Assembly: GCA_001887945.1 (NCBI GenBank)
Contig: LDOQ01000005.1
Coordinates: 62,001 to 126,000 of the forward strand
Direction: 5' to 3'
Length of the DNA stretch: 64,000 nt
Source: Spraguea lophii
Lineage: Eukaryota; Microsporidia; Spragueidae
A model generated the notes under the pieces. That model was given only the letters and a program-made list of their open reading frames with translations. It was not told the DNA's origin and searched no databases. Shown here in pieces: positions 1 through 64,000 of this stretch; within the stretch, counting starts at the first letter, position 1, and every line of letters begins with the position of its first letter. Both the position numbers and the translations under genes were made by a program.

Positions 1-1190
1 TTGTATATTGCTCGCAATTTTATATTACGGATATATACATGGCATCGGGCTATATCCTTAATTTTTTAGTAGTATAATAATTCTTGTTCAATTCGCCAAT
101 ATTTTTCTAAACTGTATTAATTATAATTATTTCTTTTCTTATATTTATTTCATTATTCGTGTATCGTTTCTATTCTCTTGTTAAATATTTTAATTTGTAA
201 TGTAGAACTTTTTATATATTTTATAGTGGTATTAATTCCTAAATAAAAAAATAACAAAAAATTGGTATTTTATTAAATTAAACGAGAAATGATTTAAATT
301 AAATGAGAACCCAATAGTTCCTTTTTTCGGAGAAATGATTATGTATGTTTACACTAACTGTAATGCTGTTAATATCAGTTGCTAACGTAATTACGTATAA
401 TCTAGATATACACCTTGATTTATTGTTATTATCACTTTGTGTTCCAAATTATAAATATATCCGTCATATGCATATATTTTATCACTTCTTTTTTAAATAG
501 TTTTAATTAATTGATATATAAGAACAAAAATTTTATTCTTTTAATTTTCTAAATAATATGTAAATTTTATTTAACAATTAAGCTTGATACTATTAGTTAA
601 AAATTAATCCGTAATAAATAACAAGTCTGTCGTTTTTATTTATAAATCAATGAAAAAATGTCAAATATTTATAAAAATTTTTTTAATCACGTCATGTTTT
701 CCTAGACAAAATTATAACAAATACATATTAATGATACAATATATATGTTATATTTAATTGAATTCTATTAAACATCGGTATCACATAATGATCTGATATG
801 TATTTGATTTGTATGTGTGTAACAAGTGCTATAAATAAGACAATTAGGTGACAAATACTTTAATTTGGGTCTCGTTAAAAATTATATTATTGACATTTGA
901 TGTTTAATACGTCGTAGATTGATAATTTAATTAATTTCTGAAAATAATTTGTATTATTTATTTTACTCAATAAAATGGCAAGATGTATTTTCATATTTTT
1001 TGCCTATATACATCTATTGTAAATATATAATCGGTGGTGATAAATAATCCCTTATTTGAATAATTAAACTTTTTTCAAATCCTTCTTTTACATTAACAAA
1101 TTAATTTTACAATTTAAATATAACTCCCATTTGTTCACTTAATTAAATAATATGCGTTTTTTGAATATGAATCTCGATATAAAGGGTTCA
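1..1190. other. AT-rich intergenic DNA, no gene seen
   Basis: No open frame of convincing length, no RNA gene and no repeat copy could be recognised in this stretch on either strand. It adjoins a decayed Merlin transposase and is probably part of the same degraded mobile-element territory. Confidence 0.4.
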
Positions 1191-1194
1191 ATAT

Positions 1195-1690
1195 ATTTTC
1201 AATTTTTATATTTTGTTGGTATTGTTGCTTTAAAAACTGACTGTGTCCATTTCATAATGCTTGGTTGTATATATGTTTCTGTTTTGTATTTTAAGGATAA
1301 GCTGTGATCAATAGTAATGTTATATTCGCTGTCTTTTTTATATCCTCTCCGATCAGCAGCATATATAAAAAAATTTTAATAATTTATCATTTATGATATT
1401 TTGTAATGTGTTCATATCGCTTTTTCGATAAATAATATAATTAAATCGTATTTTATTTCGCACAAGCCATTCCTAAAACCAAATATTATCAATATGGTGC
1501 CCTTTAGTGTATATTCTTTTCTTTATTTTAATTACATTTCTTTCGATAATAACGTTGTTTCATCCTACCTTATAATCGGTAATATCTTGTTTATTAAGTG
1601 AGTTATTTCTTTTACAATGTGCCGGACTCTTATTAAATCACGTAAAATTTTCTATAGCCTGCCAAACCGCTCAACGAGACCGGGATTTAA
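1195..1690 (-). pseudogene. Merlin (IS1595/ISXO2-like) transposase relic
   Basis: Read on the minus strand, this stretch shows, in order, a broken match to the transposase core: a DETTLLSK segment near 1560, corresponding to the DETLISKRK block with the first catalytic Asp. A KGTILIIFG segment follows, like the family's (Q/W)IFGG. After a frame change comes a GYKK..ITIDHS segment, and then ETYIQPSIMKW near 1220-1260, corresponding to the T-Q-x-I-E-x-x-W block. Stops and frameshifts interrupt every frame, so no protein can be made. The family is a DDE cut-and-paste transposase. Terminal inverted repeats were not found. The call rests on motif order only and is less sure than the plus-strand copies at 6.8 and 41.5 kb. 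Confidence 0.42.
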
Positions 1691-1699
1691 TATGCTTAA

Positions 1700-4480
1700 T
1701 ACTTCAATTATATTTCTTTTTACTATAAAAAAATATTTGTTGAATATTACATATCTACGTTTGTAATTATTTTTACCGTATTTTAATATATTTTACTTTA
1801 TTTTAAAAAAGTGTAGAGTCTAAAACATTTAGCATGTTAAAAATCTTTGATTTTGTGTCTTATTAATTTGTAATATATCATATATAGTTTGTTGGTATTT
1901 AATTCCTTCTTTATGTAAAACAATAATTCAAAGAAATTAATTACTGTTAAATATCGATAATTATTTATTTTTAGCTCTTTTAATAATATTTCTTAATCTT
2001 TAATGTTTTTCACATTATTTTTCAAATAATTAGTTATATACAAAAATTCACATATATTATAAATTTATAAACATTTATCTATAACATAAATCAAAGAAAT
2101 TTTATAATTGTGTTATTAGAATAGAAAAGAGGATTTGGAATACATTATTTAATGATAATAAATTTTTTAAAATACAAAATACCTAATAATAAAAAATTAT
2201 ACTATTTCATTCGTCAATTACGAATAAAATATTATTAGAAATTTAAAAATTGTAGATCTCTAGTAATGATATACATAATCTAGATACTTGTCTAACAATG
2301 CCTGACATAAGATGTTTTTATATTATAAAATATATTCTTTATTTCTTTAAAAGATGAAATTTATATCTCTGTGACAATTTTCATAAACCCTTTCAATTCA
2401 TTCCTCTTTTGTCCAGTAATACTTGCTTGAATATATATTTGAAATGATGATTGTTAGTTTTTGTATAAATATTATAGTATCATCTTATGAGTTTCTATTG
2501 TAAGTTTCTTTTTAGGGGGTTTTATTAAGAATGACAGATACCTGTCCTTGAATGATAATGAAATCATTATTGTTATCTACATAAAAACTTTATTTATGGC
2601 ATGGAATAAAAATGATAAGAAATATATTATTATAAATTAATGGCATACAATGGTTATATTCTTCTGGTGGTTTTATTTTAATGGATTTAACGTGGTTGAT
2701 TTAAAAAATGTAATTTTTAAAAAAAGGTTTATGTTTTATGAACATTTTATTTAATATCCGTTTTTGTTATTTAGGCTTTGATTTTTTGGTTGATATTTTT
2801 GATAATTTCCTGTTATAAATAACGGTCCATTAATTCTATGTTAGAAACAATTCAAAAAACAATGAATTTTTAAAAATACTAACATATATAAATAATCGGG
2901 AATAAGAAAAGAAATGTTTACATAATATTTTATAATATAAACCAGAAACGAATGGAAAAATAAAAAATGATGTATTTTAAACATTAAAAAATAATTTTTT
3001 AATATTTTTAACTATTTTAATCGTTATTTCCATTTTAAAATAGAATTTACTTTCTTACATATATTATTATAGAACTTTCTAAAAAATGTAATATCATTAA
3101 TATTAAACCCAGTAACCGCTTCGAATTATAATTTTAAAAAATATCTTTAGTAATAACTATTGATTTTTTCTTCTCACATAAGTTTCCCGATCGAAACTAT
3201 TTTTCCATTGGGTTATGCTCTAATGAGTCTGGTTGTAAAAATAAACATCATATATTTTTCACGCTCAAAAAATTTATCACATTCTACAATTTATGAACTA
3301 AAAAGTATTCGTTATTGAAGATTGTGTTTATTAATTATGATTTATTATAATAATCCACTGAGAAATCTATAAGGCCGCGTATCATAAGCCTTGCTATAAG
3401 CTATGTATTAATATTCCTCCAATCCGAATAGTAAATATAAAAATATGCACCTGTTTCTGAGAAAGACATATGGTAAAAGATGTCTGTGTTGATGACGAGT
3501 AAATATATGAAATGCTGGTGTGTGGATTAAACCAGCGTTGGTTAAAAATGCCATTTTTTATTCCTTTGCTTGTATGAATTTGAACAATATGCAGTCATTA
3601 TATCTTTGTAAACATCTGTTAATATAATAAAAGTATCTTTTTTTGATCTTTTCATTATGATTCAAGTTTGCTGGTCATAACTGATCTGTTAACAAATGAT
3701 TGAGATATGTTAAATCCTTTGTTAATTAATGACTCCTAGTCTCTTTTTTGTGTGTCAATAAATTGTGATTAACAAAAATTTTATTAATTAAAACCTTATT
3801 TCGAGTCTTGTCGGCCCATATCCCTTGTTTGGAGAAAGCCTGGAACGTGATATCAAGATTCTATTATAAGAACCCAAAACGTAAAAAAACGTATAATCCC
3901 CTTGATTTTCTTGGATTTTTTTTGTATTCGAACTTAATCCCTGATGGGATTGGGAAAATTCTTTGTTACACATGCGGTTGGTTTTTGTTCACCAGCCATA
4001 GAGTTTTTAGTACATAAAAAACTGTTAAAATACAAAAAATATTTTCATTTTTATTTGGTTTTTTAAGGTTGTTTATTATTTTTGAGGTTCGTTCATTTAT
4101 TTCGAGTTTACCTGTAGTATAATTGAATTCTGTTTTTACATTTTTATAATATTCGTTTTAAAAGTATATCTTAATTTGGTATTGTAATCCCTTAGAATAA
4201 TAATAAAAATAATAATACCTTTGATATCTGGAAATTTTCTTTAATTTGATGTATAGTTTGTAATTATGTATATAAATTATATAACTTTTAAAAATGTGAT
4301 TAAAATTATTTGAATTGAATGTGATCGAGAAATATATGATAATGCTCATAGGACATTAACAATTTAAAAATTGTTTATAAGGTAATTTAAAAAAAAATAG
4401 AAAAATACAAGATAGCTTTAAAGACAATAACATAAAAAATGAACGTATTTATGTATTTTTGTTTTTTCGGTCTCCAGAAT
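1700..4480. other. Intergenic DNA, probably degraded repeats
   Basis: No supported gene. Base composition is uneven: slightly GC-richer islands, for example near 3365-3540 and 3800-3990, sit in otherwise extreme AT, as expected for old mobile-element fragments. None could be assigned to a family. The short open frames around 3.8-4.0 kb lie on both strands, show no known motif, and are not called. Confidence 0.4.
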
Positions 4481-4484
4481 TATA

Positions 4485-4575
4485 ACCCAATTAAAAAAAT
4501 ATTTTTTGTTACTGTCTTGTTCCGTGAGAGGAACAAGCCCAGTTATGTATCTGTGGTAGATAGATAGGATGCTGG
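4485..4575 (-). pseudogene. Ty3/gypsy pol fragment (RT-RNase H junction)
   Basis: The minus strand encodes a short segment with Y-H-R-Y-I, then P-L-T-E, then F-x-W at the spacing of the conserved (Y)YRRFI..F..IA.PLT.L.KK...F.W block, which lies between reverse transcriptase and RNase H in Ty3/gypsy polyproteins. It sits downstream, in the minus direction, of the reverse-transcriptase relic at 5.6-5.9 kb, but at about 1 kb rather than the usual few hundred bases, so the element is either interrupted or represented by two copies. A small perfect hairpin (TTGTTCC/GGAACAA, 4519-4538) lies inside it. The match is short. Confidence 0.35.
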
Positions 4576-5584
4576 ATCCTTTGAAAGATGAATATTTTTG
4601 AGGCTGGCTCTTAAAGTTTTCATTAAAACTTTTGTTCTTAAACTTCATGGTTTATTTAAATATTTTGTTCTTAAACCCAAAAGGAGTTTCCAAGAACCAA
4701 TAAGAATATTTTTCTCCTTTCCTTCAATCTCAACCTCCTTTTTGTCATTACATCTTCTGTACATGACAGTTACTAAAACTTATATAAGCAAAAAAGGTCC
4801 AATTGTTATTAACAGAGATATTTTTAAAAGTTATGTTTTAAAGGCGGTTTTAAAGTTCAATAATAGTGATATTACATTTTTAGAAATCCACATTATTATT
4901 TGATAAAAAATTGACTTCTTTTGAATGGCAATAATAATTAAAGTGAATTAAAAATATAAAAATGTTTTTTGTTATTTAAATATTTAAATTTTTGCATTTT
5001 TTCTAGTTTGTTCTATGTTGAATGTTGCCGATTCTATTAGTTTAAGATACAAAAAATTTAATAGATGTTTTGGGGTGTCTATGACCGTCTATTAAATTTA
5101 AGAAGCCTAGTGTTATAATGAGGCGGACGAGTCGGTAATTAATTGGTGACGTATCATTAAAACACCAACATCAAGTAATGATGGTATTATAAACATGATT
5201 TATATTTTATGTGGTTTTAATAATACATTTTGGAAAGATTTTTTTCTTTTGTAACTACCCAATTGGCAGGTAATTTCACTAAACGTATCTTGGACAAAAA
5301 CATAACGATGCCTGTTTTAAAAATATATGCCATAGAAGTTACACTACAACAGCTTCGAATTTTAAATTAATACTTTATATAATTAATTTTGATAAATGGT
5401 TTGTCAGATAACAAGAAATATACATCGATAACATAGAGGGTTATGATCCTATATCTAAATCTCCGAAGAAAAAAGAAAATGGTGAAAAGAAATAATATAG
5501 ACGAATGATTAATATTTTATATTTTAAAAAGAATATATTTATTTATTATATTATAAATCAATATCAAATTATTATCGTGTTCTT

Positions 5585-5930
5585 CAGGGGTTGAACCAAA
5601 ATGTCATCGATATAAACAATAATAAGTCATACTCATCGATCCTTCCAACAGTTTGTATATATCTCTTTGAAGTAAAATATATTATTTTTGTAATCCAGAG
5701 AAATTTTCATAAAATGTATCGACTTGTTTCTGTTGTCTCAAAATACCATTTTTAACATCCTTTGTCAAATGGATGTGTAAAAACACATATTCTAAATCAA
5801 TTATATTAAAAACATTTTTACTATGCAAATTCATTGAATATTCATCTATCTTGAGAAAAACAGAACTGTTTAATCCTACTGGTTTGTTTATTCTGGTAAA
5901 CCTAGAATAAATCTGTATTCTCAATTTTTA
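5585..5930 (-). pseudogene. Ty3/gypsy-type reverse transcriptase relic
   Basis: The minus strand encodes a KIDEY segment followed by FNIIDLEYVFLHIHL, matching the F.(V/I)DL..GY.QI.L block of LTR-retrotransposon reverse transcriptase. In a different frame at 5594-5617 it encodes VYIDDILV, the catalytic (V/Y)YxDD motif. Stops and at least one frameshift separate the two, so this is a pseudogene. Flanking LTRs, gag, protease and integrase were not recognised. A segment at about 6400-6460 on the same strand (YEHVEFK..LMVLK) may be a further scrap of such an element (the EF..MPFGL.NA block). The identification comes from motif order seen by eye. Confidence 0.55.
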
Positions 5931-6847
5931 TTTGGTACAATCATCGTTAAGTTACAGTAAAAAGAAATCCCAGTTTCAATATACTCTTATTTTCCTAATT
6001 TATCTATTAATTTCTGTAATTTTGTTTTAGATCTATTGTTTTAAAATGGCTGTAACTAATTCGTGATCCGATTTCCTGAAATATTAATTTGGAAAATAAT
6101 TGTAATTTTTTTATTGTTTGAATCTTTATATTGAATTATTTTCTAGAGTTAAATTAGATAAACGCTTCTCCACCACATAAAATTTGTTTTTTTGTTTTTA
6201 CGTCTTTATATTATATATAATTCAAAAATAATATTTAACTTTATTTGCATTTTATTAAGAAAATTTATGATCTTTAAATATTTTCAATTTTTGTATATTA
6301 AGTTTACGCTTCATATTTATGGAAATTTTAAAAAAACAAAATTTATACGATTCTGTAATAAAAATAACAGTGAACTCGAATAAATCACTTTAATTTTATC
6401 ATTTTTAACACCATGAGATTTCCTTTGAATTCAACATGTTCATATCTTTGGTGCATTACATTCAGTAACATAATGTCTCTCGTTGTTTTATTTGAAGTAA
6501 AATATATCATTTTGTAATTTGGGTGTATACCCTCTTTCTCAGTACCCCTTATTATATTTCAAATATATTTTAATTTGTCATTTAATATATAATTCTTCAT
6601 AATTATCTTATTCTTTTATGTAAATATGTAATTATCGAATGTAAAAATAATTATTTATATGTCTCTTAAATAGTTATCATCTTTCGGTTTTTGGATCACC
6701 ACTGTATCTGGGATGTTTAAAATTAAATAAACCAAATATACTCTTTTAATATGATGTGTCTAAGATTCGTCTATGAATTTATTAATAATTCTTAATCCTT
6801 CATATATTTTAGGTAAATTGTCCGAAAGATTCAAATTTGTAAAACAA

Positions 6848-7819
6848 TTTGGTAACATGTGTGAATAAAGATTCTATAAAGAAACAATCCAAATGTTGAA
6901 AAAAAGAATATTAATAAAAATATATGAATTGTTTAAGTGGCTGTGTGGGTTTTTTTTGGTCAAAAAATAAGGGATTAGTTTTACTTAAAAAGTTATGCCT
7001 GAAATGTAGAAATATCATGTCAATTGAATGGAGTAATGAAATAGAACTATTTGTGTAGAAATGTTCTAATATAAAATGCAAAAGAAAAATAATATAAATA
7101 AAAAAAAGTTTTTTGGTGGTTTTAAAATTTTTATCTGCGATATACTTCAATTATTATTAGAAATATGAAAAAAACCAACATATAAATATATTACAGAAGA
7201 AACAAAATTAAGTTATAGAATAATAAATTCTATAATCAATGAATTAAAAATTGTAACAATGAAAAAGAAAAAAGATAAAATAGGTGGATATGATGACATA
7301 ATAAAAATTTATGAGATCGTAATCTCAAAAACTAAATATAATACGGAAAATCGCTAAAATAATTTTGGGTTATTGATGACATTTCCAGGAACGCAAAAGA
7401 AGTAGTTTATCATGTTTAAAACAAAAGAAATGCAGAGATTATTGAAAAGTAATCAAAAACAACGTTAATATAGGAATAAGAATAATAACAGATGGTTATA
7501 AAGTCTATTCAAAACTACATAACCTGAGGTATATACACAAATTTATTATATATAGAATTTTAGCACCACAAAATAAAGAAATAGAGACTCAAATTATTGA
7601 AATTACGTGGAGATATTTAAAAAAATATCTAAGAAAGCGACTTATACACAATATAAATGTATTAATAACTGAAATTTCATTCGATTTTTATTTAAAATCA
7701 AAATGATTTCTTTTTCATGAAGTTTTAAACGATTTAAAATGTATTAAATAATTATTTGTTTTGTTTTGTTCTTTTTTAACCTTTTCTTTATAGAATTTTT
7801 ATTTGCGCATTCTAACAAA
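6848..7819 (+). mobile_element. Merlin-type DNA transposon relic, copy 1
   Basis: A degenerate cut-and-paste element about 0.97 kb long. It is bounded by related inverted repeats at 6848-6869 (TTTGGTAACATGTGTGAATAAA) and 7798-7819, which reads similarly on the other strand. Inside, the plus strand carries broken transposase blocks. There is a helix-turn-helix-like segment near 7190-7240. IGG..(I/D)I and SKTKYNT (near 7280-7345) match the G-x-V-E-I-D-E..SKRKYN block. IITDGYKVYSKL and TQIIEITWRYLKKYLRK (near 7485-7640) match the D-G-x-x-x-Y and T-Q-x-I-E-x-x-W-x-x-x-K blocks. Several frameshifts and stops are present. A second copy at 41.5 kb aligns along its whole length. Confidence 0.65.
7185..7710 (+). 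pseudogene. Merlin/IS1595-family transposase pseudogene
   Basis: This is the coding remnant inside copy 1. The best-preserved part is the C-terminal half of the DDE domain: an (I/V)ITDGY..Y segment holding the second acidic residue, then IHK..., then ETQIIEITWRYLKK holding the last acidic residue. The first acidic block is damaged, with Tyr where the family has Asp in the I-D-E triplet. Reading requires several frame changes, so it is inactive. This transposase family has been found repeatedly in microsporidian genomes. Confidence 0.6.
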
Positions 7820-7842
7820 ACATAACTTATTATTATATATGA

Positions 7843-8150
7843 ATTGAAATTTGTTTATAAGGTAAATATAAGGCAATACTATTTATATTAACCTAGGATG
7901 ACGCGGTAACTAAATTTGAGTAGATTTACGAAAACATTAGGTATAAGAGAGTAAATAATTTCATATATTCAACTTAATGTGGTAAAAAAAACAATGTAAC
8001 CTTATAACTTTTTTAAAAAAAAGAAAGGAAATAAAGTAAAATATTCTTAAGCTAATAATAAAAAAATATCAACAGAATATTACTTAAAAGAAAACATTAT
8101 GTTCTTTTACAGTTAAAATTGTTTTTGAAGATTTTTCTTTATGTTTTCGA
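7843..8150. repeat. Dispersed ~300-bp repeat, copy 1
   Basis: This segment aligns end to end with 10680-10980: both begin with TTGAAATTTRTTTATAAKGT, carry a central (A/G)GGATG(A/G)CG(C/T)GGTA(A/G)CTAAATTT block, and end near AAAACATT(A/C)TGTTCTTTTA. There is no coding potential. It starts just past the Merlin copy at 6848-7819, whereas the second copy runs directly into a SINE copy. It may be a separate non-autonomous element or the remnant of a larger one. Its boundaries are approximate. Confidence 0.6.
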
Positions 8151-8400
8151 ACTCCCTATAAAACCAAAACTTATATAAACAAAAGACGTGTTTTTATATA
8201 ATTATATCCAGGGTGGATCGTAAATCCTCCACTGCTCTCAACAGGGTGTAAATCGCTTAATAGAACTAGATAATAAAAACTGTTATAATATGATTAGCGA
8301 TGTTTATTTAATTTGCAAGATCTACAATTCTATCAAATTCATGATAGAAATGATATAATATCTAACATGAATGTGTGGTTGATGTATATTATTTTGTAAT

Positions 8401-8750
8401 TTTTTATTTTATTTTTAATGAAACTTTTATTTATAGAAGTTTCTTGACGATTATAGCTCACCGTATTATATGACCCTTGATTCCTGAAGCCCATTTTAAA
8501 GTTATACCAACTCGTTTTTATGTATATATGTATTAATCTCATCTTACTTTATGATCTGGAACGTTAAACTTTCACGTGTGATGTAATCATCATCCTCACC
8601 TTCTTATATAATCCTGTTTTCGTTCTTGGCATAATATTAGCCAAACCATCAACCAATACGGGGACTGTGATTGTAATAGTTAAATACCACATTTATTTAG
8701 TATTGTAACCGTGATACAAGGTATAGTTAATGCTATATTATCGAATTTTC
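8401..8750 (-). mobile_element. SINE-like retroposon, 5'-truncated copy
   Basis: This matches the 3' two-thirds of the element at 20750-21250. It starts with the A-rich tail and the AATGAAACTTTTATTTAT motif at the low-coordinate end and runs through the internal TTAATCTCATCTTAC block to the GCTATATTATCGAA segment, where homology stops. The tRNA-like head with A and B boxes is missing. This 5' truncation is expected when LINE machinery copies an RNA incompletely. No target-site duplication was recognised. Confidence 0.7.
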
Positions 8751-9058
8751 GATAAAAACGTTCAAATAAAAACATTACTCATTGTTGATATCCTTAAAAA
8801 ATGATAGTAATATAACATTTATTTGATTGTTATATTCAAATAAACATATACCTCTTTTATATATATAAAAACATAATTTATAACATAATACTTATGTTAG
8901 AGTAAATTTAAAAAATAATTGATACTTTATTTTAATTTGTTATTTATAATGATTTATAGATTTTCTATTTTCGTTTATTGAAAACAATTTAAAAACATGT
9001 CAATTAAAAAATACGTCAAAATAAAAATATATAAAAGCAAAATAATTTTTCTTTTTTT
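8751..9058. other. Upstream region of the LRR gene
   Basis: About 300 bases of AT-rich DNA between a truncated SINE and the LRR gene. A poly-T/A run directly precedes the start codon. No CCC start motif is present and no other feature could be recognised. Confidence 0.4.
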
Positions 9059-10513
9059 ATGATTATTTTATACATTTTCTTTCCATTATTTTTAACTAGT
9101 ATTGACCATAAATCTAATATTGAAGAAGGATTAAATGTAGAAATAGATAGTAATGCAAAAATAATAGATTTAAAAAATAAAAAGATAAAAAAACTACCTA
9201 ATAAATTAAAAACCTGTTCTGAAGTCAAAATTTTGGATTTAGAAGAAAATCGTTTAACTAATGAATGCTTCGATATAATTATGGAATTAAAGCAATTAAA
9301 AAGACTTACTCTCGTTGATAATATGATAAATAAGATACCCTATACATTTTGTTATATGAATGACTTAAGTTTCTTGGATTTAGGATATAATTGTTTTAAA
9401 AAAATACCAAAATCATTTAAAACTATGAATATAAAATTCTTAAAACTTGATGGTATTTCTCGTAATTCAAGAGATAAAGAAATTTCATATTCTGAAAAAA
9501 TAGATATTTTGAAGATTGTATTTAGTATGAAAAATCTTATTACTTTATCTTTTAGAAACAATAGAACAGGTAATATTGAAATGGATTTAAATATTAATAA
9601 TAATGTCAGAAATTTAGATTTAAGAAATAATAATATTTCCGAAGTACCAAGTTTTATATTAAATTTTAAAAGGTTAAAATATATTGATCTAACCAACAAC
9701 AAGATTATGACAATAATACCATTAAATTCTTTAAAAGAATTAAAACATGTTAGGATAGAAGATAATATTATATCTAATATTTTACCAGGTACATTTCATT
9801 CTTTAGAAGAATTAAGAATTTCACTAGCACCCGAAACATCATTTCCATTATTAAATATAAATAAAAAACAGGCATTAAAAACTTTAAAAGTAGTAAAAAC
9901 TGAAATATTACCAGAATTTGCCCAAGAAATATTTAAAGTCCACACAATCCAATCTCTTACTCTATCCAGTTGTGAATATGGAAATATGATGAAAGGAATA
10001 GAACAAATGACAGATTTACAAAAACTGGAAATTTACTGGAAAAATGAAAAAATATTCTCATCAACTTTCTCATGCCTAGAAAATCTCCAATCATTATCTA
10101 TTTTTTCTTTAAAACCTTATTATGATATTAAACCCTCTTTTTATGATAACCTAAAAAATATCACAACCCTAAAAAATCTAGAAATCGACTTACAATCTTC
10201 CAGCTACTTACGTATCCCACCAATATTTAATATTATTGGATTAGAAAGATTAATCATAGCAGGATATAAGATCGACGATCTAAAAGATTTTTTAAAATTA
10301 AAAAACTTAAAATACTTGGAAATTAGAAAAATCAAGATTACCACCATTACAAAAGAAGATATTATAAATTTATATAAAATTGATACCACATATTTATTAC
10401 TTATTTCAAATGAGAAAATAGAAGGGAATATAAAAGAAGAAATAAGAAAAAGAAGAGAAACGGATGGATTAAAAGAGAAAAATAAAATGGTAGTTATTAT
10501 ATCAAAATATTAA
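9059..10513 (+). CDS. Secreted leucine-rich repeat protein
   Basis: A 484-residue protein. Residues 1-14 (MIILYIFFPLFLTS) form a short hydrophobic N-terminus that reads as a cleavable signal peptide, so the protein is probably secreted or surface-exposed. From about residue 30 there are leucine-rich repeats of roughly 23 residues, recognisable by L-D-L-x-x-N-x-(I/L) cores such as KILDLEENRL, FLDLGYN and NLDLRNNNI. They become more degenerate towards the basic C-terminus. LRR domains bind proteins, and secreted LRR families occur in several microsporidia, where they are suspected host-interface factors; no partner can be inferred here. The start lacks the CCC motif seen before most conserved genes. 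The gene stands alone among mobile-element relics. Being intact in such a place argues for selection on it. Confidence 0.75.
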   Translation: MIILYIFFPLFLTSIDHKSNIEEGLNVEIDSNAKIIDLKNKKIKKLPNKLKTCSEVKILDLEENRLTNECFDIIMELKQLKRLTLVDNMINKIPYTFCYMNDLSFLDLGYNCFKKIPKSFKTMNIKFLKLDGISRNSRDKEISYSEKIDILKIVFSMKNLITLSFRNNRTGNIEMDLNINNNVRNLDLRNNNISEVPSFILNFKRLKYIDLTNNKIMTIIPLNSLKELKHVRIEDNIISNILPGTFHSLEELRISLAPETSFPLLNINKKQALKTLKVVKTEILPEFAQEIFKVHTIQSLTLSSCEYGNMMKGIEQMTDLQKLEIYWKNEKIFSSTFSCLENLQSLSIFSLKPYYDIKPSFYDNLKNITTLKNLEIDLQSSSYLRIPPIFNIIGLERLIIAGYKIDDLKDFLKLKNLKYLEIRKIKITTITKEDIINLYKIDTTYLLLISNEKIEGNIKEEIRKRRETDGLKEKNKMVVIISKY

Positions 10514-10679
10514 AATAAATAAAAATTATTGTAAATAATAGATGTATTATATTTATATGTATAATATGTATATGATGTGAAGAAGCATATTATAAAGATT
10601 GTTGGTTAAAATTACGTGTTTAAACAATCTTAATCTGGTAGAAATTGAAAAATATAAAAAATATGATTTATTATATATT
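10514..10679. other. Downstream spacer of the LRR gene
   Basis: A short AT-rich spacer with AATAAA-like sequence soon after the stop codon, a plausible polyadenylation signal. Nothing else is seen. Confidence 0.35.
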
Positions 10680-10980
10680 AATTGAAATTTATTTATAATG
10701 TAAATGTAGAAGTAATAATATTTGTATTAACCTGGGATGGCGTGGTAGCTAAATTTAATAGTAAATTTAGAAAAAAAATTAAATATAAAAAAGGAAATAA
10801 TTGCATATATTCAATTTGTTATGATTAAGAAAATTGCAGAACACTGTATCTTTAAAAGAAGAATAGAAAAAAATGAAATGTTCATGTGCCAAAAATAAAA
10901 AGTATCAATAAAATATTACTTAAAGGAAAACATTCTGTTCTTTTATACTTAAAACTATTTTTTATTTTATTTTTTGAGAT
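10680..10980. repeat. Dispersed ~300-bp repeat, copy 2
   Basis: This is the second copy of the repeat at 7843-8150, sharing the central GGGATGGCGTGGTAGCTAAATTT-like block and the AAAACATTCTGTTCTTTTA end. It is immediately followed by the tail end of a minus-strand SINE copy, so the two elements are nested or adjacent. Confidence 0.6.
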
Positions 10981-11394
10981 TTTTTCTTTTTTTAATGAAG
11001 TTTTTATTTATCAAAGTTTCTTGACGATTGTAACCTACCGTGTTTTATGATCTTTGCTTCCTGAGCATATTTAACTTGTAATAACAGGTTTTGTTATAGA
11101 TATACATTGCCTTATCTTATCTTATGATCTAGGGTGTTGCGATTTTGCGTATGATCCACATCTCTATCACCCAGTATTCAAATTATATTAATTAAATATT
11201 ACTTTAATTTAGTAATGACCCGTCATACATAATATAGACAATACTACACTATAGAAGTCTATCTACTCAACTACCTTTTTCTTCTTCTTCTCTTTTACTT
11301 TTATTTTTTTTGAAATTTTTCTGGATAAGATATTTGGATTCACTAAACTTAGGGTTTGATTACCACACCATGGTCATTCGGTTAAACGGCCCTT
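10981..11394 (-). mobile_element. SINE-like retroposon, nearly full-length decayed copy
   Basis: Collinear with the element at 20750-21250: tail and AATGAAGTTTTTATTTATC at the low end, the TTGCG(A/T)TTTTGCGTATG block in the middle, the pyrimidine tract (CTTCTTCTTCTC) near 11280, and a tRNA-like head near 11325-11394 with a damaged B box. There is an internal deletion around 11160-11200. Most differences from the intact copy are C to T or G to A. Confidence 0.7.
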
Positions 11395-11994
11395 ATTATC
11401 TTGTGGTTGATATTGAAAATAACCTTTAAAATAGATTCTTTAAAACTTTTTCGTGATAAAAAAATATTATTTTATTTACAATATCTCAAAATATAATTAT
11501 AATTGATTTATTCAGACACGGAAGATGTTCTCTGATAAGATCCCTGTAAAATATAGATTTTGATTCTTTAATATTAAATCCAAGGTCTAGAGTAATTCTT
11601 TTATAATTAAAATTTTCCTTTATAAATAGATTATGAAGTAAAAGAGTCATTGAAACTCCAGTCTTATTTAATAACCATATCTGTAAAATTTAAAAAATGT
11701 ATTTTTGAACCAATCATATTTTGATTTATATAAAAAACATCAAATACATTCGAAAAAAATTTATGTTGTAATTATTCTTTAACTTTATTATAATAATTAT
11801 TAATAAGTTAAAGAACTTATTAATATAATATAAATCAAGAATAACAAGAATAAAAATAATATATTATAATATAAAACAATGTAATAATAATAATATAAAT
11901 CAAAATAAAAAGAAACAATAATTAAAATATGTTTAAAAAAAGTTTCAAATTTTCATATTCTAGTTTTAAAAGTAAATTTTAAAAATAAAATTTT
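11395..11994. other. Upstream region of the helicase gene
   Basis: About 600 bases of AT-rich DNA between a SINE copy and the helicase gene. No gene, RNA or clear repeat was recognised. Confidence 0.4.
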
Positions 11995-11997
11995 ATG

Positions 11998-12000
11998 CCC
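11998..12000 (+). promoter_or_regulatory. CCC start motif within ATG-CCC-TCA-ATG
   Basis: The CCC lies between two in-frame ATGs of the helicase gene. In other genes of the window the block CCC-T-(T/C/-)-A stands directly before the used ATG, which favours the second ATG, at 12004, as the true start. Confidence 0.45.
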
Positions 12001-12003
12001 TCA

Positions 12004-15000
12004 ATGAATTACATCTCCACAGAAATTACATCGAATTTTTCTGGTATGAACAACATTATTATAGATGGTAATGGTCTTATACATTACATCATAGATACAT
12101 TTAACTTAAACTTACAAAATATTCCATCAGAAACATTTATAAATTATATAGATTTTCTTATAGAAAATACCGTTGCATTAAATTTTAAAATATTTTTTAT
12201 GCAACCAAGTTCTTTGGAGGAAGAAGTGATAATAAAACAGATAATATGTAAATTTAAAAATATAATTATAATAGAAAATGTAGAAAGAGAGATATTTAAA
12301 TCTCCATTACTTATTTCATATAAAAATGATGATATGATAAAATATTACAATAAAAAAGGTATATGCACTGCAACATTAAATGAAATAGAATTCAATTATC
12401 CGCATATTTTTGTTTTTATTTATAAAAATAATGAGAATGAGATATTGGAAAGTGAGGTTGAAGAACATTATGAAAATATAGAAAAATATATTTATTCGGG
12501 TGGAAATATAAAAGAAATTAATGAGGAGGATAAAAATAAAATATTGGAAATTTATAAAAAAATAAATAATGGAAATTCAGAGGATAAATTATTTTGTTAT
12601 AATTTTATAATGAAAAATAAAGTTGATGAGAAAAAATATAAATTAAAACGAGAAATAATAAAAATTATTAATGGGTTAATAGAGGATGGTATAATAATTG
12701 ATGGAAGAATTATTCTTTATTGTGCTGTAAGTAATGGTTTAATAGAATTTTATGATGAGATAATGAAGAATATGGGTGTAGAAGATTGGATGGCAAGTGA
12801 AACTGATATTTCAGAAAGTAAAATGGTTGATGAATGGGTTGAAAGTGATGATTTGGTAGAGAAGGTTAGTGACATAAAATTAGATAATTCTAATGATTCG
12901 AATATATTTAAAATTGGTGAAAGTACGAGAGATTGTATGGAATTGGTGATACAAAGGAAGGATAAGCAGAAAAATGATAAAGGAAAACAGATATATTCTC
13001 AGAATTTAAAAAAGAGAGCAATGAGTTTATTTGATAATGAATTGTTGTATAGACCAATAACAAGGCAAAGTAAGACAAAGATGAAATATAGTAAAAAACA
13101 ATTAAAGATAATAGAAATGAATGAAGAAATACAAAGAAAAAAGGAAACTGAAAGAGATAGATTAAATCTTATATCATTTTATAACAAATATAAAGAAATG
13201 AGTAGAGAAGGGAAAAAAGAAGCTTTGAAGAAAATACATTCTAAAAGTATAATGGTGCAGGTGAATATTTTATTGTTGAAAATTGAATTTTATTATGATG
13301 AATGGGCATTAGAAAAAAGAAAACAAAAAATAGATGAGAGTGTATTAATACCATGTTATTTATCCATTCTAAAATATTTGGATGTTTATTCTAAGAATAA
13401 AAAAGCTTGTAAAAAGAGAGAAGTTGTTTATGTCTTTCAAAAATTGATAGATTGTGGTTTTGAATCAACGGCAAGAGAAATCCTGCTTCAAGAGGATTTC
13501 AAAAAAGAAAAAATCCTGGAAGAATTAAAATTTGAAAAAAATGGTTCTGAAAAGCCTAATGATTTAGATATTTACTTTCAAATGAAATATGCCGGTGATA
13601 AACTAAAAAGAAATCTTAATTCGAGGCCAGATCCTAGGGTTTTATTTGAACCTGATGAGTGGCAGATCAATCTTTTGGATATCGTAGATAAAAATATGAG
13701 TGCTGTAATTTCTACGCCTACTTCTTCTGGTAAAACTTTTATTTGTTTTTATGCGATAGAAAAAGTTTTAAGAGAGAGTGATAAAGATGTGGTGGTTTTC
13801 TGTCTTCCAACCAAAGCTTTGGCTAATCAAGTATCTGCTGATGTATATGCTAGATTCAATAGTAAAATATATTCTAAAAATGATATGACTCTTCAGGGAA
13901 TACTTATGAGAGATTATCAGATTTCAGAACAAAATTCCCAAGTACTCATAACAGTACCTCTAATGTTGGAAGCTTTATTGCTTACTAATCCTAAGAATAT
14001 TAAATATATTATTATAGATGAGATGCATGAAATATCAAATGAAGAGATGGGATCATATATTGAAAGAATTGTACATTTAGCACCATGTCCTTTGTTGGTA
14101 TTGTCAGCTACCTTGGGTAACCTAGATTATTTTTATAGTTGGATTAAAAACATAGAAAATAGCAAAGGAAGAGAATGTAAATTAATTCATCATAATGAAA
14201 GATATTGTGAGTTAAAGAATTATTTGTATAACAATAAAATCAATGAGATAAATCCTCTCTTCTCATTTGACATAGAAGATATTATAGAAAAATATAAAAA
14301 AGATGAAGATGGTATAAATCCATTAGGCTTTCTACCTGCTGATGTTCTTCAATTGTATTACACTTTATTCTCAGTGCTTACTAAAGATCAGAAACATATT
14401 ATTAAGAAATTAAGACCAAAGAATTTTTTTAAAAGCAATGTCATAAACAGATTGGATGTGAAAAATTATGAAAAATTTTTGATAGAAAATTTAAATTATT
14501 ATATAAAATCTAAAGAGATAGATTTAGAACAGGTAAGAGAATTTTATAATTCGTTGACAGAAGAAAGTTTTAATGTATCAAAAAATATAGACACTGATAT
14601 TTACAAGCAAATACTTCCATTGTTAAATATTTTAAAAACAGAAGAAAAGACACCATGTCTTGTTTTTAACATGGAAAGAGATATATGTAATAAACTAGCT
14701 TTGAGTGTATACACAGAATTGGAATACATGGATAACAAACAGAGTGATAAAACAAAGAAGAAAGATAAAATCCTAAAGGAGTTAAAAAGAGCTAGAGATG
14801 AAAAGAAGAAAGAAAAGGATTGGATAGAAGAAAGTATAAAAAATGAAGAAAATCTTGAAGCTTTGAGAGAGGAGAAGAAAAGTATAGAATATTGTTTTAT
14901 CAACCCTCTGGAAAAAGTGAGTGATTATGAATTAGAAGAACAGATCAAAATGCTTAAGAAAAATATTTCTGATCATAGATTCTTAGATATGCTTTATAGA

Positions 15001-16086
15001 GGAATAGGTGTTCATCATAATGGTATGCATAAAAAATATAGAGAGCTTGTAGAAATTCTGTTTAGAAAGAAACATTTAAATGTGGTATTTACTACAGAGA
15101 CCCTAAGTCTTGGAATAAATATGCCTTGTAGATCTGTGATATTTGCAGGTGATAATGTTAGATTAAATCCTATGAATTTTAGACAGATGGCTGGAAGAGC
15201 AGGAAGAAGAGGTTTTGATACAATAGGAAATGTTATCTTCTTAGGAATATCAGTCAATAAGATTAAGAATCTGTTATCCTCTAATATTCCTGATATACAA
15301 GGAAATTATTCTTTTATAAATTCTAATCTTCTGAATACGAAAAAAGAATTTTATGAAAGTTTAGTAAAATATCCTTTGGTCCAAACAGAAAAATCTTTGG
15401 TGGAAAAACAGATAAAGAAATTAATAGAAGATAATTTTATTTTAGAAATTAAAAATGAAGGAAATATTGCAGGAGATGATAATGAGTGTGATACATTCTG
15501 TTTAAAAGATTATAATTTAGGGTGTTTATCAGATCCTGTTATATCTAACAGAGAAAATGATCCTAATATGTTTATTCTTATGCAAATGTTAAAAAAAGGA
15601 ATAATTAATGCTGAATGGATATCTCCTTATGATTTTATAGAAATTTTATCTAATTTTTTTGCTGTGAAAAAAACATTGAATAAAGAAGTTAGTCTTCCTA
15701 CTCTCAGATACGAAATAGAAGAATTTATCAATGGAATAAATAATATTTATTTTGAAGAAGTTAAAGAGCAATATAATTCGAGATGTAAAAATTTAAGTGA
15801 TGAATGTGGTTATCCATTGCTGAGAATTAATTCTTTTTATAATTTTAACAAAGGTTTGAAAAATGATTATATTTTAAAATATTTCTCTTCAGGCAAGAGA
15901 GAGAAAGTGTATACTGAAAATGATATTAGTGAAGGAGAATTATGGAATGGATGTAATACAATTTATAATATCTTAAAGAGTTTGGTGGATATGTTTGATT
16001 ATTATGAAATGGATAAAGGTGCAAAGAAGAATATTGCTTATATAATGGAGATGTTTAAAAATAAGTTTGATCTTTTACATGCATAA
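12004..16086 (+). CDS. DDX60-like superfamily 2 RNA helicase
   Basis: About 1360 residues. The N-terminus (NNIIIDGNGLIHYIID...) looks like the PIN-like fold at the start of DDX60 proteins. The helicase core has TPTSSGKT (Walker A, about residues 571-578), CLPTKALANQV (motif Ia), DEMH (motif II, about 672-675), SAT (about 701-703) and QMAGRAGRRG (motif VI, about 1061-1070). Together with the WQ..LLDIVDKN..A block before motif I, these place it in the Ski2-like DDX60 group rather than Mtr4 or Brr2. A Lys/Glu-rich segment lies between the two RecA lobes. DDX60 relatives are cytosolic RNA helicases linked to RNA surveillance and translation; the substrate here is unknown. The start at 12004 is chosen because CCC precedes it; 11995 is the alternative. 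The gene stands alone on its strand between repeat-rich regions. Confidence 0.85.
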   Translation: MNYISTEITSNFSGMNNIIIDGNGLIHYIIDTFNLNLQNIPSETFINYIDFLIENTVALNFKIFFMQPSSLEEEVIIKQIICKFKNIIIIENVEREIFKSPLLISYKNDDMIKYYNKKGICTATLNEIEFNYPHIFVFIYKNNENEILESEVEEHYENIEKYIYSGGNIKEINEEDKNKILEIYKKINNGNSEDKLFCYNFIMKNKVDEKKYKLKREIIKIINGLIEDGIIIDGRIILYCAVSNGLIEFYDEIMKNMGVEDWMASETDISESKMVDEWVESDDLVEKVSDIKLDNSNDSNIFKIGESTRDCMELVIQRKDKQKNDKGKQIYSQNLKKRAMSLFDNELLYRPITRQSKTKMKYSKKQLKIIEMNEEIQRKKETERDRLNLISFYNKYKEMSREGKKEALKKIHSKSIMVQVNILLLKIEFYYDEWALEKRKQKIDESVLIPCYLSILKYLDVYSKNKKACKKREVVYVFQKLIDCGFESTAREILLQEDFKKEKILEELKFEKNGSEKPNDLDIYFQMKYAGDKLKRNLNSRPDPRVLFEPDEWQINLLDIVDKNMSAVISTPTSSGKTFICFYAIEKVLRESDKDVVVFCLPTKALANQVSADVYARFNSKIYSKNDMTLQGILMRDYQISEQNSQVLITVPLMLEALLLTNPKNIKYIIIDEMHEISNEEMGSYIERIVHLAPCPLLVLSATLGNLDYFYSWIKNIENSKGRECKLIHHNERYCELKNYLYNNKINEINPLFSFDIEDIIEKYKKDEDGINPLGFLPADVLQLYYTLFSVLTKDQKHIIKKLRPKNFFKSNVINRLDVKNYEKFLIENLNYYIKSKEIDLEQVREFYNSLTEESFNVSKNIDTDIYKQILPLLNILKTEEKTPCLVFNMERDICNKLALSVYTELEYMDNKQSDKTKKKDKILKELKRARDEKKKEKDWIEESIKNEENLEALREEKKSIEYCFINPLEKVSDYELEEQIKMLKKNISDHRFLDMLYRGIGVHHNGMHKKYRELVEILFRKKHLNVVFTTETLSLGINMPCRSVIFAGDNVRLNPMNFRQMAGRAGRRGFDTIGNVIFLGISVNKIKNLLSSNIPDIQGNYSFINSNLLNTKKEFYESLVKYPLVQTEKSLVEKQIKKLIEDNFILEIKNEGNIAGDDNECDTFCLKDYNLGCLSDPVISNRENDPNMFILMQMLKKGIINAEWISPYDFIEILSNFFAVKKTLNKEVSLPTLRYEIEEFINGINNIYFEEVKEQYNSRCKNLSDECGYPLLRINSFYNFNKGLKNDYILKYFSSGKREKVYTENDISEGELWNGCNTIYNILKSLVDMFDYYEMDKGAKKNIAYIMEMFKNKFDLLHA

Positions 16087-16339
16087 TTAAAAATTTATTT
16101 AATGAAATGGACGGTTAAGTTTTATTCAGATTTCTATGATATGTTCCAAGGCGTTCATAATACAAAATATTTGTTTTTGAAAAATATTTATGACCATTAA
16201 TTCTTTAAAGTATGTATTTAATTGTATATGAACTTTTTTATTACATATATACGTTAATTGTATCTTATTTTATAGTGTTAATCGCTAGATATTTATGTGC
16301 GGTGTATATAAACATTTTCAATAAAATCAATATTTTTTA
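16087..16339. other. Downstream spacer of the helicase gene
   Basis: AT-rich sequence with nothing recognised before the SINE fragment. The short open frames here and over the fragment have no independent support. Confidence 0.35.
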
Positions 16340-16592
16340 TTGGTGTAATATTGACCGAACCATTAATCCGTATAAAGATATAATTACACTAACTAAACAC
16401 TGTTTTAAGTAGTGTGGTCGAAATACAAACCATAGCTAATGTTAGAATATTAAATTTTACACCATTCAATAACCTTTCTTTTCTTCTTTTCGACCTTTTT
16501 TTATTCTTTTTTTTAAAATTCTTCAGAATGAAGAATTTGAATCCGCTGGGTCTGGGATCACCTTACGACTACTCAGCTACACAGTTTATGGA
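16340..16592 (-). mobile_element. SINE-like retroposon, 5'-half fragment
   Basis: The sequence aligns with the head half of the element at 20750-21250: a segment like CAGCTAAACACTACTTTAATC near 16395, the pyrimidine tract near 16475-16515, a decayed B box (read on plus as GAATTTGAATCCGC, 16533-16546), and the remains of the tRNA-like head to about 16590. The tail half is absent, so this piece was split after insertion rather than truncated during copying. Confidence 0.6.
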
Positions 16593-16875
16593 TTCCTGTT
16601 CTTGCAACTAATCCTCTTGAATGCGTATGATGGGTATATCCTGGGAGATAATGTCAAATATGATTTATGAAAATCAGTATGTATTACGGATCCTAGTAAA
16701 ATAAATTCTTTGAGGAATCTGAATAAATCACCATTGGGAATGAATGGTAAAAATGGCAGGAATTGTTTGCACTATGGACAACCGGTGTATCAATAACTTA
16801 CCCGTGTTTCAAAGTCTAATATTTCCGATATCATAATGCCTCGTAATCGTTATGGTTTCATAGAATGTATTATTA
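16593..16875. other. Spacer between two SINE copies
   Basis: No gene. It includes somewhat GC-richer sequence (16590-16850) that may be an older, unrecognised repeat fragment. Confidence 0.3.
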
Positions 16876-17357
16876 TTTTTTTTTATTAATGAAACTTTTA
16901 TTTATTAAAGTTTCCTGGTCGGTTGCGGCCTACCATGGCCTGTGACCTTCGGTTCCTCAAACGAATCTAAGCTTGTACTAACTGGTTTCGCTACAGATGT
17001 GCATTAATCTCATATTACCTTATGCACCAGGATGTTAGGATTTTGCGTCAGGTGCACGTCGCCGCCTCCGCCTAACCTTTAAGGAATTCCCGACTCTCTC
17101 GTTGTATAATATTGGTCGAGTCACAAATCAATACAAGAATTGCAATTACATCAGCTAAACACTACTTTAATCTAGTAATGGAGCGTCATGCGAGACACCG
17201 ATAATGCTACATTATCGAACCCTCCCCCATTCAACACTTTTTTTCTCTTCCTTCTACTTATTATTTCTTTTTTTTTGAAAATTTTTCTGGATGAGGGATT
17301 CGAACCCGCCAGGCTTGGGGTCTGGACCACCCCACTACCACTGGGCCAACGGGTCCG
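16876..17357 (-). mobile_element. SINE-like retroposon, full-length copy
   Basis: About 480 bp on the minus strand, aligning end to end with 20750-21250. The tRNA-like head lies at the high end. On the minus strand it has a perfect polymerase III A box TGGCCCAGTGG (17338-17348) and B box GGTTCGAATCC (17296-17306). The tRNA-unrelated body follows, then the 3' end GAAACTTTTATTTAT (plus-strand reading) and an A-rich tail (plus-strand T run 16876-16884). Its base composition is far more GC-rich than its surroundings. Flanking target-site duplications were not recognised, so it may be older than the copy at 20.7 kb. No protein is encoded; open frames over it are fortuitous. Confidence 0.85.
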
Positions 17358-18258
17358 ATAATAGGTGATTAAAAGATTTTCTCTTCCTCTGATAAAAAAT
17401 AAAATCATTTTTTTTGAAAAATAAACATTATTATAAAAAATTATTTCAAAAATAATCTACTTGTTTTGTTATAATTTAACAAGTTTATAAGTTTGTCTGG
17501 ATGTTAAAACAAATATATTTTAAAAAAACAACCCGTGTTTTTTACAAAAAATAAGAAATATGATTATTTTCAAAATATTGATCTTCATATACATTATTCT
17601 TTGTTATGACATATTTATTTTGTGTTTACTTCAAATAAATAAAAAAACTTTATACATAGATTATAAGAAATGCTTCTGTGTGAATCTCCATACAAATCTT
17701 AAGACTTTAAAACAATAGAAAAATAATTGAAGTGTGAAAATAAAATGTATTTTATATGTAATTATATGGATAGAAAAATGAAAATAATTACTTAAAAAAA
17801 TATTTATATTCTAAATTTTAAAAAAGAAATGAAAGAAATTTCTTTATTCTCTTGTTTATTAAATTTCATAAACAAAACTCGTATGTATCTATCCCTTTTA
17901 TAATGATTTATAGTATAAAAAAAAGGTCAAAAAAAATCATTTTTTTATTTTTTTATTTAAATTTCAAACTAAAATAAAAAATTCAAAAATATGTCTTTCA
18001 TAAAATATTTTATTCAATTTAATACATTTTTCTGTATTTTGCCTTCGTAATAAAACCAAGAAGATTATTTTTGTTCTAAATATTAAAAAATTATTCATTT
18101 AAGTCATTAACAAAACAATACTATATATAGTAAGAAAAAATAACATTTAAATTAAAATATATAAATAGAAATAAAAATATATATATGTAAAGATCTCATA
18201 AAAAAATCTTATTTCTGTCAAATTAAAATATAAATATCTTGGGGGCTTCTACACAGCA
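17358..18258. other. Intergenic DNA upstream of the GATA-factor gene
   Basis: About 900 bases of very AT-rich DNA with long A and T runs. A GGGGG run at 18241-18245 lies 13 bases before the ATG of the GATA-factor gene. No other feature is seen. Confidence 0.4.
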
Positions 18259-19188
18259 ATGGCGGTGAACAATGATCAATCTAATGATAATACGAATAAA
18301 CAACAAAACATTAGAAATAAACTGAAAGAACCTTCCTTATTTGAGGCTGTTGAGGTTGTTAGTCTTTTTTTGGATTCTTTGTTGTTTCTACATTGTAAAA
18401 CAGGTTATTCACCACCAAGGTTTAATCATATGAAATGTATGGAGCTGTATGCAATAAAAATCTTTATAAAAACACTAAGGGCAAACATGAGAAGCGTGCA
18501 TTATTATGAAAATACCAAATGTATGTTTGTTAGACTTGTTTATATTATAAGGTCGGGGAATATACATGAGATATGCAATTGTTTATACAATAGTCCAAAA
18601 TTCATGGAAAATGTGCGGTTTTTTATGGGCGGCAGCTATAATATGATGAATCTAATTAATTTTATGACAAGATTGAGAGGAATTGAAAAAAACATAAGGT
18701 ATAATCAAAATACTAATCAATTTAATGAAGATGATATAATTTCAAAAGGTACATATGATATTAATAAGTTTGTTGACGAAAAACAAAATTCTCATGAAAT
18801 AAATATAAGCGGTGGTCGTTATTTAAATAGCTATGATAATAATAATTCAATTTATGAGAATATTCAAAATTTATTATTTTCACATGCTGGTAAACGTGGC
18901 AATGCCCCACATCCAACAAAAGAAATCTTTTCGAATCCAGTTGAGAATTATAGTTCAAAATGTATTAAAAAGTCTATACATGAAATTCGTGGACGGAATA
19001 ATAGCCAATTAAAGAGCACAATTGCGAATGTTAAAAAAACATCATACAAGAAAAGGAAGAAAAGAGAATGTTTTCTTTGTGGGGCAAAGAAATCTCCGGC
19101 TTGGCGAATTCTAGAAAACAAACAAGTTTGTAATGCGTGTGGATTATACTATAAGGGTAAGAACAAAAATAATAGAGGCTTTAGATAA
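18259..19188 (+). CDS. GATA-type zinc-finger transcription factor
   Basis: A 309-residue protein. The C-terminal 39 residues carry one GATA finger: C271-x2-C274, a 16-residue loop containing PAW, then C-N-A-C-G-L-Y, followed by a basic K/R/N tail. The classical spacing is 17-18 between the cysteine pairs, so this finger is one residue short. The N-terminal 130 residues are hydrophobic and Cys/Met-containing without a known domain; the middle is Asn/Ser-rich and probably disordered. GATA factors are nuclear DNA-binding regulators that recognise (A/T)GATA(A/G); the targets here are unknown. No CCC motif precedes the ATG; a GGGGG run does. The gene lies between two SINE copies about 4 kb apart on the minus strand. 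Confidence 0.85.
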   Translation: MAVNNDQSNDNTNKQQNIRNKLKEPSLFEAVEVVSLFLDSLLFLHCKTGYSPPRFNHMKCMELYAIKIFIKTLRANMRSVHYYENTKCMFVRLVYIIRSGNIHEICNCLYNSPKFMENVRFFMGGSYNMMNLINFMTRLRGIEKNIRYNQNTNQFNEDDIISKGTYDINKFVDEKQNSHEINISGGRYLNSYDNNNSIYENIQNLLFSHAGKRGNAPHPTKEIFSNPVENYSSKCIKKSIHEIRGRNNSQLKSTIANVKKTSYKKRKKRECFLCGAKKSPAWRILENKQVCNACGLYYKGKNKNNRGFR

Positions 19189-20749
19189 TATATTCAAAAA
19201 TTATCAAATATTAATTAAGTAAAAATTTTAAATAAACGATTTTTTACCCTATGTTCGAAGAAAAATAATTAGAAAACTCGTAAACAAAACTTATTAAACC
19301 TCAAAAAACGATAAAATCTTATTGCATATAATAAAGTAAATGCATATCGATAAAAATATATTGTGTGCACCGATCGAATTAGATCATTATATTTCGACTG
19401 TCTTTGAATACTTAATAGTATTTTAACAAAAGTAATATATTCGAAAAATAAACATTAGTCAATGGTATTTAAAACAAAAAACCAAACAGTTAATGGGTTT
19501 CTGTCACAAAAACAACAATCTTATTTTTAACTTTGATTCTTTTCTTGGATATCAAGTTTTTATCTTTTAGGTATGAATACAAATGCTCAAAATGCGTTTA
19601 TAACAAATTAAAATTATAGCATATTCATAAAAATCTAATTCCATCGACCTGGTTATATAACAAATCGTAATATAGTTTTTCAATATATATACAAATATTT
19701 TATAGTTATTTTGCATATAATAAACATATTTTGATCAAATCATTCATATTATTTATATTTTCTAATCGATTTCATAATTTTAACTATATAATTCATGGAA
19801 TTTATTTTTGAAATCATAATGGATCTTTTATATTCCTAGCGCCGTTATCTTTTTGGATGGGTACGTTATATTTCAACGACATTAAATAGTCGGTATTGTA
19901 TATTCCATATTTCTGCATTTTGCATGTTTTAAACAGTAAGCGTAATCGTTTGGTTCCTATTTAACATCAGATATGATAGAGAATTGGCATAACAATCTAA
20001 GGTATTATAATTTGTTCAAATATGGTAAGTCTTTTATTTTGTCAAAAATATATTAATAAATTACAGTGTTTATAAATTCTCAAAGTATTTCTCATGTTAA
20101 ATTTTCTTTATGAATTCTATTATTCCTTCCTTTTTATCATAATTTATCTTGTCCCATTATATTGATTTTTTTATATAAAAATAGAAAAATATATATTGCT
20201 TTAGTTCTACACATATACAATTTAATTTTATTCCTGTAAATTTAATTACGTTATCATTTTTCTTGTCACTAATTGATTTTTTTTCTAAATACGTCTAATT
20301 AGTTACAAATACGAATCATGTTAAAATGACAACTAATTAAATAATGTATTATCTATTATAATTCTTCTTTGTGATGATAAATACGTATAATTTCAAAATA
20401 TTTATGAAAAAAAGAAGGAATAAATGAACAACTGTTTAAAAAAACAGAAAATTATAATATAATTCTTCTTTTCTGACAAAAAGTAAGATGTTACATTTAT
20501 TTCTATTGGCATTAATGGATATTTTCCACATCATAAGATGATAAAATCTTTTGCTCTTATTAGAGGTTGATGACTAATTATTATTTGTCCCAACGGTTAA
20601 AAAAATAAATTTTAAGGTAAAATTACATAACCATTTTTAATTATAAAAAATATTTATTTATTAAAAGTTTTATGTTCATTAAATACATGGTATTTTAATT
20701 CATTATTTATAAGTTACAGGTTTTTATTTAATTTGAAATTTCTTCATTT
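19189..20749. other. Intergenic DNA, no gene seen
   Basis: About 1.5 kb downstream of the GATA gene. It is AT-rich throughout. No RNA gene, repeat copy or convincing open frame was found apart from the left copy of the target-site duplication at its right end (20734-20749). Confidence 0.4.
20734..20749. repeat. Target-site duplication, left copy
   Basis: TGAAATTTCTTCATTT, identical over 16 bases to 21251-21266 at the other end of the SINE. The left copy abuts the A-rich tail and the right copy abuts the tRNA-like head. This is the hallmark of target-primed reverse transcription. Confidence 0.9.
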
Positions 20750-21250
20750 TTTTTTTACGAATGAAACTTTTATTTATCAAAGCTTCCTGGCCGGTTGCGG
20801 CCTACCATGGTCTGTGACCTTCGGTTCCTCGAGCGACATTAAACTTGTACTAACTGGTTTCGCTACAGATATGCATTAATCTCATCTTACCTTATGCTCC
20901 AGAGTGTTAGGATTTTGCGTATGGTGCGCGTCGCCGCCCCCACTTCCAGCTCTTAAGGAATTCCCAGCCTCTTTCGTTGCATAGTATTGGCCGAGTCACT
21001 AATCAATACAGGGATTGCAACTACATCAGCTAAACACTACTTTAATCTAGTAGCGGGGCCGTCATACAAAGCACAGCTATGCTGTGCTATCGAAACCTCA
21101 CCCACTCAACAACCTTTTTTCTTCTCTTCTGCATTTATTATTATTTTATCTTATTTTTTTTTGTTTTGAAAACTTTTTCTGGATGAGGGATTCGAACCCG
21201 CCAGGCTTGGGGTTTGGTTACCACCCCACGACCACTGGGCCAGGCGGGAC
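20750..21250 (-). mobile_element. tRNA-derived SINE-like retroposon, complete, with 16-bp target-site duplication
   Basis: The best-preserved copy. On the minus strand it starts at 21250 with a tRNA-like head. This has an A box TGGCCCAGTGG (21233-21243) and a B box GGTTCGAATCC (plus-strand reading near 21189-21199). A pyrimidine/purine-asymmetric stretch follows, then a unique body with the CCGGTTGCGGCC segment (plus strand near 20790), and it ends in an A-rich tail at 20750-20757. A perfect 16-bp direct repeat flanks it. The A and B boxes would let polymerase III transcribe it from within. It encodes no protein and would need a LINE reverse transcriptase in trans; none is visible in this window. 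The parental tRNA could not be identified. It is inserted into one arm of an inverted repeat. Confidence 0.92.
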
Positions 21251-21266
21251 TGAAATTTCTTCATTT
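21251..21266. repeat. Target-site duplication, right copy
   Basis: TGAAATTTCTTCATTT, identical to 20734-20749, directly next to the tRNA-like head of the SINE. Confidence 0.9.
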
Positions 21267-21290
21267 CAATTTCATCCTCAAAAAACAAGT
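21254..21290. repeat. Inverted repeat, left arm
   Basis: This arm, which starts inside the target-site duplication and ends ...CCTCAAAAAACAAGT, is nearly the reverse complement of 21573-21609. The two arms match with only a few mismatches around a 280-bp spacer. In coding terms both arms can be read as ISSFQF(H/D)PQKTS, so they may be fragments of a duplicated gene rather than a structural hairpin. Confidence 0.6.
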
Positions 21291-21572
21291 CTTTATTGTT
21301 TAATATAAAAAAATAGTTACTAAAATAAGAAGGCTGATTATTCACAAGGACACGAATAAATACCTTAATATTATCTAGCATATTCACACGTTTAACATCT
21401 TTTTATCTTTTTTATCCATTTTACTTTTATATTTCAATATTTTAAAAATAATTTTAAGAATATTTATTTTAATTCAAATTATGATAAAAATATCATTAAT
21501 GGTTTTATTTAATTCGGAGTTTTGAATATCACATTTTTTTTGATTAATCATTTTTTTGTATTGATTATAAGA

Positions 21573-21609
21573 ACTTGTTTTTTGAGGATCAAATTGGAAT
21601 GAAGAAATT
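21573..21609. repeat. Inverted repeat, right arm
   Basis: The partner of 21254-21290, ACTTGTTTTTTGAGGAT and onward. A 70-codon open frame on the minus strand (21474-21686) spans it but has no other support and is not called as a gene. Confidence 0.6.
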
Positions 21610-21667
21610 CCAAATTGAATCAAAGAAAATATAAAATTGAAATAAGAATCTTGTAAGCCATTTAAAA

Positions 21668-22045
21668 AATTGGAACTTTTATTCATAGAGGTTTTTTATC
21701 GGCTTATAACTTATCACTGTTTATAATTTTTAGATTTACTGAAGTTATTTTGATTTATAATTGCCAGATGTACAGTATATACATTAACCTTACCTTACTT
21801 TATATTCAAATTGTTTAGGATTTACATATAATTTATAATTACCACCTGTTCTTATTTTTATATAATTCCTAACTTTGTTCATGCAATACATTGTCTGGGT
21901 TACTAATCAATGTAAAATCTTTTCATATGCCATTCAAATATTATTATATTGTAATAATAAAACTGAATACTCGAATATAATACTATGCTATTATTATCCC
22001 GTTGATTTTATATCCAAAAGATTTGAATCAACTACTCCCAGATAT
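21668..22045 (-). mobile_element. SINE-like retroposon, heavily decayed copy
   Basis: The order of blocks follows the complete copy. GGAACTTTTATTCATAGAG stands at the low end. TACATTAACCTTACCTTACTTTAT matches the CATTAATCTCATCTTACCTTATG block. Next comes TTACTAATCAATGTA, and a head remnant lies near 22013-22035, where the B box is reduced to GATTTGAATCAA on the plus strand. Most differences look like transitions towards A/T. Confidence 0.6.
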
Positions 22046-22310
22046 TTTTCAAATATCTATAATCTAATTTGCAATTCAAAACAATATATAAAAATAAGAA
22101 ATATATTTCTCGTTAGATTTTTTAGTTGACTTTATTATTCTGATTAATGAGATGTAATAGTGTATGAAATTTTAAGAATTTGAAAAACATAATGTGGGTA
22201 TATTCTAATTAAAGGAACCATGTAGTAAACATATTTAATTTATTATTTGAATTTGTAATAATAAATTATATTAAAATTTTTATTAAATTATTTTTAAAAA
22301 AAAAGATATT
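22046..22310. other. Downstream spacer of the PITP gene
   Basis: AT-rich spacer between a decayed SINE and the 3' end of the phosphatidylinositol transfer protein gene. Nothing was recognised. Confidence 0.3.
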
Positions 22311-23096
22311 TTATTCAATATTTTCATTAATTTTATCTTTGTCTTGTTCCAATTCTTCTTTCAGTTTATCTTCTAACACTCTTATTGCATCTAAATTCAT
22401 ATTTTCCCATTCACACATTGTACACACAAGCTGTTGGTGAAAAGCTAAGAACATTTTGGAAAATTCTGATATAACACCTTTAGCTATAATAGATCCTCCC
22501 CATATATTAGAATTTATTTCTACAAGTTTATAACAATACATCATTGGTAAATTTTTCTCTTTCTGTTTTTCAATCCACTTTTCATTCATAGGACATACCA
22601 TATGATTTACTATGGCTATTCTAGTGTCATATTCTTCATCTACAGGACTAGAACTTACATCTAAAATTACTTTTTTTACTTTCTTATATTCCTCTTCTTC
22701 AATTCCAAAAACATTTTCTTGTTGTTCATATCCATTTAAATGTGTTGACGTAATTGAAACATTAAATTTCTCTGGTTTAAATTGTTGGTTTGTGTATGTT
22801 GTTACACAATTTGGAAATGCATTGTATGCAATTTCTTCTATTAAAAGTGCTTTCTTGGGAACTAAAGCTTTGATTATAGATGGTACCTTTTTAGATATAT
22901 TTAGTAGTTTTTTAGTTTTCCTGCATTCCCCATACTTTTCATGGCTGATATCATAATTTTCTAAAATTTGGATAGGTGATCCTTTTTTAGCTTCTGCCTG
23001 ACTCATATGTGCTACTGTGTATAGTTGTCCTACCAAATATTTATCTATGTGAAATGGTAAAGGAATTCTAAATTCTACTCTTTTTGTTGTTGCCAT
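22311..23096 (-). CDS. Phosphatidylinositol transfer protein (PITP, class I-like)
   Basis: A 261-residue protein matching the length of the soluble START-like PITP family (about 270). It shows VGQLYTVAHMSQAE near residues 26-39 (family YxxGQLYxVAxMSxxE), NAFPNCVTTYTN (family NAYPYCRTVxTN), YKLVEINSNIWG (family YKLVxVxFxxWG) and CTMCEWENMNLDAIR near the C-terminus (family C.DEW..LTMEDIR). These proteins exchange phosphatidylinositol and phosphatidylcholine between membranes and support phosphoinositide signalling and traffic. For a parasite that takes lipids from its host, such a carrier would be useful, but that is inference. CCC directly precedes the ATG on the minus strand. The C-terminus is a charged K/E/D helix. 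Confidence 0.88.
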   Translation of the reverse strand: MATTKRVEFRIPLPFHIDKYLVGQLYTVAHMSQAEAKKGSPIQILENYDISHEKYGECRKTKKLLNISKKVPSIIKALVPKKALLIEEIAYNAFPNCVTTYTNQQFKPEKFNVSITSTHLNGYEQQENVFGIEEEEYKKVKKVILDVSSSPVDEEYDTRIAIVNHMVCPMNEKWIEKQKEKNLPMMYCYKLVEINSNIWGGSIIAKGVISEFSKMFLAFHQQLVCTMCEWENMNLDAIRVLEDKLKEELEQDKDKINENIE

Positions 23097-23365
23097 AGGG
23101 TCAATAATTAGTAAATTTTTAAATCTTACATAACAGTGAAAAAATTTAATAGAAAATACAGTATTTATTTCTTTATTTTGTTTTTCTTTGAAATTAAAAT
23201 ATTTTTATATTCCGTTTTATTTCTAATATTGTGAATATCTTCAAATTTGGAATTTAAATACTTATTATGTTTTATTTGTTGTTGTTAATTTCTTTTACGA
23301 TGAATTATATCTTTTTAAATTGTTGATCCAGAAATAGGTATTCCATTATAAGGGAATTTATTATA
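23097..23365. other. Upstream region of the PITP gene
   Basis: AT-rich DNA between the PITP start and a plus-strand SINE copy. It should hold the PITP promoter; no element beyond the CCC motif could be defined. Confidence 0.35.
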
Positions 23366-23832
23366 ACCCGTTTGGCTTGGCGATTAGGGGGTGGTAACCA
23401 CATCACAAGCCTAGCGGATTTGAATTCTCCACCAGAAATAATTTTCAAAAAAAAATAAAAGTTAGAAGAGAAGAAAAGAAAGGAAAGGATGTTGAGTGGA
23501 TGGGAGTCAATAGCATAGCTTTGGCTATTCTTTGTATGCTGGACATGTTATTAGATTAAAGTAATATTTCCAGGTACAATTGTAATTCTTGTATTGATTT
23601 GTGGCTCAAGCAGTAATAAGCCAAGAAAAAATCTCATTAAAAATTATAGAATGATGATTACATTATATTCTGAATCCTCATGCACAGAAATATAATATAT
23701 GATGGGATTAATACATATCTATGGCAATAACTGGTTAGTATAAGTTTAAGTGTACCAGAATCAAAGGTCATAGACCACGATAGGTTGTAACTAACAAGAC
23801 AATTTCTATAAATAAAAGTTTTATTAAAAAAA
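23366..23832 (+). mobile_element. SINE-like retroposon, plus-strand copy
   Basis: This is the family member in the opposite orientation. The head begins near CCCGTTTGGCTTGGCGA (23367), with GGGGGTGGTAACCACA as in the complete copy and a decayed B box GGATTTGAATTCTCC (23416-23430). The purine-rich tract lies near 23460-23500. The 3' end is ATAAATAAAAGTTTTATT followed by an A run (23826-23832). The A box is damaged. No clear target-site duplication; ATTCCATTATAAG (23340) and ATTCCTTTATTAG (23848) are only weakly similar. Confidence 0.75.
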
Positions 23833-24686
23833 TATCTAATATTTTCAATTCCTTTATTAGTAACCATAATCCACATATTTATTCGTTAAAATGTGGATTT
23901 TAACATTAAAAAATAAATGGCTTCACAAATGCAAAATATCTTACATGAGATCGCATTGACAATTATCCTTTTTAATATGATTTTTTCTCGCATCTTTATA
24001 ATATACTTTTTTCTTTTTATTGATATATCATTAAAGCAGTAATGTTGTTACAATTCTGATAATGTCTACCATTTCAATTATCTTTTTATCAAGAATATAC
24101 AACATTAAACGTTTTGAACTTTTAAATAAACTTGAGTAACAATCATATTCGTATTATTATTTTTTAAAAAAGTACTAATCCAAGCAGATATTAGAATAGA
24201 ATTTTTAGATGTATGGTGTTCTAATTATGTGATAATCTCGGATATTTTCTTAGAAAATAAAAAGTTCTCAAAATAGCCTTATCCTGTATCTTAGATGCTT
24301 GTTATTGATAAAAAGAGTAGTAGTAATGCACTGATAATATGCATGTAAAATTTTCTCCATATTATTAAGAGATAAAAAATTTTGATTATAAATGGTATAT
24401 GTATATTATACGACTTCAAAAAACTACCAATCTCATAGTATCACAAAATAACTTAAGAAGGTTTTATTATATAAAATATTTATTAAATCATCATTACATC
24501 TAAAAATTAGATACTTTTATTTCATTTACAATTTTTCTTAATATTGTATTTTATTTTTGTAATTATTTTCATATATCTTCGCTATACCCTAATATGACAT
24601 TTAAATAAACAATTGACTACAAAATATCAAACATACTTAAATATAACATTTAATAAATCGGTTTAATACATAATATAATTACATTT
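23833..24686. other. Intergenic DNA, no gene seen
   Basis: About 850 bases of AT-rich DNA downstream of a SINE copy and of the dehydrogenase-like gene. No RNA gene or repeat copy was recognised. Confidence 0.4.
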
Positions 24687-25721
24687 TTATTTATAACCTC
24701 CATCTGACATATATTTTAATAAGTCTTTTGAATTTTTTTCTAAAAAGCATATTTCATAAACACATGTTAAAATAGGATATTTTTCTTTTGCTTTACAAGT
24801 TTCTATATAATTATATATACCGAATATTGTTTCACAAACATCCGTTACTTGACCATTAAAGATTAAATCGATATTGTTAGGTTTCAATTGTAATTCTGCT
24901 AAAATTTTCCCTGAATAAAAATTTCTTCCCGAGAAAATATTTATGATGTTCTCTTTAACATTGATATGTTCATTTATAAAATTTGTAGATATATCCGAAT
25001 AAATACTTTTACATAATCTTACAATTTCAAATGTATAATTTCTCATAAATTCTATTCGTTCACCTAAAGTTGTATTATACCCAACAAATATCCCAATTGA
25101 AAAAGATAATATTGATGATAATGAGTGTATAAAATCTAAAAATTCATGGTTTTGTGTAAATTTTATTTTACAATCATTGCTTTTAAGAACTTCGTCTGCT
25201 ATGGATTTATATTTAAGATTATCTGATCCGATGGTTAATGTCCCAATAAACCCACCTTCGGCTTTAAAAAATATTTCAGAACCTTTTAACACTGCACAAT
25301 TAATATTAAGATGTGATTTTAAATAAGATGAAAATGCTATTAACTTTTGATTTTCATAATATATACCTTTTGTTATACAAAATATAAAAACGTTTGGTTT
25401 TAATATATTTTTCATACTTTTAATTATTTTTTCTGAATATTTTTGTGGTATAGCAAAAAATAATATATCTGATTTTGAAAGAATTATAGATAGGTTTGAT
25501 TCAGCAAATATATTATCGGGCAAATAAACACCAGGAAGATATTTTACATTTTCTCTTTCTTTGTTTATTATTCCTGATAACTTTCTTCTATTTATTAGTA
25601 TTTCAAATGTCCAAAGATACACATTATTTTTATAGTTGTTAAGTTTTTTTACATTCTTGGAAATTGATATGGCTAATGTTGTAGCCCAAACTCCACACCC
25701 AATAACACCAACACTTTTCAT
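24687..25721 (-). CDS. Glycerol-3-phosphate dehydrogenase (NAD+) homologue, probably not catalytic
   Basis: A 344-residue protein with the length and layout of cytosolic NAD-dependent glycerol-3-phosphate dehydrogenase. It has a Rossmann GVIGCGVWA near residue 5, N-V-K-Y-L-P-G near 60, CITKGI holding the first active-site Lys, GRN, and the late GQ motif. By hand alignment with the animal enzyme, the usual L-K-N catalytic block reads L-S-S (in HSLSSILSFSIG), the G-D-N-T-K block reads G-Y-N-T-T, and the active-site Asp and Thr before G-R-N are Glu and Asn. If correct, the enzyme has lost its hydride-transfer centre while keeping the fold. Codon use and AT content match the neighbours. It may be a divergent paralogue with a regulatory role or a gene under relaxed selection. 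No CCC motif precedes the start. Confidence 0.72.
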   Translation of the reverse strand: MKSVGVIGCGVWATTLAISISKNVKKLNNYKNNVYLWTFEILINRRKLSGIINKERENVKYLPGVYLPDNIFAESNLSIILSKSDILFFAIPQKYSEKIIKSMKNILKPNVFIFCITKGIYYENQKLIAFSSYLKSHLNINCAVLKGSEIFFKAEGGFIGTLTIGSDNLKYKSIADEVLKSNDCKIKFTQNHEFLDFIHSLSSILSFSIGIFVGYNTTLGERIEFMRNYTFEIVRLCKSIYSDISTNFINEHINVKENIINIFSGRNFYSGKILAELQLKPNNIDLIFNGQVTDVCETIFGIYNYIETCKAKEKYPILTCVYEICFLEKNSKDLLKYMSDGGYK

Positions 25722-26164
25722 TTATTATTTTTTGTTCAAAATTTTATATATGATATAATTTACCTTTTGAGTAATTTTGAAATTTGATTATGATAATAGA
25801 AATAAAAAGTTTAAAAAGGAAAATATAACAGAAATGTATTATGCTAATTTTTGAATTATGTTATTTTAATTTCAAACGTCTTAATATAAATTTTCAATAT
25901 CAAAATATAAAATATGTCATTACAACAAAAATTAAGTGTTTTTTTTTGTTTTTTTAAATACATATATAGAACCATTATAATATTAATTGTTAATAAAATT
26001 TTTAAAAATTTTAATTTTGAAATGATTGAAAAAAATAATCATAAATATTTTATTTTGAGTGAAGTTTAAATATAAAATATTATTACTCTATATATCATCT
26101 GATGAAATATTCTGATTATTTACATTTGGACATTTTTAAATATATTTAATATCAACATTTTCAA
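25722..26164. other. Intergenic DNA between dehydrogenase-like gene and tRNA
   Basis: About 440 bases of AT-rich DNA. No feature is recognisable apart from being upstream of both the minus-strand dehydrogenase-like gene and the tRNA. Confidence 0.4.
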
Positions 26165-26236
26165 GCCGAATTAGCTCAGAGGTAGAGCGTCAGTCTTGTA
26201 AACTGAAGGTCAGGTGTTCGATTCCCCTATTCGGCT
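26165..26236 (+). tRNA. tRNA-Thr (anticodon UGU)
   Basis: A 72-base cloverleaf: acceptor stem GCCGAAT/ATTCGGC is perfect, D stem GCTC/GAGC, anticodon stem TCAGT/ACTGA with loop CTTGTAA (anticodon TGT), 5-base variable loop, and T loop TTCGATT. The T stem has one T-C mismatch. The internal A box (TTAGCTCAGAGG) and B box (GTTCGATTCCC) are good. No intron; CCA is not encoded. It decodes ACA and other Thr ACN codons. Confidence 0.95.
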
Positions 26237-26376
26237 ATTTTATTTATTGCAAAAATTTTTATTTGTTTCATAAAATATTTTTAACTAATTTTTATTGATC
26301 CTTTATTAGTCTGGACCTATAATCCTTTATCTAAAATTCAAATATCATCATTTTACAGATTTTCTTTCTCCATCCC

Positions 26377-27282
26377 ATGAAATTCGAAGAAACATTGTCA
26401 AAATTTAAACAATTAGTATCAGAGAAAAATGACATTAAAACAGAACTAAAATCAATAGACAAAACTCTTAGACCTTACGAAATAATAGAAGAAATTGAGA
26501 AGCACAAATCTAATTTAAAAAATCTCGATTGTAAACAATTACTTTTCGTTTTAGAGGAATTAGAATACTCACAATCTTATTTCGATAAAGGAAATGATGA
26601 AAACATAAAAAATAAAATAAAAACATTGAAAGAATTAATCGTAAAATTTATTATAAAAGAAATAATGAATGAAATAAAACAAAACTCAATAAGTATTAGT
26701 GGAAATACCACGATCAGAAAAGCATTAATGATTTTTAATGATTTACAATATTTTGAAATTAATTTTCTAAGAATACGTAAAATAGAAATCAATAGAAATA
26801 TTTTATGTTTGCAAGATAAAATACTTCATCATATTGTTGAACTATTAAAAAGAGAAATATTTTTATATTTTAGTATTTTTAGAGATGAAAAGATATTTGA
26901 ATTATTTTTAACTTCTATTTTCAAATCTCTTTTACCATCGGTAAATAAAGCAGAATTGTGTAAATTAAGAGAACAATATAAAAATAAAAAATTAGAAAAT
27001 GAAAATATAGAGTATTTAATCAAAAATATGAATACAGATGATAATTTACAAAAAATAGCAGAATTATATTTTTATACTTTTGTAAAAAATTTTATTAGAA
27101 ATGAATATAAAATAGAAGAAGTAATAATATCACAGGAATATGAAATAAAAAATAATTTAAAAAAAGAAGAGAATGTTAAAATAGAAACAGAAATAAAGGT
27201 TTCTTCGAAAAACACAAAAGATGAATTAGAAATAAAGAAAAATAATAAAAGACCTGAAGCATATGAAGGATTTGAATTGTAA
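26377..27282 (+). CDS. Unassigned helical protein
   Basis: A 301-residue protein with CCC directly before the ATG (ATCCCATG), strong support for a real gene. It is almost entirely alpha-helical, with a charged N-terminal coiled-coil-like stretch (residues 1-55), a central helical region rich in Phe, Ile and Leu, and a Lys/Glu-rich disordered tail after about 255. This architecture resembles small subunits of membrane-tethering complexes, but no specific motif supports any one of them and no function is claimed. It is followed 87 bases later by another CCC-preceded gene on the same strand. Confidence 0.7.
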   Translation: MKFEETLSKFKQLVSEKNDIKTELKSIDKTLRPYEIIEEIEKHKSNLKNLDCKQLLFVLEELEYSQSYFDKGNDENIKNKIKTLKELIVKFIIKEIMNEIKQNSISISGNTTIRKALMIFNDLQYFEINFLRIRKIEINRNILCLQDKILHHIVELLKREIFLYFSIFRDEKIFELFLTSIFKSLLPSVNKAELCKLREQYKNKKLENENIEYLIKNMNTDDNLQKIAELYFYTFVKNFIRNEYKIEEVIISQEYEIKNNLKKEENVKIETEIKVSSKNTKDELEIKKNNKRPEAYEGFEL

Positions 27283-27366
27283 AAATAAATAATTTTTTAT
27301 TTGAATATTCTCCTTTATTGATCATGATATTCTCCTTATTTCTTGATATTTCCTATACTATTTCTG

Positions 27367-27369
27367 CCC
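27367..27369 (+). promoter_or_regulatory. CCC start motif deciding the start at 27370
   Basis: CCC stands directly before the ATG at 27370. An in-frame ATG 27 bases upstream, at 27343, lacks the motif, so 27370 is preferred. Confidence 0.55.
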
Positions 27370-27783
27370 ATGAAAATTTCTTTCATTCTTTCTTCCACCA
27401 CCCATAACCTAAATTTTATATCATGGATAAAAGAAAATATTCAAATTTCTCAAATAACTTTGATATTTATTTTATCCGATTATCCAATAATAACACATTC
27501 ACAATTTCTTATTTTTACTCCATTCATCAATAAAATAAGAAAAGAAGAAAATATTAAGAGAATAAAAGAAACTGTTGAACAAATAAAAAAAATATCCAAT
27601 ATATCTGACATAATAACAATAGTTATGGACGAAGAAGATCAAAATAAACTACATAGAGCATTAAAGACTACAAAACCTGATCTTGTTGTAATAAATAAAA
27701 ATTTTAGATTGAAGAATTTCATAAGATTAGATGATTTTATAGGAAATATAAAAATTAAGATGATAAAAATACCGACTGAATAA
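27370..27783 (+). CDS. Unassigned small protein
   Basis: A 137-residue protein starting at an ATG immediately preceded by CCC. Predicted elements alternate beta and alpha: a hydrophobic strand (ISFILSS), another (ITLIFILSD), a long Lys/Glu helix near residues 60-85, a strand (IITIVMD), a helix with HRALKTTKPDLVVI, and a final strand. The KPDLVVI segment recalls the (A)DLIV(M/I) of universal-stress-protein-like alpha/beta folds, but the nucleotide-binding Gly motif of that family is not visible. No function is assigned. It may share a promoter region with the gene just upstream. Confidence 0.6.
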   Translation: MKISFILSSTTHNLNFISWIKENIQISQITLIFILSDYPIITHSQFLIFTPFINKIRKEENIKRIKETVEQIKKISNISDIITIVMDEEDQNKLHRALKTTKPDLVVINKNFRLKNFIRLDDFIGNIKIKMIKIPTE

Positions 27784-28277
27784 ATTATATATTAAATTAT
27801 TTTGTTCTTCTAAGCAAAATAAAATATATCATTGTTTCTGTATCGTTTCCTAAATTTTTAATAAACACATTTTCGTTAAAAGATTATGTATTGCGTGTCT
27901 TTTCATAAAATTATTTGATTATTGATATATCAACTTTCTTAAACTGTTACAAACAATATAATACAATTACATTAAATTATTTCTTTATGTCTCCATTAAT
28001 ATAATCTTAGTTTATATTTTAAGATATTAGGAATTTACGTATAATATACGTTACTTCGTACTTTTATAAAATTTTAACATTTTTCATCGTATGATATTAA
28101 TAGATCAGTAATCAATACAAAATTCTTTTACAGATATAGATGATTTTTATTTTAACTTTGGAATAAAACAAAATCTAAATACACAACATTATGTTATTAT
28201 CGTTATCTTTTTTTCAAAAAATAAAAAATAATTCCTTCAGATTTCAGAAGAAAAGAAAAAATAAAATTTAAAAACAT
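27784..28277. other. Convergent intergenic spacer
   Basis: About 490 bases between two genes pointing at each other. It is AT-rich and nothing was recognised. Confidence 0.4.
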
Positions 28278-29258
28278 TTAATTGATTCTTAATTTAGAAA
28301 GAGCAGATAACAACAATAAAGGATCTGTACTTCCATTGTGTATGAAAGAAAACATTTTTTTAAACATATCTTCACATTTAGATTTGGCATTTTTTACATA
28401 TTTTCTTATTACAACCATAGCATCTGTTAATTTATTTACTTTGTAATTGAAATCTTTAAATTCATACGCATCTTCTTTCCTCGTTACTTTATCAAAAGAT
28501 TTTATTTCTACGATATTTTTCTCGAAAATTTCTTCTTTAACTTCCTCCCATTTTACTATTTCTTCTTTTATTTCTTCTAATTCTCTATCTAATTCTTCAA
28601 CCTTGGCTTCTCTCTTCAAATTTATATCTTTTATACTATTTTTTATTAATTTACTTATTTCTACAAGTTCTTTATCTTTTTCTCGTTCACATATAAAATC
28701 TACACTATAATTTATTAATCCTATTATCTTTTCTTCTAAATCTAAAGAATTATCAACTATTTCATAATATTTTAATGGTGATATATTATTTTTTTTAGGT
28801 GGGATAGGTATATCAATTATATCTTTTTTAGTTTCTATTTTAATATCTATCATAGATTCATTTAATTGTGTGTCATTGGTATCTTTAATAATATTTTCTG
28901 TTTCTTCCTCATTCTTCTTTATTTTTATTTTATTATCTTTTTTGTTATTGATTATTTTTTTCTTTATATTTTTATCTACTTTACTTTTATCATTATTTTT
29001 ATTATTTTCTTTTATATTCTTCTTTCCTCCTTTCTTAGTTTTATCATTATATTTTCCAAAATTAAATTGAAAAGATATATCTTCTTTTAACACCTTATTA
29101 CTCTTCTCATCATTTATTTTTCTCTTTACACCATCCTTGGTCCAATATTCAAAACCTATATCTTTAGATTGTACATTGTTACAAACTTTCTTATTCTTAA
29201 TAGCATTTTCTGGTTTCTTATTGACATATTGAAAAATAAAACCATCAACATTCTGCAT
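28278..29258 (-). CDS. Lys/Asn-rich coiled-coil protein, possibly kinetochore-related
   Basis: A 326-residue protein with CCC 8 bases before the ATG on the minus strand. The N-terminus has a short conserved-looking patch (DGFIFQYV and later GFEYWTKDGVKRK), residues about 70-135 are very Lys/Asn-rich and probably disordered, and the C-terminal half is helical with a charged coiled coil (about 205-245) ending in DPLLLLSALSKLRIN. The layout of a short N-terminal patch, coiled coil and DP.xLL.ALS-type end is reminiscent of Dsn1/Mis13 of the Mis12 kinetochore complex. This is a resemblance only and could be chance. The gene itself is well supported; the function is not. Confidence 0.6.
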   Translation of the reverse strand: MQNVDGFIFQYVNKKPENAIKNKKVCNNVQSKDIGFEYWTKDGVKRKINDEKSNKVLKEDISFQFNFGKYNDKTKKGGKKNIKENNKNNDKSKVDKNIKKKIINNKKDNKIKIKKNEEETENIIKDTNDTQLNESMIDIKIETKKDIIDIPIPPKKNNISPLKYYEIVDNSLDLEEKIIGLINYSVDFICEREKDKELVEISKLIKNSIKDINLKREAKVEELDRELEEIKEEIVKWEEVKEEIFEKNIVEIKSFDKVTRKEDAYEFKDFNYKVNKLTDAMVVIRKYVKNAKSKCEDMFKKMFSFIHNGSTDPLLLLSALSKLRIN

Positions 29259-30572
29259 TTGTTTGCGGGTAAAAAATATATTAAAAAAATAATGATAAAA
29301 ATGATAAAGGCGGTAAAACGAAAGATGAGAATGCGGGATGCTTTATAATGATAAATAATACAATTCTAATATTATTTATAATGAGATTAATATGGTTTAC
29401 ATTAAAATAATAACTTTTATATAAAATTATTATTTCTATATGATTTTAATATCATTTCTAGATGGTTTATAACCATTGGTATTTTTTTATTCTTTATACA
29501 TTCATATATAATACACTTACTTCTTTGATATTTTTTTATTAAATATTTGTTAATCTTTAAACAAATCTATCAACAATGTTTTGAGAAATAACAAAATATT
29601 TAAATTATTATATTTGAATCCTCAATTCAAAGTTATTTTCAAAACTAAAAACAGAAATAGAGGAAGTATGAGATAAAGCGAATCCAAAGGGTTTATTCTG
29701 TATTTTATATATTATTATATCCTAATTCTAATGATAAATTAAAATAATGATTAGCTAGTATAATTATATCTTTATATTAATTAATGATTAAAATAATAAT
29801 ATAGTTGTTGTAAAACTATAATATTAGGTGAATGAAAATTTTATCCTCCCTTAATGGAAAACAAAAAAATATAGAAAGAAAAAAGAAATCATCATATTAA
29901 GATTAACAAGAAAGAAATTTTCTAATACTATAAAATAAAAAAATAAAACAAAGTTAATGTATATTTGTAATGAAAATAATTAGTATAAATATATTGTGTG
30001 TTATAATGAATAAACAATTTCATTTTAATATAGTAAAACTATTTTTTAACGCAACCAAAACGTTATTTAAAAAATAAAATATATCTAAGTGTTATGAATA
30101 TAGTGATATTTTTAAAAAAGAATATAATTATATGTTAGTCAGTATAACATAATTAAATATTTTATAATCATATTTATTTTTGTATTTATAAACGTTGTTT
30201 TTAAGAAATAGAATTAGAAATTAACTACGTATAGTATCTCTTCCTTATTGATTTTCTTTTTATCTTTTAACTTTTATATTCGCACGCGCTAAAATAAGAT
30301 TATGTATATTTTATTTATAAAATAATTATCTTTTATAAAACTTAGTAACAATACTTAAATATATAATATAAAAATATTATTGTTTATTATCTTATATCTA
30401 CAACTTTATAATAATATTTAAATATAAAATTATTATATTTTATTTTTTTTGTATCAAATATTTATATTTATGGTCAAATCCGTTAATTAAAAAATTTCGA
30501 AGAATTCAAATTTTGAAAAAGGTATATATAATGTAAATTAAAAATTATACATAATCGAAGTTTTATAAATAC
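29259..30572. other. Divergent intergenic region, no gene seen
   Basis: About 1.3 kb between divergent genes at 29258 (minus) and 30573 (plus). It is AT-rich throughout; no RNA, repeat family member or convincing open frame was recognised. Confidence 0.4.
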
Positions 30573-31424
30573 ATGTTAGCTGTTGACAGTGTTTGTACTG
30601 TTGTTTATGATGATTGCTTAAGAATAATCGATGGTGATATATTAAAAGCTTTAGAATATACAAATGATTATTATGTGAGATTACATCCAGAAAAAAAATA
30701 CCAGGATTATTTTTTTATCAATATTAAAATAAATAATGGTTATTCCGCTTTAGAAATAGCAGAAAAATTAAAAAAAGGTGTATTTTTTATTGATTTTGAA
30801 TATTATGAGTTTAATAGTACTGCGAAAGGGTATTTATATGTATATTTACAAAATTCTTTAGGTATTGTATTAAAATTAATGGTAAGGTGTGCAAATAATT
30901 ATAAAATATCATATTTAAATTTGTTTTTAGAAGTATTTAAAAATATAAAATTAAAAGGATATTTCCTTCCGAGTACAATAATTGATAAAGAATTTAAAAA
31001 TCCTTTCATACTTTTTATATCATTTAACGTTCTTCCACATGAAGTTAAATCTAAAAAACTATCTGTATCATCAATATTATATTGGATAATACGTGTAACA
31101 TCACAAAAGTTTGTTAATTACTATGAAATGGGAAAGTTTAAATCTAGTTACTATCCTCATATTAGCTTTCTTTCCAAAAAATATAATATTAGAAATAAGG
31201 ATGGTATGTTAAAATACTATGTTATAGAAGGTGAATTAAAAAAAGTAACTGTTTATAAAATTGGAATAACGTGGAAAGCGTTATATATTGATATTAGTCA
31301 TTTACTTTTAGGAAAAAATAAATTTCATGTAACTATAGCTTATTGTGAGACAGAAAAGAAAATGACAATAAAAGAAATTCTTAAGGTAACAAATATAATA
31401 AATTCGTTAGTGTTTTTAAATTAG
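30573..31424 (+). CDS. Unassigned protein
   Basis: A 283-residue open frame without a recognised domain and without the CCC start motif. It has no signal peptide or clear membrane segment, is rich in Tyr, Phe, Ile and Lys, and seems to mix strands and helices (for example the hydrophobic FILFISFNVLP near the middle and LYIDISHLLLG near the end). Its length, in a genome region where random frames rarely exceed about 100 codons, supports a real gene. It is probably lineage-specific. It is isolated by more than 1 kb of non-coding DNA on either side. Confidence 0.6.
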   Translation: MLAVDSVCTVVYDDCLRIIDGDILKALEYTNDYYVRLHPEKKYQDYFFINIKINNGYSALEIAEKLKKGVFFIDFEYYEFNSTAKGYLYVYLQNSLGIVLKLMVRCANNYKISYLNLFLEVFKNIKLKGYFLPSTIIDKEFKNPFILFISFNVLPHEVKSKKLSVSSILYWIIRVTSQKFVNYYEMGKFKSSYYPHISFLSKKYNIRNKDGMLKYYVIEGELKKVTVYKIGITWKALYIDISHLLLGKNKFHVTIAYCETEKKMTIKEILKVTNIINSLVFLN

Positions 31425-41473: not shown

Positions 41474-42325
41474 TTTGTAATATGTGCAAATAAAGACTCT
41501 ATAAAGAAACAGTTCCAGATGTTTACAACAAACAAAATATTAATAGAAATATATGAATTGTCTGACAATATGAATTTTTTTAATTTAAAAATAATGGATT
41601 AATTTTACTTAAAAAGTTATGCTTAAAATGTAATAATGGCAATTGAATGTTGTGATCGAATAAAGTTATTTATATCTACGAAATACTTCACGTATTATTG
41701 GAAATATATAATAAATCAATACATAAACGTATTATAGAAGACACAGAATTAAATTATAGAGTAATAAACTATATGATCGATAAATTAAAAATAAAAAAAA
41801 TAAATAGGTGGGTATAATGACATAATGGAAGTGATGAAACTGTAGACTAAAAAAACTAAATATAATACTTGAATATCTCTAAAATAGTCTCTGGATATTA
41901 GTAGCATTTTTAAGAGCACGAAGAAATGTTTTATCATGTTGAAACAAAAAATGTAGAATTTATTGAAAAAAGTAATCAAAACAATGTTAATATAGGAATA
42001 AGAATAATAACAGATGATTAGAAATCTTATTCAAAACTATCCAACATGGATTATATACACGAAATAATTAATCATACAAAGAGCTTTGTACACACATCCA
42101 AACTATTGAAAGTACGTGGAGATAGTTAAAAAATATCTAAAAAAGTAACCTATGCGCAGTATAAAGGAATTAATAACTCATATTTCAATCATTTGTATTT
42201 AAAATCAAAAAAAAATCATTTTCATGAACTCTTAAATGATTTAAAATGTATTAAATGATTATTTTATTTGTTCTATTCTTTTTTAACCTTTTCTTAAGGT
42301 TGTTATTTACACATTCTACCCCAAA
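41474..42325 (+). mobile_element. Merlin-type DNA transposon relic, copy 2
   Basis: It aligns with copy 1 (6848-7819) along its length. Inverted ends: TTTGTAATATGTGCAAATAAA at 41474-41494, and 42301-42325, which reads TTTGGGGTAGAATGTGTAAATAACA on the minus strand. Inside are the broken transposase blocks: TKKTKYNT near 41845 for the SKRKYN block, NVNIGIRIITDD near 41980-42020, then an IE(S)TW-like block and TYAQYK near 42090-42170. Every frame is interrupted. It differs from copy 1 by many substitutions and small gaps, so the two are old. Because it sits among conserved genes, it shows that these elements also entered the gene-rich part. Confidence 0.65.
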
Positions 42326-42792
42326 GAATCTCTTAACACCCATATACATTTTTACCAATACAATAATTCATAATCATAAATATATTATCGTCTAATTTAT
42401 CATTATTATAGTTATCTACATATTAACAATATATTTTTATAAATCATATTGATAATATTTTATAAAATAAAAGAATATTTATTATTAATTGTAAAAGAAT
42501 ATATCTCAATTAAAATAATATGTATCAATTAAAGTAATATATATCAATTAAAAGAATACTCATTATTAATCGTAAAAGAATATATCTCAATTAAAGCAAT
42601 ATGTATTAATCGTAAAAGAATATAGACAATCCTCTCTTAAAAATAAATAAATATAACAAATATAATACATATACTAAAACATATATATAATCCTCTCTTA
42701 AAAATAATATAAAATAAATAATATTTATTTTTATGTTATATCTTAATTTCTCCTCCAAAATTCTCTATATATCATAAGATATCATATTATAA
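42326..42792. other. Spacer with short direct repeats
   Basis: About 470 bases downstream of the Asn-rich gene; most of it is repeat-derived (see the repeat at 42474-42720). No gene. Confidence 0.4.
42474..42720. repeat. Imperfect tandem repeats
   Basis: The unit ATTATTAAT(T/C)GTAAAAGAATATATCTCAATTAAA(A/G)(T/C)AATATGTAT appears about twice in full (near 42481-42535 and 42551-42610) and in pieces between. A second repeat, AATCCTCTCTTAAAAATAA, occurs near 42630 and 42690. No coding capacity. Confidence 0.6.
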
Positions 42793-44127
42793 TTATATAT
42801 CATAAGATATAGATAATCCTAATTCTATATTATTTTTATCTATATTACTACATAACAATAATTTAATTCCATCAGATAATTTATTTTCTATATTCATTAC
42901 AAGATTAAAAGATATAAAATAATAAAATATATTCTTAATAGCAGTAGAAGTGATAGTAGTAATATTATTAGTAATATCAGTATTAGCAATAGTATTACCA
43001 TCTAAATATTTATTGTTATCTAAATTTAAATCCAAATCCTTATTACCATCTAAATTTAAATCATTATTATTGTATAACATAATCTTTATATTAGAATATA
43101 TTGTATTATATTTAAATATAATACCTCTATTACTACTATCTATTAATAATTCTATAAAATTATTTATCTTTTTATAAAATATAAAAGATAGAGTAGATAA
43201 TTTAACTATAAGATAATTATCTATCTTATAATTATTTTTATAAGGAATAATATTATCTATTTTTATAGATGGTAATATAATAAGATTATAAAATATATTC
43301 TTTATATGTTTTACAGTATATTTTATAGTATTGATTATATTGTGTTTGATATTAGTATTGGTATTATGTTTATTATTGGTATTATCTTCGTTATAATTTA
43401 TACCACTATCTATATTATCACCTATACTATCATCATACTTATTATCACCTATACTATCATCTATATTATTATTATAAAATTTATATACCTCTATACCTAT
43501 AAATATATTTTTATAATTAAATATCTTATTTATATTTATTATAGGATTATTATTTATAAATATTTTATATGTGGTAGTATTATCTATGTATTCTAATGTT
43601 TTATTTATTATAAATTTATTCTTAGTAATATGATTGTTAGTGGTAGTATGGTTAGTATTATTAGTATTAGTATTAATATCATCACATTGATTATTATATC
43701 TATTATTACTTTCTATAGATATATTATATCTTAATTGTTTATTATCATCTATTATATAATTTATATATGTATTAATAAAATTATTATTATATTGTAACTG
43801 TGTAAATATATTTTTATAAATATATGATATATTCAAAGATTTACATGTATTTAATAATACATTAGTAGTAAGTATATTATTAATATTATTAATATTACTA
43901 TTGTTAGTAGTTATATTACTATTATTACTATTGTTGTTATTGTTAATATCTTTATTACACTCATTATCTCTATCATTATAACTATTATCATTATTATGTA
44001 TATTGGTATTGAGATTAGTAGATATACTAAGATTATTATAATTTTTATTTATATCTGAATGTAATCCTTTGAATATTGATGGATATATGATTGTATAAGA
44101 ATTAAATATATTATCAAAGTTAGACAT
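42793..44127 (-). CDS. Unassigned Asn-rich protein
   Basis: A 444-residue protein; CCC stands directly upstream (ATCACCCTTATG on minus), supporting a real gene. Asn, Ile, Asp and Thr dominate. Low-complexity Asn tracts lie at about residues 38-85, 150-170 and 235-265. Between them are segments of ordinary character: LLNTCKSLNISYIYKNIFTQL, KTLEYIDNTTTYKIFINNN, the hydrophobic IFYNLIILPSIKIDNIIP, and VKLSTLSFIFYKKINNFIELLID. These suggest a folded protein interrupted by expansions, as in the neighbouring B55 and eIF3b genes. No family is recognised; the function is unknown. Confidence 0.65.
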   Translation of the reverse strand: MSNFDNIFNSYTIIYPSIFKGLHSDINKNYNNLSISTNLNTNIHNNDNSYNDRDNECNKDINNNNNSNNSNITTNNSNINNINNILTTNVLLNTCKSLNISYIYKNIFTQLQYNNNFINTYINYIIDDNKQLRYNISIESNNRYNNQCDDINTNTNNTNHTTTNNHITKNKFIINKTLEYIDNTTTYKIFINNNPIININKIFNYKNIFIGIEVYKFYNNNIDDSIGDNKYDDSIGDNIDSGINYNEDNTNNKHNTNTNIKHNIINTIKYTVKHIKNIFYNLIILPSIKIDNIIPYKNNYKIDNYLIVKLSTLSFIFYKKINNFIELLIDSSNRGIIFKYNTIYSNIKIMLYNNNDLNLDGNKDLDLNLDNNKYLDGNTIANTDITNNITTITSTAIKNIFYYFISFNLVMNIENKLSDGIKLLLCSNIDKNNIELGLSISYDI

Positions 44128-44742
44128 AAAGGGTGATAGGTTAGGTTAAAAATATTATTATTTGATTTATAATATTATTATTTGATTTATAGTTTATAAG
44201 TATGTATTTATAGTTTATTGGTTATAAGAATATATTTTTAATTATTTATTTAAGTGTTTCTTTTAGTTACATTTAATTATAATGTTTAATTATATATATT
44301 TATTGTATTATAATTATAATTTAAAATATCATAATAACTGTAAATATAATATTCTTATATTTAGTATTTTTTAGAAGGACAAACATTAATTTCATAAATA
44401 TAATATTATTTTATCAAATTATTATTACATATATAACAATAATAATGTATTTATTTTAAAAGATATTTTATTTGTAATATTATTTTTATATTAGAATTGA
44501 GAGCTAAGAGAAATAATATAATTAAAATAGTTTATAACACTTTATAATAAATAATAATACTTACATAACATAACACGTATAACACGTATATATTACTTAC
44601 ATAATACTTATAACATTTATAATACGTATATATCAAATAAAAACCTATTATTCTTACTAAAATATTTATTTTTATTAATTAGCTGATATTCTCATCTTAT
44701 AAGCATTGTACTCTAACCCACTTAACCCTTTATTTAATATTT
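44128..44742. other. Intergenic DNA, no gene seen
   Basis: About 615 bases, very AT-rich. ATAACACGTATA-like short repeats occur near 44565-44630. Nothing else is seen. Confidence 0.4.
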
Positions 44743-46905
44743 TTATATCAATTTTTCTTTCTCTTTTAAAAACCTTACCCACTCTTCTCTCAAACTTCTA
44801 TAATCTTTCTTTAAATTTTTAATATCTGCTATATCCAAACACTTCTCCACCAAACTATTATAATTCTGATTTATACTTTCTACCGTATAATCTACCTCAT
44901 TCTCTAATACATTCTCAGACACACACTCTAATATATTCTCTGATGTACTGTACCATTGTGGATATCCTCTAAATATTATATTCATAATACCATCACATCC
45001 ACACTTCCATCTAAGTCTTCCATTCAAATCATACATTTGTATTAAATTATTAGAATACGATATATAATATATAGCACCCAATCTACTATGCTTACTATGA
45101 AATTCCGAAGAAAATAATATCCCATTGCAATTAATATGTTTATTTCTTCTTATAATTTTATCTTTCAAATATAACACAACATCATCATTTTCATAATCAT
45201 AAACAATATAATATCCATCTGACGTAATATCAAATATTTCACTATTTGTATTTTTTTCTGTCAAATTAATAAATACATCATCATTAAGCACTTCTTCCAT
45301 TAATACATTTTTTATAGTATTTATCCTAATATATCTCTTATTGATTTTTTCATATAAAAATAATTTACTTTCTCCACCATAAATAAATCCATTGTCATAA
45401 AATTTTATACTCTCCATTTCTCCTACAGCAATAACACTGATATTTAACATTGTATTATTATTCATATTATCTATTATTTCTACAACCTGTATAAAATTCT
45501 TATTCATATTACCACTCTTCCTTTTTATATAGAAATATAATATATTATTGTAAATATACAATCTTATCTTATCACCTTCTATCTTTAATGTTTGTGTATG
45601 TTTATTTCTTTCATTTTCAACTATTAATCTATTGTTATCTAAATATTTATAATTGTATTTGTTATCATTTATCTCTATATTACCCATAGCTAATACATGA
45701 TCCATTGGTAGTATATTCGTAATTATATTGGTAGATATGTTTGTATTATCATTTATAATTATGTTTGTGGTTTTATTTGTATTGTCATTTGTAGTTTTAT
45801 TTATACTATCATTTATACTATTATCATTTATACCATCACTCATATCATTCTCTTCTACTCTATCACTTATATTATTACTCATAGTATTATATTCTATTTT
45901 ATAATATTTATTATTTTCTACATAATATTTATCTATTATATCTCCATTACCTTCTAGAATATATAATATTTTATTTTTATGATAATTATACATAAGAATA
46001 TAATCTTTACTTATTTTTCTATTAGAAGATATATTCTCTTCTATAGAAATATTTTTTATAGAATATTTTATTATAATACATTCTTCATTCTTAGAAAAAT
46101 AATAACTATTCACTATTATATCAGATGATATAGTATTAGTATTTGATTTAGTATTATTTGGTATAGTATTGTCTATATTACTGTTATCTATATTATCTGA
46201 TATAATACTATCACTTAATTTATTATCATTCTTATTATCTATATAATTCATATTACCATTACCTATATCACTTAATCTGTTATTATATGTATTGATGATA
46301 TAATGAATATCTAATATATTATATATTTTATTATTTTTATAAATTATTATAAGATTACTATCTTTTAAAAATCTTATATTTTGTAATGCTGATTCTTTCA
46401 TAGTAAAAGCTAAATATCTTCCACTGTTACTTTTTATTAAATTTCTAGCTGTATTATATGTATGACAAATATTATTATTTTGATATACTGCTATTCTATT
46501 ATTACATTGTACTATTATTTGTTCTGTAGGTTTAAACCATGTATTATCATTTTCTACCTCTGATAAAATATTATTCTCAGTAATATTATCTATGTTTTTA
46601 GTATCTGTATTATTAATATCATCTATACTTTTATTATCACTCTTATTATCACTATTCTTAATATCACCTATATCATTTGTATTAATATTTTTTAAAATTA
46701 AATATTTTATATCTTTGCTTACGATCTCTGTTAATTTACTTTCTGCTATATTTGTTGTATATATTAATAATTTATTATTTTTGAATATATGTGGATCTGA
46801 TGGAAAATGTACCAATATCTTTAAAAGCATATTTTGAAGAATGGGTGTGTTTTGTTCATTAGATGTATCATAATAAAATAATATGCACTGTGAAATAATG
46901 GACAT
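44743..46905 (-). CDS. PRT1: Translation initiation factor eIF3b-like (Prt1) protein
   Basis: A 720-residue protein, matching the family length (about 700-800). The N-terminal 75 residues have the strand-helix rhythm of the degenerate RRM of eIF3b (LQNMLLKILVHFPSD...KLLIYT). A WD-type propeller follows, with S-G-R-Y-L-A-F near residue 160. The end fits eIF3b best: MYDLNGRLRWKCGCDGIMNIIFRGYP matches the (L)W(T/D)FQGR(L)...F.QLLWRPRP block, and SLREEWVRFLKEKEKL matches the C-terminal L..EW..(F/Y)(R/K)... of Prt1. eIF3b scaffolds eIF3 on the 40S subunit. Asn/Asp/Ser insertions occupy about residues 80-120, 205-255 and 345-400. CCC precedes the ATG on the minus strand. Identification is by a weak but collinear pattern; another WD protein is possible. 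Confidence 0.65.
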   Translation of the reverse strand: MSIISQCILFYYDTSNEQNTPILQNMLLKILVHFPSDPHIFKNNKLLIYTTNIAESKLTEIVSKDIKYLILKNINTNDIGDIKNSDNKSDNKSIDDINNTDTKNIDNITENNILSEVENDNTWFKPTEQIIVQCNNRIAVYQNNNICHTYNTARNLIKSNSGRYLAFTMKESALQNIRFLKDSNLIIIYKNNKIYNILDIHYIINTYNNRLSDIGNGNMNYIDNKNDNKLSDSIISDNIDNSNIDNTIPNNTKSNTNTISSDIIVNSYYFSKNEECIIIKYSIKNISIEENISSNRKISKDYILMYNYHKNKILYILEGNGDIIDKYYVENNKYYKIEYNTMSNNISDRVEENDMSDGINDNSINDSINKTTNDNTNKTTNIIINDNTNISTNIITNILPMDHVLAMGNIEINDNKYNYKYLDNNRLIVENERNKHTQTLKIEGDKIRLYIYNNILYFYIKRKSGNMNKNFIQVVEIIDNMNNNTMLNISVIAVGEMESIKFYDNGFIYGGESKLFLYEKINKRYIRINTIKNVLMEEVLNDDVFINLTEKNTNSEIFDITSDGYYIVYDYENDDVVLYLKDKIIRRNKHINCNGILFSSEFHSKHSRLGAIYYISYSNNLIQMYDLNGRLRWKCGCDGIMNIIFRGYPQWYSTSENILECVSENVLENEVDYTVESINQNYNSLVEKCLDIADIKNLKKDYRSLREEWVRFLKEKEKLI

Positions 46906-47164
46906 GTTTATGGGATAAAAATATTTTTAAAAATAAAAAAATGTTTTATAATTTTAAAACACAATAAGGTTTTAAATTATAATTATATAATAATACGTGG
47001 GTAATATTATAAGACTACTATGATGATAAGATAATATTATGGTGATATTATAATAATGAAAGGATTTCATATTTTTTTATAGAAATAAAATATATTTAAT
47101 TTTTAATAGATATATATTTAAATATATTTATTTATGAAGAGATTAAATGTTTCGTTAAAGATGA
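46906..47164. other. Upstream region of the eIF3b-like gene
   Basis: AT-rich divergent spacer with the CCC motif of the eIF3b-like gene. Nothing else was recognised. Confidence 0.35.
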
Positions 47165-47335
47165 TAAAATAGTAATTGTATCATATGCACTTATAATGTT
47201 CTGAAACATAAGCTAGAATGATATTAATATATATTGTAGTTAAATTAGTTAATACAAATTTAAATGTGTTTTAGGAATCAAAGAATCATATACTGCTGTA
47301 GATCATTGATAAATAAAAGTTTCTTAAAAAATAAA
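47165..47335 (+). mobile_element. SINE-like retroposon, decayed 3' part, plus strand
   Basis: The sequence GTATCATATGCACTTATAATG, then GAATGATATTAATATATATTG, TTAGTTAATACAAATTTAA and ATTGATAAATAAAAGTTTC reproduces in order the last third of the family on its sense strand, ending in an A-rich run. The middle part has a gap where the complete copy has its GC-rich block. The head is missing. Confidence 0.55.
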
Positions 47336-47589
47336 TATATAATATTTAAATTGTAAAATATTAATATTATACTTTTTCTTAGATTGAAAATAAAAATAAA
47401 ATAAATAAAATAATATTAAAAAAAATATTATTGTTATAATTAACATATTTTATTTTATACAGATTATTAACAATTAATAATGATAATGAATATATTATAT
47501 ATTACATTCATTATATCTCTCAATATAAAATATATTACATTGATTAATGTTAATATTTTATTTTATTTTTTAAACTATACCCCAATTTT
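47336..47589. other. Upstream region of BMS1
   Basis: AT-rich spacer ending in CTATACCCCAATTTT before the BMS1 ATG, which supplies the CCC motif. No other feature. Confidence 0.4.
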
Positions 47590-49968
47590 ATGAAACATCC
47601 ACTAATCACGATCTTCGGCCCACCACAATCTGGTAAAAGTTCTCTACTGTCTGCAATTGTAAAACAAAATATAAAAACTGAATATGCTATTTCGTGTTTG
47701 TTCAATAATTTTAAATTTACTATCAATGCTATAAAAAGTTATGATAATCAATATATGTTATATCAAATGATCGATAGTAGTAAGATATCTGATATACATA
47801 TACTTACTATTGATGGTAATATAGGTGTAGAGGTGGATACATTGGAGTATATATCTTTAATACAAGCACATTCTAATACAAATATTGTTGTAGTGATAAC
47901 AAAAAGTGATAAAAGAAGGAAGGAGATAAAAGAGGTCGTTGAGAAATATGTGGGAAAGGTTAAGATATTTGTTTATATAAAGAAAATACATTCAAGAGAA
48001 ATGGAAAATGGGGATAGGTGTGAGAATTATTCAAAATATAGTAATTCAATAAGTAATTTGATGAGATATTTAAGTAATGTGAAAATCATAGAGACTAGTT
48101 TAAATAGAATACCGCATATTATGGTGGATAGGATAATAGATAATAAAGTATATGGGTATTTGAGAGGTGGTGTCGTTCAGAAAGAACAATCTGTTGTTGT
48201 TAGTAATAATGTAAAATCTTCATATAATATTTTTAAAACAAAAATACAGAGAATAAAAGATCCTTTGGAGAAGAGTAGGAAAAAATTGGAGAATAAGTAT
48301 AAAGTTTATATTCCTGGTGGTGATGTAGATGATGGAATATATATTCCTATTAAAAAAAAAGAAGTGAGTGAAAAAAATAATTATGAAGAGAATTTACATA
48401 GTGTCGTAGAACAAATGAAGAAGAAAATCGAAGAGGAGGAAAAAAATAAAGAATTGAAAATAGAAAAAAAGAATAAGGAGTTATTTTTATTCGATAATGT
48501 GGCGTTTAAGAATGAAAAAAAAATTTATGAAGAACAAGAAGAAATCGTGGAAGAAAAGAAGGAAGATGTAAAAGAAGAGATTGAAGATAAAATAGAAATG
48601 GAAGATAATTTTGATGTTTTAAAAGAAAAGATGAAAATGAAGATAAAAAATATAAAATATTCTGATAGTGAAGAAGAATATTCTGATAAAGAAAATAGTA
48701 ATGAAGAGAATGATATTGAAGAAAGTGAAAAAGAATGTTCTGATATAGAAAATAATAACGAAGAAAATAATACAGAAGAAAAGAAAAAAGAAATTAATAA
48801 TAATTTTTACAAACCAGGAGAATACTTGGAAATAGAAATATCAGAATGGTTGAAACATTCTAAATTTTTATTTCTATTCTTCGTTAACGAATCCAATACA
48901 AAAGATAAAGAAAAAAATAAACCTGTTTTACTCAGTGGTAAAATTACTAAGCATAAATTTTACAAAGGTTACGTAGAAAGTAATGATGCATATATTGTAT
49001 CTTTAGGTTTATACAAATATCAGACTACTCCTCTTTTTTATAATTATGATGGTGTAAGAAATAGAGTTGTAAAAATATTACCGGAATTAGATTATGTTGG
49101 AATATCTCTTTACGCTCCTCTTGTAGATCCATCTACACCATTATCTCTTATCAGACCAAATTCTTCGTTTAAAATCTGTGCATACGGTAGTATAAATGGA
49201 AGTTCTGTAAAACTTCAAAAACCATTACGATTAATAGGAAGCGTATTTAAAATTCATCATAATTCTGCAGAAATAAATAATATGTTTTCTTCTGATATAG
49301 AGGTTATAAGAGCTAGAAATGTTAAAATCCAAACAGCTAGTGGTATTAGAGGAATTATAAAAAATCCAGTAGGTAAGGGTGGTGCGTTTAGAGCAACATT
49401 TGAAGGACCAGTGACTAAAAGTGATATAATAATATTAAAAACATACGTAGAAAATAAACCATATGATATTTATAAAGAAGTAACAGATAAAATATTACGA
49501 AGTAGAAAAGAGATATTTGAAATTCAAGATAAATATAAATCACACGAAGAACAGAATGAAAATGAAGATGATAATATAATATACAATAAAAATAATACAA
49601 CAAATAATAAAATAGATACAGATAATAAGACAGATATAGATAATAAGACAAATATAAATGATATAAAAATAAAACCTAAGAAAGAATATAAAAATAAAAT
49701 ATTAATGAAATACGATAAAAAGATAGAAATCTTAGAAAAGAAGTTAACCTTAGATAAAAGAAAAATAGAAAAAGAAAGATTATTACCTTCTTTTTTAGAT
49801 GAAGATAATAATACCACAGAAATAAATACCGTAGAAAATAATTTATTAACAAATAATAGAATAAATAAAATTACAACAGAAAAATCCTATGAAAAAATAA
49901 AAAAGAAAGGAATAATAAAAACAATAAAAAATAAAAAACATAAATCAAAGAAGAAATATAAAATTTAG
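47590..49968 (+). CDS. BMS1: Ribosome biogenesis GTPase BMS1
   Basis: A 792-residue protein against about 1180 in yeast. The G domain begins at once: FGPPQSGKSSL (P-loop, about residues 9-19), TIDGNIGVEVDTLEY (family DGNYGFEMET(M/L)EF), VVITKSD (G4). SLNRIPHIMVDRI (family R..HPYLL.DR) marks the next domain. Residues about 290-400 form an acidic Lys/Glu/Asp linker. The C-terminal domain (about 415-640) holds SLGLYKYQTTPLFYNYD, PLSLIRPNSSFKICAYG, LIGSVFKIHHNSAEINNMF, VKIQTASGIRGIIKNPVG, AFRATFEG. This order is specific to BMS1 rather than TSR1. The protein acts in the nucleolar small-subunit processome with Rcl1 and U3. The usual N-terminal extension is absent and the tail is Lys-rich. Convergent with Nup155 (36 bases). 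Confidence 0.93.
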   Translation: MKHPLITIFGPPQSGKSSLLSAIVKQNIKTEYAISCLFNNFKFTINAIKSYDNQYMLYQMIDSSKISDIHILTIDGNIGVEVDTLEYISLIQAHSNTNIVVVITKSDKRRKEIKEVVEKYVGKVKIFVYIKKIHSREMENGDRCENYSKYSNSISNLMRYLSNVKIIETSLNRIPHIMVDRIIDNKVYGYLRGGVVQKEQSVVVSNNVKSSYNIFKTKIQRIKDPLEKSRKKLENKYKVYIPGGDVDDGIYIPIKKKEVSEKNNYEENLHSVVEQMKKKIEEEEKNKELKIEKKNKELFLFDNVAFKNEKKIYEEQEEIVEEKKEDVKEEIEDKIEMEDNFDVLKEKMKMKIKNIKYSDSEEEYSDKENSNEENDIEESEKECSDIENNNEENNTEEKKKEINNNFYKPGEYLEIEISEWLKHSKFLFLFFVNESNTKDKEKNKPVLLSGKITKHKFYKGYVESNDAYIVSLGLYKYQTTPLFYNYDGVRNRVVKILPELDYVGISLYAPLVDPSTPLSLIRPNSSFKICAYGSINGSSVKLQKPLRLIGSVFKIHHNSAEINNMFSSDIEVIRARNVKIQTASGIRGIIKNPVGKGGAFRATFEGPVTKSDIIILKTYVENKPYDIYKEVTDKILRSRKEIFEIQDKYKSHEEQNENEDDNIIYNKNNTTNNKIDTDNKTDIDNKTNINDIKIKPKKEYKNKILMKYDKKIEILEKKLTLDKRKIEKERLLPSFLDEDNNTTEINTVENNLLTNNRINKITTEKSYEKIKKKGIIKTIKNKKHKSKKKYKI

Positions 49969-50004
49969 AATACTTGATATTTTATTATTAATAAAAACTA
50001 TTTT

Positions 50005-52980
50005 TTAATATAAAATAGTTTTGCACTGTATACCATACCCTTCCTTTGCCTCTCTTTCTATTTCCTTGCTTTTTTCTTTATATTCTTCTTTAACCCATTT
50101 TAATAATAATTCTTTTGTCTTAGGATGATTATTTTTATTAATAGTTTCTCTGATAAAATAAAATATATCATTTTTATTAAATCCATAATTATTTAATATT
50201 CTTATTATATTGGTAATCTCTTCATTGTCTGATGTAGGATTAAATTTAAAAGTATATTCATCTTCTGTTTGTGTTGTTGATTCTTCGTAATGGCTATTAA
50301 TAATTCTATTGTTTTCAGAAGGTTCTACTGTATTTCTATTATAATGATCAATTTTTTCTAAAAGAATGTTTCCAATGATATTAAGATTTTTAGATACTCC
50401 TGTGAGACGTAGTCTCATTAACTTATTAACAGATTCAGAATATGTGGTGTTAAGATATTCTTTCCAGAGATCTTTTATGGTTCTTTGGTTGTTGTAATTA
50501 GAAATATCTAAAAGTTGGAGGGATAGGTCTGTATATTTAAGAGGAAGGGTGTAATTGTTAAAAAGTTCGTTGGGATCGGATGTAATAATTTTTTGATTGG
50601 TTCTTTTTTCTATTTCTTGAATTACCTTGACTATGGTTAATTGAAGATTCATTTCTTTATTGCTATTGATTAATGATCCTATTTCTAATAATTCTATTTT
50701 TTTAGTTGTAGGTATATTTTTATTCACCAGAGAAATTATCGAATTTATTCCTTTATCTATTTTTTTATTATGGAGGTAATATTTATAAAGAAGTTCTAAC
50801 TCATCAATATTTTTACTGGTATCGAATTTCTCTCTCAGGAATTGTTCTAAGAATGGTGAATTTAAATTTATAATATTAAATTCTTCTGGATTATTGGTAG
50901 TACAGCATATACAATCGTAGGTATATTCTTTTTCTTCCATTCTTTTCAATACAACTTCAAAAACACAGAAATGAAATCTTTCTCTGTCATCTGCCAATGC
51001 TTTTTTTAAAGATCCTGGACATTTCAATGCACCATTTAATAATTCTACACCTTCTCTTAACCCACCAAATATATTTCGTATTATCATAACACTACCTTTA
51101 TAAAATCTTAATTTATTAAATTCATCCACTACTTTAACCAAAGATAAAACTTCTTCATTATCACTTCTCTTATTTTCCGTATAAACTATTTTTCTCTTTG
51201 AAAATATTTTATCTTCAACAAAATCTTCCCTAGAAATTTGTATCTGCATAAAATTATCCAATGCATTTTCTAAATCCTCAATATTTGCTTTCTTCAAAAA
51301 AGCCATCCCTTTTTGATAATAAATTTCATTCAATGGAAAGAATGAAGAACATTTTACTTTTATCTTTCTTAAAACATTTTCTAATGTTGATATATTTATT
51401 ATTTTCTCAAAGCTACTCTTTTTATATAAAGCACATTCACCTTCTATTAAATCTTTTAAACATACTCCATCATTAATTGAAGGATCTATTTCATAAACTA
51501 TTTTTAAATAATTTATACTCTCTATTATACAACTTATTAATTTTCTAAGTGTTGTAACTTCTTTATTGTCATATATATTACTATAATTATTTTTATAATA
51601 TTCATTAAACCTATTATTCAATACTTTCCTTATAATTCTATTTTTCATAATATTTTTTATTCTACTGATAACAATATCTCCTTTCTCAAAGAATTTTTCA
51701 TCGATTCTATTTTCATACATATTTTTAGTTATTCTGTATAAATACGTGTATATGGCTTCTATATAATTATCCTTATTAAATATATGATCTAATTTTGTTA
51801 CATCTTCTCCATCACCAGCTAAAAATAAATAATTTATAAAAGCTTCTTTTTCTCCATATCCTCGTAATATTTTATATGAATCCTCTACTTTTGAATATAA
51901 CAAGAATCTAGGTCCCTGTAAAATTTCATAGGATAACATTCTATTCTCTGATATTATAAATATTTTATTTTTTCTTATAGTGATATTTATAAAATTACTA
52001 CTGGTTAGTAATTGATAATTCTCTAATGGAATATTTTTATAGTGATTAACCTTTTGTTCTTCATTAAGATTTATGATATTTATATTATAAAGTTTATGAT
52101 CTTTTTGAGAGACTGTAACTAATACTTCTTTTTCGAATTCACTAAATACCACATTTTGTTCTATTGGTGGTTTTCTATTAAATAAAAATTTATTATCATA
52201 ATAATCTCTTCTACCATTGTTATGCAGAATATAAAAGAAACCATTTTCCAATATCTTAACTTTCATAGCAGTATTTTCCACTTCTATCTCTTTTAAAAGT
52301 TTATGATTATTATAAATTCTTATTTTATCACTGAGAACCAGTAAAAGTTTGTTTTCCAAAGAAATAGATTTTACCGCAGATCTCACTTTGTTAAAAAACA
52401 ACGGTAATAAAATATTTAAGAATGTATATTCTATATCTATCCTATGAGGACTACTAAAAAATCCATTTTTGTATATTATCTCTTCCACTCTTCCATCTTC
52501 ATATCCAATATATATTTTATTATCATTATTCTCGACTGCAGTAACCTTACCTTCTATATCAACCTTTATCTCACTTTCAACAACATCTCCATCATCATTT
52601 ATCCCATAAAAATATATTACATTTTCTGTTATAACAATAAATATATTTTTTATTTCCTTTTTTATATTTTCTATATTAACTTCCATTACCTTTATTACAT
52701 TAGAAGTAAAATCTGTCAATCTTTCTATTCTATTAGTAATATAATTATATATATAAACTATATTATTCTTAACAATAGCTATATAATTATCTATTATTGT
52801 ATAAACACTATTAGAATCATGTATTATAGAACATACCTTCAAAGGATGTGTTCTATCAGATATAAGACGTATAAGATTTGTATTTGAATAGGATATACTA
52901 CTAGAAGTATATAGATACTTATAAGGAAGCTTATTCTCCTGTTCCAACTTAGAAATCTCTCCAAAGAATTTATATTTCAT
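50005..52980 (-). CDS. NUP155: Nucleoporin Nup155/Nup170 family
   Basis: A 991-residue protein against about 1390 in animals and 1500 in yeast. The N-terminal half is a beta-propeller with the family signatures: an early KYLYTS patch, THPLKVCSIIHDSNSVYTIIDNYIAIVKNNIVYIYNY (family W.T.D..I..W.Y), NNDNKIYIGYEDGRVEEIIYKNGFFSSPHRI (family G..DG.LYE..Y....GWF..), and LLPLFF followed by AVKSISLENKLLLVLS (family P.....D....I..D..R.ILY). The rest is alpha-solenoid, with FLEQFLREKFD and WKEYLNTTYSE-like repeats. Nup155/170 is an inner-ring nuclear pore scaffold that contacts membrane and assembly partners. CCC-T-A stands directly before the ATG. The C-terminal end is shorter than in yeast, as is common in microsporidia. 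Confidence 0.85.
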   Translation of the reverse strand: MKYKFFGEISKLEQENKLPYKYLYTSSSISYSNTNLIRLISDRTHPLKVCSIIHDSNSVYTIIDNYIAIVKNNIVYIYNYITNRIERLTDFTSNVIKVMEVNIENIKKEIKNIFIVITENVIYFYGINDDGDVVESEIKVDIEGKVTAVENNDNKIYIGYEDGRVEEIIYKNGFFSSPHRIDIEYTFLNILLPLFFNKVRSAVKSISLENKLLLVLSDKIRIYNNHKLLKEIEVENTAMKVKILENGFFYILHNNGRRDYYDNKFLFNRKPPIEQNVVFSEFEKEVLVTVSQKDHKLYNINIINLNEEQKVNHYKNIPLENYQLLTSSNFINITIRKNKIFIISENRMLSYEILQGPRFLLYSKVEDSYKILRGYGEKEAFINYLFLAGDGEDVTKLDHIFNKDNYIEAIYTYLYRITKNMYENRIDEKFFEKGDIVISRIKNIMKNRIIRKVLNNRFNEYYKNNYSNIYDNKEVTTLRKLISCIIESINYLKIVYEIDPSINDGVCLKDLIEGECALYKKSSFEKIINISTLENVLRKIKVKCSSFFPLNEIYYQKGMAFLKKANIEDLENALDNFMQIQISREDFVEDKIFSKRKIVYTENKRSDNEEVLSLVKVVDEFNKLRFYKGSVMIIRNIFGGLREGVELLNGALKCPGSLKKALADDRERFHFCVFEVVLKRMEEKEYTYDCICCTTNNPEEFNIINLNSPFLEQFLREKFDTSKNIDELELLYKYYLHNKKIDKGINSIISLVNKNIPTTKKIELLEIGSLINSNKEMNLQLTIVKVIQEIEKRTNQKIITSDPNELFNNYTLPLKYTDLSLQLLDISNYNNQRTIKDLWKEYLNTTYSESVNKLMRLRLTGVSKNLNIIGNILLEKIDHYNRNTVEPSENNRIINSHYEESTTQTEDEYTFKFNPTSDNEEITNIIRILNNYGFNKNDIFYFIRETINKNNHPKTKELLLKWVKEEYKEKSKEIEREAKEGYGIQCKTILY

Positions 52981-53786
52981 TAGGGCATAAATAATAAAAA
53001 ATATAAAAAATAAGGGAAGAATATTCTTTAACTTCTTTTAAATTTTGAAATAAAATGTTAACCATAGCAATAATTATAATATAATTATGTATATATTATA
53101 TATTATTATGGTTATAATAATCAAAGTAATGTATTTATGATATAATTATATTATAATATAATTATGTATATGTTATATACAGCTTTGAGATACAGAAAAT
53201 GATATAAACATCGATAAAATTTATTTATATGTTTATATACATTATAAATTTATAATTAATCAATTATAAATTTTAATATCATAATTTTTATCCTTATGAT
53301 ATTCACCATTTGCAATGTATTTCTCCTTTTGAAATTAGTATGTTTAACACCAGTAATGATGATTATAAATATCTGATACTATTTTTTATTTGATAATCAA
53401 AGTATCTCATTTATTTATATTATACAGTTATATTTTAATTGTTAATAAATAATATTTATATTACATTTCCATTCGTTTTATGGTAATATTAATATTATTA
53501 TAAATTATATTTTAAAGTTGATAAAATTTATTTCTATTCTTTTTATTATAACATTAAATTCTTATTAAAATTATATTTTTTATTACAGTTAAATAAGTTG
53601 TATTGTAATTATAATAAATTACATTTCTATTCCTTTATTATAACATTAAAATTTATATTACATTTCCATTCTTTTTATTATAACATTAAATTTATATTTT
53701 TTATTAAAATTAATTATGCATAATTATTTAATAATATTAATTGTTTATGCATAATACTATATATACGTAACATATATATTTTTTTT
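52981..53786. other. Intergenic region with dispersed short repeats
   Basis: About 800 bases between the divergent Nup155 and copper-transporter genes. Its right part is built from the repeats at 53458-53695. No gene or RNA recognised. Confidence 0.4.
53458..53695. repeat. Short repeat, four copies
   Basis: The motif TTACATTTC(T/C)ATTCTTTTTATTATAACATTAAA occurs at about 53460 (diverged), 53528, 53620 and 53655, spaced unevenly. It lies in the likely promoter side of the copper-transporter gene but looks like local duplication rather than a regulatory array. Confidence 0.55.
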
Positions 53787-54086
53787 ATGTGTCGTATACT
53801 AAATTACTCTTTTCAATTAAAGAATTTTTTCTTTCCATTTGATATAGAAGGTGTATATTTTCTTATTTTGATACCAATAATATTTGCCATATCTGTGTAC
53901 GTTGAAATATATTCTAATGTAAAAAATTCTTGTTTAAAAATTATATTGAAATTTATGCAATATTCTATTATGATGGTAATGATGAGTTGTAATTTATATT
54001 TAATCTTTGGTGCAATAATAGGTAAAGTAATAGGAAGTAAAATTCGTGAGGAGAAGAAAAAAAGAGAATTGTATATCATTCCGTAA
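53787..54086 (+). CDS. Minimal Ctr-type copper transporter
   Basis: A 99-residue membrane protein with the size and layout of the smallest Ctr/SLC31 proteins. TM1 is about residues 19-38 (GVYFLILIPIIFAISVYVEIY). After a short cytosolic loop, TM2 is about 55-72 and contains M-M-V-M-M followed by S-C-N, matching the M-x3-M and the (T)-Y-N after it that line the copper pore. TM3 follows almost without a loop and contains GAIIG, the GxxxG packing motif, then a short charged tail. Ctr proteins import Cu(I) as trimers. The Met-rich extracellular N-terminus of larger Ctrs is missing. No CCC motif; the ATG follows a run of T. Convergent with the kinase gene, 28 bases apart. Confidence 0.75.
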   Translation: MCRILNYSFQLKNFFFPFDIEGVYFLILIPIIFAISVYVEIYSNVKNSCLKIILKFMQYSIMMVMMSCNLYLIFGAIIGKVIGSKIREEKKKRELYIIP

Positions 54087-54114
54087 TAGTTACATAATAA
54101 TATTTATTAATAAA

Positions 54115-54942
54115 TCATTCTTCAAGTAGTTTAATCATCGCTACAATCACTTTTAGAGATGGTCTCGATTCTGGGTCTCTCTGGAATATTAGCTGGCATA
54201 TTTTTTTAGGTTCGATATCTAAATCGGAAAAATCTACTTCCAAATGAAAAACATTGTAAAGGGTCTTTGCGAAATTTGTGCCAATGAAAGGTATCGTTCC
54301 TGTAAAAATAAAAAATATAACACATCCCAATGCCCAAGTGTCTATTGCTTCTAAAAATACATATTTTATAGAAGAATCAATTCGTGAAGCTTCTGGTGGT
54401 GCGAATCCAGGTGTTCCTTTATGTGTTAGACCTTTTGAAGGTATTTTATTTGTAGGTTGATCTATGATTGCACATCCAAAATCTATAATTTTTACTTTAT
54501 CTTTATGAATTAGAATATTATTGGGTGTTAGATCTCCATGATAGATATTTTTTGAATGAAGGTATTGGAGACCATCTGTTATCTGGAGAAGATAATTTTT
54601 TATGGTTGCAATATCAAAAGGCTTTTTTTCTTTAATATTAAATCTTTCAAATACTATTCTCTGGAGAGTATATCCTCTAAACGATTCCAAAAGTAAATAA
54701 GAATTATCCTCATCTTCAAACTGAGTAACAAACTTTATGATATTTTCATGTCTATCTAATTTCTTAAATGCTTCTATTTCACTCTCAATAAATTTATGGT
54801 TTATTTGACTGATAGTTTTACATGTAATTTTTAAAGCATATCGTTCTTCATCTGTATTATCTACAACCTCATACACAGTAGAATATCTTCCTTCACCCAA
54901 TAAACCGCATGTTTGATATGGTCCTATTACCAACTTCTCCAT
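54115..54942 (-). CDS. Serine/threonine protein kinase
   Basis: A 275-residue protein that is essentially one kinase domain. It has GEGRYSTV (Gly loop, residues 16-23), A-L-K38 (ATP-binding Lys), E53 or E57 in helix C, H135-G-D137-L-T-P-N-N142 (catalytic loop), D154-F-G, and APPE in place of APE. DTWALGCVIFFIFTG follows, then R-D-P-E-S-R-P near the end. The catalytic loop is unusual: Gly replaces the Arg of HRD and Thr replaces the Lys of DLKPxN. Catalytic Asp and Asn remain, so activity is plausible, without the usual activation-loop dependence of RD kinases. The subfamily is not resolved. A run of five C stands immediately upstream of the ATG on the minus strand. Confidence 0.92.
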   Translation of the reverse strand: MEKLVIGPYQTCGLLGEGRYSTVYEVVDNTDEERYALKITCKTISQINHKFIESEIEAFKKLDRHENIIKFVTQFEDEDNSYLLLESFRGYTLQRIVFERFNIKEKKPFDIATIKNYLLQITDGLQYLHSKNIYHGDLTPNNILIHKDKVKIIDFGCAIIDQPTNKIPSKGLTHKGTPGFAPPEASRIDSSIKYVFLEAIDTWALGCVIFFIFTGTIPFIGTNFAKTLYNVFHLEVDFSDLDIEPKKICQLIFQRDPESRPSLKVIVAMIKLLEE

Positions 54943-55511
54943 TGGGGGTGAATATTTTTTCCATCTTTTTATGCTAATAAATTAACGTTAAAAAGAATTG
55001 ATAATTTCTTTAGGAAATAAAAAATAAATAGATTATACCGTTTAAAAATAGATGGTAGAATAATAACAATATATTTTATTACATTATCATTTATAAAATT
55101 TTACTTTAAATTTATTTTTGAATAATTCCTTAGAACTAATTATCTATTTCTATATAATTTATAAGGTTTAGCATTAAAATATAAGAATAATAGTATCTCC
55201 CATAGAAATTGTTTATAAGAAAAATAGTATCTTCAATAGAAATTATTTCTAAAACAACACAATTAAATATTTATTTTATTACTTTAAATATCCTATCAAC
55301 ATTTATTATCTATTAAAAAATTTTAGATCTTCTTTTTTAAAAATATTTTTATTACAAATAAAATAAATGATATATTCTTAATAATTTTATAACACATATT
55401 CATTCAATAAAATATATTTATTTTACAATAATTATCTTTGTTAGCTTTATATCAAATACACAAACAAACAAACTATACTGACTATATAAGCTCATACAAA
55501 TAAACACTCCA
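54943..55511. other. Divergent intergenic spacer
   Basis: About 570 bases between the kinase and the repeat-rich membrane protein. It holds the CCCCC motif of the kinase (54944-54948 read on minus). A short duplicated phrase, AATAGTATCT-(C/T)-C-(A/C)-ATAGAAATT, occurs near 55187 and 55227. Nothing else. Confidence 0.4.
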
Positions 55512-57050
55512 ATGATAGAAATCAACAAGCAACTTATTCCAAAGATAATCGTGTCTCTTATTTTATATATTATTCTAATGGCTAGTATGCATATAGGAAT
55601 GATGAAAAGAAAGGCTTATATGGAGAAAATATATGGAAAGAAAGAATTTGTTAATAGAAAACTAGAAATACCAAATTTATTGTATCCACTTAAAAAATAT
55701 AGTAACTATATTAAAGAACTTGTAAGAGAGAAAGATAAAAGACTGGGAAAGGGATTATTGGATAATAATTCCACTGATATAAAATATATAAAAGATAGTT
55801 ATGATAATGAGGTAATTAATGAACATCAAAGTAATGATCGTATTCTTTATACAATCGCAAATAGAAATAATCATAATAGAAGTTTATTACAAAAACATAT
55901 CTTAAAGGAAAATGATAAAAATATAAGTAATATCGATGATAATATTAATGATGGTAAAAATACATATGATATAAACAAAGATAATACAAACAATAAAAAT
56001 GTTACAGGTATTGATAATATTAACAATACATATGATAAAAATAAAAATAATACAGATAATAGAAATATTATAGATATTATAGATAATAATATTAATAGAA
56101 ATACGAATGTGGGTGTAATATATAATAATAAAGATATAAAAATTAAAGATAGAAATAATATTAAGAAAGATTTATTACAAAGACATATCCTAAAAAATAA
56201 AGATAAAAATATAACTGATATAGAGAATGTGAATGATAAAATTATGAGAAATAGGAATAATAAAATATATAAAAATAATTATAATCATAATACATTTGAT
56301 AATTCTTTATTTCTGATTAAGAAAAAAAATACTATCATTGATAATAATTATAATATTTTATCTCAAAATAAGAAGATAAAAGATATAATAGATACTAATA
56401 AAATATTAACACCTACATTATCTAATACAAAGAAATCTACAATAAAAAATAATAAGAATTATTTTAGAAAGAAACCAGGAAGAAAAAATAAAATATATTT
56501 CAAGAATATAAAAGAAAAAGATAGAGATAGACTTAAAAATATAAAAGATAATTATGATGTAGAAGATATTAGAGAAATAAATAATATATATGATATTTAT
56601 GGTATAAAAGATTATAAAGATAGAGGTAGATTTAAAAATATTGAAGATATTTATGATATAAAAGATTATAAAGATTATAAAGATATGAGAGATATAGGAT
56701 ATTCGAAAAATTATAAAAATACAAAAACAAAAGATATTTATAATATAGAAGATCTAAAAAGTGTAAAGGATTATAAATATTATAAAGATAGAAATAGATT
56801 TAAAAATACAAAAATAAAAGATATTTATGATATAGAAAATTATAAAGATATTAGCGAAATAAATGATACAAGTGATATAGAAGATATAAACAATTATAAA
56901 GATCGAGGTAGACTTAAAAATATATATGACATCTATGATATAGGATATTTAAAAGATAAAATAATATCAATGAAACCTAATACATCATATCTAAGGAATA
57001 AATATAAAAATAGGGAAGATGAAAGATATTTAGATTATTGGGATATATGA
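55512..57050 (+). CDS. Membrane-anchored repeat protein, Asn/Asp/Lys-rich
   Basis: A 512-residue protein. Residues about 9-31 (IPKIIVSLILYIILMASMHIGMM) are a hydrophobic signal-anchor. The next 55 residues are basic and helical. Then come two related blocks, SLLQKHILKENDKNI and DLLQRHILKNKDKNI, about 100 residues apart, each followed by an Asn/Asp-rich stretch. The last 170 residues are built of a repeating theme: YKDRGRFKNIEDIYDIKDYKD, with variants YKDRNRFKNTKIKDIYDIENYKD-like and YKDRGRLKNIYDIYDIGYLKD-like, and shorter pieces between. No known domain. The design suggests a surface or secretory-pathway protein with an expanding tail. Only CC precedes the start. Probably lineage-specific; function unknown. 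Confidence 0.72.
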   Translation: MIEINKQLIPKIIVSLILYIILMASMHIGMMKRKAYMEKIYGKKEFVNRKLEIPNLLYPLKKYSNYIKELVREKDKRLGKGLLDNNSTDIKYIKDSYDNEVINEHQSNDRILYTIANRNNHNRSLLQKHILKENDKNISNIDDNINDGKNTYDINKDNTNNKNVTGIDNINNTYDKNKNNTDNRNIIDIIDNNINRNTNVGVIYNNKDIKIKDRNNIKKDLLQRHILKNKDKNITDIENVNDKIMRNRNNKIYKNNYNHNTFDNSLFLIKKKNTIIDNNYNILSQNKKIKDIIDTNKILTPTLSNTKKSTIKNNKNYFRKKPGRKNKIYFKNIKEKDRDRLKNIKDNYDVEDIREINNIYDIYGIKDYKDRGRFKNIEDIYDIKDYKDYKDMRDIGYSKNYKNTKTKDIYNIEDLKSVKDYKYYKDRNRFKNTKIKDIYDIENYKDISEINDTSDIEDINNYKDRGRLKNIYDIYDIGYLKDKIISMKPNTSYLRNKYKNREDERYLDYWDI

Positions 57051-57264
57051 TAATATTATCAGGGTGTAAAATATATTATTAAATAAATTGTTAATAATAA
57101 AATAATGATATTTATATTTTAAATATTGATAATATAAAAGATAATAAAAGTATATTTTATATTTAATATATATTACATGTGAACATAAAATATATATGAC
57201 CTTACCTAACCTAAATATATTATATATAATTAAATATAAAATATTTTATTTCCCTTATTACAAC

Positions 57265-57639
57265 TTATACTATTAAACCTTTATATTCATTATATTTTAT
57301 ACTTATCTCGTTTCTTATTTTACCAAAATTTATATACTCTGGTGCCAATGGTTTGATTATTTCATTTTTAAATATTTTATGTATTTCTTCTACGAAGGAT
57401 TTTAATTGTCTACCTTCCCATTTACTAACAAATATTATTTTATATCCACAATTCATAATATATAATGTTATTTCATATTCCATATAATAATCTATTATAC
57501 CATTTCTATATTCTTCTATAATATCTATGGAACTATATACAAGTAATCTTAATTTGGATAGAATATATTCATTTTCGGGAAAGAAGGGGTGTTCGTAGAT
57601 TATGTCATTTTTTGTGTCAGTGATAACAAGATATTCCAT
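57265..57639 (-). CDS. TRS20: TRAPP complex subunit Trs20/TRAPPC2 (sedlin)
   Basis: A 124-residue protein of longin fold, slightly shorter than the family (about 140). It follows sedlin from end to end: an N-terminal strand MEYLVITDTKNDIIYEHPF (family F.IVG..D.P.FE.EF), a helix YILSKLRLLVYSSIDIIEEY (family L..FI.HAALD.VDE), strand pair and KIIFVSKWEGRQLKSFVEEIHKIFKNEIIKPLAPEYINFGKIRNEI (family RF.LLHD......I..FF...Y.LY.K...NPFY.....I.S..FD..V). Trs20 links core TRAPP to its tethering functions at the ER-Golgi interface. CCC stands directly before the ATG on the minus strand (ACCCAATG). Confidence 0.75.
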   Translation of the reverse strand: MEYLVITDTKNDIIYEHPFFPENEYILSKLRLLVYSSIDIIEEYRNGIIDYYMEYEITLYIMNCGYKIIFVSKWEGRQLKSFVEEIHKIFKNEIIKPLAPEYINFGKIRNEISIKYNEYKGLIV

Positions 57640-58293
57640 TGGGTAAAATAATATAAAAAAATAAAATATATTATGTGTTGTGATTGTTTTATGGTGTGAT
57701 ATCAGAAAAACTATTATATGGAAAATATTCTTTTTGTGATTCTTAGAAATATATTTTTTATTCGTAATACCTCTATGATGTGTTAGTTGTAAGATTCTAT
57801 AATAAGTGGGAGACGGGTTGTCTCATTCTTGAATAGAAAGGATATTATTTCTTATTTTTGATTATAAATTTTAATTACAATGAATAGAACGAGATATTTA
57901 ATATTATTTACTTTAATTTAAATTATAAAAAATAGATGGAATTAAGATATTATTTAATAAATGTTTATTACCTATATCCTTTTTATATGGGAAATGACGA
58001 ACAAGGTTCAACTTACTCATACTTTTTTAATATTTTTTTATCCGCGATCTTTTAAAAAGGGGTATAATTTTTAAAACAACATTTTCAATGTAAGATAATA
58101 TAATTTATTTTATATTTAAAAGATTGAATGTATATTATTAATTTTATTATATTATAATAGATATAATTTATTGTATTAAAAATATATTTTTTAATTAAAA
58201 TACTAAAAAAATACTTTGATTAAAAAAAAGGATATTTCTGACCAATAATATTTTATTAATATTCTTATAAATGCTTCTATTTGATTTTCCTCC
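57640..58293. other. Divergent intergenic region
   Basis: About 650 bases between Trs20 and the MscS gene. Two slightly GC-richer patches stand out: GTGGGAGACGGGTTGTCTC at 57807-57824, with a GAGAC/GTCTC stem, and about 57985-58070. Either could be part of a small non-coding RNA or a repeat scrap, but no family is recognised. Confidence 0.4.
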
Positions 58294-59847
58294 ATGAATG
58301 AAATGAACAATTCGGCTTTAAGTATCCTATCAGAAAATCTTCATGAATCTAGAAATGATATAGTAACTGAGGAATCACAATCCATCTTCAAACTTTTTTT
58401 AAATGTTTTTTCTGCAATAATTTGTAGTGTAACATTCGGCATAATGACAAGTTTGTATAACAAAGACAAATTAGGAGAAAAATATTTTATTCCAATAGCA
58501 ACAGTATTAATATTCGTAATTTGCTATGTAATAATAGATCTGTTCATATTTTTATATTCTTATATATTAAGTGATGCAAGTACAAGATTTACATATTTTT
58601 ATATCACTAATGCACATTTTCTTCTAAAGGTTACAATTTTTTCATTAGTAGGATCTATACTCTTAAAACAGATTAGAAAGCAGAGTAAAATGGATAAGGC
58701 TATTGAAAATGTTGCAGAAGAGGCCAAGCCAGAAGCTAATGAAATTATGAAAATGATGGAAAGTTTAAAAAGTTTAGATGCATCACAATATCTTATGGCA
58801 TTATTCGTATTTTGTATTGTAATGGTAATAGCTTCATTGATAGTATATTTTATATGTTTTAGAATTCATAGAATACTTTATAAAGAAAGGATTATTCAGG
58901 ACGAAAAAAAATATGGTTGTGTTAAAGATTTAAATAAGAAGACAGGTGTTCGATTTACAGCAAATACATCTAATGATGCAGCAGAATTATTTGAAATACT
59001 GACAGAAGGAAATAGATCCGTTTTAGGTTTGTCGGATTTTATAAGAAACTTTGGAAGTGAAAAAGGAGAAGAAATGTTTCTTCATTTCGATATAGACAAG
59101 AATGGAAGTGTTACAAAAGAAGAATTTATTCAGACATATACAAGTATATTAAATGAAGGTAAAAGATTAAGGGCAGCTATTATTAATAATTCACAGGAAA
59201 TTAGCAAGTTGAAAATTATTGTATATTGTGCATTTTTCCCACTTGCATTATTCTTAGGTCTTCTCTTTCTAAAAATGAACGAATATTTTAAAACAGGACT
59301 TGCAATGATAGGTGTTGTAACAGTACCTCTTGGCTTCATGCTTAATGGTGTAGCTTCTGAAATTTTTCATACATTCATTTATGTTTATCTTGTACGTCCA
59401 TTCGATGTTGGTGATACAATAGAATTAGATGGACGTTTATATGATGTTCATGAAGTCGGATTTTTATATACAACCTTTCTATTGGATTCAAAATACCATA
59501 TTCATGCTAACAATAAATTAAGAGAAAAGGCATTCAGTAATTTACGTAGAAGTGAACATATAACAGCAGAATACACAAAAAGTATAAAATATGAAGGTTC
59601 TTTAAAAAAGATATCAGCTTTGAAAGAATACATAAAAATATTCTTAAAAGAAAATAGAAAACTTTATGAAAAAAGATTTACAATATCCAATTACAAAATA
59701 ACCAACAGAGGTCAAACAATGGAGATTACAATAAAAATCATATTAAAGTGCCCATACAATGAAATAGATGAATCTAAAAAGAGAAAGGATAAATTTGAAC
59801 TTTTTCTTCATGATGCAATAACAAAAAATGGAATAGAATACAGTTAA
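58294..59847 (+). CDS. MscS-type mechanosensitive channel with EF-hand
   Basis: A 517-residue protein with the architecture of the fungal Msy1/Msy2 subfamily. About four transmembrane segments occupy residues 27-185. A canonical EF-hand calcium loop follows (D266-I-D-K-N-G-S-V-T-K-E-E277). Then come two more hydrophobic segments, the second (about 335-370) containing TVPLGFMLNGVASEIFHTFIYVYLVRPFDVGDTIELDG, the pore helix and start of the beta domain of MscS. A soluble C-terminal domain ends the protein. In fission yeast the Msy channels sit in the ER and nuclear envelope and respond to hypo-osmotic swelling with calcium control; the same could help during spore germination, which is driven by osmotic pressure, but that is inference. 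TCCTCC precedes the ATG; there is no CCC. Confidence 0.9.
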   Translation: MNEMNNSALSILSENLHESRNDIVTEESQSIFKLFLNVFSAIICSVTFGIMTSLYNKDKLGEKYFIPIATVLIFVICYVIIDLFIFLYSYILSDASTRFTYFYITNAHFLLKVTIFSLVGSILLKQIRKQSKMDKAIENVAEEAKPEANEIMKMMESLKSLDASQYLMALFVFCIVMVIASLIVYFICFRIHRILYKERIIQDEKKYGCVKDLNKKTGVRFTANTSNDAAELFEILTEGNRSVLGLSDFIRNFGSEKGEEMFLHFDIDKNGSVTKEEFIQTYTSILNEGKRLRAAIINNSQEISKLKIIVYCAFFPLALFLGLLFLKMNEYFKTGLAMIGVVTVPLGFMLNGVASEIFHTFIYVYLVRPFDVGDTIELDGRLYDVHEVGFLYTTFLLDSKYHIHANNKLREKAFSNLRRSEHITAEYTKSIKYEGSLKKISALKEYIKIFLKENRKLYEKRFTISNYKITNRGQTMEITIKIILKCPYNEIDESKKRKDKFELFLHDAITKNGIEYS

Positions 59848-59878
59848 ATAAAAACTATTCTATTCATTCTTTTATCTT

Positions 59879-60850
59879 TTAGTAAAATACACTTTTATCT
59901 ACAATTACTCCTTCTCTTTCAAATATTTCTTTTAAATCATCTAATTTCTTAATATCTTTCTTGTCAGATACAATATCATTTATAACTTCTAACAACAAAA
60001 TAGCTGTAGAATTCTTATTTCCCTTTAATTTCTTTGCATCTTCAATAATTCCTGATAAACATTTATTCATATCCGCCATCTCTTCAACAGTTTCTTTTGT
60101 AAAATTTTTAATATTGTCCATTATTTTATCTTTCTCATTTTCCATTTCTGTTATTTTTTCTTTGTAATTTTCTAATTTTGCAATATAAAATTTCTTTTCA
60201 ACCTCTGTTACATATTTCCCCCTAGATTTTACTATTTCATCATTTTCATCAATCAATCCACTGATTTCTAAAATAGTCTCATCCATTTCATCTATTAGTT
60301 TTTTCCCCTTAACAGTAGAATTTTTAACAAGATTGATATTTTTCTTTGCAACATTCCATGGTTTATGATTTTCTAATATTTTCTTAATTTCCACTTTCTC
60401 TTTACTACTACTTCGAGTTTCATATTTTTTATTTTCATAAACATTATCTTTTCTCGTAATAGAATCATATTTATAATTTTTATCTACCACAATATTTTCC
60501 ACTTGATTTTTATATCCAATATCATTTACTGGTGTAATCTCATTAGTATAATCTTCATTTATACTCGTCATCTGATAATCTTCTCCAATAGTATAATCAG
60601 AACGGTCCAAACTATCTTTCAAGGTTTTTGTAACCAAATGTTTAAGTTTGTCTTTCCTAGCAAACAAACCATACTTTCTACCTTTACAATTAAAATATCG
60701 TTTATTGTTATAACATCCATCATTTGTTCCTACAGGAGATGTAAGTGCTATACCAACCCATTCCCCTTCTTTTCCTCTTAATTTTCCAATATATCGTATA
60801 GTTCCAACATATTTATCTCCAATAGCTATACTATCATTAATTTGAAACAT
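59879..60850 (-). CDS. CAP-Gly domain protein with coiled coil
   Basis: A 323-residue protein. A CAP-Gly domain fills residues 1-70: GTIRYIGKL, GEWVGIAL, then G-T-N-D-G in place of the usual G-K-N-D-G, and YFNCKGRKYGLFARKDKL. The rest is a Lys/Glu coiled coil from about 150 to 290 with a disordered Asn/Lys/Ser linker before it. CAP-Gly domains bind the EEY/F tails of tubulin, EB1 and CLIP-170, and the Lys of GKNDG normally contacts that tail, so binding may be altered. Candidates include dynactin p150 or a CLIP-like plus-end factor. CCC directly precedes the ATG on the minus strand. Convergent with the MscS gene with 31 bases between stops. Confidence 0.88.
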   Translation of the reverse strand: MFQINDSIAIGDKYVGTIRYIGKLRGKEGEWVGIALTSPVGTNDGCYNNKRYFNCKGRKYGLFARKDKLKHLVTKTLKDSLDRSDYTIGEDYQMTSINEDYTNEITPVNDIGYKNQVENIVVDKNYKYDSITRKDNVYENKKYETRSSSKEKVEIKKILENHKPWNVAKKNINLVKNSTVKGKKLIDEMDETILEISGLIDENDEIVKSRGKYVTEVEKKFYIAKLENYKEKITEMENEKDKIMDNIKNFTKETVEEMADMNKCLSGIIEDAKKLKGNKNSTAILLLEVINDIVSDKKDIKKLDDLKEIFEREGVIVDKSVFY

Positions 60851-62128
60851 GGGTTTATATTTATTTGTAATTCTTAGATTTTATAAAAATAATGAAGTTA
60901 AATATTTATAACATTCATAAGCTATGGTATTTTATAAAATAATAAATATTATAAATTTTAAAGAAAATATATATTATAAAGATTAATAAATCATTATAAT
61001 TCTCAGATTATAATGTTTATGTGTAAAAGAGTAATTTAGAAAAAGGACGAGATAAAGTTGTATAGAATATTTTTTTAAAATCTTAAAGTAACATCTTATA
61101 AAAATAATATATTATCTTAATTAAATTTATAATAATATTAAGAATATAACTTTAAACATTTCTGTTTATTTCGGGTATTAAATGTAAAATGTATTCATCT
61201 CTTTCTATTATGGTGAATTATGAAAAAATATCTGTGTAAATTATCATATACTGTTTTTATCAATAATTTAAAAATATCTATATATATTTAAGGACCTGAA
61301 GTTTTTAAATGATATCACAGTATATTAGTATATTATTTTATATATTATATAACTAGCATTATATTGAAACAATTAATATATTAAAATTATGGCTTTGGAT
61401 CTTAATAAAAAAATATTATGTATATTTATTGATTTATTTCATATTATAGAATTATATCTATAAATTAACTCGGATACAAATTTAATCCACGATTATCGCA
61501 AATAAAATGCTTTATTTTTAGTTTTATTGAGGTTAAAACCAACTTATTATACAGATTTATAATCAAATAAGAAAAAAAACAAAATATGTTTTCCGATTTT
61601 AAAGAAATGATACATATTTTATAATATTTTATATATAATCGATTGTAGTATCACAAATATAATTATCCGTAACATATGCAATTCATGTAATTCCACTTGA
61701 GTTAGCTGTTAGTTTCAGCTAAAATAGTTCGATAAAAAATATATTATTAATCATGTCAATATAATTTTTTTATTTTTGAAAATAATTATTAAATAGCCAG
61801 AAAAAACATCATACTATAAAATCTTGTCGCAAAGAAGTATCTTCTTACTTTTGAATGGTTGTTTAAATATATAAAAAGTGAACAAATATGGATAGAAATA
61901 TTAAAAACCCCGATGTTCAATGGAATATTATTTGAAATGTTTTTTAGATCATTTTGGTATTATATAAATATTACACATCTAAAGATAATTTATAAAAATA
62001 TAAAAAATAATAGCAATTTTTAATTACTACAATAATAAATTTCAATACTTTTTATTAACATTAAAATAAATATCGCTTACTTATTAGTACGCAATACTTT
62101 CAGAAAGTATAGTTAAATATATAATTTC
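60851..62128. other. Intergenic DNA, no gene seen
   Basis: About 1.3 kb between the CAP-Gly gene start and the LRR gene end. A small perfect hairpin (TTAGCTG/CAGCTAA, 61702-61722) is present. No RNA gene, repeat copy or convincing open frame was recognised. Confidence 0.4.
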
Positions 62129-64000
62129 TCATAAAATTGAACACATACGATTAAATAAGCGTCTTCTGCCTTGATGCAATCGACTTATTCTAGAAGATGG
62201 TTTCTTATAAAGATATCCCATCCACTTTAAAAGTAAATGTGTACCCTCATTTTCCAATTGTATATATCCATTCGGATCAGTATCATCCTGAATAAATTCG
62301 AATAGATCATTCATTCGAATATCTTCATTATAAATAGAAGTAACATATTCTCCTAACAGGTTGTATAACTTGAAACCGGATTCTTTATCTCTCAAGAATT
62401 TGTTAATTTCAGCTCTTATTGTTTGATAAGTAAACCTATTAAAAAATTCTCTAGCTATATATTTTTTATCATGAAGTTCTTGTACAATCGACATATTCCC
62501 ATATAAATTTATTTCTTTCTGAAATCCAAGTTCCTCAGATAATTTATTTTTCCAGTTCAAAAATACTTCTATTTCTTCTATTTCTCCTCGGCCTGTTGTA
62601 ATAGCTTTAAGTATGTCAATCTTAAAGTTTGCAATTATTTCCATTATTATATGTTCAGCATTACTACAGTCATTTCCTAATTTTAATCTCATATACGCTT
62701 CTATAACTGCTTCACATTGTCCATCTAAACATGGAACATCATCATTTGTAGTATAGGAATTAAATTTTAATCCATGTAAAAGTCTAACAAGCGTGTCATC
62801 TATAAAATCTTTTCTTTCTGGTAACATCTTAAACATTATCATAACAATCGATTCTAAATAATTAATAATAGATTTTCTTTTTTGAACATCGATAGAAGAT
62901 GTATTTTCATGAAAAGCGATATCCTCATATAAATAGTATACATCTATTCTTCTCATCAAAAAGGCTAATTTTTCTTCTTCTTTATAAGGTTTTACTTCTT
63001 GGAAAATACCATATAACATGGATTTAATCTGGTTTTTTGTTTTCGTGTGTTTCTTTGGTTTAAATGGGATACACAATTTTATTATATCTAAATTCAATCG
63101 TTCGTTAATAGGTATATCAAGATTTTGATAAAACATTTTAATATTTAAATCAAGATTGATGTCGTCAGGAACTATGAGTTCGGGTAATATTACATCGCTA
63201 TTATATCTGATATTTCTTAAAAGATCGGGATGTACTTGGTCAATAGTAATTAATTCGGGATTTTGAATGTCTGTATTTATTTGTCGAAGTAAAGGATTTT
63301 GAAATAAATCAATTGAAACATTTCTATTACTAATATTATTTATCCCAGCAGGAAGTAATTCTATATCATTTTTATATAACATTAGATTTCGAAGCGTTGG
63401 GATATCAAATATATTCTTATCAATATTAACTATTTGGTTATGAGATAACTCTAATAATTCTAAAGAACTATTTGTTCCAAAAACATTTTTGAGTTCGACT
63501 ATTCGATTATTATTTGCTATAAAAACTGTTAAATTGGTTAACTTAAATATAGTATTGGGGATGTTAGCCAAATAGCAGTTAGATAAATTTAAATACTTAA
63601 TTTTTGAAATAGCCGACGCATTCTCAAATATATCAATACTACCATCAAACCGTTCTGAACATCTAATAATTAATTTTTCTATATTATTATAATAGAAAAT
63701 ATTTGCCAATACACTTATATTTTTAAGCTCTAAATTAAGATAACTTGGTCCACTTCTTGTATGATGATATTTCTCAATTTCTGTGAGTACATTATTAAAT
63801 ATAATGAGATATTTTAACTGTTTTAATTTTAAAATATTATTATCAAGTTTATAAAGTCTATTGACGGATAAATCAAGAGATACCAAACTTTGTAACGCAT
63901 TATCAGAAATTGAACATTGCTGTATTTTGTTATTTCGAATACACAATTCTAACATATTATTAAATATGCTATTATCAATATTTATTATTTTAATACGGTT
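62129..64000 (-). CDS. Leucine-rich repeat protein, 5' end beyond the window
   Basis: The minus-strand frame stays open from the stop at 62129 to the right edge, so the gene is cut by the window. The first internal ATG is at 63955, but 15 more codons upstream are open and themselves read like an LRR (N-x-I-x-x-I-N-I-D-N-S-I-F). At least 620 residues are visible. The first 250 or so are leucine-rich repeats with L-x-x-L-x-L-S-x-N-x-I cores, for example SLDLSVNRL, YLNLSNC and LLELSHNQI. The remaining 350 are helical, without a recognised domain, and contain HENTSSIDVQKRKSI and a basic C-terminus (SRISRLHQGRRRLFNR). Any signal peptide would lie outside the window. It probably belongs to a lineage-specific LRR family; it is only loosely similar to the 9.1-kb LRR protein. 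Confidence 0.78.
   Translation of the reverse strand, partial: NRIKIINIDNSIFNNMLELCIRNNKIQQCSISDNALQSLVSLDLSVNRLYKLDNNILKLKQLKYLIIFNNVLTEIEKYHHTRSGPSYLNLELKNISVLANIFYYNNIEKLIIRCSERFDGSIDIFENASAISKIKYLNLSNCYLANIPNTIFKLTNLTVFIANNNRIVELKNVFGTNSSLELLELSHNQIVNIDKNIFDIPTLRNLMLYKNDIELLPAGINNISNRNVSIDLFQNPLLRQINTDIQNPELITIDQVHPDLLRNIRYNSDVILPELIVPDDINLDLNIKMFYQNLDIPINERLNLDIIKLCIPFKPKKHTKTKNQIKSMLYGIFQEVKPYKEEEKLAFLMRRIDVYYLYEDIAFHENTSSIDVQKRKSIINYLESIVMIMFKMLPERKDFIDDTLVRLLHGLKFNSYTTNDDVPCLDGQCEAVIEAYMRLKLGNDCSNAEHIIMEIIANFKIDILKAITTGRGEIEEIEVFLNWKNKLSEELGFQKEINLYGNMSIVQELHDKKYIAREFFNRFTYQTIRAEINKFLRDKESGFKLYNLLGEYVTSIYNEDIRMNDLFEFIQDDTDPNGYIQLENEGTHLLLKWMGYLYKKPSSRISRLHQGRRRLFNRMCSIL

Follow-up and report, generated by a model that had tools for sequence, protein, structure and literature searches.

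SINEs that derive from tRNAs and match the 3' end of a LINE are known from vertebrates, and ascomycete fungi also have SINEs, for example Foxy of Fusarium. The element described here is of the same kind as Foxy but belongs to another phylum, and the two are likened by kind, not by sequence. With the tRNA-derived SINEs of vertebrates it shares a tRNA-like head with boxes, an unrelated body, a 3' region in common with a LINE, an A-rich tail and flanking duplications. It differs from them in being a new sequence family, in having a shared 3' region that lacks a LINE stretch of about 105 bases, and in its head, for which no cloverleaf is predicted.

Spraguea lophii is a microsporidian that infects goosefish (PMC3749934, PMC4948709). 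LINEs are known from the genomes of Trachipleistophora hominis and Spraguea (PMC3486916, PMC3749934, PMC4202319), and four non-LTR retrotransposons are reported among S. lophii transcripts (PMC3749934). In a literature search with supplements, subscription papers and repeat databases outside its scope, we found no SINE family described in any microsporidian, in agreement with an earlier note on this DNA, whose author knew of no well-described one. The word “SINE” is absent from the main texts of PMC3749934, PMC4948709 and PMC4202319 (as a word start) and of PMC3486916 (as a whole word). A repeat table for Nosema bombycis has a “SINE” line (28,669 bp, 0.18% of the genome; PMC3614468); it likewise places the SINE class in a microsporidian, but it is a line in a table, with no family, structure or copies given there. 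One article in which “SINEs” and Microsporidia occur together (PMC10790688) was set aside, since the SINE it mentions is a mosquito element used as a primer target. The family reported here is new as a sequence in the Microsporidia, while the kind of element is well known.

Our starting point is a single stretch of 64,000 nucleotides, hereafter the window. Over the residues searched, the protein encoded at 47590-49968 shows 100% identity to SLOPH_1728 of Spraguea lophii 42_110. This places the window in S. lophii or a very close relative and bears out the earlier description of the genome as microsporidian-like; the Rfam model of microsporidian small-subunit rRNA gave no match to the assembly among the best 5 of 45 candidates. 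We conclude that the window very probably holds a member of a tRNA-headed SINE family of Spraguea, with dispersed copies, duplications of about 14 bp, A tails and a LINE-related 3' region, whose transcription and mobilisation we infer.

The SINE copy in the window and its tRNA-like head

A perfect 16-bp direct repeat lies at 20734-20749 and 21251-21266, and the 501 bp in between (20750-21250, minus strand) are a full-length SINE copy. Its sense is that of the minus strand, so that it runs from 21250, where the 5' end opens with GTCCCGCC, to 20750, where the 3' end closes in TAAAAAAA. The repeat, which reads AAATGAAGAAATTTCA in element sense, is the target-site duplication; its copy at 20734-20749 stands beside the 3' (A-tail) end and its copy at 21251-21266 beside the 5' (tRNA-like) end. 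The earlier note had described just this arrangement, 501 bp within a perfect 16-bp repeat with an A-rich tail by one repeat and A and B boxes by the other, and all of these parts lie where it placed them. On one side of the SINE there is a GATA-finger frame (18259-19188) and on the other a phosphatidylinositol transfer protein gene (22311-23096), whose product returned only itself in a search. Elsewhere in the window, leucine-rich repeat proteins are found at 9059-10513 and 62129-63955; this family is reported to be expanded in S. lophii (PMC3749934).

Several parts can be told apart along the element, all on the minus strand. The tRNA-like head (element positions 1-78; 21173-21250) is followed directly by a run of four T (21169-21172) and is joined to the body by an A-rich linker (21114-21179, limits approximate), whose matches to LINE pieces are weak and of low complexity only. 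The body (20873-21113) matched none of the LINE pieces compared at E 0.01 and no Rfam family at gathering score. Next, at element positions 379-473 (20778-20872), comes the segment shared with the resident LINE, where it lies in the 3' untranslated region. The last 29 bases ahead of the tail (20757-20785) resemble the last bases of the LINE before its own A tail, and the SINE ends in an A tail (20750-20756).

The head contains an A box, TGGCCCAGTGG (21232-21242), and a B box, GGTTCGAATCC (21188-21198). Among the 41 full copies of the young set defined below, the A-box pattern occurs in all 41 and the B-box pattern in 38, and in all 38 the boxes are 33 bases apart, a tRNA-like spacing. We compared the head with 41 of the 57 tRNA genes found in the assembly (40 fetched genes and the tRNA-Thr of the window). 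The best alignment was to tRNA-Arg(TCG) (local score 43; maximum of 200 shuffles, 26), followed by a tRNA-Leu (score 40 versus 35 in shuffles). Because such boxes are common to all tRNAs, tRNA-Arg(TCG) is only suggested as the source of the head. A permissive Rfam scan gave only three matches, all below threshold, namely mir-127 and twice tmRNA, one of the latter over the B box. The tRNA-like head of the earlier note thus stands as to its boxes, their spacing and its alignment to the tRNAs of the same genome, from which the label derives, but not as to a tRNA call, which was made neither by ARAGORN nor by the Rfam tRNA model at gathering score, nor as to a predicted cloverleaf.

The T run after the head could stop polymerase III transcripts early, acting as a weak terminator, and this counts against the SINE reading. 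One T4 run is present in 34 of the 41 full copies, two T4 runs in 1 and a T5 run in 1, while 5 have none; the first run begins at element positions 76-83 in 36 of the 41. After 21 tRNA genes, the first T run of four or more was T5 or longer in 18 cases and T4 in 3, which makes polymerase III read-through of the T4 in the SINE plausible but unproven.

The resident LINE and the shared 3' region

A scan of the assembly for reverse transcriptase gave nine places. The start of contig C72 carries a LINE-like frame with endonuclease and reverse transcriptase similarity below Pfam cut-offs: it matched no Pfam family at E 0.001, and when E was relaxed to 1 its only matches were to RVT_1 and two endonuclease families, below their curated cut-offs. 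None of the LINE copies seen was intact; the one on C72 is cut by the contig end, and its endonuclease part falls into two frames. A decayed copy (L073) has the reverse transcriptase region of C72 at 75% identity over 256 bases together with a 3' end like that of locus L072 at 81% over 62 bases. Four other loci hold frames of the LTR type. L031 has protease and reverse transcriptase domains (Pfam), and L032, L033 and L036 look similar by eye; some of these four frames are open and some are broken. In addition, L035 and L038 (C2:66528-67271) show an asparagine-rich frame of 1239 amino acids with weak reverse transcriptase similarity in two stretches, which is possibly a telomerase, although this is a guess.

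The 3' region of L072 matches SINE positions 379-473 at 73% over 97 bases (E=3e-13). A search with this region found at least 14 LINE 3' ends, with SINE copies ranking below them (best 40 of 106 candidates scored), and these 14 together with L073 make up the 15 LINE ends that we examined. Nine of the 15 (L136-L142, L072, L003) match the SINE 3' region at 73-87% over 55-109 bases, and six show the shared segment poorly or not. Among these six, L147 has a weak match (71% over 48 bases), L143 and L073 have no match to the SINE 3' region, and in L144, L145 and L146 the truncation goes past the shared segment; L144 has a match to the last 28 bases of the SINE (82%, E 0.008), and the match of L145 is the old SINE in which that LINE end sits. 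Past the shared segment the LINE carries about 105 further bases that are absent from the SINE, and it then ends in ...CATAAATAAAATTTTCTTATG followed by A's, compared with GATAAATAAAAGTTTCATTCG at the end of the SINE. When these last 29 bases were compared, 0-5 of 2000 shuffles and 1-19 of 2000 random 29-mers from the window did as well as or better than the true match in 5 of 12 LINE ends; in the other 7, 26-635 shuffles and 60-776 window 29-mers did so. The truncated LINE ends L138, L140, L144, L145 and L146 are flanked, by eye, by duplications of roughly 9-16 bp. A short TTAGG-like repeat is also visible by eye near position 3070 of L072.

These comparisons make the resident LINE the likely partner of the SINE. 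Polymerase III would transcribe the SINE from its A and B boxes, and the LINE protein would bind the 3' end of the SINE RNA that is common to both elements. It would then nick the chromosome, and reverse transcription would be primed on the A tail, that is, by target-primed reverse transcription. It could also be argued that the SINE family is real but driven by another LINE, and that the 3' segment it has in common with the resident LINE was acquired long ago. Agreement over the last 29 bases is only moderate, some 105 bases of the LINE 3' region are missing from the SINE, and inspection of L072 (positions 1-680) by eye shows, beside the SINE-related 3' end, a second LINE-like one of a different type and with a different tail. 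However, duplication lengths and A tails are alike in the SINE and the resident LINE, and the shared segment lies near the 3' end in both; we regard another driving LINE as unlikely, though worth keeping in mind.

Copies, age and independent insertion

The assembly comprises 5,273,041 bases (5.27 Mb) in 73 contigs. A search with the 501 bases found at least 43 matches, of which at least 40, including the window copy itself, are near full length at 96-100% identity (best 40 of 451 candidates scored). With up to 3 mismatches allowed, 25-base patterns were found at 108 places for the head, 179 for the middle and 175 for the tail, and reversed controls at 0 places each. Exact SINE pieces of 26 and 27 bases gave 0 matches each to viral contigs. 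The copies are thus many, dispersed and similar, each well under 1 kb, and their tails consist of TAAA and then A's, at times interrupted by T.

From the fetched loci we compiled a table of 75 distinct matches, some of which are pieces of one copy cut by the end of a locus; 42 span both ends of the element, and 17 keep the tail without the 5' end. Our young set consists of the 50 copies with more than 90% identity, an intact tail and both flanks (41 full, 9 truncated at the 5' end), all other matches being dropped. The nine truncated copies begin at element positions 13, 97, 106, 121, 148, 334, 358, 437 and 466. These late starts, and the lower number of heads than of tails, fit 5' truncation.

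The 41 full copies lie 0.2-6.1% from their consensus (median 1.4%), and groups of copies have diagnostic changes in common. The window contains five further stretches of the family, all more diverged than the 501-bp copy. They are an older copy with 86% identity to the young consensus (16878-17348, minus strand), an older copy in two pieces with 71% and 76% (10987-11370, minus), two old copies with 67% (23388-23832, plus) and 66% (8417-8745, minus), and a 38-bp fragment of the 3' region with 82% in a weak alignment, E about 2e-4 (35302-35339, minus). The changes in the four older copies are mostly from G/C to A/T. Taken together, full copies at 0.2-6.1% and window copies down to 66% indicate that SINE activity is old and continued until recently, and the activity in this lineage that the earlier note had proposed agrees with the many copies and with the youngest at 0.2% from the consensus. 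At one locus (L015/L061, C10:73468-74442) a young SINE lies between pieces of an older SINE copy.

This range of ages also bears on whether the copies might be processed pseudogenes derived from a small RNA gene of the cell, and not a SINE that has its own source copies. Such pseudogenes would equally have tRNA-like boxes, A tails and duplications, and the body is of no recognised origin. Yet that body belongs to no Rfam family at gathering score, the 3' region resembles that of a LINE, and the diagnostic changes by group, with copies from young to old, fit long-lived source elements. We consider a pseudogene family very improbable.

For target-site duplications, we counted exact repeats of at least 8 bp and, as a control, paired each 5' flank with the 3' flank of another copy. 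An exact duplication is present in 39 of the 50 young copies (median 14 bp, range 8-17 bp; 32 of the 41 full copies and 7 of the 9 truncated ones), whereas only 55 of 2450 mispaired flanks reach 8 bp or more, 43 of these 55 being 8 bp long, so the duplications are not due to chance. Even the shortest copy, with element positions 466-501, lies between two copies of TCAATAAATTTTTTGG. The copies occupy different sites with different duplications and end at the same bases. Apart from AT-richness, no clear target-site motif was found across copies; that A is almost never found immediately before the duplication is a consequence of the method.

Eleven of the 50 copies were without a duplication in the scripted search. 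One has a spacer, the duplication being present behind two extra bases (L006). In another, the second copy of L013, AACCAGCT is seen by eye on both sides, the tail anchor of the script having missed it. Five are without a cause found, and four form two inverted pairs. In the first pair (L014, C1:142809-144272) the 5' flank of one copy equals the 3' flank of the other over 15 and 10 bp, and in the second (L028, C45:92443-93685) the exchanged flanks match over 13 and 15 bp; matches over 10-13 bp also occur in six other pairs of unrelated flanks in the same table. The two inverted pairs may have arisen by recombination between SINE copies that caused inversions, or may be assembly errors in orientation.

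We also compared the 300-bp flanks of the 41 full copies (82 flanks). Most are unrelated; 14 of the 3321 possible pairs are similar, two of which are neighbouring copies and three of which involve older SINE remains. Apart from those 14 pairs there is little to suggest that the 501 bp belong permanently to some larger transposon or segmental duplication and have not moved by themselves. The independent duplications refute this almost negligible alternative, as copies with mostly unrelated flanks share their end points and 39 of 50 have a duplication of their own. The assembly search for further copies with flanking repeats, which the earlier note had proposed, thus yielded at least 40 near-full-length places and 39 duplicated copies among the 50 young ones. 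These are further, independently duplicated copies that do not all lie inside one larger transposon, and the SINE reading survived the test set for it in advance. It is supported by the copies, their independent duplications, the A tail and the boxes, with mobilisation by a LINE as the probable route.

Origin and meaning for Spraguea

The GC content of the LINE and the SINE is 44-45%, compared with 22% in the window and 30% in the one LTR-type locus measured. It is tempting to hypothesize that the Spraguea lineage acquired both at once from an animal host, through horizontal transfer, and that they kept their high GC; if so, a transferred LINE-SINE pair would still be multiplying in a parasite. 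We find this doubtful. Copies with identities down to 66% point to long residence, and a published tree groups the non-LTR elements of Trachipleistophora and Nosema (PMC3486916), which likewise speaks against a transfer.

The positions of the three patterns (head, middle and tail) put at least 14 contig ends inside SINE copies: the starts of C3, C15, C19, C25, C35, C36, C46, C47, C48, C54, C56, C58 and C60 and the end of C9. In six of these starts the SINE tail is at the same offset within a base, and at the end of C9 (L060), read directly, the SINE is cut at element position 378. SINE copies thus help to account for breaks in the assembly.

Microsporidia are models of genome reduction. Yet in the small genome of Spraguea (5.27 Mb assembled) a non-coding element has multiplied, apparently in dependence on another mobile element. 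Populations of Spraguea differ by about 3% at silent sites (PMC4948709). If the SINE changes at the silent-site rate, which we assume, its youngest insertions should be specific to populations. The SINE would supply dated insertion markers for Spraguea populations, between which the young copies should be polymorphic.
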